Shown here: piece by piece, positions 1-64,000 of the stretch | How positions within the stretch are numbered: the first letter of the stretch is position 1 | Layout of the letters: the number at the start of each line of letters is the position of its first letter | NCBI RefSeq assembly: GCF_033115175.1 | Contig: NC_084837.1 | Coordinates: 88,114,966 to 88,178,965 of the forward strand | Length of the DNA: 64,000 bases | Source of the DNA: Lepus europaeus | Lineage: Eukaryota > Chordata > Mammalia > Lagomorpha > Leporidae | Direction: 5' to 3' | Notes under the pieces: generated by a model | Seen by the model: only the letters and a program-made list of their open reading frames with translations | What the model was told of the DNA's origin: nothing | The model's database searches: none | Program-made: the position numbers and the translations under genes

Positions 1-70
1 GGTGAGTTTGTAAAAAAGGGATCTATTTCAGCAGCAGTTATATCACGGTCATTATTCTCCCCTACGTCAT
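1..70 (-). CDS. TIPIN-like penultimate exon, cut by the window edge
   Basis: The minus strand from 70 downwards has an acceptor (polypyrimidine then CTGCAG) followed by coding sequence matching the start of the exon at 38765-38971. It encodes a GENND..DI and EIDPFFTN-like stretch related to the TIPIN region preceding its C terminus. The rest of the exon lies left of the window. It should belong to another unit of the array, whose DIS3L-like gene would then lie further left. The frame is open as far as visible. I cannot tell whether this copy is a gene or a remnant. Confidence 0.75.
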
Positions 71-196
71 CTGCAGTAGAAAAGGAAACGTTAGTACATC
101 TGTAGTATAAGACTAGTTACAGAAGGAGCTCGTCTTCAGTCAGGGGCAGGTGCCTACCCGAAGAAATAATTTGTAAGGCATGAGAATGTGAGAATA

Positions 197-414
197 GGGG
201 CCAGCACTGTGGTATAGCGGGTAAAGTCGCCAGCTGCTCCTCTTCCCATCCAGCTCTCTGCTGTGGCCTGGGAGATCAGTGGAAGATGGCCCAAGTCCTT
301 GGGCCCCTGCACCCACCTGGGAGACCCAGAAGAAGCTCCTGCCTCCTGGATTCCGATCGGTACAGTTTTGAGTATTGTAGCTATTTGGGGAGTGAATCAA
401 CAGATGGAAGCTCA

Positions 415-452
<38 letters not shown>

Positions 453-488
453 CTATGTAACTCTAACATTCAAATAAATAAATCTTAA
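197..488 (+). mobile_element. Lagomorph C-repeat SINE
   Basis: Complete element: tRNA-like head, internal box with CCTGGGAGATCAGTGGAAG, a long CT microsatellite (420-448) and an AAATAAATAAATCTT tail. Its duplicate is at 39092-39366. Confidence 0.95.
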
Positions 489-1258
489 TAAAGAGAATGT
501 GGAAATATATACTTGATATATTCTTGATTTAAAGACACATTTATAAATCACTTATAATGAGGCATGTTAGTCAAATGGAAATACTGTTTAAAATATGCAT
601 GAAAGGAAAAGTTCTTAGTTATGATTAGAAATATTTTATGCTTGGCCCGGTAAGAGAGCTTAAAGAATCCAAATCATCTTCTTGTTCTACATTTTAATTT
701 CTGGCCATAGTGACTCTGTATAGCATACAGTCATAATTTTATGTAGGCCATTATCTCTTAGAGGGCAAAGCAGACACAAATGAAAAAGGAAAAGAAATTT
801 GTATCTGCAGACATATTCCCAAAATAATGTTTAGAAAATAAATGCTCTACATTATTAATGTTAACAAACTCATAAAACCACCTAGATCAGTTATCTCAAA
901 GCAGGATGCCTCCAACGTGATCCACAGTGGTGAGGATTAGATGTTCCATTTAAGTATTAAGAAAAGTGAGTTTTACAAAAAGGTTTAAAATCTTATGACA
1001 GAGTCACTGTATCTGTGAGCTCCCTAGAAGGGTGAGAGAGCGGGGCCTCTTTTCACTTTAAGTGTAAGCACACGGGGACACAGTTGTTTCTGACTGCCCA
1101 GTCAAGTAAACACACAGATATGATCTTGTCTCACCCAAACAATTCCAAAAAAACACATGAGCAGTAGCTTAAAAAGATTCTGCAAAAGAACACAATGCCT
1201 CCAATTGGAATAGAAGCACAAGCAAGAAATATGTGACTTTTATTTAGTTAATAGTTTA
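489..1258. other. Non-coding AT-rich stretch, no gene seen
   Basis: Unique-looking AT-rich DNA between two SINEs, duplicated at 39367-40134 with scattered substitutions. I looked on the minus strand for the missing upstream TIPIN exons and saw none. Confidence 0.6.
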
Positions 1259-1567
1259 AAAAAAAAAAGATTTATTTGAAAGAGTTACACAGAGAAGGAG
1301 AGGCAGAGAGAGAGAGGTCTTCCATCCACTGGTTCACTCCCCAATTGACTGCAGCGGCTAGAGCTGTGCCAATCCGAAGCCAGGAGCATCTTCCAGGTCT
1401 CCCACTTGGGTGCAGGGGCCCAAGGACTTGGGCCGGATTCTACTGCTTTCCCAGGCCACAGCAGAGAGCTGGATTCAAAGTGGAGCAGCCGGGACTCGAA
1501 CCGGCGCCCATATGGGATGCTGGCACTGCAGGCAGCGGCTTTACCCACTACACCACAGCGCTGGCCC
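1259..1567 (-). mobile_element. Lagomorph C-repeat SINE, reverse
   Basis: Begins with an A run and GATTTATTTGAAAGAG (tail complement) and ends with GCGCTGGCCCC (head complement). Its duplicate is at 40135-40445. Confidence 0.95.
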
Positions 1568-2211
1568 CTCTATGTAACTTTTAAATTAAAAAGTTTAAAG
1601 CTGTGCAAAGGTCGCAGGGCTGTTTGTTCACACCCCCCCCCCCCACACACACACACGCACACGATACTGAAAGTCCTTGTGAAGGTGTTCGCGGATTTCT
1701 GCCCGGTTGTAAATGGCAGTGGCCTGCAGGAGCTGGGCATGGTCTGGTTTGTCCTGGGCCACAGTGCAGTGCCACGCCGGGTGGGATGCCTGATGGCCTC
1801 TTCTCTTTGGCTTTCCCTTCCCTTGGCTGTCCAAGGACCCCAGGCCACAGGACAGCCCACTGCTCTCGCAGCTTTCAGCACTGTGTTGCTGATGGAAATC
1901 TCTGACTGTGGCTCTGTTTTGCTGGTGCCTGACTTCAGGCTCCCCCAGGCTGAGCACCCACGTGCTCAGGCTGCAGAGGAGCGTGGAGCATCTGTATGGG
2001 AGTGCAGACATCAGCAACCGCTCTGGATTAAAATCAAAAGGTCTCATCAAAAGCTCAGCCCGGGGAAGGTGGGCATTCTAACAAACAGCTAAGAGGACAG
2101 GGAGGCTAAGTGCATAAAAGAAATCCTGGAGGTGAGCTCCAAGGGCCAGAGTGCTTATGGAAGCCAGTTTTGAAACGCTCTGTACTTATTTCTTTCTTTA
2201 AGATCACCTAG
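1568..2211. other. Non-coding stretch with C/CA-rich simple repeat
   Basis: Contains a poly-C plus CA run at 1628-1662, otherwise unique-looking. In unit 2 this stretch is split at 1814 by the provirus. The reading frames in it are not conserved proteins I recognise. Confidence 0.6.
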
Positions 2212-2451
2212 TGGGGTCAGTGTTGCAGCATAGTGGGCTGAGCTACTGCCTGCGATGCTGGCGTATCATATCTACCCTGCTTGGAGTCCCACATCCCAGC
2301 TCCCTGCGAGTGAGTCTGAGGAAAAGATGGCCCAAGTGCCTGGTCCCCTGCCACCCATGTAGGAGACAGGATGGAATTCCGGGCTCCTGGCTTTGGTCTG
2401 ACACAGCCCTGGCCATTGTGGCCATTTGGGGAGTGAACTAGCAGATGGAAG

Positions 2452-2485
<34 letters not shown>

Positions 2486-2513
2486 CTAATTCTGCCTTTC
2501 AAATAAATAAGTG
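2212..2513 (+). mobile_element. Lagomorph C-repeat SINE
   Basis: Head, body, CT run (2454-2482) and AAATAAATAAG tail are present. Duplicate at 43982-44284. Confidence 0.93.
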
Positions 2514-3002
2514 TATCACACTAGTACAATGTGCACGTGGCAACACAAACAGTGCTGAAACATGCATACGCCTGACAAAAACGTTCAAGTTCTGTTCCTT
2601 TCTGAACTCTTCCCTCCCGAGTCATTCACCCTTGTTGACAGCTGGCAGATGGGGATAATTTTAAAAGTTCTTGGAAAGTGGAATTAAAAATTTATTTTGG
2701 TGCAAACATTTTTTGAAATTCATGCATACTTTTTCCCCCATAATGCACATTTTCCATGGATGTTTTGAAAGACCCCTCATGGAGAAGGGATGAAGTGACT
2801 GCCATGTCTGTATACCCAGTTCCTGGGAAAGTCATTTTGAACCCAAGCGGTTGGTTACAGAGTTCATGCAGTAGTGACCCGGCTGTGCCACCTTTCGGCT
2901 AGGAAATGATCAGAGTTCTAGAAACTGGAGTATAAGCTATGATGGTAGACTGTGGATGAACGCACTTACAGGGCTACAGAATTCTGAAATATGGCATTTA
3001 AA
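2514..3002. other. Non-coding stretch, no gene seen
   Basis: AT-rich DNA. The stretch around 2690-2780 looks like an old interspersed repeat that I cannot name. Duplicated at 44285-44779. Confidence 0.5.
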
Positions 3003-3352
3003 TTTTTTTGAAAAAAATTGATTTAAAAGGCAAGGTGACAGAGCGAGAGCGAGAGAGAGCAAGAGAGTGAGAGAGAGGGAAGAGCGAGCTTCCATCTACT
3101 GGTTCACTCCCCAAATACCCGTGACAGCTAGGTCTGGGCCAGGGCATAGTCAGGAGCCAGAAACTCCATCTGCGTCTCCCACGTGGGTATCGGGGATCCT
3201 CGCATGTGGGCCCTCCTCTGCTGCCGTCCCAGCTGCGTTAGCAGGAAGCTGGATTGGAAGTGGAGCGGCCGGGACTTGAACCCGCGCTCTGCTATGGGAT
3301 GCAGGAGTCCTAAGCGGCAGCATAACCTGCTGGGCCACCGCGCCTGCCCCTC
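3003..3352 (-). mobile_element. Lagomorph C-repeat SINE, reverse, diverged
   Basis: GA-rich tail complement, then the body and a head with CGGGACTTGAACCCGCGCTC. Older subfamily by its divergence. Duplicate at 44780-45125. Confidence 0.85.
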
Positions 3353-4363
3353 CCCGCCACGTTTCAGTACCCACCCTGCCCTTACCTGGACTCCCGGAGT
3401 CTCAGTGACTCCACTTGTAAGTTACGGCTGGCAGGAGGGATGATGCTGGCTATTAACGTGAAAGACCTCGTGATTCCAAAGGCTCCCCTAACTGTGTAAA
3501 AGTACCCGGTCTGTCTGAGGAGTCAGTGTATTTCCACCTGGACGCCTCTCCGTGGGAGACACATTGGAGGAGAAATGGCCTCTGAGGTTGCTCTGCTGCT
3601 TCCATTAGGGATAATTTCATTTCCTATATGTTCGAGGCTGTTCATCCTGGGTTTTCACTTTTCCCAGCAAATCCAAAGGCTCCCTTCTGGCATTCTAAAC
3701 GCCCTGTGAATCCCCCTAATCCACTTTGCAATGATTACTCTAAAATGTTCTGCTTAACTCTTGCTGATTTTTCAAAGGGAAAATTATTTTGCTCTCACCA
3801 AATGGTGTGTCTTAGCAAGATTTTTAGCGCTGTGTGCTTCGCCTATTGAGAGTTTTGTCCTTCTGCCACTAAGGGGCGCTGCTTCATCACTTTGGTTTGT
3901 GTTTTTAGGGGTCTCTGCTGAAGTCCCCCTCTGGGCTGATGCCTTCCTGGAAACTTGGCCTTTCACACCTTGCCCTTAAAACGCATTCCATGACTCCAGG
4001 CAACACACACACCTCAGATGCTCCAACCTTAATTAGCAACCTGGCTTCATTGATTGATAAAGAAAAAGAAAATCCTTTAATCTTGAAACAATCGAAGGGG
4101 AAATGCACTTGTGCAGACAGCTGCTTATAATAAAAAAATAGAAGCATCCCTGTTTATTGTTTAATTTTTAGCATTGATGTCATTTGGTACAATTACACGT
4201 TCATCTGTCTTGCAGGGTTTTTATTTCCAGCAATGATAAATGCTTATTGCATTGGATTAATGTATTTTATGGAGTCTTTGTTTATTTTGCTATTTTATTA
4301 TGGATATGTTTGAATGTGGGAAAGTGAATTCCATTTGAGTCTTGTATTAAGACAATGAATTAG
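3353..4363. other. Non-coding stretch, no gene seen
   Basis: About 1 kb of unique-looking sequence duplicated at 45126-46106. Unit 2 lacks about 45 bp near 4082-4125. I found no exon with conserved features. Confidence 0.55.
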
Positions 4364-5042
4364 GGGCTGACACTGTGGTGTAGTAGGTTAATCCTCCGCC
4401 TGCAGTGCCGGCACTCCATATGGGCACTGGTTCTAGTACCCGGCTGCTCCTCTTCCCATCCAGCTCTCTGCTATGGCCTGGGAAAGCAGTGGAAGATGGC
4501 CCAAGTGGTTGGGCCCCTGCACCAGCATGGGAGACCCAAAAGAAGCTCCTGGATCCTGGCTTCGGATCGGTGCAGCTCCGGCCGTTGTGGCAATTTGGGG
4601 AGTGAATCAGTGGATGGAAGACCTTTTTCTCTCTCTCCCTCTCACTGTCTGTAAATCTACTTCTCAAATAAATAAATAAATAATTTTTTTTTTTTGACAG
4701 GCAGAGTGGATAGTGAGAGAGACAGAGAGAAACGTCTTCCTTTTTGCCGTTGGTTCACCCTCCAATGGCCACTGAGGCCGGTGCATCGCGCTGATCCGAA
4801 GCCAGGAGCCAGGTGCTTCTCCTGGTCTCCCATGCGGGTGCAGGGCCCAAGGACTTGGGCCATCCTCCACTGCCTTCCCGGGCCACAGCAGAGAGTTGGA
4901 CTGAAAGAGGGGCAACCAGGATAGAATCCGGCGCCCCGACCGGGACTAGAACCTGATGTGCCGGCGCCACAAGGCGGAGGATTAGCCTGTTAAGCCATGG
5001 TGCCGGCCAATAAATAAAAATCCTAAAAAAAAATAAAAGACA
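4364..5042 (+). mobile_element. C-repeat SINE with a second SINE nested in its tail
   Basis: The head and body run to about 4682. The AAATAAATAAAT tail is interrupted by an opposite-strand SINE and resumes at 5009. Duplicate at 46107-46791. Confidence 0.9.
4683..5008 (-). mobile_element. Younger C-repeat SINE subfamily, reverse, nested
   Basis: Starts with a T run and TTGACAGGCAGAGTGGA and ends with GGTGCCGGCC. AATAAATA repeats on both sides fit a target-site duplication in the host SINE tail. Duplicate at 46430-46758. Confidence 0.9.
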
Positions 5043-5049
5043 ATTAGTT

Positions 5050-5391
5050 AGGGGCTGGTGCTGTGCCACAGTGGGTTAATGCCCTGGCCTGAAGCGCCGG
5101 CATCCCATATGGGCGTCAGTTTGAGACCCAGCTGCTCCACTTCGAATCCAGCTCTCTGCTATGGCCTGGGAAAGCAGTAGAAGATGGCCCAAGTCCTTGG
5201 GACCCTGCACTCATGTGGGAGACCCTGAAGAAGCTCCTGGCTCCTGGCTTCGGATCGGCACAGCTCTGGCCATTGTGACTAACTAGGGAATGAACCAGTG
5301 GGTGGAAGACCTCTCTCTCCCTGTGCCTCTCCTCTCTCTGTGTATCTCTGACTTTTAAATAAATAAATAAACCTTTAAAAAAAAAAAAAGG
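5050..5391 (+). mobile_element. Lagomorph C-repeat SINE
   Basis: Complete, with an A-rich tail at 5377-5391. Duplicate at 46804-47141. Confidence 0.93.
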
Positions 5392-5533
5392 ACAATGAAT
5401 TCTAAAAGCTTATATTTATGACTGAAGGGTTATGAAGGAATGGGGTGGGGGGAGAAGACAAAGATGATTTACAATGATCGCAAACTTCCTGATTTTGGAT
5501 ACATATAAGCAAAGTATTAAAAATTTCAGAGTG

Positions 5534-6239
5534 GGACCTGGTGCTGTGGCATAACAGGTTAAGCCACTGCCTGCCTCGCCAGCATCCCATATGGGTGCCG
5601 GTTCTAATCCCGGCTGCTCCACTTCTTATCCAGCTCCCTGCTAATGAGCCTGGGAAAGCAGTGGAGGATTGGGCCCTGCATCCACGTGGGAGACTCTGAA
5701 GAAGCTTCTGGCTCTGGCTTCTGCCTGGCACCACCCCGGCCATTATGGCCATTTGGAAAGTGAACTAGCAAGTGGACAGCTCCGAGCGTTGCAGCCATTT
5801 GGGGAGTGAACCAGTGAATGGAAGACTTCTTTCTCTCTCTGTCTCTCCAGCTGTAATTCTGCCTCTCAAATAAATTTATTTTTTATTAATTTTTCATTTT
5901 TTGACAGGCAGAGTGGGTAGTGAGAGAGAGAGAGAGAAAGGTCTTCCTTTTTGCCGTTGGTTCACCCTCCAATGGCCGCTGAGGCCGGCGCATCGCGCTG
6001 AACCGAAGCCAGGAGCCAGGTGCTTTTTCCTGGTCTCCCATGCGGGTGCAGGGCCCAAGGACTTGGGCCATCCTCCACTGCCTTCCCGGGCCATAGCAGA
6101 GAGCTGGCCTGGAAGAGGGGCAACCAGGATAGAATCCGGTGCCCCGACCGGGACTAGAACCCAATGTGCAGGCTCTACAATGCAGAGGATTAGCCTGTTA
6201 AGCCACGGCGCCGGACTCAAATAAATAAATCTTTAAAAA
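5534..6239 (+). mobile_element. C-repeat SINE with a nested SINE
   Basis: The body runs to about 5877. The CTCAAATAAAT tail is interrupted by a reverse SINE and repeated after it (6216 on), as expected for a target-site duplication. Duplicate at 47283-47991. Confidence 0.9.
5878..6215 (-). mobile_element. Younger C-repeat SINE, reverse, nested
   Basis: TTGACAGGCAGAGTGGGTAG start and GCGCCGGA end, inserted in the tail of the SINE at 5534. Duplicate at 47623-47969. Confidence 0.9.
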
Positions 6240-6489
6240 GAGAGAGAAAGAGAGGGAGACAGAGATTTTCCCTTGATGGCTCAATCCCTAATTGGCTGGA
6301 ATGGCCAGGGCTGGGCCAGCCCAAAGCCAGGAGCCAGGAGCTTCATCCAGGTCCGCCACCTTCTGCTGCCTCCCATGTGCACTAGCAAGGAGCTGGATGG
6401 AAGAGGAGCAGCTGGGACATGAACTGGCGCCACATGGGATGCCAGAGTCAAGGCGGAGGCTTAGCCTACTACGCCCCAGTGCCAGCCAC
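6240..6489 (-). mobile_element. C-repeat SINE, reverse, diverged
   Basis: GA-rich tail complement, body with AGCCAGGAGCCAGGAGC, then the head complement ending GCCAGCCACC. Duplicate at 47992-48238. Confidence 0.85.
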
Positions 6490-7490
6490 CCTGTACAAGT
6501 TTCCTAATCTCCTCTGTAGAGCACCGGTGTATTAATTAGGGTAATGCTAGCTGCTACAGGTTTATATCTCCAAGAATCCACCAAGAATGCTCCCAGGTTC
6601 TGGTAGGCAAGGTTTTGCTCTGCAGAGTCCTCCAGGTTTCCAAGTTGATTGGGGGGAGGGGAGGATCTGCCATCGTTAATGATGACTTCCCAGATGCCTG
6701 GGGCCTTGGCATCCAGCAGTGGATCCAGGTGGAGCATGCATGGGGGTCGCCATGGGCCAGGTCTGGACGTGGGGCCACTACATTCCACCCATTAGAAGTC
6801 AGTCAAGATGCCAGCGCTGGGATATAGCGGGTAAAGCCACCGCCTGCAGCACCATCCTATATAAGTGCTGCTTCGAGACCCGGCTGCTGCACTTCCAATC
6901 CAGCTCTCTGCTATGGCCTGGGAAAGCAGCAGAAGATGGCCCAAGTCCTTGGGCCCCTGCACCCACGTGGGAGACATGGAAGAAGCTCCTGGCTCCTGGC
7001 TTCGGATCAGCTCAGCTCCAGCCATTGCAGCCATGTGGGGAGTGAGCCAGTGGGTGGAAGACCTTTCTCTCTCTCTGCCTCTGCCTCTCTGTAACTCTGC
7101 CTTTCAAATAAATACTTAAAAAAAAAAAAAAAAGTCAGTCACATGGCCACACCTATCTATCTGCCAGGGAGGCTGGGGAGTGTGGTTCATCTCTGTGCCA
7201 CAGAAAAGGAGGACATGACGCTGATGGACAGAGTCAGTGTCCACCACAACAAATCACGCACTGAGGGACGGTGCCGAGACTCGGAGGAGGTGTTGTGATG
7301 GACACTGGACTCACTGGATCCTGGGGACGGCGGGGCAGGGCAGGGCGGGGCGGCAGGGACAAAGAGAGCAGTGGAGGCCTGAACAGCGTCAGGGGAGGGC
7401 AGAGCAGACTGACGCCTCTGGGCTAAGGGTTTCCACTGAGGCACCCCGGTAGTCACAGATGCTGTTCACCAGAGGCTGTCACTGCCCTGC
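6490..7490. repeat. Old interspersed repeat, interrupted by a SINE
   Basis: The sequence around GGGTAATGCTAGCTGCTAC (6540) and GTCAGTCACATGGCCACACC (7131) resembles an ancient mammalian interspersed repeat whose family I cannot name. It is split by the SINE at 6806-7131. Unit 2 keeps 6490-6845 (48239-48590) and has lost the rest. Confidence 0.5.
6806..7131 (+). mobile_element. C-repeat SINE with target-site duplication
   Basis: Complete element flanked by AAGTCAGTCA on both sides. Unit 2 keeps only its first 40 or so bases (48556-48592) because of a later deletion. Confidence 0.93.
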
Positions 7491-7840
7491 CTTCAGGCCA
7501 CGGGGTGGGAAGGCAACTCCTGCCCAGCCACCCCCATTGCTGGGGGAGTGGTCATGGGACTAAGTTCTGGCATGGTGTTACTGGACCTGACAGCCCACTT
7601 GATGCAGGGTTGGGGAGAACAGAGCCCAGGGACAGGGCAGGAGCTCACAACAAACAAACAAAAGTTACTGAACAAGAGCGAGGTTTTAGATGTGTAATTG
7701 CTGGTCAGGCTTGCTTCCACATTTTTGTCTCATTCCATGACACAGAAGTTTCTCACCTTCAGAAAAACTCCCATTGTCTTCAGCTTGTCTCACACGGTAG
7801 GCCAACGTCTAGCCAGCTCCCTTAACACCTCCCCTCAAGA
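7491..7840 (+). repeat. Unnamed interspersed repeat, probably LTR-derived
   Basis: Shares a diverged block with 55030-55260 and 56880-57182. Common parts are a GGCTTGCTTCCACATTT-like stretch, a CCCATT(T)TCTT stretch, and GTCTAGCTAGC- or CTACCTAGCTACCT-like ends. The family is not recognised. Confidence 0.4.
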
Positions 7841-8149
7841 GAAGTAACCCACAGTCTTATGCGGGGCGGGGGGAGAGTGAAGGTCCATATTCTGCATTGT
7901 CTTCAAGCTGGCATATGGGGGCGTGGAGCTGGTTACGGGTACTCTTCTCTTGAGGTCTGCCCTGTGGTGTTGGAACGTGGTGTTGGAAAAGATGGTCCGG
8001 CGTGGTTCACCGGGCTGATCATGTCATCTGATGGACGCACAGACTGGAGGCCCTGCCTCATCATCATCTGGAGCCGGACACCTTCTATTCTGGTAGAGAC
8101 AAAACAAACGGTGCAGTAAAGACACAGGGTCCAAGGAGCAGTGAGAGTA

Positions 8150-10050
8150 TGAGAGCTATAAGGCCAAGGAGAGACAAAAACCGGGATTTCCACAACCCAG
8201 TGTGGGGCCAGAGATTCCAACCCTGTTCAGCCTGGTCCTAGCGCTGCCTGGCCTCAGCCAAGAGATGGTAAATACAGTTTACGTTGTCCCGTTTGACCCA
8301 AACACAACCATCGCGCAGCACACCCCTTGGGCAGCAGTTAGCATGTCTAAGGCCCCCTGTTTTGAAGGACTAGGCTTGGCCATCCTTGCGCAGGGGCCCT
8401 AACCATGACAGCCTTTCCCTGGGAAAAGGCTGTGTTTTGTTCTCTCCCTGCTTTATTATTTCCTTGTATCTAGGGATCTACAACCGGCTAAAGAAACGGC
8501 GGAGCTGTCTTAAGGCTGTCGGGGTAGGGCTTTGCTGCACGGCCCATGTCCTCTCTGGGTCAGCCTCTGTCCCCAGGGGTGAGGACGAGCCCTAAACAGT
8601 CTACTTCTGACAGTAACCACCTTCTGTTAGGAAGTTAAGGGTGTTAGTCAAAGGTCCCAACCTGGAGTCTTGAGAGAACACAGCAGCAAATCGTCTACAT
8701 ATTCAAGGATCTCTCTACCCGCCTCAAGAGACTGGTTCTTTGGGTGCTCTGCAGGGGCCTGTCCAAATAGCTGGTAGCACTGTCCAAGTTAGCTGTAACT
8801 CTATGCCATTGGCAACTAAGAACCCACAGGAGGGGCCTTTAGGCTTAATGATAATAGAGCAGGCCAGGTATGTGTGAGGCCCAGACCTCTCTTCACATGG
8901 GGTATTGGAAGAGACATTGCAACACAGGCATAAATCTCCTTAGGGAAGGCACCATGTGAACCCTCATTACCAGGCAGGACCGGGAGGAGGTTAGCACAGA
9001 ATAGGCAACTCCAGAATCTAAAAGAAAAGGCATGGCCTGCCTGCAGCATCCAACGACCCTAGACCCTGGCCCCCCGTAGCAACGGTCGGCTTGGGAGCAG
9101 ATGGAGGGAAGGGCTTCCTGGGCACAGGGCCAGCAGGGCCTGTGGTGCTGACCTGGGAGTCCCCCTGCCCTCGGGGCAATGCGGTGACCCAGCTCTTGGC
9201 AGAGAGGCCAGGGCCCTTTCAGAGGCCAGCTTCTGTTGTGACAGCTGCTCGCCCCGTGCCCTGGCTTCCACGTGGAACGCAGATGCTATGTGGGCAGAAG
9301 TGGCCTCACTGGGTCTCCTCGATGGCAGGCAGATCACTGCGGAAAGCAGCTATCGGCTGGGCCTGCCATCGCTCCTTTACCACTCCACCTGCTTGGCTCC
9401 TTCCTCTTCCTTCTGGTCTCTGTCACAGTAGACCTGGGGCAGCCTTTCGCATGTCAGCCAAGGGGTGCTCGGCCCTATCCCTAACGTTTGAAGCTTCCTT
9501 CTACTACCAGGAATGGCCTGAGTTGGGAACCTACAGTCAGGGGCATCTTTAGACTGTGTGTTTTCCTGTGAGCGAGGAGAACCGTGTCCTTCTGGTAAGA
9601 GTGAACGTGTCAGTGAGCTCACACCGTCCATCTATCCATGTAGAGCTTCCCATCTCCCTCTGTGTGTCTCGTATTGTAAAGAGGCCTCCTGTCCTGAGCA
9701 TTCCCCCAGGAGCCGTTCAGTCTCTCGTGTCCTGTAGGGGGTACCTCCCAGTGGCTTCTACACTCAAGGCTGAGGGCTGAATCTCCAAGCACAGGAGAGC
9801 AGAGGGCACAGGGACGCTGGGTACCCACAGGGGCACTGTTCTGCGGTGGCAGTTCTTTTGGCTTTGCCTCAGGGTGGGCTCTTGGGGGCAGATTAAGTTT
9901 TAGCATGGATGAGTCCAGCTTGCAGTTTTTATAGAGTTCATGATTTTCTCTTAGCGCCATAAAGGCCTTCTCGTCGGGGACTTCTGTCCACTTACTGTGC
10001 CCACGGCAGAACAGGTCTAGCTATAAAATGGTATTATAATTTAAAGTTCC
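8150..10050 (-). mobile_element. Class I (gamma-like) endogenous retrovirus fossil, internal fragment
   Basis: On the minus strand, from right to left, are gag-like sequence with a degenerate CxxC..GH knuckle near 9170-9210, a retroviral protease active-site-like stretch (LLDSGVAYSVLT) near 8990-9040, and reverse-transcriptase remains (QLTWT, then YVDDLLL) near 8680-8800. This order fits gag-pro-pol of a gammaretrovirus-like element. The fossil is broken in many places and missing segments; no paired LTRs are assigned. Unit 2 keeps only the right part (48592-49420), the rest lying in its deletion. It is older than the segmental duplication. Confidence 0.7.
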
Positions 10051-11284
10051 ATTTTCTGGCCAGGCTTTCTGGTCACCTAATTTATATTGTGGCCAGGTGG
10101 TGCTGCAAAGAGAAATTAGCCATTTCACTGATCCTTAAAGTCAGTGAAGGAGGGGGAGTCAAACTGTGACCAATTTTTGAGAATCCGTCCTAGAGGTGAG
10201 CCGAGGGGGATGAGGGTCGGTTCCCCATCTGAAAGGGAACAGGGAAGCTAGGGCAGGCGTCCCCGCCATCCGAAGCGCTGCCACCTCCCGACGCCTGGAG
10301 AGCTCCATGTAAGTTCTTCCCAGGGCTTCGGCACTGAGCGTGGAGCTTGTGGGCTGCGGGCCAGGGGATTCCACACTTCACTGGCATTTACCCCATACCC
10401 CATTAATGTGTTGACCACACAGCCCGGCTCATTTCTGGTATCCGTATGCACCACATGAGCCATCTGCAACCGTGTCTAAGTGTCCTTGGGGACCTCTCCT
10501 CCCTTTTGGCTGCACCTCCCACAAAATGCCCGGCTATTTAACGTTCAGCTTGTCTGAGCCTCTGTCAGTCACCCTGTAGAGCATCTGGCCTGTTGACAGA
10601 GCCTGCTGGCTTGGGCAGGACAAGAGCATGCATTTATCCCATTTTTGGTTTTGTTTGTTTACCCTTTAATTCGACCAGCCATGACTGCTGGGTAGCTACT
10701 GGCAAAATGCACCCGGCTACTGAGTAAAACCCCAGGCCTGACACAGGTGTCCTGTCCAGTGGCAAGGATTTCCCATGGGTGCATTGCTGGACCCCTATAT
10801 AGACATTCTGCCCCCAACCTGGGGAGGTTAACCTTTAGCGCCTGGGGACCCTGAGCACCTGGAGAAGGCAGGGGAGGGGTGCGAGCGAGGTTAGGAGTGC
10901 AGTGGGGGAGGTTAGCCAGCTCCCTGTCTCAGCGACGACCGAGCATACATTCCCGCCACCCTCTGCAGCCCCCTGAGAGACAGGAAGCAACCCTAGGTCC
11001 ACAGCCAGGGACAAAGGGCCCAGCTGACTCCAGCCTAATGTGCGGAAGGACAAAAAGCCCCCAGGACTCAAAAACTGAAAACCAAACAGGATGTGGTTAC
11101 AGCTGGACTCGGCCAGCTCCAGATACTGACTCCCCAGCAATGAGATGGTCCTGAGATGTGTGATGCTTGCAAAACCCTGCCCCAACTTCCCCCAGCCCAA
11201 AGGATACAAAGCCCTAGGCTCCTGCTCGAGAACACCTCTCACTGAGGGAGCTTTCCTTTGCTTCAATAGAACTTTGCTCTCCCT
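10051..11284. repeat. Probable ERV/LTR-derived sequence, not resolved
   Basis: No host exon seen. The right end (11250-11283), GCTTCAATAGAACTTTGCTC, looks like the R-U5 part of a class I LTR in + orientation, opposite to the adjacent pol remains, so more than one element may be present. Duplicate at 49420-50652. Confidence 0.4.
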
Positions 11285-11584
11285 CGGGACTGGCATTGTG
11301 GTGTCGTGGGTCAAGCTGCTGTCTGCAACGCCAACATCCCGTACGAGCACTGATTCGAGGCCCAGCTGCTCCGCCTCGGATCCAGCTCCCTACTAATGTG
11401 CCTGGGAAAGCAGCAGAAGAGGGCCCCAGTTCATGGGCCCCTGCCAACCACACGGGAGATCCAGATGGAATTCTAGGCTCCTGGCTCTGTTGTAGCTACT
11501 TGGGGAAGGAACGAGAAGATGGAAGACCTGTCTCTCCCTCTCTGTAACTCTACCCTATAGACATAAAATCTTAAATTAAAAAAA
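11285..11584 (+). mobile_element. C-repeat SINE, diverged
   Basis: GGGACTGGCATTGTGGTG head, body, and a short degenerate tail. Duplicate at 50653-50960. Confidence 0.88.
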
Positions 11585-11585
11585 T

Positions 11586-11886
11586 GGACTGGCATTGTGC
11601 ACAGTGGGTAAAGCCACTACCTGCAACACCAGCATTCCATATAGGCACTGGTTCATGTCTCAGCTGCTCCACTTCCAATCCAGCTCCCTGCTAACGAGCC
11701 TGGGAAAAGCAGTGGAAGATGGACCCAAGTCCCCAGGGCCCTGCACCCACACCGGAGACCTGGAAGAAGCTCCTGGCTCCTTGGCTTCTGCCTGGCTCAG
11801 CCCTGGCCATTGGGACCATCTGGGAATGAACCAGTGGATGGAAGATGTCTGTGACATTCACATAAATAAATAAATCTTTTAAAATA
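11586..11886 (+). mobile_element. C-repeat SINE
   Basis: In tandem with the previous SINE; tail ATAAATAAATAAATCTTTT. Duplicate at 50962-51241. Confidence 0.9.
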
Positions 11887-13001
11887 TAAATTTCACACCA
11901 TGCTTTCGCTTTTCACTCAAAGTTTCCTTCCTGCTCATGTTTTCTTGTCCATTTGTCTTGGTCACAGGTCGTGAACCTGAGCAGACAGAATTGTAGTCTG
12001 CTGCACCAACACAACCAATGGAACATGCAGGACAGGCCATGTCTGGCCTGGAGCTGTGGGGGATGGGGCCGCTCTGGAACCACACCCCTTTGATGCCAGG
12101 ATGTAAACCATCAGACCCTTAAAGGAGCACTTGTGAGTTTGGCATCATTGTAGAAACTGTTTACGCGACCTAAATTAACTCACACAGCTATCATCTCTGC
12201 AAGTTGACAGTCTCGGCCTGTGAGAGCTGCAGGGATCCACCTAAAAGTCAAAATCCAGAGAGGCCGGCCAGAAGTTACATTTAAGGAATTGTAGGAGGTC
12301 AAACCACTTGGTGAAAACAGGAATTTAGACTTTTTGTAAAAGTATTAATCCATTTAACCTGAACACTTTACCCAAGGCTGTGGCCCAGATCTAATTAGAG
12401 TTCTGGGAGTCACTCAAACAGGCAGATCATGTGAGCTCCTTTAAGACCCATTTTTGTTTTCAAGCAATCAAGACCTGATAAGGACAACAAAAAAACGTAC
12501 TGCTCAATTGAAGGATTAGCATGAGGCAAGTGAACCCATGACTTAGGACAATTAAATATATAGTGGAACAAAGAGGCAGAGAAGACACAGGACCTAACTG
12601 TAACATAATTTCTTCTAACCTCACCCAGCTTAATCTCACACACCCTTCACTTCCACAAACCTTTACAATGTACATCATCCTCTTTCTCAACCAACCTTAC
12701 CAAGAATACATGCTTCCTCCACTTTCTTTCCTACCTACTGTTTCCTTCAATTCATGTCCTAACATAGTCCTCCAATATCTCTAAATTAAGAGGAACATAT
12801 GTTTAAAAGAACAATTTGTACAGCTGCATTTGATCTGTTTCCACAATTGTACTTTGCCAAGTGGTGCACACTTTAGCCTACAAAACATGTAAGTACAGAA
12901 TCAAGACTGTTTTGCTAAAAGATATAACTGCATGAACCTAATAGCAAATACTGTCATAGAATCACAACTGGATCTCAAAAGACTTATAAAGATGGTCACG
13001 A
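11887..13001. repeat. Repeat-like non-coding stretch, family not named
   Basis: Compositionally LTR-like sequence without a gene. It includes AATTGTAGGAGGTCAAACCA and neighbouring motifs that suggest an old LTR. Duplicate at 51242-52362, nearly base for base. Confidence 0.35.
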
Positions 13002-13322
13002 GGGGGCCAGTGCTCTGGCGTAGCTGGTGAAGCAGCCTGCAGTGCCAGCATCCCATGTGGGCACCAGTTTGAGTCCTGGTTGCTCCACTTCCAATCTGGA
13101 GAACAGCGGAGGATGGCCCAAGTCCTTGGGCCCCTGCACCCACGTGGGAGACCTGGAGGAAGCGCCTGGCTTAGCATCGGCCAACTCCAGTTGTTGCAGC
13201 CATTTGGGGAGTGAACCGGCAGATGGAAGACTTTTCTCTCTCTCTCTGCTTTTTTTTTTTTTTTAATTCTCTACCTTTTAAATAAATAAGTAAATCTAAA
13301 AAAAAAGAAAGAAAGAAAAAGA
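13002..13322 (+). mobile_element. C-repeat SINE
   Basis: Head GGGGGCCAGTGCTCTGGCG, T-rich tract in the CT region, and a tail ending AAAAAAGAAAGAAAGAAAAAG. Duplicate at 52363-52663. Confidence 0.9.
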
Positions 13323-13330
13323 TGGTCATT

Positions 13331-13950
13331 GGGACCAGCATTACGGCACAGTAAGCTGCTGCTTGTGATGCTGACATCCCATGTGAGCGCCAGTCTGAGT
13401 CCTGGCTGCTCCATTTCTGATCCAGCTCCCTGGGAAAGCAGGGAAGGGTGCCACAAGTACTCGGACCCCTGCCACCCACATGGGAGACCTGGATGAGGTT
13501 CCAGGCTCCTGGCTTTGGCCTGGCCCAGCCCCAGCTGTTGTGACCATCTGGGGAGTAAAGCAGCAGATGGAAGATTTCTCTCTCTCCTTCTCTCTCTGTA
13601 ACTCTGCCTTTTTATTTATTTATTTATTTATTTATTTATTTGAAAGACAAAGTTACAGAGAGAGAAGGGGAGATAGAGATCTTTCACCCATAGGTTCACT
13701 TGCCAAATAGCTGCAACTGCTAGGGCTCGGGCTGGGCCAGGCCGAAGCCAGAATCCAGGAGTTTCACGTGGGTCTCCCACATGGATGGCAGGGGCCCAAA
13801 CACTCAGGCCACCTTCTGTTGCTTTCCCAGGCCATTAGCAGGGAGCTGGATTGGAAATGGAACAGCCGGGACTGGGACCAGAACCCATATGGGATATTAT
13901 GCTACAGCACTGCTCCCTCTGTAACTCTTTTAAATAAATAAATCTTCTTT
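13331..13950 (+). mobile_element. C-repeat SINE with a nested SINE
   Basis: The body runs to 13611. CTCTGTAACTCT occurs on both sides of the nested reverse element. Duplicate at 52840-53467. Confidence 0.88.
13612..13917 (-). mobile_element. C-repeat SINE, reverse, nested, with (TTTA)n start
   Basis: Expanded TTTATTTA tail complement (13612-13640), body, and a head ending near GCACTGCTCCC. Duplicate at 53117-53431. Confidence 0.88.
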
Positions 13951-14266
13951 AAAAGATCAGCCAGCCACAGTAACAACTCAGCAATCTACACAGACTTTTA
14001 GAAAGAACACACAGAGCATTTTGTCCTGTCCGGTGTGGGGACCTATAATGAGTGGCAGCGGCGATGGGCAAGCTCTTTAACAGGCACATATTGTCTACAA
14101 CCACGGAACACAGGGATCTGAAATAGGCAATCAGAGAAACTCAGAACTTAATAAGAAAATGTGGACGCTTTGGGACAGGAGGCCCGCCACTGCTAACCTA
14201 GGAGGATGGTTAAAGTGCTGGAAAACTTGGCCCAGCAAGCGGTCTTGTTAGTGGTAAAAACAGTTT

Positions 14267-14571
14267 TGGGAGCAGGCGTTGTGGCACAGTGGGGTAAGGC
14301 ACCACCTGCAATGTGGGTATTCCATACCAGCACTGGTTCACAACCTGGCTGCTCTATTTCTAATCCAACACCCTGATAATGTACCTGGAAAAGCAGTATC
14401 AGCTGGGCCAAGAGCTTGGACCCCTGCCACCCGCACAGCAGACCCGGATGGAGTTCCAGGCTCCTGGCTTCAGCCTGGCACAGCCCTGGCCATTGAGGCC
14501 ATTTGGAGAATGAACCAGCACATGGAAGCTCTCTCCCCCTTCTCTCTGCAACTCTGCCTTTCAAACACATT
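14267..14571 (+). mobile_element. C-repeat SINE, diverged
   Basis: GGGAGCAGGCGTTGTGGCAC head; tail lost at CTTTCAAACACATTTTCG. Duplicate at 53788-54089. Confidence 0.85.
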
Positions 14572-15603
14572 TTCGTTTTCATAGCAGTTTAAGAGAAACC
14601 ATCGCGACCAGTGCTTGCCAGTACTGCTTACAAAACGGTGGCAGAGGGAGAGGAAACGAGGCCCATGGCATCCTGCAGTAGGGACGTGAGAAGCAAAGCT
14701 CTGAGGGCTGGCTGCAACCCTGGGCCTGGACTGCTAGACAGACAGGACATCCCCCGCCATGCCGACACAGATGAGGGAGAAGGGGGAGAGGGCAGACCCT
14801 GGGCAGGTCAGGCCATCGGGGAGGCCCGAGAGGGCCAGTGTGGGCAGAGTGAGCCAGCTGGCCCTGGTCTCTTGAAAGATACTCGTGATGGGACTGGCCG
14901 TGGGGCGTGGGCAGGTGTGTGTCTGCACAAGTGTGGCCAAGAGACTTTGGCTAAAAGACCGGGGAAAGGCCAGGGTGATGATGATGTGGGAGCAGCAACG
15001 TGTTAGTCTAGGGCTGCTGAGCTGGCAGCCTTAAAGAACCCCCGAGTATAAGTCCATCCTCCTACTGGCCAATCAAAACACCCTCTGTCCTGGGACGCAT
15101 CTGCTCTGTCCTGCGGAGGTGGCTGCAAGTGCTGTGTGGGTGCCTGCGCATCCTCCACCTCTCCTCTTTGATGGGCATTTCTCTGTGTGGGCCGACCCAC
15201 GCTCATGTGTGTCCTTGTTCACTTTTCGCACCTGTTGAATAAAATCTGTTATTAGTTTGCGCACCTTACAAGGGTCTGCATTTAGAATGCTCCTCTGGGT
15301 AAGGGACAAGAGCCCGGAATAGAAACCAATACTCCCCAGCCCACATCACCTCGGTTAAAAGCCTCTGGCAAAGAGGCCTTGGCTGCCCCCAGACAAGGCA
15401 GGAGAAAGGATTAAAGGTGGCTAGCCACACAATATTCCTCAGGGCAAGGCCGCTCAGGACTTATCACTGCTCTCATTCTCTCCTGGCAGACTAGGACTGG
15501 AGTAGGGAGGGGGAGATTCCTCAGGGAGGGGGCTGGAACCCACCCAACAAGCTTACTGAACCAGCACCAGGTTGCAAATACATCATTGTTGGCCACTTGC
15601 TTC
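14572..15603 (+). repeat. Probable solo LTR and flanking repeat DNA
   Basis: The stretch 14985-15280 runs from TGTGGGAGC to GGGTCTGCA. It contains a CCAATCA box (15070) and a GAATAAAATCTG polyadenylation-like site (15237), the layout of a class I LTR. I found no internal region beside it. The part from 15400 belongs to the unnamed repeat also seen at 7491 and 56880. Duplicate at 54090-55122. Confidence 0.45.
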
Positions 15604-15700
15604 TTCAAAGCCAGGAGCTTCTTCAAGGTCTCCCACGTGGGTGCATGGACCCAAGGACTCGGGCCATCCTCTGCTGTTTTAGCAGGGAGCTGTCAGAAGC
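15604..15700 (-). mobile_element. C-repeat SINE remnant at a deletion junction
   Basis: Central part of the SINE that is longer in unit 2 (57462-58040). In unit 1 its start and about 2.4 kb beyond it are missing. Confidence 0.8.
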
Positions 15701-16145
15701 ATTTTTTTTTAGTTTGTTCTAAATCATTTTTAAAAACTGTACCTGAGGTATTATAAAAAGTTGGTACCCATATACACATGCTAACATGAACTGAAAATTC
15801 ATGTAGTTACTTCATTTTTTAGCTTGACCTTCTAGTAAATCTTTAGCTTCCCTGATTTTGGCTGCTGTATTAGGAGATCCTCCCTTGTCTGGGTGATTTA
15901 AAAGCATAATTTCTCGATGTGCATCTCTTATTTTTCCTTTATTGGCAGTAGGGCTTACACCTGGTATTAATGCTGCTCATTTTGTCGTTTGGGGTTCAAA
16001 CCCCCCTCTGTGTTCGCCGCCACTGAAGGCAGATTTCGGGAGACTTTGAAGAACTTGCTCCATACGCTTCATAGCTTGCAACACATAACGGCCTGCAAAT
16101 CCTGCAGCAGCAATGGTCAATCCGACCGCTACTGCACTGGCCACG
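15701..16145 (-). pseudogene. DNAJC19P: DNAJC19 (TIM14) processed pseudogene, unit 1 copy
   Basis: The minus strand from about 16144 down to 15701 matches DNAJC19 cDNA without introns, including 3' UTR with an A tail seen as a T run near 15702-15710. The parent protein is the J-domain subunit of the mitochondrial import motor; this copy cannot make it. The initiator is GTG. The J-like segment with HPDKGG is recognisable. It is older than the duplication, being present in both units. Sense frames on the + strand here are antisense to it. Confidence 0.8.
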
Positions 16146-17340
16146 GCTTGGGCTCAGCCCCCCTGCCTGCACCGGGAGCACGGTACATCCCAGTCTGGGG
16201 CCGCGGCCACCAACCAGACGCCATTACCCCAAAACGAGGAGCCGCCAGCTACACTCACAAGCAGCCCAAGCACAGGCTTCCCGTGGAATCCAGAAGCGTT
16301 TTACATGGGGGACAACTGTGGCCACACCCCACCCTCTGGGGTCTCCAGCGTGGACCTCCTGAGGGAGAAGGGGCCTCTGGCAGTGCTGGTCGCCTTCTGG
16401 GCTTTCCTGTGCTCTGGCCTGCTGGCCGGCTCTGCGCTGTCTGCCTCTTTGATGCAGCTCCATGTTGGATCTTGTCCACACCATCTGACACTTGCAAAGT
16501 AGCTTGCTACCCTGAGTGGGTGGGTGAGTGGGCACCCCTAGGCCTGCCCACTGCAGCATCGGGGTGGGGGAGGGGCCGCGTGTCCCAGCCCCTGGTTGAG
16601 CTGCCGTCACTCACCTTCACCGGGTGCCCTCTAGTCACCTCCCCAGGTGAAGTGCCTCTGTTTCATTCCTGTGAACAACATGGCCATCACCTGTAGAGCT
16701 GTCCTGATTCCCTGGTGATTGCCCCAGCTAATAACCGGGGAGCCTGGCCTTCACCCCATCATAGTCTATAAAATGGTCATAGTAACGCCCCACGCCTTGG
16801 ACCTGGAGTGAGATCAAAAGGGACCCATGCAGGCCAAGCTGCTTTCCCAAGGCTGTGGTTGAGTGCCTGGAGGCAAACTGGGCCCCCTCTCCACCAAGGG
16901 TGTGTCAGCTCAGGAGGGGCTGCAGTTCTCAGATTGGAAACCTGCCCCCAGGTGCCCGGCCCTGGCAGTTCTAAGCACTGCTCGGCCAGGGGCTGCAAAG
17001 GCTGTTTAATTAGGGCCCAGCGGTGCCTCCAAGTTCAGGATTGCTACCCATTTTACCCACATGGTTTGAATTTCTGCCAGTATGAGACACATGCACGTCA
17101 GACCAGAGACGGCCTTTTTTAAGGGGGCAACGTTGGGCTGGGAGGGCTGCTGACTTATTCCCCGAAACTCAGCGTTTTTAGCAGCCCCATCCACACCCAT
17201 GGGTGTGAAGAATCCCAAAGGCGGGCTAATCCCATCTGGTCGCCCTAACCCTTTCAACCCAAGCGTTTATAAACGCGCTGCCCTCCACCTACTCCATCAC
17301 TTCTGGACAACTTTGCTTCCCGAGCTCCGAGATCCCACAG
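16146..17340. other. Upstream flank of DIS3L-like A
   Basis: No SINE and no gene recognised. The last 100 bases (17230-17340) contain TTTATAAACGCG at about 17267, a possible TATA-like element before the CpG island. Duplicate at about 58500-59705. Confidence 0.5.
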
Positions 17341-18200
17341 CAGCAGCAAGATGAGCGGCACAGAGGCTGGAAGACGGCCGCGGCTCACCCACTCCGGAGA
17401 GGCCCGGACGGCGGGCTCGGGGTCCAGCTCGTCGGACTGCTGGAGAGCGGGCGAGAGCAACATGCTGGAGAAGACGGAGCGGCTGGTCACCGTGAACGCC
17501 GTCTACCGCTGGCCGCTGCGGGTCGTGAGAGAACACTACCTGCGGCCCTGCGTGCCCTGCAGCAGCGCGCTGTGCTCCCAGCCCGAGCGCTGCCGCAACG
17601 GTCAGAGACGCTGCGGGGCCGGGCGGGCGGGCGGCGCCGGGAGGCCGCGCGGTGCGGGGCGGGCGGCGGGAGAGGCGCGGCCGCGGCTCCGAGGCGGGAG
17701 CGGCGCGGGCTCGGGCGCTCCGGACCGCTCGGCGCTGCGAGCCAGGCGCGCTCTCGTCGGCCGGGGCTCGGGGCGGGCGGCGCGGGCCTGCGGCGGCCAG
17801 GGCCGGAGCGGCCAGCCCCGCGCACGGGCTGAGGCGGGCTGCGGGCTCCGGCGCGCGCCGGGGCGCGGCAGAGGCTGGCGCCGCCCACTCGGCTGTGGGG
17901 GGAGGCCGCCTCCCGGCCGGGCGCGCGTGCCGGGCAGCTGGTGTGGAGCCGTGCGCGCCAGACCTTCCCCTCCGGGGCTCTCCGCGGCGACGCCGGTCCC
18001 CGCCCCGCAGGACACGGGGGGCGCAGCCGGGGCCCCTCCACGCAGCTCGGGCCAGGGCGGACAGCGCTGCGCGGCTCGTGGCTTGCACCGGGCAGCCCGC
18101 CCTGCCGGCCCTGGGCTTCCCTCCGAGCTGAGCTTGCGGGGCGTCCGCAGGTGTGCACGCTCGGACGTGGACAGCCGCCCACCCCGCGGAGCCCACATTT
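17340..18200 (+). promoter_or_regulatory. CpG island over exon 1 of DIS3L-like A
   Basis: Abrupt change to very GC- and CpG-rich sequence covering exon 1 and the first 600 bases of intron 1. This is typical of a housekeeping-type promoter. The same island is kept in unit 2 (59705-60570), so both copies have a promoter-like start. CpGs have not visibly decayed, which suggests germline hypomethylation; that is an inference. Confidence 0.8.
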
Positions 18201-21200
18201 CTCGCAGCTTCGAGACAGGATGAAGCGGCCCAGTGCGGCTGACCCCGGGCCTGTCCCGTTATCTACACACTTCTCGGAAGTTGTCTTGCCCCTGTGGAGG
18301 GGCAAGGATTAAATGCTCTGCTCTCTTCTGCTTTGTGTTTCAGTGGGCAAACTCTTACCTGCGGGGGGGACCCATTACATGGTCCCAGACAGCTCCGTTT
18401 TCCATTACTTTGACATCTTGGAAATGCCCGAATTGAAGGGAGTCATTTGGTTGCAGACGGTGACTGACGCTCTGCGTTCGGAAAGAGGGTGGAGGTATGT
18501 TTGTATTGTGTGGAAATGAGAAGGATCCTTAAGATAATGGTCAGTTTGTTAAAAGTATGCATTAGCTGGATTGATTACAGGCTTTTCCAGATAGAATATT
18601 TTAAAGTGAGTGTGAAGTTGATTTTATTCAGACACAAAGATATAGATATTTTCTCATATCCAGGTTTAAATGCTGCTCCAGGCGTCATATTTCTGCTACT
18701 AAAATCAATGTGCTGTTATAGTCCCATTGCTAACACTGCGAGCCTTTTCAACCTGTTTTCTAAAATATTTTTAATATTAAGGATTGCTTTCGAAGCCAAT
18801 TCCTGTGACATTCAAAGGCAAAGCATGGGTATTTAAATGTCTTTTCTCTTGAACATTTCCAAATGAGTGAACTTGATGAAAAAGGATTGGTTTTTCCACT
18901 GCTTAGTCCTGTCTCCCTTATACTAAATGTGAAAACCAGGGAGGAGCAGTTAGGAAAGCGGCTTCCAGGTGACACCCTGGGCTTTGCACATAGTAAGCAC
19001 CTCTTGAGCTCCTGTTCCGAGGCCTTGGGGCACACAGTCTTAGTCCCTCTTACTACAAACCTGTTGACTTCCAGGGATGAGATGAGAGGAGCAAGGTTGG
19101 GGCAGGTGTTTGCTGCTTGGGATGTTCTCACATATCAGAGTGCTTGGTTTGAGTCTGGCTCCTGCTGATTTGAGCCCTGGGAGGCTGCAGGAGGGGGCCC
19201 CTGCACCCGGATGGCAGATCCAGCTGAAACTTCTTTGGCCTGAGCAAGGCCTGGCCATTTTGACCATTTAGGGAGTAAACTGGTAGATGACAGATCATTT
19301 TGTCTCCTGCCTTTTTAAAAAAGACGTGGCATGTGATTGGGCCCGATACAATTTTTTTGTCCTCCGCCATCTAAAGCTATTGCTGGGTTCTGGGGAGACC
19401 TGTTCAAGGTGCTGGGACGCTCCTAACCTGCCATGCATGCAGGTTATTGAGCTCCATCAAGCACACTGATCTGACTAGAAAATACAGCTAGGGTGGCTGC
19501 ACTCTTCAGTTACAACCGAGAGCCCACACCTGTCGCCCACAGAGGGACTTGCTGTTTCCTGCTTGTCCTGTTACTGTGCCAGGCCATTTATTAATCTGTT
19601 TTGCCTGGCTGATAGGTAGCTGATGCAAGAAGCCTGCAGGTATGGGAGTGAACCTGTTTTGTTTTTTGTTGTGTGTTTTGCTAAGTGTCAGGCAGGGTGG
19701 TGGTGGCTCTGTGTACCCGGGTAAGCTTTGATGCATCAGTTTCCGGAGGGCTGAACTTGAGATGCCTGGGGTCTAACGGGAAGGTGTGAAGCCAAAGCAT
19801 GGCTGGGCTCTGAAGATGTCAGGTACCCACCAAGCACTAACTGCCTTCACCTGCTCTGTACTAAGATGTCTTTATTTGAAAGTGACAGAGCTGGAGCTCC
19901 ATGTCTCCCACAGGGGTGGAAGGCACCCAGGGACTTGAGCCATCACTTGGCTTCCTCCCAAGCCACATAAGCAGGGAATTGGATTGGGGCAGAGCAGTCA
20001 GGTCTTGAAGCAGCTCTCAAAGATGGACATGTACCACAGCACTAACCCCTTGATCCCTTTAAAATAGGCAGATGTTTTCTGTGATTCTATATAACCTTAA
20101 CTATTAAAAAGCACCTTCTTAGAAACTGGCCCTGTGAGACTTCTTCATTGATTTATGGCACAGGCCAGTGTGGCTGGGATTCTCTCTCCTTTCCTAGGGC
20201 TGCCAGCAAGAAGTAAAATGTTAATGCTTCCCAAGGTACAAAAATACAAGTGGCTATAGTCTGCTGGAAGGGACAGGTGGAGCTGGGCAGAAAAATCATA
20301 CAAAAGCTCTACCACCCGGCTTCTGCTGTAAAAGACCTCGGCTTGGGTTGGCAAGATGGAGATGCGTGCCTGCTGTGCGTTGACTTGTCTCCCCCATGTC
20401 ACAGGTACTATAACAAGCTGCGGAGCCTCCTCAAGGACCCGAGCCACGAGTGTGTACTCTTCGCAAACGAGTACCATGCTTCATGCTACCATGCTTGGGA
20501 AAAGCAAATGTTGAAGAAAGATTGGGAGAAAAGGTATGGTCATCTGCTGTGGTTTTCATGTGGGCATCTCTTGCTGCCTCATTGGAAGTTGATCTAAAAC
20601 AGACCAGGAGTTTTTTAGGGGAACCATGATACTAAAAGCACGTGATGTTGGTAGTTTAGATATGTCATTTGAATATGTAATGGAAATATTTTAGAAATCG
20701 AGATGAGGAAGATCTAGGTAGCCAGTGGGAGTTTGCCCCAGATCCGAACTGCAAGATAATGCAATGTTTGGGGCATGGGTGTGGGGACAAGGGGCCCTGC
20801 TTTGAAGCCAATAAGATAATCTCATTTTGTTGGGTATGAGTTCTAAAGTCCCAGCTAGACCCACTGAACTGAAACTGCTAGATGAAAATTCTGAAAGCTC
20901 TTGGAGAAAGTGCGGTGGCTTCATTGAGATCCATCCTAAGCAGCAGAGCCCAGCGCAAGCGCTTCGATAGGCAGTGTCTGGGTGGGAGCTATACCCAGAG
21001 ATGGCGCTAGGACACGGTGGCCAGCTGAGTGACACGAGGCCCAGCTGCCACTGCGGAGTGGCCTGAGATGCCATGCAGAATGTGCCTCCGAAGTCATCCC
21101 CGGTGCAGAGGCATTGGGCTCGCTGCTCCCAAAAGCTGGGACATTCCTGAGCGGTGTGGACTCTGTCTAGTGGCCCCTCATCAAGGTGAGCCCAGGGTAC

Positions 21201-24200
21201 AGGTGCTAGGCACACACACACACAAAAAAAAAACCTGACCGTATAGAACATGTCATCTTTTCCTCGTACGACTGATCGCTATAGCTCTTAAACACGTCCG
21301 TTCTGCAAAGGCACCTAGGAATGGATCCATCCTGGGTGCTGTTGCAGCCCCAGGTTTTCTCAGGGGACAAGACCTGAGAGGAAAAAGCATTTCTCTCAAC
21401 AGGGACCCCTGAGTACCACAGAAGTGCTTATCCACGTTGGGCTCTCCTGTGCTTACAACCCAGTCTTGGAAGCACAGCCTGGGTCTGAGAACTGTGTTCA
21501 AGTTCAAGTACTTTGCAGCTGATTTCTGGGCATTTTAGATGGTTCCGTTTCAGACTGAATCATGGTCTTCAGCTGTTGGCAGCCTTGTCTTGTTAGCCAA
21601 AGATTCACCTGTAAATCTTGTGGGCTTCCCCAGGCATCGTGTGGGGTGCTGTGTGCGAGCCCTCCAGTTAAAAGGTGCTAAAATATGACAGACAGGGTGT
21701 CTCAAGGAAGAAATGCAAATTCTGGTTCCTCTGTGTGTGTCTTAGAACCCAGGGCTTATCAATAATAGAAGCCCAAAGCTTTTTGGGATGAGGAGTGCAC
21801 GAATGGTCTCAAGAGACCAGAGGACGGCAGATCGGTGAAATTCTGGCAGTGTGAGGGCTCCTGTGTGCTTTGTTCCAGGATGATCTACGCCGCGGCTTTG
21901 TGGTATTATAAGCACTGCGGGGAGAAGATGCCCATCGTCATTGTGGCAGACGAAGATTCCATAAAGAGATTCAAAGTGAAGAGCGAAGGAGTATCTGTCA
22001 TGACGTTCAAGGTATTTCCGGCTGTGGTGTACATGGCTGTGTGTTCACTTCCAGTGTTGCTCCTCGGAGTCTAGATCCCTTTGGCAACCCAGAAAAGAGA
22101 AAGTAGAGCTTGAAGCAGTTCCATCCTGCTAGGTAGAAACTTAATGAGACGCTCCGATCGCTGTGGATTTACAGAAACCCTAGCTGGACTCTGAATTGTA
22201 GGTTCTCTGAGGGTTCCCAGGAGCATGTATTCCTAAAGATTTGCCAATGGGATTTTCGTGGCCTTGCTCTAAAGAAGTGTTCTGGCATGCCAGAGAATTC
22301 CAGGGGTGCTGGATATGAATAGCAGTGTCACTGGTGTTTTTCTGTGGCAGTATATCATGTCTTGTCCCTGCAGAGGACAGTCGGGTAAAAAGTATTACAT
22401 TTCTTTGCTTTTTGTGAGAATTAGTTTTCTTTGTAGTCCAGCAGTCTAGAACACTTCTCATTGTGTGTAGCATCTCCAACTGTGCCCCCCTCAAGGTGAG
22501 TGAGAGCAGGAAAACAGATTTGAGTTTGGATGAAAGGGAAGGCCAGCATCTTTGGAGATGGAGAAGCACTGAGACAAGCTGGCCCATAATGACAAGTTTG
22601 GTGCTGATAAGTGGCCGGTGAGCATAGCATGGAGGCACTGAAGTGAGCATAGACAAAACTTCTGAAAGGACCAAAGGAAGCACAGCAGTTACCACAGGAT
22701 CCGGAAATGAATGGGGGAAATGCTGGTGCTGACACTGAGGACAACCTATTTGCTGTTCAATTCCAATACAGACGTGAGCTAAGACCCCAGGAGAGGATCA
22801 AGCCACCACTTGCAGGGCTGGCATCCCACATGGAAATGCCTGGCTGCTCTTCGTGGCTCTTGGATTCAGCCTGGCCCTGCCCTGGCTGTGGTCATTTGGG
22901 AAGTGAACCAGAGGATGCAAGATCTCGGCGTGCTCCTGTCACCCTGCCTTTCCAATCTTTTTCATTATTAGACAGGTGGAGTTAGAGGGAGACCGGTCTT
23001 CCTTCCATTGATTCACCCCCCAAATGGCCGCTATGGCCAGCGCTGCACCGATCCAAAGCCAGGAGCCAGGTGCTTCCCCCTGGTCTCCCATGCGCAGGTG
23101 CCCAGTCACTTGGGCCATCCTCCACTGCACTCCCGGGTCACAGCAGAGAGCTGGACTGGAAGAGGAGCAACCGGGACTAGAAGCTGGCACCCATAGGGGA
23201 TGCTGGCGCTGCAGGCGGAGGATTAACAAAGTGAGCCACGGTGCCGGCCCCTCAATCTTTAACACAGCATATAAAGAGGAGCTTTTGCCTCTGCCTTCTC
23301 TGTAGGCCATTGTGTGTAGCCATGAGGTCCATACAAAGTGCAATCGGAAAGACTTCAAGGTGCCAAGTCCTGGTCCCTACCCCCTGGGCACCTTCAAGGT
23401 GCCAAGTCCTGGTCCCTACCCCCTGGGCACCTTCAAGGTGCCAAGTCCTGGTCCCTACCCCCTGGGCACCTTCAAGGTGCCAAGTCCTGGTCCCTACCCC
23501 CTGGGCTTCCTCTGAGTCTCGGGCTTTAACAGGAAGGGAGAAAACCACTCGGTGGCAGCAGGAGGCTCAGGAGGGGACTGCTGTGGTCAGTCCTCACCGT
23601 GCAGACGGCAGTGCCAGCCGGGGCTTGGATAGTGCCACCACACAGTTCTGTTCTGATCCTGTTTCTCCATGCCTTTGTACGACACAGGACTATTTGAAAA
23701 AGTTCTATTCGGATCTGGAGGCTGCCCACAGCTCCTGTGACTTCACTGATGAAGCCCTGTATGAAGAAAAGCTGGAGCGCTTGGAAGCCTCAGGACTTAA
23801 TTACAACCACTATCTCCCCCCGGACGTTCTAGAAGCTGGGCTACAGTCTGGCCGCTACGTGGAGGTGAGGGCTGCCATGAAGAGGCAACAGCTGTTTCCT
23901 TCCCCTCCTGGCGGCCTGAGGCTGCAAACCAGATGGGAACAGGCAAGCCAGGACAGTGGACGTGCACACAGCCTTGGGCCCGTGTCCCTCGATGTTGGCT
24001 GTCCAGTTGGCGGCCACTCTGGAATGATGCCGTTCCGTTGTGTGTTGTCCTGAGCCTCAAGACCAGAGACCGAAGCAGTTGTGTACATGCCTCCTGTCAC
24101 TGGTTTCGAGATAAGATTTGTTCAGGGCTCCTGACCACGTGGATTGGTGTTAGTGACGACTGTTGTTCATAGCACTTGGAAGGAAAATGGGCAGAAAAAC

Positions 24201-27200
24201 TGTTGACCACATTGATTTTTTTTCTGGTTTTAGGGAATATTGTGTGTGAATAGACAAACAAAAGCGGAAGCATTTGTCCGCGTGCAGGACACAGACCAGA
24301 GGGAAGAAGGTACAGTATATAAGCCTCACCTACATTTCCACCTGACTTGATAGCACACAACAAGGAAGCAAAGGTGTAACTGACACCCCAATCTCATGGC
24401 ACCTGGTGAGGGGGTGTGGAGAAGGGTTCCCTACATTTTCACTTCATTTTTATAAACTTAAGGTCTCAGAACCAGTAAGCTGAGCTTGGATCCAAGCCTC
24501 TGTGGCTGTGGTTTAAAAACATTGCTCTGTCCTGCCTCAGTGTGGTCTGAGCTCCCCGAGCTTTCGAAAGGAATGCAAATGGGGGGAGAAAGCCAGGTAA
24601 ATGAGCTGTCCTGAGATGGAGTGTAGTTCTTGGTTCATACTGACCTCTGGGTGGAGAAAGGAAAAGCCTGGAGAGGGCATGAGCAGGAATGGGTGGGAAG
24701 AGGAGCAAGAGGGACAGGAGGCGGCCCTGGGGAGAGCGTGTGCACAGGGCCTCCAGCCCCAGCCTGCAGAAGCACACAAGTGTGGCTCTGCCTTCGGAGG
24801 GCAAGGCGGTGAACAGGAGGACTCGGGCCTCCCTGGAGCGGAAGCCCCCTTGACGTCGTGATTTCTCTGCTGCCCCAAACACTAGATTATGAAATCCTAA
24901 TCAACGGGATGAATCCCCGGAACCGCGCGCTCCACGGAGACCGGGTAGCCGTGAAGCTGTTCCCTGAATCCCTCTGGAAGAGAACAGCCACGGGTCGCGA
25001 GGCCGGCGAGTATATGCCCACAGGTGAGCCAGCGGATGCCACCCTGGCATCCAGCCTTCTTCCAGAATTGGGTATTTCTCAGCAATCGAGGAATAGGGCA
25101 ATTTCATTGGAAGTGGCAGACCAGTTGTGATGTATGGACATCCTGCAGAATGGCTGCATCGAGGTAACCAGCATGGGACACATGGTTACCGCTTTCCCCA
25201 AACAAGTTCTCATTGCATTCCAGCCTGTGCTCTGCTCATTATTCAAAGCAGCTGCCACCTCCAGCCCTTTTGCATACCACACCGCAATCCCTGGGGTCAA
25301 TATAGGCTCAGATTCCAGCTCCCTTCTAATACTTGGGAGGCAGTGGTGATGGCCCAGGTAGGGTTCCTGCCACCCGCATAGGAGACCTGGAGTGAGATGC
25401 TGGCTCCTTGATGTAGCCTCTAGCCTTGTTCCTAGCCTTGTGGGTATTTAGGGAGTGAACTCGCAGGTGGATGTGAACTCATTCTCTCTGCCTCTCAATA
25501 GAATAAGCATATTTAAATAGGTAATTGATTATTTTGCAATGAAAAGTAATAGTTCTTGTATGCCAAGAACTCCATGAAGGTCTCTTACAGGGGTTGCAGG
25601 GGCCCAAACACTTGGGTCATCCTCTGCTGCTTTTCCTGGACCGTTAGCAGGGAGCTGAATCAGCAGCCAGGGCATGAACAGGCAACCACGTGGGATGCCT
25701 GCTTGGCAGGCCATGGCTTCACCCAGCTATACCACAGTGCTGGCCCCAACAAGTTTATTTCCTTAATAAAACAAGGGTGAGAATGATTTGATTTTCCAAG
25801 ATACTGAAACCCGAAATCAATGAGGTAATGGCAAAAGAAAAAGCAGGATTCCAAATGTCACCTCCGAACCCATAGAAAAAAGCTACCAAAAGATTATCCA
25901 TGTTTAAAAAAAAAAAAAAATCGGGCATCTCTAGAAAGTCTACATGTTTGAAATGGCTAAGAAGGCAAATCTTCAAAGATTCCCTTGAATTAAGTGCTTG
26001 GAAAAGTGGGACAGGGACAGTTAGATGACGGCTAGCTGGCTAACCCTTGTGATTTGTTTTCCACAGGACATGTGGTGGGCATTACTCAGAAACACAAGCG
26101 CGATTATATAGTAACCTTTCCATCAAAGGAGGATATACAGTATTACAGCAAGAAAACGAAGAAATACGTTGCTGTGCCATGGGACTGTAGGATCCCCAGA
26201 ATTCAGATCCACAGGAAACAGGCTGAAAAGTACCAGGTAAAGGACACTGCACCATGGCTGCCCTGCTTCTGTCTTGGCCAGCTTTTGGATCAGTGCCAGA
26301 AAGCACTGTTAATTGCTTTGCAAATAAATTGTGGGTGGCATCTGGCATTCCAAGGTGCTGTTAAATCCTAAATATATAGGTGCCATCTATTAAGTGGTCT
26401 AAGGCTAACAAATGAAGGCTTGAGCACGTCCTAGAAAGCGCTCTGTAGGACAGCCAGAGAGAATACATTGTCCTGCTGACCAATGGAGAAGCTTCCAACA
26501 GCTGCACTTGGCCAACACTAATGCGCTTTCTTCCAGCAAGCAAGGTAGAAATACAAGCCCTGTGCCTCGTAGGGATGATGTAGAAGCTCTTCAAAGAATC
26601 GATTATCCGTGAAGGAATATAGGTGGGAGGGAAGACATGTTGTCGCCAAGAGACTAGGCACTGTCCAGCATCACCTGCCTCCAGCTATGCAGCCCACTAG
26701 CCTGGTCATTGTCCCTCGGACACCCTAAGCCTTGTGACAGGCTCCCAGGGGCCTGTTTCAATGGCTTGCTGAAACTGCTAGACAGTGAGGGTCCTGTTGA
26801 CACTGATGCCCCAACCCAAAAGGACATGAAACTTCGAAGTACCTCCTACAATCTGAGACCTAGGTTCCGGAACTTACCCTGAACCCTGCACCACTGGGTT
26901 CCCGGCTTGTGTTGCAAGTGTGAGCCAGCTGGCTGTTCACAGGTGGCACATTCCAGCCTCCTTATTTGATGCCGAAGAAAGGCCTCCCACTGCAAAAGCA
27001 CTGGGCCAGGCCATTCCATACCACCTGGCAAGTCCCAGAATCAAACACGCCAGCCTGCAGACTGGCCACCCTCTATAGAACTGTCTCGAACCTCTCGTTA
27101 GCGAATGCTTTCAATAACCCACGGAACCCTGGAGGCGAGGCTAATGCTTTATGTACCTTCTCCTGCAGTGTTGCAAAGCAGTCGTCCACATTGATTCCTG

Positions 27201-30200
27201 GGACGTGGGTTCGAGGTATCCGGACGGACACGTCGTCGGGACACTGGGAACAAGTAGAGACCTGGAAGGGGAAATGAAGTCTCTGCTCGTGGAGCACGAC
27301 ATCTCCGAGCGGCCCTTCTCTGAAGCCCAGGTCAGATTCCCGGAGGCCTCTGGTCTAATGGCAGACACGTTATGCACACAGGGAAAGATCTCTAGACTCC
27401 AGCGACTCGCTGGGAAGCCACAGAAAACCCTCAACCAGACCCAAGTCAGTTTCCAGTGGAGCTCTCAAGTCTGTAGATCCTACAACTATGTTTCAAAGTG
27501 GCAGGTCGGTGTCTCCTGGTCAGGATAGGTCCATCCGGCAAGTCGAGGAGAGCTGGTTGTATCCCCAGCAGAGCTCCGTCTCTACCCATCATTCAACGCC
27601 AGCAACAGGGAGCAGAGTCCAGGATGCCTGTACGTCTGAGCCTTAGGTCTGAGAGCAATGCTCGTGACGCAGCTTTCCTAGACTTTCCAGAAAATGGAAA
27701 GCCCACAAACGCAACACATTGGCTTTTCCATCACTTCCACGTCATTAGAAACAGATAATAGCTATTCTCTTGAATGTGCTATTGGCTGATAGGTTTCTTT
27801 TGCTTAATTATTACATATTGGCAGAGCCTATGTGGTTTTAACAGTTAATGGTAAACTACTGTATATTGATGTGCCCCTGTGTGCTCAGCCATTTGGCTGT
27901 TGGCCTGTTATTTTTATATTCAGTATTATAAAATTACACAGCAACATTACTTTTTTAATATGGTCAATCCTTCCCTTGGTAATCTCACGTTAAGGATTAC
28001 CTTTTCCAAGTCAAAGGGGACATTGAAGTAGCTTTGTTACTTGTTGGCAGACTGTTTCCCAGCTTGCACCGCCATTAGGAGAATGAGCGTTTTGGCAGAA
28101 CCAGAGCTATCCTCGTCAAATATTTGAGAATGCTTTACGTCGTCAAATGTTCATGTTTTACAGTAGTTCCTGGCCATTATTTTGTTGACTTGTCTGGCAG
28201 CTCTTGGAGAAAATGATTCCATAAAGTGGGTTTAGAGGTCACAGGACGAGAATTCTCTCTTCCCTGTTGGCCTCAACTCACTGCACTGCAAGCTGAAGGT
28301 CAAGACAGGGACAGGGAGAGAAAGGACCATACTTTTTGGTCCTGTTGTAATCATCCCTGGCATCTTTTTATTAAAGATTTATTATTTGAAAGTCAGTTAC
28401 ACAGAGAAGAGAGGCAGAGAGAGCGAGGTCTTCCATCCGATGGTTCACTCCTCAGACAGCCACAACGGCTGGAGCTGTGCCGATCCAAAGCCAGGAGTCA
28501 GGAACTTTTTCCGGGTCTCCCACGTGGGTGCAGGGGCCCAAGGTCTGTCAGAGCAGAGCAGAGAGCTGGATCAGAAGAGGAGCAGCTAAGACCCATATGG
28601 GATGCCGGCACTTCAGGCCAGGGTGTGAACCTGCTGCGCCACAGTGCCAGCCCCCCTGGCATCATTTTTTAATATATGCGATGCCTTAGATGTTGTCCCC
28701 CATGGTTGGACCAGAACAGGCCAAAGACATTGAAACGTGGATCATTGTGGAAAGGGGTACATGCGCTCTTAGAATTTGCCACTCGTGCTGGCTCCAGTAC
28801 CCTAACAAGGCTGGTGGGAGGTCTCCCGTCAAACTCCCAGGGCACCCAGGGCAGGAGGCACAGCACCTGACCCATCGGAGGCCAGCACAGGATGACGCAG
28901 AATGGAACTGAGCCCCTGAGGGTCAGAGGAGGCAAATGGCTGAGAAGGTGGCCTCTCTTGCAGATGGGCGAGTTGCCGGTGAACACCCCAGAGGAGCCTT
29001 GGAGCGTGGACCCCGAAGAACAAGACCGCAGAGATCTAAGGCAAACGAATCTCGTGTTCACTATTGACCCAAGAGGGTGTGAAGATGTGGACGACGCGCT
29101 GTCCGTGCGCACTCTGAGCAGCGGCAACCTGGAGCTGGGCGTTCACATAGCAGATGTAACCCACTTTGTGAAGCCGAAATCTTGCCTGGATAACGAAGCT
29201 AGGGCTAGGTAAGGCCGTGTGCAAGCCTTGGAATGCCTGCGACTTTCAGATGAATCTGTTGGTGCCCTGCTGATGGTTTCATCCAAGAACCCCCACCCCA
29301 CACACCCACACACCAACTAGAGTTCAGTGACTGGCTCGGCTTGCCTTTCCTGTCTCCCACAAACGGGTCACGGGCTAAGTTGTCACATAGGAATGTGTTA
29401 TTTGATGTCACGCATGGGGTCATCACACTCCAATTTGGCTTCCACGAGCAAGATTGATGTCAGTTTGCCTTCCCGGAAGAATGTGCCCCGAGCAGTGTCA
29501 GAGCAAAGTGGGTCCATGGGGATCGTTTTAGCACTTGATGAAGAGGCAAACGGCGTCGGATTCTGGGCAGTGATTTCTGGCTGTCTCCTCCCTGTGGGAC
29601 CCTGCAGCCCGCGGGCCTATGTCTGCTGACAGTCTCACTGCCTATGTGTTTCAGGGCCACAACGTACTACCTGCCCGACCGGCGCTATGACATGCTGCCC
29701 TCCGTCCTTAGCTCCAATTTGTGCTCTTTGCTGCGCGGCGTTGACAGGTGAGCTCACGACTGTAGCCCTTGGTTCCACTGTGCTCTCCTCCCCAGCCACC
29801 CTGTGCTGGTCTGTGCCCGACCTGAACGCCTGATCTTGTTCCCCTAGCCTCCCTGTCCCTCCTCACCGCTTGCCTCTGCTCTCCCTCTATCTGTACCTCT
29901 ATCTGTATTTTGAAGATTTAGTTGAAAGGCAGAGTTAGACAGTGAATGGCAGGGGCCCAAGCACTTGGGCCAGGATCTGCTACTTTGCTAAGCTCATTAG
30001 CAGGAAGCTGGATCAAAAGCAGAGCAGCCAGGACTTTAACCTTTCTAGAGACAATACTGCACACACATGATCTCCTTTCTTACACACCTAGCATTTTTTT
30101 AAATGGAGCAGTTCATGTGTCTTGGAGATAATTCCACATTAAGAACTGGAAAGTCAGGTATTTGCCCGTTGTCCTATTACAAGCAAAGCTGTGCTGAATT

Positions 30201-33200
30201 TTGCATGTTCAGAAGGACAGGGGGGAATCTCAGGAGGTGGGATCTGAGCTGGAGCCCATGCGTCAGTGTGACTAGGATCGAATTGCCTTCAGGGATCACA
30301 CCAGGCACATGCTCACCAGCAGTGCAGGATGCCTCATTTCCCATAGGCTTGCACACAATACCTTGTCTGCTTCTCTCTGCCCACTTGATAGAAGGGTTGG
30401 AACTACATCCTTGACACTGCCACATGGTACTTTCACCCACTGTGCCACAGCACTGGCCCTGGCACTTGGGTCAACATCCAACACCAGTCCTGGCTGCTCC
30501 TCTTCCATTCCACCTTCCTGCTAAGGAGCCTGGGGATGCAGCAGAAGATGGCCACTGCCACCCGTGGTGGAGACCTGATGGGATTTCCTAGCTCCTGGCT
30601 TTACGCCTGACCCAGTAGTGGTTATTGTGGGCATCTGGAATGAACCAGTGCCGGGGCGGTATGCCTCATATTTCTGTCTAGTTGGAGCAGAAACCTGTAG
30701 AAATGTCATTTCAGTCAAATCACATTGAAGGTTCAATTCTCTTGCTGCAAGGGGTGAAGGTGTGGATAGTGACATTGTTGATGTTACTGCTTTTGTAGAT
30801 ACGCTATGAGTGTCATCTGGGAACTGCATAGGACCACCTACGAGATTAAGAGTGTGTGGTATGGAAGGTCAATTATCCATTCCACATACCAACTCTCCTA
30901 CGAAGCAGCTCAGGAGCTCCTCGATGGGAACTTGGGCATCACAAATGACATGAAGGAATTCCAAGATATGGACAAAAAGGAGAAAGAAGACAGGCTGCAG
31001 GAACTAACATGGGCGATTAAAAAGTTGGCAGACATAGCCAGCCACTTCCGGGCGCAGCGAGGTCTCGATGGTGCCTTAGATCTGGACGGCATTGAAATCG
31101 GTGTGCTGTTCGATGAAGAGAGGAACATTCTCGACCTCGTCCCCCGGCAGCAACGTACAGTCCATCGGATGGTGGCGGAGTGTATGATACTCGCCAACCA
31201 CTGGGTGGCCAGGAAAATCTACGAAAGCTTCCCCAGGCAGGCCCTGCTGCGCCGGCACCCGCCTCCACGCCAGAACCTCTTCTCGGAGCTCAAGCAGAGC
31301 GCCCAGGCCGGAGGGTTCTACATTGATACGAGGTAGGAGCGCCAGGCTGGGCTGCACAGTCACTAGCTAGCAGGCAGAGCTACAAGGGTTCTTCACCCGT
31401 GGGTTCCCTCCCCAGCTGGGCCTTGATCCAAAGCCAGGAGCTTTATCTGGGTCTCCCACATGGGGGTAGGGACCAAAGAACTCGGGCTATCTGCCAGTGC
31501 TTTCCCCAGGCCATGAGCAGGGAGCTGGATCACAAGCCGTCTGGGATGCCAGTATCAGGTGGAGGCGTAGCCTGTTGGGCCTCAATGCCTGTTCCCAGAC
31601 CTACTTAACAAACTCGGGATTCTTTGTGCATCTTAGGAGGTGTTGTGCTGGGGCAATAATTCGATAAAACATTTAGAAGGCAGAGTTAGAGAGGCAGAGG
31701 CAGAGAGGTCTTCCCCCTGCTGGTTCATTCCCCAATTGGTGGCAATGGCTGGAGCTGAGCCAATCAAGAGCTTTCTCTGGGTCTGCCTCATGGATGGCAT
31801 CCTCCACTGCTTTCCCAGGCCACAGTGGAGAGCTGGATCAGAAGTAGAGCAGCCAGGACTCGAACCAGCACCCGTGTGGGGTGCCAGCCGCAGCAGGGAC
31901 AATCTAAACTCGGGGGACACTCAAGTGTAGCATTACTTCTGGAGCTCTAGGCTGCTGTAGTAGAAGAGAAGAGCTGCTTCTGAGATGTGGTCGTGAATGA
32001 AACACGTCTCCCTGCTGGCAGAGGAAGTTACTTAGAGGGGACGGGAGGCTTTTCCGAACGCATTGCCTTGTCCGTGCCTGGAGTAAAACCGGGCTCCTCT
32101 GTTCTGTCAGCTCTAACAGGTCCCTGGCGCTTTCCCTGGATAACGCACACGACGTTTCGGACCCAATAGTCAACAAGCTGCTGCGGAACATGGCGACGCT
32201 GGCCATGTCCAACGCACTCTACTTCTCGACAGGCTCCTGCAGGGAGCACGAGTTCCACCATTATGGTGAGTGACAAAGGGTCCTGGGTTGCCATAGCCTG
32301 GAGCAAGTTGTTTCCAAATCTGATCTTCAATCGTTTGGTTTCTCTTCACAGCACTTGGCCTGGACAAATATACACACTTTACCTCACCAATAAGGAGATA
32401 TGCCGATATCATAGTCCATCGATTACTGAGTGCAGCTATCGCAAGAGACAAACCGGAAATGGAGCTGAATTTGTTAAGTGAACGAAGTCTCGAAGAGCTG
32501 TGTGATCATATCAACGAACGACACAGGGTAGGAGGTTTTTAAATTCTTAGCCATTGCCTCTTGGTAAGCTGTGCTGGGTACTCAACAGGACAGCAGAGAG
32601 CAGTGGCTGTGGCAATAGCTCCCTGCTGTAACCTTGTGGAGGGGATCTCTGACCAGGCCCTGGGCCTGTGGCTTCTTACAGGCTGCAAAACTGTGCCAAA
32701 GGCAGGCAACGGAACTCTTCCAGTGCCGTTTCTTCCGAGACAAAGATGCAGACAGAGACGAGCGCTGCGTTGCCGACGGGATCATCTATGGCTTCCGGGA
32801 CACCGCTGTCCAGCTCTACATCCCAAGGTATGTCCCATCTGCTGCAGTAGGGAGTAAGAAAGCCTGACTCAGCTGCAGAGAGCACGCACAGCACATCAGA
32901 CGAAATTATTAAACCACTGCTTCTGGAGGTTCCCTATACACATATTGTAAGGATGCCTAAATATAAAGGCAAAGTGGGAGATGGGAGAATAGTGCACCTT
33001 CTAACTCAGTGAGTTATCTGAAAGATGGCAGGAGCCAGGTGCTTCCCCTGGTCTCCCATGGGGTGCAAGGCCCAAGCACTTGGGCCATCCTCCACTGCAC
33101 TCCCGGGCCATAGCAGAGAGCTGGCCTGGAAGAGGGGCAACCAGGACAGAATCCAGCACCCTGACCGAGACTAGAACCCAGTGTGCCGGTGCCGCAAAGT

Positions 33201-33862
33201 GGAGGATTAGCCTGTTGAGGCACAGCGCCGGCCTGTTTTGCTTTCACTATAAAAGGAACACTGTGTAGATAAGTGTAAAATCTGCATACTAAGACTACTG
33301 TCTTATCTGTCAATGGTTCAGGTATGGGATTAAAGGAAGCGCACATCTGAAAACCAAAGATGGCTGTGTCCTCCATTTGGGGCCCAATGGTGAAAACCTT
33401 GGCGTCTGGGCCCCAGGAGCACCCAGGCGATGGCACAAGATGACAGACCGTGTCACATCCAGCGGGCAAGGCGTCGCTTTCCGCATGTTCGAGCATGTTA
33501 CGGTAAGGCTGTGCGGGTGCCTTGTGTGTGTCCTTTCCAATGCAAAGTAGAGAATGCAATTCGGGAATACATCTCTCCTCTTCCTGTGACAGGTGAAAAT
33601 ATCTGCACAAGTTCAACCGTATCATCCCAATCACCTACACCTGGAAATCATAAGCAAGAAAGCCTCCGTGGACCCAGAGGCAAGGCATACTCCCCAAAGC
33701 TCCCCATCACCCACGAGAGAGTTAGTGGGGGGAAACACTCAGTGTGCCGAAGACGGCAAAGACAATCTCCCTGAGGAATACCGGCAGTTTCGGCAGACAG
33801 AGGGAGAGAGCCTCTACACTCTCCTGGAAGAGATGAAGAATCGAGCGATCCAGGACCTTTAG
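17351..33862 (+). CDS. DIS3L-like exosome 3'-5' exonuclease paralogue, copy A (17 exons, complete)
   Basis: Exons: 17351-17600, 18344-18494, 20405-20533, 21879-22011, 23688-23864, 24234-24309, 24886-25023, 26067-26236, 27169-27330, 28964-29208, 29655-29747, 30799-31332, 32111-32265, 32352-32527, 32682-32827, 33322-33502, 33593-33862. All introns are GT-AG and phases agree, giving 1061 residues (human DIS3L about 1054). Exon 1 holds the [11 protein letters not shown] cysteine cluster (C67, C70, C75, C81; CR3-like). A PIN-type region covers roughly 38-240, cold-shock-like domains 270-460, RNB 490-860 and S1 900-990. The RNB catalytic motif [14 protein letters not shown] keeps D497, D503, D505 and D506; [16 protein letters not shown] follows at 815. 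DIS3L degrades RNA in the cytoplasmic exosome. By eye against remembered human DIS3L only about two thirds of residues match, too few for the rabbit orthologue, so I call it a paralogue. Start M1 or M38 is uncertain (see findings). Expression is unknown. Confidence 0.9.
19110..19327 (+). mobile_element. Old C-repeat SINE fragment
   Basis: Body with GGGGGCCCCTGCACCCGGATGG and GGGAGTAAACTGGTAGATG, tail degraded. Duplicate at 61473-61690. Confidence 0.7.
19867..20052 (-). mobile_element. Old C-repeat SINE fragment, reverse
   Basis: CTTTATTTGAAAGTGACAG start, then the body to ACCACAGCACTAACCCC. Duplicate at 62232-62413. Confidence 0.7.
20534..21878. other. Intron 3 of DIS3L-like A
   Basis: No repeat or exon recognised apart from a short CA/A run at 21212-21232. 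Duplicated from 62897 to the window end. Confidence 0.6.
22778..23265 (+). mobile_element. Old C-repeat SINE fragment with a nested SINE, intron 4
   Basis: Degraded body to about 22960. The CAATCTTT tail resumes after the reverse element at 23253. Confidence 0.7.
22962..23252 (-). mobile_element. C-repeat SINE, reverse, nested in intron 4
   Basis: ATTAGACAGGTGGAGTTAG start and GTGCCGGCCCC end. Intact head and body. Confidence 0.88.
23354..23509 (+). repeat. 39-bp minisatellite, four near-perfect copies, intron 4
   Basis: The unit starts TTCAAGGTGCCAAGTCC and ends CCCCCTGGGCACC; four direct copies. 39 is a multiple of three, so any frame running through reads as 13-residue repeats. It lies upstream of exon 5 and is removed with the intron if splicing is as modelled. 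Confidence 0.95.
25285..25510 (+). mobile_element. Old C-repeat SINE fragment, intron 7
   Basis: Body with GATGGCCCAGGTAGG and GGGAGTGAACTCGCAGGTGG; head and tail degraded. Confidence 0.65.
25550..25747 (-). mobile_element. C-repeat SINE fragment, reverse, intron 7
   Basis: CCAAGAACTCCATGAAGGTC through the head complement ending CACAGTGCTGGCCCC. Confidence 0.8.
26237..27168. other. Intron 8 of DIS3L-like A
   Basis: No recognised repeat or exon. Confidence 0.55.
27331..28963. other. Intron 9 of DIS3L-like A
   Basis: One SINE (28371-28656). The rest is AT-rich and unassigned. Confidence 0.6.
28371..28656 (-). mobile_element. C-repeat SINE, reverse, intron 9
   Basis: AAGATTTATTATTTGAAAGTC start and GTGCCAGCCCC end. 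Confidence 0.9.
29905..30042 (-). mobile_element. C-repeat SINE fragment, reverse, intron 11
   Basis: TTTTGAAGATTTAGTTGAAAG start; the central part is missing; ends in GCAGCCAGGAC. Confidence 0.7.
30425..30652 (+). mobile_element. Old C-repeat SINE fragment, intron 11
   Basis: CACTGTGCCACAGCACTGGCC, then the body to GGAATGAACCAGTGC. Confidence 0.65.
31362..31597 (-). mobile_element. C-repeat SINE fragment, reverse, intron 12
   Basis: GGCAGAGCTAC start, body, and GTAGCCTGTTGGGCCTC end. Confidence 0.8.
31660..31900 (-). mobile_element. C-repeat SINE fragment, reverse, intron 12
   Basis: GAAGGCAGAGTTAGAGAGGC start and GACTCGAACCAGCACCC near the end. Confidence 0.8.
33026..33234 (-). mobile_element. 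Younger C-repeat SINE, truncated, intron 15
   Basis: Begins inside the body at GGCAGGAGCCAGGTGC and ends GCGCCGGCC; the T-run end is missing. Confidence 0.85.
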
Positions 33863-34160
33863 AGCCATCTTGGAATTTTATGAAACTTTCAGTGTCAGTC
33901 ACGATTGACTATTTTTACATTTACTGCACAAATCCTGTGATTTGTACAGGATAAACAGTAGTACATATTGTACCGTTATAATTGTGTAGCTACCTCCTGT
34001 TGCTATGGAGACAACTTCAAGTGCTGTATCTGCTTAAGATGCCCTGGGACAGTGATGAATTCTGTGTGCCCTCATCTTCCCAGCAGATTGTGAACCACAG
34101 TGTATGTGATGTCTTGATTGGGCATATTTACCATAAATAATAAATGTATTTCTTACAATG
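33863..34160 (+). other. Probable 3' UTR of DIS3L-like A
   Basis: Follows the TAG stop and holds no repeat. It ends just after the polyadenylation signal at 34139. Confidence 0.65.
34139..34144 (+). promoter_or_regulatory. Polyadenylation signal AATAAA
   Basis: Canonical hexamer 277 bases after the stop of DIS3L-like A, followed by a TGTGTCC stretch. It is the first canonical signal after the stop and gives a short 3' UTR. Confidence 0.65.
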
Positions 34161-34364
34161 TGTCCTCAGCTTCCTTTTCGAAGGGCACAATCTTTGGGAA
34201 TACAATTTCTTTAAAGATGTTTTCCAGTGGATGGAAGATATTCCTCTCGTTTATAACTGTCTCATGTTGAAGATTGATTTGAGGGGACAGATGGGACAGT
34301 GCCCTGATAGGAGCACTAGAAGTAGTGCTACTTTTGTCTTCTACTAGCAGACCTGATCTAAGAT

Positions 34365-34650
34365 CTACTCATTTAATTGAGGCAGAGCCACAGACAGGGG
34401 AAGACCAAGAGGTCTTCCATCTGCTGGTTCACTCCCCAAATGCCCACAATGGCTGGGGCTGGGCCAGGTGCAACCCAGGAATCTGGAACTCCATCCACAT
34501 CTCCAACAGCATGGCAGGGGCCCAAGCACTTGGGCCATCTTCTGCCGCTTAGCATCTTAGGATCTGAAGTGGGTCAGGACTCGAGCCGACGCCCATATGG
34601 AATGCCAGTGCCACAGGCAGAAGCTTCAACTAGTATGCCACAGAGTCCCC
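34365..34650 (-). mobile_element. C-repeat SINE, reverse, diverged
   Basis: GAGGTCTTCCATCTGCTGG, body, head complement ending CCACAGAGTCCCC. Confidence 0.8.
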
Positions 34651-34675
34651 CCCGCCCCCCCGAGTTTGTTTTGCT

Positions 34676-34950
34676 CTTTTAGAAAAAATTCATCTGAAAA
34701 AAGCAGGAGACCCAGAGAGAAAGGGCTCAGTCAACTGTCAGGTGACTCCCCAAACTGCAACAACCAGTCCTGGGCCAGGTCAAAACCAGGAACCAGGAAC
34801 TCCACCTGGGTCTCCTACGCAGGTGCAGGGGCTCGAGTCCTTGGGCCACCTTTCACCGCTTTCCGAGGCGCATTAGAGGGAGCTGGATCTGAAGTGGAGC
34901 CGCTGGGACTTGAACCAGTGCTCTGATGTGGGATGCAGACGTGAGAACTG
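34676..34950 (-). mobile_element. C-repeat SINE, reverse, diverged
   Basis: Body with CCAGGAACCAGGAACTCC and GGGACTTGAACCAGTGC. Confidence 0.75.
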
Positions 34951-34955
34951 CAGTC

Positions 34956-35290
34956 TGGGGCCAGCGCCATGGCACAGTAGGTTGATCCTCCACCTGCGGT
35001 GCCAGCATCCCATATGGGCCCTGGTTCTAGTCCAGGCTGCTCCTCTTCCCATCCAGCTCTGCTACGGTCTGGGATAGCAGTGGACTTGCGTGGGAGACCA
35101 GGAAGATGCTCCTGGCCTGGCCCTGGCGGCCATCTGGGGAGTGATCCAGTGGATGACTCCCCAAAAACTAAAAGCTTGCTATTGAAACTGGCCGGTTCAA
35201 GTCCCAGCTGTTCCACTTCTGACCCAGCTCCCGGCTAATGTGCCTAGGTAAGCAGGAGAAGATGGCCCAATTACTTGGGCAGACCTAGAG
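34956..35290 (+). mobile_element. Two C-repeat SINE fragments
   Basis: A head and body at 34956-35160, then a second body fragment from about 35187 to 35290. Confidence 0.75.
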
Positions 35291-35727
35291 CTGGATTTTC
35301 AACTCACTGGGGCTGGGTAAAGCGTCAACCAGATGTATATACTGAAAGTGTAAATTACAGAACTAAATAGCAACAAGAAATGTTCCTAAAGAGAATAGGA
35401 ATTTGTGTTTTTGCTGTTTAAAAATAGACACACTCCACAGCAACAGTTGTTTCAAGATGCAAATACACATTACACATCCCGGAATCTACTGAAGACATTC
35501 AAAACGGCTGCTGCTTATTTCCCAGGGATCATGTATTTAGACGTCATACTTGTACAAAAATCAATGCCAAAGAGAATAAATTAGCGTAATGTGACAAAGT
35601 TAGCAGGAATAGGCGTACGATTTATCAGCTAAGGATTTCCACACACAGACGATACACACTCCTCCTGCGCCTGCAGAACCATGACTCAACAGGCACAGGC
35701 AGAGGCTGTGCAGCCACAGCAGCAGCC
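35291..35727 (-). other. Probable 3' UTR side of the TIPIN-like gene
   Basis: Unique-looking sequence between the SINE fragments and the TIPIN-like stop codon. I found no clear canonical polyadenylation hexamer on the minus strand. Confidence 0.4.
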
Positions 35728-38700
35728 CTAGGTGCACGAAGCTCCACAGGCTCGGTCCGCTGGTGTCTCCTCTGTCTTTAATTCCTCCCCTTCATTTACA
35801 GAAGTGGCTGCGGCACCTTTCTGTGAACAAATGGAAATGGCCTTGCTTGACCCACGTCCCTCCGGCTCTTGATCCTCCCCAGTATTCACCTCTTCAACAG
35901 TCTGTGTTCTGGGTGTGTCCATTAACGTATCTGAAAGAGACACCAAACCATTATCACTGATTTTAATTACATGATTCTGTCTCACCTCATGTACACAAAT
36001 CTCTTCAGAAACCTAATTTTGACCACTGTCTTAGAAATACAAACCTCTTCATATATGGAGGAAGTCCACTGAGATCACAAAGAGGGCCAGGCACTTGGCC
36101 TCATGGTTCAGACACCTGGATCAGAATGCCAGGTTTGACTCCCAGCTCTGGCTCCTGGTTCCAGCTTCCTGCCACCCATGTGGGAGACCTTGACTGAGTT
36201 CCCAGCTTCTGGCTTCGGCCCAGCCTAGTCCTGTGGGTTTCAGAAGTGAGCCAGGGGATGGGGAGCACTATTCAACTCTGCCTCTCAAATAAAATAAAAC
36301 AAAAAACTAATGATTTGATAATTTCATGTCAACTTTAAAGAGTGGGCACTGTGGCACAGCAGGTTAAGCTGCCACTTGGAATGACTGCATGCCTGCATGG
36401 AGTGCCTCTACTTCCCACTTCCTGTGCCACACCCAGGAGGCAGCAGACAATGGCACAAATCCCAGAATTCCTGCAACCCACGTATGAGACTGCAGGAAAT
36501 CCCTGGATCTTAGCTTTGGCCTGGTGCACCCTTGGCTGTTGTAAGTATGTGTTAATCTTATAAATAGAAAGTGATCCTTAACCATCTATTTTCAGGTATA
36601 TGTTGGTTAAAAAAAAAAAAAAGCCATTGTTGTCAGTAATAGTTGTACCTTCATCTCAGTTGTCATGGGTGGGCTGCATTGTGGTCCAGTGCGTTAAATT
36701 GTCACCTATAATGCCAGCATCCCATATGGGAGCACCAGTTCACATCCCAACTGTTCCACTTCCTATCCTGTAACACCCCCCCCTCTTTTTTTCTTCAAAG
36801 ATTTATTTATTTATCTGAAAGGCAGAGTTACAGAGAGGCAAGGTGGAGACAGAATCTTCGATCCGCTGGTTTACTCTCCAAATGGCCACAACAGCTCAGC
36901 TAATCCAAAGCCAGGAGCCAGGAGCTTGGAGCTTCTTCCAGGTTTCCCACATGGGTGCAGAGGCCCAAGGATTTGGGCCATCCTGTACTGCTTCCCCATG
37001 TGGAATGCTGGCACCACAGGCATTGGCTTTACCCACTATGCCACAGCACTGGCCACTGCTCCACTTCTAATCCAGCTCTCTGCTATGGCTTGGGAAGGCA
37101 GGAGAAGATGGCCCAAGACCTTGGGAGAACCAGAGGAAGCTCCTGGCTCCTGGTTTCAGATTGGCCCAGCTCTGGAAGTTGAGGCTATTTGGGGAGTGGG
37201 CCAGGAAATGGAAGCGCTCTCTCTCTCATTTTTTTTTTTTTTGACAGGCAGAGTTAGACAGTGAGAGAGACAGAAAGATCTTCCTTCCGTTGGTTCACTC
37301 CCCAAATGGCCGCTACAGCCGGCATTGCGCCGATCCGAAGCCAGGAGCCAGGTGCTTCCTCCTGGTCTCCCATGTGGGTGCAGGGCCCAAGTACCTGGGC
37401 CATTCTCCACTGCACTCCTGGGCCACAGCAGGGAGCTGGACTGGAAGAGGAGCAACTGGGACAGAATCCGGCGCCCCAACCGGGACTAGAACCCAGGGTG
37501 CCGGCGCCACAGGCGGAGGCTTAGCCTAGTGAGCCGTGGTGCCAGCCCAGAGCTCGCTCGCTCTCTGCCTCTCTGTAACTCTGCCTTTTAAATAAATAGA
37601 TAAATCTTTAAAAATAAATTAAGTATTTTAGAACCTATTCATGGGAGCCATAATTGTAGCATACTGGTTAGGCTGCTATCTCCAACAATGGCATCCAATA
37701 TGGGTGCCAGTTGGAGCCCCAACTGCTCCATTTCTGATCCAGCTCCCTGCTAATGCACCTGGGAAGGCAGTTTAGATGGCCCAAGTCCTTGGGCCCCTGC
37801 ACCCACATGGGTGACATGGATGAAGCTCCTGGCTTTTGGCCATCTACTCCTCCTGCTCTATTTGGAACTCTGCCTTTCAAATAAATAGGTAAATTTTAAA
37901 AAAGGAAAAAAAGAGACATATTCATGTTGCAGCACATGGCTTTAAAATCCTCAATGGGTACACAATGTACCGTTTATATGATTAGAATTGTATCACAATA
38001 AGTTTTCATAATTATGCTAAAGACAGCATGTATCACATCCTTTAAGGAGTTCGAAAACATAGCTTTAAAGTATTTTAAATCAGTTATTAAATGGTTACGA
38101 TAACTGTTTGAGAGCCAAGGAGAGAAGGAAAAAGGGAGAGCAGCGGCACTCGCACGCGTGCGTGTGTGTGTGTGGGTGTGTGTGCTCACTACCCATAGGC
38201 TTCCCAGGAAGACCATGTGTGTGTGTGTGTGTGTGTGTGTTCACTACCCACAGGCTTCCCGGGAAGACCGTGTGTGTGGGTGTGTGTGTGTGGGTGTGTG
38301 ATGGTTCACTACCCACAGGCTTCCCGGGAAGACCATGTGTGTGGGTGTGTGTGTGTGCTGGTTCACCACCCACAGGCTTCCCGGGAAAACCGTGTGTGTG
38401 TGTGTGTGTGTGTGCTGGTTCACTACCCACAGGCTTCCCGGGAAGACCGTGTGTGTGTGTGGCCGCGGTTTGAATACAGTGAGCCAGGAACAGGGGATTC
38501 AACTCATGTCTCCTGTAAAGGTGGCAGGAACCCAGCTACTTAAGCCATGACCATTGCCTCCCAGGGACCACGTAAGCAGGAAGGCAGGCAGGAAAGGAAC
38601 CCAGAAGCTCTGAGGTGGGACGCAGGCATCTCAACCAGCATCTTGAACAATCATTCACACTTTTGATGCCTAAAGATACTTTGGGAGGATAGTAAAGAAG

Positions 38701-38971
38701 TTACAATGTCTAACAAGCCCTTGATGTGTTCATAGGAGCCCATAACACTCAGCATGACAGGTACCGTGTCCTGAGGACTGACCGTCGCTCAGCAGCCTGG
38801 CCTGCCTTCTCTCCAAGGCCAGCTGCTTATTTCTCTCGATTCTTTGTTGTTGCTCTTCTGTCAGGCTTCCACTCGATTCCAAGGCAAACTTCGCACTTTC
38901 AGGTGAGTTTGTAAAAAAGGGATCTATTTCAGCAGCAGTTATATCACGGTCATTATTCTCCCCTACGTCAT
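35728..38971 (-). CDS. TIPIN-like gene, last two coding exons (upstream exons not found)
   Basis: The minus-strand exon 38971-38765 encodes [18 protein letters not shown], identical to my memory of human TIPIN, plus ENND and EIDPFFTN-like sequence. It splices (GT-AG, split GAT codon) to 35930-35728, which encodes [16 protein letters not shown] and ends in TAG at 35730-35728. TIPIN binds TIMELESS and RPA in the replication-fork protection complex; these exons are its RPA-proximal and C-terminal part. After EDQ the tail is diverged. Both exons are open with good splice sites. I found none of the upstream exons encoding the conserved TIMELESS-binding domain between 38972 and 59700. It may be a truncated copy, or its 5' part may be too diverged to see. 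It lies tail to tail with DIS3L-like A, as in human. Confidence 0.8.
36082..36306 (+). mobile_element. Old C-repeat SINE fragment
   Basis: GGGCCAGGCACTTGGCCTC head, CTGCCTCTCAAATAAAATAAAAC tail; in the TIPIN-like intron. Confidence 0.7.
36339..36548 (+). mobile_element. C-repeat SINE fragment
   Basis: AGTGGGCACTGTGGCACAGCAGG head, body truncated before the tail. Confidence 0.75.
36795..37052 (-). mobile_element. C-repeat SINE, reverse, nested
   Basis: AAAGATTTATTTATTTATC start and CACAGCACTGGCCAC end. Confidence 0.88.
37230..37547 (-). mobile_element. Younger C-repeat SINE, reverse, nested
   Basis: T run then GACAGGCAGAGTTAGACAG, ending GTGGTGCCAGCCC, inserted in the CT tract of the host SINE. 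Confidence 0.9.
37640..37910 (+). mobile_element. C-repeat SINE, diverged
   Basis: GGGAGCCATAATTGTAGCATAC head, AAATAAATAGGTAAATTTT tail. Confidence 0.85.
38155..38461 (+). repeat. Compound GT minisatellite
   Basis: Five copies of a unit made of TTCACTACCCACAGGCTTCC, GGGAAGACC and a (GT)n tract of variable length. It lies in the TIPIN-like intron, inside what looks like an old SINE remnant (to about 38650). Confidence 0.92.
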
Positions 38972-39091
38972 CTGCAGTAGAAAAGAAAACGTCAGTACAT
39001 CTGTAGTATTAGAGTAGTTACAGAAGGAGCTCGTCTTCAGGCAGGTGTCTACCCGAAGAAATAATTTGTAAGGCATGAGAATGTGAGAATA

Positions 39092-39366
39092 GGGGCCAGC
39101 ACTGTGGTATAGCAGGTAAAGTCGCCAGCGGCTCCTCTTCCCATCCAGCTCTCTGCTGTGGCCTGGGAGATCAGTGGAAGATGGCCCAAGTCCTTGGGCC
39201 CCTGCACCCACCTGGGAGACCCAGAAGAAGCTCCTGCCTCCTGGATTCCGATCGCTACAGTTCTGACTATTGTAGCTATTTGGGGAGCGAATCAACAGAT
39301 GGAAGCTCACTCGCTCTCTCTCTCTCTGCCTCTATGTAACTCTAACATTCAAATAAATAAATCTTA
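39092..39366 (+). mobile_element. C-repeat SINE (unit 2 copy of 197-488)
   Basis: Same insertion as in unit 1, with a shorter CT run. Confidence 0.95.
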
Positions 39367-40134
39367 ATAAAGAGAATGCGGAAATACATACTTGATATAT
39401 TCTTGATTTAAAGACACATTTATAAATCACTTATAATGAGGCACATTAGTCAAATGGAAATACTGTTTAAAATATGCATGAAAGGAAAAGTTCTTAGTTA
39501 TGATTAGAAATATTTTATGCTTGGCCCGGTAAGAGAGTTTAAAGAATCCAAATCATCTTCTTGTTCTACATTTTAATTTCTGGCCATAGTGTCTCTGTAT
39601 AGCATACAGTCATAATTTTATGTAGGCCATTATCTTTTAGAGGGCAAAGCAGACACAAATGAAAAAGGAAAAGAAATTTGTATCTGCAGACATATTCCCA
39701 AAATAATGTTTAGAAAATAAATGCTCTACATTATTGATGTTAACAAACTCGTAAAACCACCTAGATCAGTTATCTCAAAGCAGGATGCCTCCAACGTGAT
39801 CCACAGTGGTGAGGATTAGATGGTCCATTTAAGTATTAAGCAAAGTGAGTTTTACAAATAGGTTTAAAATCTTATGACAGTCACTGTCATCTGTGAGCTC
39901 CCTAGAAGGGTGAGAGAGCGGGGCCTCTTTTCACTTTAAGTGTAAGCACACGGGGACACAGTTGTTTCTGACTGCCCAGTCAAGTAAACACACAGATATG
40001 ATCTTGTCTCACCCAAACAATTCCAAAAAAACACATGAGCGGTAGCTTAAAAAGATTCTGCAAAAGAACACAATGCCTCCAATTGCAATAGAAGCACAAG
40101 CAAGAAATATGTGACTTTTATTTAGTTAATAGTT
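39367..40134. other. Non-coding AT-rich stretch
   Basis: Duplicate of 489-1258. No exon seen. Confidence 0.6.
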
Positions 40135-40445
40135 TAAAAAAAAAAGATTTATTTGAAAGAGTTACACAGAGAAGGAGAGGCAGAGAGAGAGAGGTCTTCC
40201 ATCCACTGGTTCACTCCCCAATTGACTGCAGCGGCTGGAGATGTGCCAATCCGAAGCCAGGAGCGTCTTCCAGCTCTCCCACTTGGGTGCAGGGACCCAA
40301 GGACTTGGGCAGGATTCTACTGCTTTCCCAGGCCACAGCAGAGAGCTGGATTCAAAGTGGTGCAGCCGGGACTCGAACCGGCGCCCATATGGGATGCTGG
40401 CACTGCAGGCAGCGGCTTTACCCACTACACCACAGCGCTGGCCCC
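40135..40445 (-). mobile_element. C-repeat SINE, reverse (copy of 1259-1567)
   Basis: Shared with unit 1. Confidence 0.95.
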
Positions 40446-40697
40446 TCTATGTAACTTTTAAATTAAAAAAAAAAAGTTTAAAGCTGTGCAAAGGTCGCAG
40501 GGCTGTTTGTTCAACACCCCCCCACACACACACACACACACACTAGATACTGAAAGTCCTTGTGAAGGTGTTCACGGATTTCTGCCTGGTTGTAAATGGC
40601 AGTGGCCTGCAGGAGCTGGGCATGGTCTGGTTTGTCCTGGGCCACGGTGCAGTGCCACGCCGGGTGGGATGCCTGATGGCCTCTTCTCTTTGGCTTT

Positions 40698-41091
40698 TGT
40701 GGGGAAATTAGTTACATGATGGTGCCCAAAGGAAGTAAGGTGGGCAGAATCCAAAGTTGTTTACCACTAAAACTAATTGGCTGCGCAACATCAGGGGAGG
40801 TAACAAAACTAGTAACAAGTGTATAGACATATGGCTAGTCCTATAGAAATCCCCCCGTAAGGTGATTTTTTAAGTGATTGGTTGGTCCTTAGCCCTGCCC
40901 CAATGACTCTGCAGTTTTGTGCTATAAAAGGTTCTGTTTCGCACGAAGTAAATGAGTCCTTGCTAGACTTGGCTCCCCGCTGCGTCTGATTGTCTCCGAA
41001 ATCGGGAGGCTGGGGAACGTGCGAGCGGCGCACTTACCTTTCCTCGGACCCAGTCCATCCTGTACGGGTGGGGGTGGACTAAGACCCAGCA
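40698..41091 (+). repeat. 5' LTR of the provirus
   Basis: Runs from TGTGGGGAAATTAG to AAGACCCAGCA with a TATAAAAG box at 40923. About 394 bp and nearly identical to 43193-43581. Confidence 0.9.
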
Positions 41092-41092
41092 T

Positions 41093-41110
41093 CTGGCGCC
41101 CAATGTGGGG
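41093..41110 (+). other. Primer-binding site, tRNA-Lys type
   Basis: TGGCGCCCAATGTGGGGC, next to the 5' LTR end. It matches the lysine tRNA 3' end used by betaretroviruses. Confidence 0.85.
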
Positions 41111-41479
41111 CACGAGCAGTTACTTTTCGGTCGAGGCCAAGCGGTCTCTCAGGGTAAGTGAAACCTTAGTATGGGTAATGCAATTTCATCCAAAGTGGAC
41201 CAGGCCTTAAAGGCCTTACAGGACTTGGGAGAGTTCAGAGACTCAAAGGAAGATGGCGGGGAAAGAGAATGGGCTAAATTTAATCAAAAAGCAAAAACTA
41301 AAGTAAAAGTCACCCCGCCTAGCCCATCCACTCCAGAAGGGCCGGAACCCCCCCATACCTCCTGGGGGCAGAGGCGGCCTCCCCCTATGTAGAGCCGCGG
41401 AGGGAGCTACCTGATGCGGACCCTTCCGATTGCCCGGGAGGAGGGAGGAGAAATGAGGTAACCTGTGCGGGAGCACCCG

Positions 41480-42750
41480 CTGGCATGGTGGCGGCCATGC
41501 CGCCCGCTCTGCTGGTGCTGCTGCTCCTGGGGCCAGGCGGCGGGGGCCAAGCAGGGCCCCCACACAATACCCTGCTGGAGGATCATCCCACTGCCTTCCG
41601 GGGACATGGCTGCCGCCTTCCAAGGCCCCTGGGCGCACCTGTTGCACAGCCTCACCCACCTCGCCGAGGGCTGCTGCGCGCTGGCCGCATACCTGGCCGG
41701 CCCGGACCCCTCGCGGTCGCCATCGGAGCCGCGCCTGGCCGTGGAGCTGGGTGGCACCGCAGCCCCCTCGCACCTGGACAAAGCAGTGCGCGTACTTCGC
41801 TGCACCCCGCAACGCAGAGCATGGAGCCCGGCGGGGACCACCGGAGCCGGAGCAGCGGCGGCAGGGGCAGCCCCAGGCCAGCAGTGGCCTCAGCATGGGG
41901 CAGACAGCTGCTGCCCACCGAGTCAAGCAGCGGCGCGGACCGGGAGGACGACGATGGCGATAAGCACTGGCGCCGGGCCCGGGCGGGAGCCCCGATGTGG
42001 GGGAAGGGGAGGGCTGAGGTTCCAGGCCCCTCTTTCCACCGCGGAACAAAAGCGGGAGATCTGGGGCCGGGAGAGGAGAGGCTGGGGAGACTCGCGGAGA
42101 GGCTGCGACGGGGAAGCGGGCCGGCCGCGGACCCCGGTCCGAGGGTGCCGAGCGAGCACGCGCCTTGCAGCCCCGCGGTGCTCCCACCGGGTATGGGGCG
42201 CTCCGCAGCCGCCTGAGGCTGGGGCCTGGCCCGGCCTCCCGAGGACTCACTGGACCTGGCCAGAGGCGGAGGGCGGTACGTCGCAGGACTGGGCAGGCAC
42301 CAGTTTGGAGCGCGGCAAGCAGGCACGCCGGGAGGATACCTGTTCCTGGCCCTTCTGCTGCACGGGCTGGGAGAGGGTTGACAACACCCACCCATACCGC
42401 GCCTTCCCCATGGCCCTGGTCTACGTGCCCATCACGTCCCAGGGCAAGGCGACCAGCCTGCCCAGGACTGCCTGCAGCTCCACCTCCTGGAGACGCTCAT
42501 TCAGCTGCCTGCCAGCTCCATCACCAAGGTCTCCATCCAGTTTGAGTGGACCATGCTCAAGTGGACTGAGTACACTCCAGACCCCAGTCATGGCTTTTAT
42601 CCTCAATCCAGCTACTTGGTGAGACTGTACACAGAACTGCTGCTGGCGAGCCTGCCCACGCAGGACTACAATGTGATCTGCGTGTGCTACGGCTCCTTCT
42701 CTACATCGAAGAACCTAGCAGCGGCGGCCTGGCCAAGAGGCTGGCCTAAA
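41480..42750 (+). pseudogene. PIGT: Captured host sequence: PIGT cDNA pieces around other GC-rich sequence
   Basis: At 41485 the sequence encodes a PIGT-like signal peptide (MVAAMPPALLVLLLLGPGG; human, from memory, MAAAMPLALLVLLLLGPGG), followed by a PLPSGD match. From 42383 short matches to the PIGT C-terminal half occur in order: [23 protein letters not shown] (42557), [17 protein letters not shown] and GGLAKRL (42726). These span several PIGT exons without introns, so the source was spliced RNA. PIGT is a subunit of the ER GPI-transamidase. The pieces are incomplete and interrupted, so no working PIGT is encoded. The middle, about 41620-42370, is not PIGT. Confidence 0.82.
41815..41960 (+). 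pseudogene. ZFTA: ZFTA (C11orf95)-like N-terminal fragment inside the provirus
   Basis: At 41821 the sequence encodes MEPGGDHRSRSSGGRG, followed by a PAVASA stretch and an acidic run. This agrees with my memory of the start of human ZFTA, a zinc-finger nuclear protein known from ependymoma fusions. If right, the provirus holds pieces of two unrelated host transcripts. The match is short and from memory. Confidence 0.5.
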
Positions 42751-43192
42751 GGAACAATCTTTAAAAGAAAAAGGGGGCACCAACCCCCCTCTCAATGGGT
42801 GTGTGAGACTACGGGGATGGGTCATTGGATTAGTCAAAAGGTTCTCAGGAAAAAATCTGGAATGGATGTCAAATTGTTAATGAGACTTTGGGCCAATGGG
42901 TGGCACCTCAGAAGGGAGGGATGTTTTTGTTATGCAGGGCTACAGACTCACACCTTGTATTTCCATAGGGGTATTGGTGCACAACAATGATTCCTGCGTG
43001 CTAGTGTCCCTCATCCTCCACGTACTGTAACCACGCTCCCATAATTACAAGTCACGTGACACCCCAAGACGGGTAAAGCACCCTGTACCAACCTAAGACA
43101 GGGCTCACAGCCAAGCTGCCTGGGTACCAATGACGGGTAAGGGCAAGGACGGATGGGGGCAAATAAGACAGGGACCGCGTGCTAAAACAAAA

Positions 43193-43581
43193 AAGGGGGA
43201 AATTAATTACATGATGGTGCCCAAAGGAAGTAAGGTGGGCAGAATCCAAAGTTGTTTACCACTAAAACTAATTGGCTGCGCAACATCAGGGGAGGTAACA
43301 AAACTAGTAACAAGTGTATAGACATAGGGCTAGTCCTATAGAAATCCCCCCGTAAGGTGATTTTTTAAGTGATTGGTTGGTCCTTAGCCCTGCCCCAATG
43401 ACTCTGCAGTTTTGTACTACAAAAGGTTCTGTTTCGCACGAAGTAAATGAGTCCTTGCTAGACTTGGCTCCCCGCTGCGTCTGACTGTCTCCAGGATCGG
43501 GAGGCTGGGGAACGTGCGAGCGGCGCACTTACCTTTCCTCGGACCCAGACCATCCTTGTACGGGTGGACTAAGACCCAGCA
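43193..43581 (+). repeat. 3' LTR of the provirus
   Basis: Preceded by a purine tract (AAAAAAGGGGG) and ending AAGACCCAGCA, followed by the GCTTT target duplicate. Confidence 0.88.
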
Positions 43582-43981
43582 GCTTTCCCTTCCCTGGGCT
43601 GTCCAAGGACCCCAGGCCACAGGACAGCCCACTGCTCTCGCAGCTTTCAGCACTGTGTTGCTGATGGAAATCTCTGACTGTGGCTCTGTTTTGCTGGTGC
43701 CTGACTTCAGGCTCCCCCAGGCTGAGCACCCACGTGCTCAGGCTGCAGAGGAGCGTGGAGCATCTGTATGGGAGTGCAGACATCAGCAACCGCTGGATTA
43801 AAATCAAAAGGTCTCATCAAAAGCTCAGCCCGGGGAAGGTGGGCATTCAAACAAACAGCTAAGAGGACAGGGAGGCTAAGTGCATAAAAGAAATCCTGGA
43901 GGTGAGCTCCAAGGGCCAGAGTGCTAATGGAAGCCAGTTTTGAAACGCTCTGTATTTCTTTCTTTATTTAAGATCACCTAG

Positions 43982-44284
43982 TGGGGTCAGTGTTGCAGCA
44001 TAGTGGGCTGAGCTACTGCCTGCGATGCTGGCGTATCATATATACCCTGCTTGGAGTCCCACATCCCAGCTCCCTGCGAGTGAGTCTGAGGAAGCAGATG
44101 GCCCAAGTGCTTGGTCCCCTGCCACCCATGTAGGAGACAGGATGGAATTCCAGGCTCCTGGCTTTGGTCTGACAGAGCCCTGGCCATTGTGGCCATTTGG
44201 GGAGTGAACTAGCAGATGGAAGACCTCTCTCTCTCGCTCTCTTTCTCTCTCTCTCTAGCTCCAATTCTGCCTTTCAAATAAATA
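43982..44284 (+). mobile_element. C-repeat SINE (copy of 2212-2513)
   Basis: Shared with unit 1. Confidence 0.93.
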
Positions 44285-44779
44285 AGTGTATCACACTAGT
44301 ACAACGTGCACGTGGCAACACAAACAGTGCTGAAACATGCATACGCCTGACAAAAACGTTCAAGTTCTGTTCCTTTCTGAACTCTTCCCTCCCGAGTCAT
44401 TCACCCTTGTTGACAGCTGGCAGATGGGGATAATTTTAAAAGTTCTTGAAAAATGGAATTCAAAATTTCTTTTGGTGCAAACATTTTTTGAAATTCATGC
44501 ATACTTTTTCCCCCCATAATGCACATTTTCCATGGATGTTTTGAAAGACCCCTCATGGAGAAGGGATGAAGTGACTGCCATGTCTGTATACCCAATCCCT
44601 GGGAAAGTCATTTTGAACCCAAGTGGTTGGTTACAGAGTTCATGCAGTAGTGACCCGGCTGTGCCACCTTTCGGCTAGGAAATGATCAGAGTTCTAGAAA
44701 CTGGAGTATAAGCTATGATGGTAGACTGTGGATGAACGCACCTACAGGGCTACAGGATTCTGAACAATGGCATTTAAAT

Positions 44780-45125
44780 TTTTTTGAAAAAAATTGCTTT
44801 AAAAGGCAAGGTGACAGAGCGAGAGCAAGAGAGAGCAAGAGAGTGAGAGAGAGGGAAGAGCGAGCTTCCATCTACTGGTTCACTCCTCAAATACCCGTGA
44901 CAGCTAGGTCTGGGCCAGGGCATAGTCAGGAGCCAGAAACTCCATCTGAGTCTCCCACGTGGGTGTCGGGGATCCTCGCATGTGGGCCCTCCTCTGCTGC
45001 AGTCCCAGCTGCGTTAGAGGAAGCTGGATTGGAAGTGGAGCGGCCGGGACTTGAACCCGCGCTCTGCTATGGGATGCAGGAGTCCTAAGCGGCAGCATAC
45101 CCTGTTGGGCCCCCGCGCCTGGCCC
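44780..45125 (-). mobile_element. C-repeat SINE, reverse (copy of 3003-3352)
   Basis: Shared with unit 1. Confidence 0.85.
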
Positions 45126-46106
45126 TCCCCGCCACGTTTCAGTACCCACCCTGCCCTTACCTGGACTCCCGGAGTCTCAGTGACTCCACTTGTAAGTTAC
45201 GGCTGGCAGGAGGGATGATGCTGGCTATTAACGTGAATGACCTCGTGATTCCAAAGGCTCCCCTAAATGTGTAAAAGTACCCGGTCTGTCTGAGGAGTCA
45301 GTGTATTTCCACCTGGACGCCTCTCCATGGGAGACACATTGGAGGAGAAATGGCCTCTGAGGTTGCTCTGCTGCTTCCATTAGGGATAATTTCATTTCCT
45401 ATATGTTCGAGGCTGTTCATCCTGGGTTTTCACTTTTCCCAGCAGATCCAATGGCTCCCTTCTGGCATTCTAAACGCCCTGTGAATCCCCGTAATCCACT
45501 TTGCAATGATTACTCTAAAATGTTCTGCTTAACTCTTGCTGATTTTTCAAAGGGAAAATTATTTTGCTCTCACCAAATGGTGTGTCTCAGCAAGATTTTT
45601 AGCGCTGTGTGCTTCGCCTACCCAGAGTTTTGTCCTTCTGCCACTAAGGGGCGCTGCTTCATGGCTTTGGTTTGTGTTTTTAGGGGTCTCTCTGCTGAAG
45701 TCCCCCTCTGGGCTGATGCCTTCCTGGAAACTTGGCCTTTCACATCGTGCCCTTAAAATGCATTCCATGATTCCAGGCAACACACACACCTCAGATGCTC
45801 CAACCTTAATTAGCAACCAGGCTTCATTGATTGATAAAGAAAAAGAAAATCATTTAATCTTAGCTGCTTATAATTAAAAAAAGAGAAGCATCCCTGTTTA
45901 TTGTTTAATATTTAGCATTGATGTCATTTGGTACAATTACACGTTCATCTGTCTTGCAGGGTTTTTATTTCCAGCAATGATAAATGCTTATTGCATTGGA
46001 TTAATGTATTTTATGGAGTCTTTGTTTATTTTGCTATTTTAATATGGATATGTTTGAATGTGGGAAAGTGAATTCCATTTGAGTCTTGTATTAAGACAAT
46101 GAATTA
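45126..46106. other. Non-coding stretch
   Basis: Duplicate of 3353-4363; no gene seen. Confidence 0.55.
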
Positions 46107-46791
46107 GGGGCTGACACTGTGGTGTAGTAGGTTAATCCTCCGCCTGCAGTGCCGGCACTCCATATGGGCGCTGGTTCTAGTACCCGGCTGCTCCTCTTCC
46201 CATCCAGCTCTCTGCTATGGCCTGGGAAAGCAGTGGAAGATGGCCCAAGTGGTTGGGCCCCTGCACCAGCATGGGAGACCCGAAAGAAGCTCCTGGATCC
46301 TGGCTTCGGATCGGTGCAGCTCTGGCCGTTGTGGCCATTTGGGGAGTGAACCAGTGGATGGAAGACCTTTTTCTACTCTCCCTCACACTGTCTGTAAATC
46401 TACTTCTCAAATAAATTTAAAAAAAAATCTTTTTTTTTTTTTTTTTGACAGGCAGAGTGGATAGTGAGAGAGACAGAGAGAAACGTCTCCCTTTTTGCCG
46501 GTGGTTCACCCTCCAATGGCCGCTGCAGCCGGCGCATCACGCTGATCCGAAGCCAGGAGCCAGGTGCTTCTCCTGGTCTCCCATAGGGTGCAGGGCCCAA
46601 GGACTTGGGCCATCCTCCACTGCCTTCCCGGGCCACAGCAGAGAGCTGGACTGAAAGAGGGGCAACCAGGATAGAATCCGGCGCCCCGACCGGGACTAGA
46701 ACCTGGTGTGCCAGCGCCACGAGGTGGAGGATTAGCCTGTTAAGCCATGGCGCCGGCCAATAAATAAAAATCCTAAAAAAAAAAAAAAAAA
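46107..46791 (+). mobile_element. C-repeat SINE with a nested SINE (copy of 4364-5042)
   Basis: Shared with unit 1; the nested reverse element is at 46430-46758. Confidence 0.9.
46430..46758 (-). mobile_element. Younger C-repeat SINE, reverse, nested (copy of 4683-5008)
   Basis: Longer T run than in unit 1. Confidence 0.9.
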
Positions 46792-46803
46792 AGACAAATA
46801 GTT

Positions 46804-47141
46804 AGGGGCTGGTGCTGTGGCACAGTGGGTTAATGCCCTGGCCTGAAGCGCCCTCATCCCATATGGGCGTCAGTTTGAGACCCAGCTGCTCCACTTCGAA
46901 TCCAGCTCTCTGCTATGGCCTGGGAAAGCAGTAGAAGATGGCCCAAGTCCTTGGGACCCTGCACTCATGTGGGAGACCCTGAAGAAGCTCCTGGCTCCTG
47001 GCTTCGGATAGGCACAGCTCTGGCCATTGTGACTAACTAGGGAATGAACCAGTGGGTGGAAGACCTCTCTCTCCCTGTGCCTCTCCTCTCTCTGTGTAAC
47101 TCTGACTTTCAAATAAATAAATAAACCTTTAAAAAAAAAGG
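46804..47141 (+). mobile_element. C-repeat SINE (copy of 5050-5391)
   Basis: Shared with unit 1. Confidence 0.93.
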
Positions 47142-47282
47142 GACAATGAATTCTAAAAGCTTATGTTTATAACTGAAAGGTTATGAAGGAATGGGGTGGG
47201 GGGAGAAGACAAAGATGATTTACAATGATCGCAAACTTCCTGATTTTGGATACATATAAGCAAAGTATTAAAAATTTCAGAG

Positions 47283-47991
47283 TGGGGCCTGGTGCTGTGG
47301 CATAACAGGTTAAGCCACTGCTTGCCTCGCCAGCATCCCATATGGGTGCCGGTTCTAATCCCGGCTGCTCCACTTCTGATCCAGCTCCCTGCTAATGAGC
47401 CTGGGAAAGCAGTGGAGGATTGGGCCCTGCACCCACGTGGGAGACTCTGAAGAAGCTTCTGGCTCTGGCTTCTGCCTGGCCCTACTCTGGCCATTATGGC
47501 CATTTGGTAAGTGAACTAGCAAGTGGACAGCTCCGAGCGTTGCAGCCATTTGGGGAGTGAACCAGTGAATGGAAGACTTCTCTCTCTGTCTCTCCAGCTG
47601 TAATTCTGCCTCTCAAATAAATATTTATTTTTTATTAATTTTTCATTTTTTGACAGGCAGAGTGGGTAGTGAGAGAGAGAGACAGAGAGAAAGGTCTTCC
47701 TTTTTGCCGGTGGTTCACCCTCCAATGGCCGCTGAGGCCGGCGCATCGTGCTGATCCGAAGCCAGGAGCCAGGTGCTTTTTCCTGGTCTCCTATGCGGGT
47801 GCAGGGCCCAAGGACTTGGGCCATCCTCCACTGCCTTCCCGGGCCACAGCAGAGAGCTGGCCTGGAAGAGGAGCAACTGGGATAGAATCCGGTGCCCCGA
47901 CCGGGACTAGAACCCAATGTGCAGGCTCCACAATGCGGAGGATTAGCCTGTTAAGCCACGGCACCGGCCTCAAATAAATAAATCTTTAAAA
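47283..47991 (+). mobile_element. C-repeat SINE with a nested SINE (copy of 5534-6239)
   Basis: Shared with unit 1. Confidence 0.9.
47623..47969 (-). mobile_element. Younger C-repeat SINE, reverse, nested (copy of 5878-6215)
   Basis: Shared with unit 1. Confidence 0.9.
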
Positions 47992-48238
47992 AGAGAAAGA
48001 GAGGGAGACAGAGATTTTCCCTTGATGGCTCAATCCCTAATTGGCTTGAATGGCCAGGGCTGGGCCAGCCCAAAGCCAGGAGCCAGGAGCTTCATCCAGG
48101 TCCGCCACCTTCTGCTGCCTCCCATGTGCACTAGCAAGGAGGTGGATGGAAGTGGAGCAGCTGGGACATGAACTGGCGCCACATGGGATGCCAGAGTCAA
48201 GGCGGAGGCTTAGCCTACTACGCCCCAGTGCCAGCCAC
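47992..48238 (-). mobile_element. C-repeat SINE, reverse (copy of 6240-6489)
   Basis: Shared with unit 1. Confidence 0.85.
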
Positions 48239-48592
48239 CCTGTACAAGTTTCCTAATCTCCTCTGTAGAGCAGCGGTGTATTAATTAGGGTAATCCTAGC
48301 TGCTACAAGTTTATATCTCCAAGAATCCACCAAGAATGCTCCCAGGTTCGGGTAGGCAAGGTTTTGCTCTACAGAGTCCTCCAGGTTTCCAAGTTGATTG
48401 GGGGGAGGGGAGGATTCGCCATCTTTAATGATGACTTCCCAGATGCCTGGGGCCTTGGCATCCAGCAGTGGATCCAGGTGGAGCATGCATGGGGGTCGCC
48501 ATGGGCCAGGTCTGGACGTGGGGCCACTACATTCCACCCATTAGAAGTCAGTCAACATGCCAGCGTTGTGATATAGCGGGTAAAGCCACCAC
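48239..48592. repeat. Old interspersed repeat and SINE head up to a deletion junction
   Basis: Matches 6490-6845. The SINE head (48556 on) stops at ACCACCT and joins directly to sequence equivalent to 9216. Confidence 0.75.
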
Positions 48593-49420
48593 CTCTTTCA
48601 GAGGCCACCTTCTGTTGTGACAGCTGCTCGCCCCGTGCCCTGGCTTCCACGTGGAACGCAGATGCTATGTGGGCAGAAGTGGCCTCACTGGGTCTCCTCG
48701 ATGGCAGGCAGATCACTGCGGAAAGCAGCTATTGGCTGGGCTTGCCATCGCTCCTCCACCACTCCACCTGCTTAGCTCCTTCCTCTTCCTTCTGGTCTCT
48801 GTCACAGTAGACCTGGGGCAGCCTTTCGCATGTCAGCCAAGGGGGTGCTCGGTCCTATCCCTAACGTTTGAAGCTTCCTTCTACTACCAGGAATGGCCCG
48901 AGTTGGGAACCTACAGTCAGGGGCATCTTTAGACTGTGTGTTTTCCTGTGAGCGAGGAGAACCGTGTCCTTCTGGTAAGAGTGAACGTGTCAGTGAGCTC
49001 ACACCGTCCATCTATCCATGTAGAGCTTCCCATCTCCCTCTTTGTGTCTCGTATTGTAAAGAGGCCTCCTGCCCTGAGCATTCCCCCAGGAGCCGTTCAG
49101 TCCCACGTGTCCTGTAGGGGGTACCTCCCAGTGGCTTCTACACTCAAGGCTGAGGGCTGAATCTCCAGGCACAGGAGAGCAGAGGGCACAGGGACGCTGG
49201 GTACCCACAGGGGCACTGTTCTGCGGTGGCAGTTCTTTTGGCTTTGCCTCAGGGTGGGCTCTTGGGGGCAGATTAAGTTTTAGCATGGATGAGTCCAGCT
49301 TGCAGTTTTTATAGAGTTCATGATTTTCTCTTAGCGCCATAAAGGCCTGCACGTCGGGACTTCTGTCCCACGGCAGAACAGGTCTAGCTATAAAATGGTA
49401 TTATAATTTAAAGTTCCATT
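48592..49420 (-). mobile_element. Class I ERV fossil, remaining gag-side part (copy of 9216-10050)
   Basis: Only the part equivalent to 9216 onward is left; the protease and polymerase remains are deleted here. Confidence 0.6.
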
Positions 49421-50652
49421 TTCTGGCCAGGCTTTCTGGTCACCTAATTTATATTGTGGCCAGGTGGTGCTGCAAAGAGAAATTAGTCATTTCATTCATC
49501 CTTAAAGTCAGTGAAGGAGGGGGGGTCAAACTGTGACCAATTTTTGAGAACACGTCCTAGAGGTGAGTCGAGGGGGATGAGGGTCGGTTCCCCATCCGAA
49601 AGGGAACAGGGAAGCTAGGGCAGGCGTCCCCGCCATCCGAAGCGCTGCTACCTCCCGACGCCTGGAGAGCTCCATGTAAGTTCTTCCCAGGGCTTCGGGA
49701 GTGAGTGTGGAGCATGTGGGCTGCGGGCCAGGGGATTCCACACTTCACTGGCATTTACCCCATACCCCATTAATGTGTTGACCACACAGCCCGGCTCATT
49801 TCTGGTATCTGTATGCACCACATGAGCCATCTGCAACCGTGTCGAAGTGTCCTTGGGGACCTCTCCTCCCTTTTGGCTGCACCTCCCACAAAATGCCCAG
49901 CTATTTAACGTTTCGCTTGTCTGAGCCTCTGTCAGTCACCCTGTAGAGCATCTGGCCTGTTGACAGAGCCTGCTGGCTTGGGCAGGACAAGAGCATGCAT
50001 TTATCCCATTTTTGGTTTTGTTTGTCTACCCTTTAATTCGACCAGCCATGACTGCTGGGTAGCTACTGGCAAAATGCACCCGGCTACTGAGTAAAACCCC
50101 AGGCCTGACACAGGTGTCCTGTCCAGTGGCAAGGATTTCCCATGGGTGCATTGCTGGACCCCTATGTAGACATTCTGCCCCCAACCTGGGGAGGTTAACC
50201 TTTAGCGCCTGGGGACCCTGAGCACCTGGAGAAGGCAGCGGAGGGGTGCGAGCGAGGTTAGGAGTGCAGTGGGGGAGGGCAGCCAGCTCCCTGTCTCAGC
50301 GACGACCGAGCATACATTCCCGCCACCCTCTGCAGCCCCCTGATAGACAGGAAGCAACCCTAGGTCCACAGCCAGGGACAAAGGGCCCAGCTGACTCCAG
50401 CCTAATGTGCAGAAGGACAAAAAGCCCCCAGGACTCAAAAACTGAAAACCAAACAGGATGTGGTTACAGCTGGACTCGGCCAGCTCCAGATACTGACTCC
50501 CCAGCAATGAGATGGTCCTGAGATGTGTGATGCTTGCAAAACCCTGCCCCAACTTCCCCCAGCCCAAAGGACACAAAGCCCTAGGCTCCTGCTCGAGAAC
50601 ACCTCTCACTGAGGGAGCTTTCCTTTGCTTCAATAGAACTTTGCTCTCCCTC
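49420..50652. repeat. Probable ERV/LTR-derived sequence (copy of 10051-11284)
   Basis: Near-identical to unit 1; no host exon seen. Confidence 0.4.
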
Positions 50653-50960
50653 GGGACTGGCATTGTGGTGTCGTGGGTCAAGCTGCTGTCTGCAACGCCA
50701 ACATCCCCTACGAGCACTGATTCGAGGCCCAGCTGCTCTGCTTCGGATCCAGCTCCCTACTAATGTGCCTGGGAAAGCAGCAGAAGAGGGCCCCAGTTCA
50801 TGGGCCCCTGCCAACCACATGGGATCCAGATGGATTTCTAGGCTCCTGGCTCTGTTGTAGCTACTTGGGGAAGGAATGAGAAGATGGAAGACCTGTCTCT
50901 CCCTCTCTGTAACTCTACGCTTTAAATAAATAAGACATAAAATCTTAAATTAAAAAAAAA
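50653..50960 (+). mobile_element. C-repeat SINE (copy of 11285-11584)
   Basis: Has a longer tail (TTTAAATAAATAAG) than in unit 1. Confidence 0.88.
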
Positions 50961-50961
50961 T

Positions 50962-51241
50962 GGAGTGGCATTGTGCACAGTGGGTAAAGCCACTACCTGC
51001 AACATCAGCATTCCATATAGGCACTGATTCATGTCTCAGCTGCTCCACTTCCAATCCAGCTCCCTGCTAACGAGCCTGGGAAAAGTCCCCAGGGCCCTGC
51101 ACCCACACCGGAGACCTGGAAGAAGCTCCTGGCTCCTTGGCTTCAGCCTGGCTCAGCCCTGGCCATTGGGACCATCTGGGAATGAACCAGTGGATGGAAG
51201 ATGTCTGTGACATTCACATAAATAAATAAATCTTTTAAAAT
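50962..51241 (+). mobile_element. C-repeat SINE (copy of 11586-11886)
   Basis: Lacks about 20 bp of the body present in unit 1. Confidence 0.9.
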
Positions 51242-52362
51242 ATAAATTTCACACCATGCTTTCGCTTTCACTCAAAGTTTCCTTCCTGCTCATGTTTTCT
51301 TGTCCATTTGTCTTGGTCACAGGTCGTGAACCTGAGCAGACAGAATTGTAGTCTGCTGCACCAACACAACCAATGGAACATGCAGGACAGGCCATGTCTG
51401 GCCTGGAGCTGTGGGGGATGGGGCCGCTCTGGAACCACACCCCTTTGATGCCAGGATGTAAACCATCAGACCCTTAAAGGAGCACTTGTGAGTTTGGCAT
51501 CATTGTAGAAACTGTTTACGCGACCTAAATTAACTCACACAGCTATCATCTCTGCAAGTTGACAGTCTCGGCCTTTGAGAGCTGCAGGGATCCACCTAAA
51601 AGTCAAAATCCAGAGAGGCCGGCCAGAAGTTACATTTAAGGAATTGTAGGAGCTGCAAACCACTTTGTGAAAACAGGATCTTAGACTTTTTGTGAAAGTA
51701 CTAATCCATTGAACCTGAACACTTTACCCAAGGCTGTGGCCCAGATCTAATTAGAGTTCTGCTAGTCACTCAAACAGGCAGATCATGTGAGCTCCTTTAA
51801 GACCCATTTTTGTTTTCAAGCAATCAAGACCTGATAAGGACAACAAAAAAACGTACTGCTCAATTGAAAGGATTAGCATGAGGCATGAGAACCCATGACT
51901 TAGGACAATTAAATATATAGTGGAACAAAGAGGCAGAGAAGACACAGGTCCTAACTGTAACATAATTTCTTCTAACCTCACCCAGCTTAATCTCATACAC
52001 CCTTCACTTCCACAAACCTTTACAACATACCTCATCCTCTTTCTCAACCAACCTTACCAAGAATACATGCTTCCTCCACACTTTCTTTCCTACCTACTGT
52101 TTCCTTCAATTCATGTCCTAACATAGTCCTCCAATATCTCGAAATTAAGAGGAACATATGTTTAAAAGAACAATTTGTACAGCTGCATTTGATCTTTGTT
52201 TCCACAATTATACTTTGCCAAGTGGTGCACACTTTAGCCTACAAAACATGTAAGTACAGAATCAAGACTGTTTTGCTAAAAGACATAACTGCATGAACCT
52301 AATAGCAAATGTTGTCTTAGAATCACAACCGGATGTCAAAAGACTTATAAAGATGGTCATGA
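51242..52362. repeat. Repeat-like non-coding stretch (copy of 11887-13001)
   Basis: Near-identical to unit 1; no gene. Confidence 0.35.
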
Positions 52363-52663
52363 GGGGGCCAGTGCTGTGGCGTAGCTGGTGGAGCAGCCTG
52401 CAGTGCCAGCATCCCATGTGGGCACCAGTTTGAGTCCTGGCTGCTCCACTTCCAGTCTGGAGAACAGTGGAAGATGGCCCAAGTCCTTGGGCCCCTGCAC
52501 CCACATGGGAGACCTAGAGGAAGCGCCTGGCTTAGCATCGGCCAACTCCAGTCGTTGCAGCCATTTGGGGAGTGAACCGGCAGATGGAAGATTTTTCTCT
52601 CTCTCTCTCTTTTTTTTAATTTTCTACCTTTCAAATAAATAAATAAATATTAAAAAAAAGAAA
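52363..52663 (+). mobile_element. C-repeat SINE (copy of 13002-13322)
   Basis: Its A-rich tail was the target of the retrocopy insertion that follows. Confidence 0.9.
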
Positions 52664-52681
52664 GAAAAAGGTGGTCATTGG

Positions 52682-52821
52682 CATTAGCTTTTTTAAAAAA
52701 TTCAAGGAAATCATCTGTTCATTAATGTCGTGAACATCTACTAATATCTGTCTAATGTAAGTCTTCATTTAGTATTGCATATTGTACAATAAAAGACAAA
52801 ATTTTACTGAAAAAAAAAAAA
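52682..52821 (+). pseudogene. 5'-truncated retrocopy of an unidentified mRNA 3' end, unit 2 only
   Basis: 140 bp absent from unit 1. It ends with AATAAA (52788-52793), about 16 bases, then a 12-base A run. It is flanked by GAAAAAGGTGGTCATTGG (52664-52681) and GAAAAAGATGGTCATTGG (52822-52839), an 18-bp target-site duplication with one mismatch. These are hallmarks of LINE-1-driven retrotransposition of a polyadenylated mRNA. The source 3' UTR is AT-rich and I do not recognise it. It inserted after the segmental duplication. Confidence 0.88.
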
Positions 52822-52839
52822 GAAAAAGATGGTCATTGG

Positions 52840-53467
52840 GACCAGCATTACGGCATAGTAAGCTGCTGCTTGTGATGCTGACATCCCATATGAGCGCCAG
52901 TCTGAGTCCTGGCTGCTCCATTTCTGATCCAGCTCCCTGGGAAAGCAGGGAAAGATGGCACAAGTACTTGGACCCCTGCCACCCACATGGGAGACCTGGA
53001 TGAGGTTCCAGGCTCCTGGCTTTGGCCTGGCCCAGCCCCAGCTGTTGTGACCATCTGGGGAGTAAAGCAGCAGATGGAAGATTTCTCTCTCTCCTTCTCT
53101 CTCTGTAACTCTGCCTTTTTATTTATTTAATTATTTATTTATTTATTTATTTATTGGAAAGACAAAGTTACAGAGAGAGAAGGAGAGAGAGAGATCTTTC
53201 ACCCACCGGTTCACTTGCCAAATAGCTGCAACTGCGAGGGCTGGGGCTGGGCCAGGCCGAAGCCAGAATCCAGGAGTTTCATGTGGGTCTCCCACATGGA
53301 TGGCAGGGGCCCAAACACTCAGGCCACCTTCTGTTGCTTTCCCAGGCCATTAGCAGGGAGCTGGATTGGAAATGGAGCAGCTGGGACTGGGACCAGAACC
53401 CATATGGGATGTTATGCTACAGCGCTGGTCCCTCTGTAACTCTTTTAAATAAATAAATCTTCTTTAA
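52840..53467 (+). mobile_element. C-repeat SINE with a nested SINE (copy of 13331-13950)
   Basis: Shared with unit 1. Confidence 0.88.
53117..53431 (-). mobile_element. C-repeat SINE, reverse, nested (copy of 13612-13917)
   Basis: (TTTA)n start, slightly expanded relative to unit 1. Confidence 0.88.
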
Positions 53468-53787
53468 AAGATCAGCCAGCCACAGTAACAACTCAGCAAT
53501 CTACACAGACTTTTAGAAAGAACACACAGAGCATTTTGTCCTGTCCGGTGTGGGGACCTATAATGAGTGGCAGCGGCGATGGGCAAGCTCTTTAACAGGC
53601 ACATATTGTCTACAACCACGGAACACAGGGATCTGAAATAGGCAATCAGAGAAACTCAGAACTTAATAAGCAAGAAAATGTGGACGCTTTGGGACAGGAG
53701 GCCCGCCACTGCTAACCTAGGAGGATGGTTAAAGTGCTGGAAAACTTGGCCCAGCAAGCGGTCTTGTTAGTGGTAAAAACAGTTTTG

Positions 53788-54089
53788 GGAGCAGGCGTTG
53801 TGGCACAGTGGGGTAAGGCACCACCTGCAATGTGGGTATTCCATACCAGCACTGGTTCACAACCTGGCTGCTCTATTTCTAATCCAACACCCTGATAATG
53901 TACCTGGAAAAGCAGTATCAGCTGGCCAAGAGCTTGGACCCCTGCCACCCGCACAGCAGACCCAGATGGAGTTCCAGGCTCCTGGCTTCAGCCTGGCACA
54001 GCCCTGGCCATTGAAGCCATTTGGAGAATGAACCAGCACATGGAAGCTCTCTCCCTCTTCTCTCTACAACTCTGCCTTTCAAACACATT
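53788..54089 (+). mobile_element. C-repeat SINE (copy of 14267-14571)
   Basis: Shared with unit 1. Confidence 0.85.
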
Positions 54090-55122
54090 TTCGTTTTCAT
54101 AGCAGTTTAAGAGAAACCATCGCGACCAGTGCTTGCCAGTACTGCTTACAAAACGGTGGTAGAGGGAGAGGCAGAGGGAGAGGCCCATGGCATCCTGCAT
54201 TAGGGAAGTGAGAAGCAAAGCTCTGAGGGCTGGCTGCAACCCTGGGCCTGGACTGCTAGACAGACAGGACATCCCCCGCCATGCCGACACAGATGAGGGA
54301 GAAGGGGGAGAGGGCAGACCCTGGGCAGGTCAGGCCATCGGGGAGGCCCGAGAGGGCCAGCGTGGGCAGAGTGAACCAGCTGGCCCTGGTCTCTTGAAAG
54401 ATACTCGTGATGGGACTGCTGTGGGGAGTGGGCAGGTGTGTGTCTGCACAAGTGTGGCCAAGAGACTTTGGCTAAAAGACCGGGGAAAGGCCAGGGTGAT
54501 GATGATGTGGGAGCAGCAACGTGTTAGTCTAGGGCTGCTGAGCTGGCAGCCTTAAAGAACCCCCGAGTGTAAGTCCATCCTCCTACTGGCCAATCAAAAC
54601 ACACTCTGTCCTGGGACGCATCTGCTCTGTCCTGCAGAGGTGGCTGCAAGTGCTGTGTGGGTGCCCGCGCTTCCTCCACCTCTCCTCTTTGATGGGCATT
54701 TCTCTGTGTGGGCCGACCCACACTCATGTGTGTACGTGTTCACTTTTCCCACCTGTTGAATAAAATCTGCTATTAGTTTGCGCACCTTACAAGGGTCTGC
54801 ACTTAGAATGCTCCTCTGGGTAAGGGACAAGAGCCCGGAATAGAAACCAATACTCCCCAGCCCACATCACCTAGGTTAAAAGCCTCTGGCAGAGGCCTTG
54901 GCTGCCCCCAGACAAGGCAGGAGAAAGGATTAAAGGTGGCTAGCCACACAATATTCCTCAGGGCAAGGTCGCTCAGGACTTATCACTGCTCTCATTCTCT
55001 CCTGGCAGACTAGGACTGGAGTAGGGAGGGGGAGATTCCTCAGGGAGGGGCTGGAACCCACCCAACAAGCTCACTGAACCAGCACCAGGTTGCAAATACA
55101 TCATTGTTGGCCACTTGCTTCT
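54090..55122 (+). repeat. Probable solo LTR and flanking repeat (copy of 14572-15603)
   Basis: CCAATCA and GAATAAAATCTG boxes retained. Confidence 0.45.
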
Positions 55123-55299
55123 ACATTTTTCCTCATGCTACCCAACAGAAATTCCCCATTTTCTTAAAAATCCCCATCGTCTTTACCCCTCTAACACATA
55201 TACATTAATGTCTGTCTAGCTACCTTAACATGACCAACCATCCTACAAAGAAGTCATTCTGATCCATTCTAGATCATTAGTGCTAAGAATTAGGGGGTG
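55123..55299 (+). repeat. Unnamed interspersed repeat, right part (absent from unit 1)
   Basis: CTTCTACATTTTTCCTCATG to GTCTGTCTAGCTACCTTAAC, related to 7700-7830 and 57085-57182. Confidence 0.45.
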
Positions 55300-55618
55300 G
55301 AGGCCAGCATCTGGCAAAACGGGTTAATGCTGCAACATCAGCATCCCATGGGGGCGGCAGTTTGAGTCTCAGCAACTTCGTTTCTGATCCAGCTTCTTAT
55401 TAGTGGCCTAGGGAAGCTTAGTAAGATGGCCACGTACATGGGGTCCTGAACCCATGTGGGAGACCTGCATGAAGCTCCTGGCTTTGGCCTGACCCAGCCC
55501 TGGTGTTGTGGATACCTGGGGAGTGAACCAGTGGATGGAAAACAGCGCTCACTCGCTCTCTCTGCTTCTCCTTCTCTGTAACTCTGCCTTTCAAATCAAT
55601 AAATGAATCTGAACGAAA
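55300..55618 (+). mobile_element. C-repeat SINE (unit 2 only by unit 1 deletion)
   Basis: GGGGTGGAGGCCAGCATCTGG head, CAATAAATGAATCTG tail. Confidence 0.88.
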
Positions 55619-55661
55619 CAAAACAAAACTAAGGGGTCATGCTTTTAGAAATGCGATTTGC

Positions 55662-55965
55662 AGGCCCGGCATTGTGGCATAGCGGGTAAAGCTGCCACTT
55701 ACAGTGCTGGCATCCAATATGGGCCCCAGTTTGAGGCCAGACTGCTCCACTTCCAATCCAGGTCTCTGCTATGGCCTGGAAAATAGAAAGTAGAAGATGT
55801 CCCAAGTGCTTAGGCCCCTGCATCCATGTGGGAGAACCGGACCCAGCTCCTGGCTTTGGATCACCCCAACTCTGGCCATTCTGGCCATTTGGGGAGTGCA
55901 CCAGTGAATAGATGTTTCTGCCTCTCTAATTCTGCCTTTCAAATAGCTAAATAAATTTTTTTTTT
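55662..55965 (+). mobile_element. C-repeat SINE
   Basis: GGCCCGGCATTGTGGCATAGC head; AAATAGCTAAATAAATTTTT tail. Confidence 0.9.
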
Positions 55966-56085
55966 AAATGTGATTCGCACATTATTGTCACAATGCAAGC
56001 AAAGGCTTTGGATTACTTAAAGTATTGATAAAAAATCAACTTTTGGCTAAAATTCCAATCTTACCCTTTGAGAAATCATTGGGGG

Positions 56086-56382
56086 GGTGGGTATGGCCAG
56101 TAACTGAGCTGCCCCAGGACGCCTGCCTCTTATAACAAAGGGCCTACATTCCAATTCCTGCTAAGCATACCCTGGGAGACACCAGATGATGGCTCAAGCA
56201 CTTGGGTCCTTCCACCCCCATGGGAGACTCAAATGGAGTTCCTGACTCCTAGCTTCGGCCTGGCCCAGCCCTGCCCTCGCTGTTGCAGGTGTCAGGGAAG
56301 TGAACCAGTAAATGAGCGAGCGCTCTCTATTTGTCTCCCTCTGCCTTTCAAAATCAAATAAATTTAAACATTTTTAAAAAGA
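56086..56382 (+). mobile_element. C-repeat SINE, diverged
   Basis: Body with GATGGCTCAAGCACTTGGG and an AAATCAAATAAATTTAAAC tail. Confidence 0.82.
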
Positions 56383-56569
56383 CCATTCAGCTTGTTCCAG
56401 AAACGGCTCAGAGGGTCTTGTCTCCGCAGAAGAAGGCATTCAGATGTGAGCAAGCAGTGGTTAAGGTAGGCAGCAAAGTTTAAAGAAGAGGAACAAGACC
56501 TGATAAGCCAGGTGGCCGTGTCAGGAAATGACTGAGAGCCCAGCCTGCATCCAGACGGAAGGTTTTTGG

Positions 56570-56838
56570 TTTTTTTTTTTTTTTTTTTTTTTTTTGACAG
56601 GCAGAGTGGACAGTGAGAGAGAGAGACAGAGAGAAAGGTCTTCCTTTTGCCGTTGGTTCACCCTCCAATGGCCGCCGCGGTTGGCGCGCTGCGGCCGGCA
56701 CAGCACGCCGATCCGATGGCAGGAGCCAGGTGCTTCTCCTGGTCTCCCATGGGGTGCAGGGCCCAAGGACTTGGGCCATCCTCCACTGCACTCCCTGGCC
56801 ACAGCAGAGAGCTGGCCTGGAAGAGGGGCATCCGGCAG
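56570..56838 (-). mobile_element. Younger C-repeat SINE, reverse, truncated, with target-site duplication
   Basis: Long T run then GACAGGCAGAGTGGACAG; stops inside the head region. GACGGAAGGTTTT before and GACTGAAGGTTTT after look like the target-site duplication. Confidence 0.88.
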
Positions 56839-56879
56839 ACTGAAGGTTTTATAGAAGTTGGGTATGGCCCACCAATTCT

Positions 56880-57184
56880 GGGATATCGCGGGCTGGAGGG
56901 CTTCCTGGGCTCAGAGCTCTTAAAATTCCTCCCCAAACTTCCTCAGCACAGTGTTGATGGACCTACCAGCCCTCTTGGTGCAGGCAGGCAAGAGTCCCCC
57001 AAGCTGGGCTAGGGAGAAGACCATCCAAGGTTAAGGAACAAGGGTAAGATTTTGGATGGGCAAATGCTGAGCTGCTTCCAAGGCTTGCTTCTACATTTCT
57101 TCCTTCATTCAACGCCACAAAAAATAAATTCCCATTTTCTTTGGCCCCTCTTACACACACAGGCTAATGTCTACCTAGCTACCT
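56880..57184 (+). repeat. Unnamed interspersed repeat, probably LTR-derived
   Basis: Diverged relative of 7491-7840 and 55030-55299. Confidence 0.4.
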
Positions 57185-57460
57185 GAGAGAGAGAGAGAAA
57201 CTTCTATCCAAGGGCTCATTCTCCAAATGCCCACAACCTCCAGAGCTGGGCCAGGCTAAGGCCAGGAGCCACAGCCAGGAACTCCATCCAGATCTCTCAC
57301 GTGGAACCCAAATAAGTGAGCCGTCATCTGCTGCCTCCAGGGTGCACATCAGCAGGAAGCCGCCTGGAAGCAGAGGCGACGCTCAACCCCAGGCTCTCCA
57401 CTATGGGACACAGGAGTCCCAAGTGACAACCTCTGCTCCAAACACACGCCCTGTCCAACA
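57185..57460 (-). mobile_element. C-repeat SINE, reverse, diverged
   Basis: GAGAGAGAGAAACTTCTATCC start, body, ends CAAACACACGCCCTGTCC. Confidence 0.75.
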
Positions 57461-57461
57461 T

Positions 57462-58040
57462 TTATTTTATACATTTTATATGAAAGGCAGAGTTACAGAG
57501 AGAGAGGTCTTCCATCTGCTGGTTCACTCCCCTAATGGCCTCAATGGCTGGCCGGAGCTCCGCCAATCCAAAGCCAGGAGCCAGGAGCTTCTTCGGGGTC
57601 TCCCACGCGGGTGCAGGGGCCCAAGGACTCGGGCCATCCTCTGCTGTTTTTTTGGTTTTTTTTTTTTTTTTTTTTTTTTTGACAGGCAGAGTGGACAGTG
57701 AGAGAGAGAGAGAGACACAGAGAGAAAGGTCTTCCTTTGCCATTGGTTCACCCTCTAATGGCCGCCGCGGTAGCGCGCTGCGGCCGGCGCACCGGGCTGT
57801 TCCGATGGCAGGAGCCAGGTGCTTCTCCTGGTCTCCCATGGGGTGCAGAGCCCAAACACTTGGGCCATCCTCCACTGCACTCCCTGGCCACAGCAGAGAG
57901 CTGGCCTGGAAGAGGGGCAACCGGGACAGGATCGGTGCCCCGACCGGGACTAGAACCTGGTGTGCCGGCGCCGCAAGGCGGAGGATTAGCCTGTTTTGCC
58001 ACGGCGCCGGCATCCTCTGCTGTTTTAGCAGGGAGCTGTC
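57462..58040 (-). mobile_element. C-repeat SINE, reverse, with a nested young SINE
   Basis: 57462-57650 and 58011-58040 are the outer element, of which only the central part survives in unit 1 (15604-15700). Confidence 0.85.
57651..58010 (-). mobile_element. Young C-repeat SINE, reverse, unit 2 specific
   Basis: T run, GACAGGCAGAGTGGACAG, full body, and a head ending CACGGCGCCGG. Flanked by CATCCTCTGCTGTTTT at 57635-57650 and 58011-58026, where unit 1 has one copy. It inserted after the duplication. Confidence 0.93.
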
Positions 58041-58045
58041 AGAAG

Positions 58046-58497
58046 CTTTTTTTTTGTTTGTTTGTTCTAAATTATTTTTAAAAACTGTACCTGAGGTATT
58101 TTATTATAAAAAGTTGGTACTCATATACACATGCTAACATGAACTGAAAATTCATGTAGTTACTTCATGTTTTAGCTTGACCTTTAGTAAATCTTTAGCT
58201 TCCCTGATTTTGGCTGCTGTATTAGGAGATCCTCCCTTGTCTGGGTGATTTAAAAGCATAATTCCTCGATGTGCATCTCTTATTTTTCCTTTGTTGGCAG
58301 TAGGGCTTACACCTGGTATTAATGCTGCTCGTTTTGTCGTTTTGGGTTCAAACCCCCCTCTGTAATCGCCGCCACTGAAGGCCGATTTCGGGAGACTTTG
58401 AAGACCTGGCTCCATATGCTTCATAGCTTGCAACACATAACGGCCTGCAAATCCTGCAGCAGCAATGGTCAATCCGACCGCTACTGCACTGGCCACG
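58046..58497 (-). pseudogene. DNAJC19P: DNAJC19 (TIM14) processed pseudogene, unit 2 copy
   Basis: Intronless minus-strand match to DNAJC19 from [20 protein letters not shown] through [12 protein letters not shown], with 3' UTR and an A tail seen as the T run at 58048. The initiator is GTG rather than ATG, a few codons are missing after KHMEP, and a one-base loss near the C terminus replaces the normal end with VKLKHEVTT. Otherwise 114 codons are open, including the HPD of the J domain. Without an ATG it is unlikely to be translated from its original start. Shared with unit 1, so older than the duplication. Confidence 0.88.
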
Positions 58498-59705
58498 GCT
58501 TGGGCTCAGCTCCCCTGCCTGCACCGGGAGCACGGTACATCCCAGTCTGGGGGCCACAGCCACGAACCAGACGCCATTACCCCAAAACGAGGAGCCGCTA
58601 GCTACACTCACAAACAGCCCAAGCACAGGCTTCCCGTGGAATCCAGAAGCATTTTTACATGGGGGACAACTGTGGCCACACCCCGCCCTCTGGGGTCTCC
58701 AGCGTGGACCTCCTGAGGGAGAAGGGGCCTCTGGCAGTGCTGGTCGCCTTCTGGGCTTTCCTGTGCTCTGGCCTGCTGACCGGCTCTGCGCTGCCTGCCT
58801 CTTTGATGGAGCTCCATGTTGGATCTTGTCCACACCATCTGACACTTGCAAAGCAGCTTGCTACCCTGAGTGGGTGGGTGAGTGGGCACCCCTAGGCCTG
58901 CCCACTGCAGCATCGGGGTGGGGGAGGGGGCCGTGTGTCCCAGCCCCGGTTGAGCTGCCGTCACTCACCTTCACCGGGTGCCCTCTAGTCACCTCCCCAG
59001 GTGAAGTGCCTCTGTTTCATTCCTCTGAACACATGGCCATCACCTGTAGAGCTGTCCTGATTCCCTGGTGATGGCCCCAGCTAATAACCGGGGAGCCTGG
59101 CCTTCACCCCCATCATAGTCTATAAAATGGTCATAGTAACGCCCCACGCCTTGGACCTGGAGTGAGATCAAAAGGGACCCATGCAGGCCAAGCTGCTTTC
59201 CCAAGGCTGTGGTTGAGTGCCTGGAGGCAAACTGGGCCCCCTCTCCACCTAGGGTGTGTCAGCTCAGGAGGGGCTGCAGTTCTCAGATTGGAAACCTGCC
59301 CCCAGGTGCCCGGCCCTGGCAGTTCTAAGCACTGCTCGGCCAGGGGCTGCAAAGGCTGTTTAATTAGGGCCCAGCGGTGCCTCCAAGTTCAGGATTGCTA
59401 CCCATTTTACCCACATGGTTTGAATTTCTGCCAGTATAAGACACATGCACGTCAGACCAGAGACGGCCTTTTCTAAGGGGGCAACGTTGGGCTGGGAGGG
59501 CTGCTGACTTATTCCCTGAAACTCAGCGTTTTTAGCAGCCCCATCCACACCCATGGGTGTGAAGAATCCCAAAGGCGGGCTAATCCCATCTGGTCGCCCT
59601 AACCCTTTCAACCCAAGCGTTTATAAACGCGCTGCCCTCCACCTACTCCATCACTTCTGGACAACTTTTGGACAACTTTGCTTCCCGAGCTCCGAGATCC
59701 CACAG
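58498..59705. other. Upstream flank of DIS3L-like B
   Basis: Duplicate of 16146-17340 with few changes; no gene recognised. TTTATAAACGCG is kept at about 59621. Confidence 0.5.
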
Positions 59706-60570
59706 CAGCAGCAAGATGAGCGGCACAGAGGCTGGAAGACGGCCGCGGCTCACCCACTCCGGAGAGGCCGGGACGGCGGGTTCGGGGTCCAGCTCCTCGG
59801 ACTGCTGGAGAGCGGGCGAGAGCAACATGCTGGAGAAGACGGAGCGGCTGGTCACCGTGAACGCCGTCTACCGCTGGCCGCTGCGGGTCGTGAGAGAACA
59901 CTACCTGCGGCCCTGCGTGCCCTGCAGCAGCGCGCTGTGCTCCCAGCCCGAGCGCTGCCGCAACGGTCAGAGACGCTGCGGGGCCGGGCGGGCGGCGCCG
60001 GGAGGCCGCGCGGGGCGGGGCGGGCGGCGGGAGAGGCGCGGCCGCGGCTCCGAGGCGGGAGCGGCGCGGGCTCGGGCGCTCCGGACCGCTCGGCGCTGCG
60101 AGCCAGGCGCGCGCTCGTCGGCCGGGGCTCGGGGCGGGCGGCGCGGGCCTGCGGCGGCCAGGGCCGGAGCGGCCAGCCCCGCGCACGGGCTGAGGCGGCC
60201 TGCGGGCTCCGGCGCGCGCCGGGGCGCGGCAGAGGCTGGCGCCGCCCACTCGGCTGTGGGGGGAGGCCGCCTCCCGGCCGGGCGCGCGTGCCGGGCAGCT
60301 GGTGTGGAGCCGTGCGCGCCAGACCTCCCCCTCCGGGGCTCTCCGCGGCGACGCCGGGTGGCCGCCCCGCAGGGCACGGGGGGCGCAGCCGGGGCCCCTC
60401 CACGCAGCTCGGGCCAGGGCGGACAGCGCTGCGCGGCTCGTGGCTTGCACCGGGCAGCCCGCCCTGCCGGCCCTGGGCTTCCCTCCGAGCTGAGCTTGCG
60501 GGGCGTCCGCAGGTGTGCACGCTCGGACGTGGACAGCCGCCCACCCCGCGGAGCCCACATTTCTCGCAGC
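59705..60570 (+). promoter_or_regulatory. CpG island over exon 1 of DIS3L-like B
   Basis: Same island as at 17340. An 11-bp direct repeat (TTGGACAACTT) just upstream, at about 59668, is present here and not in unit 1. Confidence 0.78.
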
Positions 60571-62896
60571 TTGGAGACACCACGAAGCGGCCCAGTGCGG
60601 CTGACCCCGGGCCTGTCCCGTTATCTACACAGTTCTTGGAAGGTGTCTTGCCCCTGGGGAGGAGCGAGGGTTAAATGCTCTCTCTCTTGTGCTTTGTGTT
60701 TCAGTGGGCAAACTCTTACCTGCGGGGGTGACCCATTACATGGTCCCAGACAGCTCCGTTTTCCATTACTTTGACATCTTGGAAATGCCCGAATTGAAGG
60801 GAGTCATTTGGTTGCAGACGGTGACTGACGCTCTGCGTTCGGAAAGAGGGTGGAGGTATGTTTGTACTGTGTGGAAATGAGAAGGATCCTTAAGATAATG
60901 GTCAGTTTGTTAAAAATATGCATTAGCTGGATTGTTTACAGACTTTTCCAGATAGAATATTTTAAAGTGAGTGTGAAGTTGATTTTATTCAGACACAAAG
61001 ATGTAGATATTTTCTCATATCCAGGTTTAAATGCTGCTCCAGGCGTCATATTTCTGCTACTAAAATCAATGTGCTGTTCTATTCCCATTGCTAACACACT
61101 GCGAGCCTTTTCAACCTGTTTTCTAAAATATTTTTAATATTAAGGATTGCTTTCGAAGCCAATTCCTGTGACATTCACAGGCAAAGCATGGGTATTTAAA
61201 TGTCTTTTCTCTTGAACATCTCAAAGTGAGTGAACTTGATGAAAAAGGATTGGTTTTTCCACTGCTTAGTCCTGTCTCCCTTATACTGAATGTGAAAACC
61301 AGGGAGGAGCAGTTAGGAAAGCGGCTTCCAGGTGACCCCCTGGGCTTAGCACATAGTAAGCACCTCTTGAGCTCCTGTTCCGAGGCCTTGGGGCACACAG
61401 TCTTAGTCCCTCTTACTACAAACCTGTTGACTTCCAGGGATGAGATGAGAGGAGCAAGGTTGGGGCAGGTGTTTGCTGCTTGGGATGTTCTCACATATCA
61501 GAGTGCTTGGTTTGAGTCTGGCTCCTGCTGATTTGAGCCCTGGGAGGCTGCAGGAGGGGGCCCCTGCACCCAGATGGGAGATCCAGCTGAAACTTCTTTG
61601 GCCTGAGCAAGGCCTGGCCATTTTGACCATTTAGGGAGTAAACTGGTAGATGATAGATCATTTTGTCTCCTGCCTTTTTAAAAAAGACGTGGCATGTGAT
61701 TGGGCCCGAATACAATTTTTTTGTCCTCCGCCGTCTGAAGCTATTGCTGGGTTCTGGGGAGACCTGTTCAAGGTGCTGGGACGCTCCTAACCTGCCATGC
61801 ATGCAGGTTATTGAGCTCCATCAAGCGCACTGATCTGACTAGAAAATACAGCTAGGGTGGCTGCACTCTTCAGTTACAACCGAGAGCCCACACCTGTCGC
61901 CCACAGAGGGACTTGCTGTTTGCTGCCTGTCCTATTTCTGTTCCAGGCCATTTATTAATCTGTTTTGCCTGGCTGATAGGTAGCTGATGCAAGAAGCCTG
62001 CATGTATGGGAGTGAACCTGTTTTGGTTTTTGTTGTGTGTTTTGCTAAGTGTCAGGCAGGGTGGTGGTGGCTCTGTGGTACCCGGGTAAGCTTTGATGCA
62101 TCAGTTTCCGGAAGGCTGAACTTGAGATGCCTGGGGTCTAACGGGAAGGTGTGAAGCCAAAGCATGGCTGGGCTCTGAAGATGTCAGGTACCCACCTTAG
62201 CACTAACTGCCTTCACCTGCTCTGTACTAAGATGTCTTTATTTGAAAGTGACAGAGCTGGAGCTCCATGTCTCCCACAGGGGTGGAAGGCACCCAGGGAC
62301 TTGAGCCATCACTTGGCTTCCTCCCAAGCCACATAAGCAGGGAACTGGATTGGGGCAGAGTAGTCGGGTCTTGAAGCAGCTCTCAAGATGGACATGTACC
62401 ACAGCACTAACCCCTTGATCCCTTTAAAATAGGCAGATGTTTTCTGTGATTCTATACAACCTTAACTACTAAAAAGCACCTTCTTAGAAACTGGCTCTGT
62501 GAGACTTCATCATTGATTTATGGCACAGGCTAGTGTGGCTGGGATTCTCTCTCCTTTCCTAGGGCTGCCAGCAAGAAGTAAATTGTTAATGCTTCCCAAG
62601 GTACAAAAATACAAGTGGCTATACGCTGCTGGAAGGGACAGGTGGAGCTGGGCAGAAAAATCATACAAAAGCTACCACCCGGCTTCTGCTGTAAAAGACC
62701 TCGGCTTGGGTTGGCAAGATGGAGATGCGTGCCTGCTGTGCGTTGACTTGTCTCCCCCGTGGCACAGGTACTATAACAAGCTGCGGAGCCTCCTCAAGGA
62801 CCCGAGCCACGAGTGTGTACTCTTCGCAAACGAGTACCATGCTTCATGCTACCACGCTTGGGGAAAGCAAATGTTGAAGAAAGATTGGGAGAAAAG
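59716..62896 (+). CDS. DIS3L-like exonuclease paralogue, copy B, exons 1-3 (continues beyond the window)
   Basis: Exons 59716-59965, 60705-60855 and 62768-62896 have the same lengths, phases and splice sites as copy A. The 530 coding bases differ from copy A at six positions by my count: three silent and three replacing residues (R19G in exon 1, G to V in the THYM region of exon 2, E to G in the YHAW.KQ stretch of exon 3). The exon 2 valine agrees with remembered human DIS3L (DVTHY), so copy B looks ancestral there. No stop or splice defect is visible. Exon 4 would lie near 64235, outside the window, so completeness cannot be judged. Confidence 0.88.
61473..61690 (+). mobile_element. Old C-repeat SINE fragment (copy of 19110-19327)
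   Basis: Shared with unit 1. Confidence 0.7.
62232..62413 (-). mobile_element. Old C-repeat SINE fragment, reverse (copy of 19867-20052)
   Basis: Shared with unit 1. Confidence 0.7.
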
Positions 62897-64000
62897 GTAT
62901 GGTCATCTGCTGTGGTTTTCATGCGGGCATCTCTTGCTGCCTCATTGGAAGCTGATCTAAAACAGACCAGGAGTTTTTTAGGGGAACCATGATACTAAAA
63001 GCACATGATGTTGGCAGTTTAGATATGTCATTTGAATATGTAATGGAAATATTTTAGAAATCGGGATGAGGAAGATCTAGGTAGCCAGTGGGAGTTTGCC
63101 CCAGATCCTAACTGCAGGATAATGCAATGTTTGGGGCATGGGTGTGGGGACAAGGGGCCCTGCTTTGAAGCCAATAAGATAATCTCATTGTGTTGGGTAT
63201 GAGTTCTAAAGTCCCAGCTAGACCCACTGAACTGAAACTGCTAGATGACAATTCTGAAAGCTCTTGGAGAAAGTGCAGTGGCTTCATTGAGATCCATCCT
63301 AAGCAGCAGAGCCCAGCGCAAGCGCTTAGATAGGCAGTGTCTGGGTGGGAGCTATACCCAGAGATGGCGCTAGGACACGGTGGCCAGCTGAGTGACACGA
63401 GGCCCAGCTGCCACTGCGAAGTGGCCTCTGAGATGCCATGCAGAATGTGCCTCGAAGTCATCCCCGGTGCAGAGGCATTGGGCTCGCTGCTCCCAAAAGC
63501 TGGGACATTCCTGAGCGGTGTGGACTCTGTCTGGTGGCCACTCATCAAGGTGAGCCCAGGGTACAGGTGCTAGGCACACCAAAAGGAAACCTTACCGTGT
63601 AGAACATGTCATCTTTTCCTCGTACGACTGATCGCTATAGCTCTTAAACACGTCCGTTCTGCAAAGGCACCTAGGAATGGATCCATCCTGGGTGCTGTTG
63701 CAGCCCCAGGTTTTCTCAGGGGACAAGACCTGAGAGGAAAAAGCATTTCTCTCAACAGGGACCCCTGAGTACCACAGAAGTGCTTATCCACGTTGGGCTC
63801 TCTTGTGCTTACAACCCAGTCTTGGAAGCACAGCCTGGGTCTGAGAACTGTGTTCAAGTTCAAGTACTTTGCAGCCGATTTCTGGGCATTTTAGATGGTT
63901 CCGTTTCAGACTGCATCGTGGTCTTCAGCTGTTTGCAGCCTTGTCTTGTTAGCCAAAGATTCACCTGTAAATCTTGTAGGCTTCCCCAGGCATCGTGTGG
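62897..64000. other. Intron 3 of DIS3L-like B, 5' part
   Basis: Duplicate of 20534-21644; no recognised element. Confidence 0.6.

Follow-up and report, generated by a model that had tools for sequence, protein, structure and literature searches.

How pieces of host genes come to stand between the ends of a retrovirus is the question raised by positions 40698-43581 of the window, a stretch of 64,000 nt from Lepus europaeus. The first-pass annotation read this interval as a provirus fossil that had picked up intronless PIGT sequence. The interval is an LTR element, a small inherited retrovirus remnant in which most viral genes have been replaced by scraps of host genes (Table 1).

Table 1. Features of the element and its empty counterpart in window coordinates. 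PIGT residues are numbered according to P0001, a 578-residue PIGT.
Feature	Position	Strand	Remarks
Empty target site, duplicate unit 1	1810..1814	.	
Left copy of target duplication	40693..40697	.	GCTTT
5' LTR	40698..41091	+	TG...CA
Primer-binding site, tRNA-Lys(1,2)-like	41094..41111	+	TGGCGCCCAATGTGGGGC; 10-base core occurs once on the window + strand
Splice-donor-like GTAAGT (strong)	41154..41159	+	Ahead of gag start; by inspection
Gag-like start, 73 codons	41171..41392	+	MGNAIS (myristoylation-like); no family match
PIGT residues 1-33	41485..41583	+	Signal peptide
PIGT residues 36-49	41582..41623	+	Other frame; 8-nt deletion ahead
DNAAF5 (HEATR2) residues 67-175	41609..41806	+	Deletions of 15, 78, 3 and 36 nt; initial five codons shared with the end of the PIGT match
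ZFTA (C11orf95) start (probable), ~48 codons	41821..41964	+	tblastn with provisional sequence
GC-rich stretch, 418 nt	41965..42382	+	Begins beside GGCG/ATAAGC; no Pfam match
PIGT residues 374-407	42383..42448	+	Gaps of 9 and 3 codons
PIGT residues 417 to ~543	42454..42699	+	Gaps of 34, 4 and 7 codons
PIGT residues ~553-566	42705..42746	+	IEEP...KRLA; other frame; similarity stops before the PIGT stop codon
Presumed viral 3' sequence	42747..43183	+	No Pfam family at cut-off
Polypurine tract	43184..43199	+	By inspection
3' LTR	43200..43581	+	First few bases mismatch 5' LTR
Right copy of target duplication	43582..43586	.	GCTTT

Structure and integration of the element

The element is bounded by paired LTRs with TG...CA ends, although the first bases of the 3' LTR are not TG. 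The LTRs were 95.7% identical by BLAST, in keeping with the matching pair of the first-pass annotation. The full-length MAFFT alignment had one gap and 15 differences at 389 aligned sites (3.9%). In the ungapped core (40705-41040), which excludes the alignment ends with their gap and mismatched first bases, 8 of 336 sites differed (2.4%), three of the eight being adjacent. No second copy of the element was found within the window by BLAST.

The window contains a large segmental duplication, positions 1-21644 corresponding to 38902-64000 in six blocks, each between 1.8 and 6.0 kb long, with ~96-97% identity and spaced 38.9-42.3 kb apart. The appearance of the C-repeat SINEs would suit a rabbit-like host. 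The 5-nt GCTTT occurs on both sides of the element and only once in the duplicate unit 38.9 kb upstream, which has the same flanks but no element. The integration was therefore later than the duplication, as had been proposed from the empty site. The flanks of the two units differed at 2.4% of aligned sites (43/1789 and 54/2267), with 12 gaps in ~4 kb, and the core LTR divergence of 2.4% fits an integration date close to the duplication. The whole-alignment LTR divergence exceeds that of the flanks; under a strict clock, the integration would look older than the duplication, contrary to the empty site. Gene conversion, between the units or between the LTRs, may have occurred.

A primer site and a polypurine tract were located by inspection. 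The lysine-type primer site of the earlier reading is present, and its type is taken to be Lys-1,2. The 73-codon frame reported as a gag start was likewise found; the label 'gag' derives from its position and its N-myristoylation-like beginning, and Pfam gave nothing for this frame at E ≤ 1. In the 440 nt ahead of the polypurine tract, no Pfam family reached the cut-off and only sub-cut-off matches were seen. Comparison of the gag start and an LTR stretch with viral contigs, a collection from which records near the host genome may be left out, gave no relative. No pol family was detected by Pfam in the frames scanned, in agreement with the first reading. The Rfam search gave no match and the tRNA scan no hit. 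A betaretrovirus-like affinity is at most a suggestion, the Lys-type primer site being the one feature that fits it.

PIGT sequence in two blocks

The insert matched the Pfam family Gpi16 (E 1.1e-10) and PIG-T chains in the PDB (E 1e-27), which confirmed the proposed similarity to PIGT. The PIGT score of 91 bits compares with a maximum of 24 in 300 shuffles of 41401-42800. The signal-peptide part matched more weakly, with E 0.003 in one search and 5e-5 in another. Within the PIGT parts the frame shifts three times, and eight deletions were counted by us from the alignment to P0001. The second block, ~118 codons remaining of residues 374-566, reads as joined coding sequence.

The pieces do run in order from the signal peptide to about residue 566, as first described, but they do not make up one PIGT copy. 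Residues 50-373 have been lost, their place being taken by 759 nt of non-PIGT sequence, and on this ground capture of PIGT as a single gene was rejected. A weak second match resembling the PIGT signal peptide was seen at 42217-42252 (9/12 residues, E 1.8), perhaps another PIGT piece.

Other host sequences in the middle segment

The 759 nt between 41623 and 42383 have ~70-77% GC. The match of the beginning of this segment to DNAAF5 came from a protein search with a composite query, of which the first 130 residues were scored. The sole protein returned from 1620 candidates was DNAAF5/HEATR2 of Chrysochloris asiatica; its E of 0.46, in a database of 5.8 billion sequences, was not significant. Against the window alone, this protein matched 41609-41806 with E 1.25e-8 and 49.1 bits, the next-best match scoring 26.6 bits, and the maximum in 300 dinucleotide shuffles of 41401-42800 was 30.4 bits. 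With a provisional human DNAAF5 sequence the score was 45.6 bits, against at most 28.0 in shuffles. The significance of the DNAAF5 match thus holds only against the window and the shuffles. The alignment passes through AFQGPW, AEGC.ALA, LAV.LGGTA and AVRVLRCT. For the same region, an earlier protein search had no hit at E 0.001 among 119 candidates, the PDB search gave no match, and neither did Pfam, although Pfam has a DNAAF5 model.

The following piece, reading MEPGGDHRSRSSGGRG..., is probably the start of ZFTA, as judged against a provisional comparison sequence rather than a database record. In tblastn, this provisional human ZFTA sequence scored 60.4 bits over 41821-42090, a span trimmed by eye to 41821-41964; the shuffles (300) reached no more than 34.9 bits, and the next matches in the window 29.5 bits. 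The provisional sequence carries a Spin-doc zinc finger, as fits ZFTA, which lends it support, though not in its N-terminal part. ZFTA itself was not returned among the 1620 candidates of the protein search. A literature comparison of ZFTA peptides gave no match, and the N-terminal sequence was not found in passages of PMC8795269 and PMC12431856. Weak matches to the provisional ZFTA sequence, of up to 29.5 bits, were also seen in both duplicate units (17570-18060 and 59860-60480). These are most likely compositional and may reflect the CpG island of a resident gene.

The motif GGCG/ATAAGC, which follows the ZFTA piece, is one base off the splice-donor consensus. The remaining GC-rich stretch is possibly intron 1 of ZFTA, in which case the source was not mature mRNA. 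The description of the insert as intronless cannot be extended to its middle part, where a splice donor or intron may have been retained near the ZFTA piece; such a donor would argue against purely mature mRNA as the source.

Host coding sequence thus lies between the viral 5' and 3' ends. On these alignments, the insert comprises pieces of at least two unrelated host genes, PIGT and DNAAF5, and probably of a third, ZFTA, identified by the provisional sequence. With PIGT and DNAAF5 enclosed by an LTR pair and a 5-nt duplication, retroviral capture of host sequence, as first proposed, gained support. Apart from PIGT residues 374-566, the pieces lie toward gene starts (PIGT 1-49, DNAAF5 67-175 and ZFTA 1-48).

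Age of the capture

To compare the decay of the insert with the age of the LTRs, PIGT columns in which P0001 and human PIG-T agree were considered. The window differed at 12 of 86 such columns, a set that excludes PIGT 1-49, the block NTHPYRAFP and columns beside gaps. The NTHPYRAFP block (nine residues) was identical to P0001, no human row being printed for it. With rates of 1.2-2.0% per site, corresponding to half of the core and half of the whole LTR divergence, and an assumed 2.25 nonsynonymous sites per codon, 2.3-3.9 differences were expected (P 6e-6 to 7e-4). Some of the 12 changes could be rabbit-specific. Deletions were also denser in the captured parts (12 by our own count) than in the LTR pair, with its single gap, or in the ~4 kb of flank. 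The excess of PIGT changes over the LTR age and the density of deletions indicate that capture and decay probably predate the present integration. In that case the element would have passed through several cycles of replication, at least two, or a donor copy would have persisted for a long time.

Origin of the mosaic

The element seems to document how a retrovirus took copies of parts of cellular transcripts into its own genome. It is probably a defective retrovirus-like element (ERV) made by template switching among several host RNAs. Reverse transcription would have started on viral RNA packaged together with host RNAs, and the reverse transcriptase would have jumped, at short matching stretches, from PIGT to DNAAF5 and probably to ZFTA RNA. 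It would then have returned to PIGT and passed on to the viral 3' end. The LTRs, primer site, leader, gag start and polypurine tract would have been kept, and with these the element could have been copied by the proteins of a full helper virus. Deletions and changes would have accumulated before a single copy inserted in one of the two duplicate units.

The joint between PIGT and DNAAF5 (41609-41623) is as expected of such a jump. Judged from the proteins rather than the parental DNA, both genes align over the same five codons, AAAFQ, with 5/5 residues for DNAAF5 and 4/5 for PIGT. Counting against template switching among host RNAs are the lack of a family match for the gag and 3' parts and the whole-alignment LTR divergence, which is higher than that of the flanking units.

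A stepwise origin, in which PIGT was captured alone and DNAAF5 and ZFTA were gained in later cycles, perhaps as a selected chimeric protein, is unlikely but fares best among the alternatives. It would account for the hand count of deletions in the PIGT and DNAAF5 parts, 9 of 12 being multiples of three (P 0.004), although gap counts of this kind, made on protein alignments, are biased toward multiples of three. It would also account for an open frame of 386 codons (41462-42622), a length reached in 0/300 plus-strand shuffles and in 1/300 when both strands of the core were considered; the frame had no match in the PDB. However, GC-rich coding DNA opens long frames. One of 417 codons lies on the - strand (41243-42496), opposite the captured coding pieces, and is probably a by-product of the GC-rich DNA. 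A continuous chimeric protein is further opposed by the three frame changes in PIGT and by the ZFTA piece, which is in a different frame from that of DNAAF5.

Assembly at the DNA level, with first-exon or CpG-island pieces joined by repair in a provirus copy or its cDNA, is slightly less probable still. The high GC content of the middle, the intron that may adjoin the ZFTA piece and the location of three pieces toward gene starts would all suit it, and the PIGT/DNAAF5 joint is compatible with this route as well as with RNA template switching. PIGT is a multi-exon gene, and the joined coding sequence of its second block is unlikely to have come from genomic DNA.

That an L1-made PIGT retrocopy landed in a provirus which then decayed around it, the alternative raised in the first-pass annotation, is highly improbable: the PIGT pieces are ordered and look processed, but inspection and a repeat search revealed neither a poly(A) at the joint nor an inner target duplication, the PIGT similarity breaks off ahead of the stop codon, where different sequence takes over, and another gene, DNAAF5, lies inside the PIGT copy.

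Beyond template switching as the origin of this one element, a broader scenario can be put forward tentatively, as somewhat doubtful. A mammalian 'pack-ERV' lineage, dependent on a helper, might have shuffled host first-exon pieces by repeated template switching and replicated as a mosaic over many cycles, its chimeric frame possibly being selected, before seeding the lagomorph germ line.

Comparison with known systems

Work on host-gene capture by retroviruses has usually concerned oncogenes that were under selection. A mosaic passed on in the germ line, of genes without obvious benefit to a virus, would show capture unfiltered, including the sites and number of jumps and the use of nascent RNA. 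Among the acute transforming retroviruses, several carry two captured genes, for example AEV, MH2 and E26. The element resembles them as a defective retroviral genome in which host sequence replaces viral genes. These viruses are exogenous and have kept growth-control genes functional, whereas the PIGT, DNAAF5 and ZFTA pieces are short, deleted and inherited.

According to the available portion of PMC5408686, host mRNA is packed by chance, and template switching at microsimilarities can in theory occur several times. LTR-mediated retroposition in metazoans (Tan et al. 2016, as cited in the portions available of PMC5408686 and PMC8232201) likewise copies host mRNA between LTRs at microsimilarities, which is the arrangement proposed here. 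Mammalian retrocopying is described as dominated by L1 (PMC5408686, same portion). Among the matches listed for the open-licence literature, as represented by titles and abstracts, there was no mammalian ERV with several captured genes or with PIGT.

Germline ERVs with captured host mRNA are described for crocodilians, CrocERV29 carrying KIT-ligand and CrocERV31 nectin3 (PMC4299795, available portion). The same portion reports one host gene in each, with intact ORFs, purifying selection and several copies. In contrast, the hare element holds fragments of at least two genes and is known from one copy.

Maize Bs1 is an LTR retroelement with segments of three cellular genes (available portions of PMC13317346 and PMC5408686). 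As in the hare element, the segments come from unrelated host genes and none is full length, the third gene here, ZFTA, being a probable one. Bs1 is a retrotransposon of plants, and both transcription and translation have been reported for its chimeric gene (PMC13317346, in the portion available), whereas the present element is a mammalian ERV-like provirus with its captured parts in several frames. The mosaic would be a mammalian counterpart of Bs1, and with it an LTR-element route to exon shuffling.
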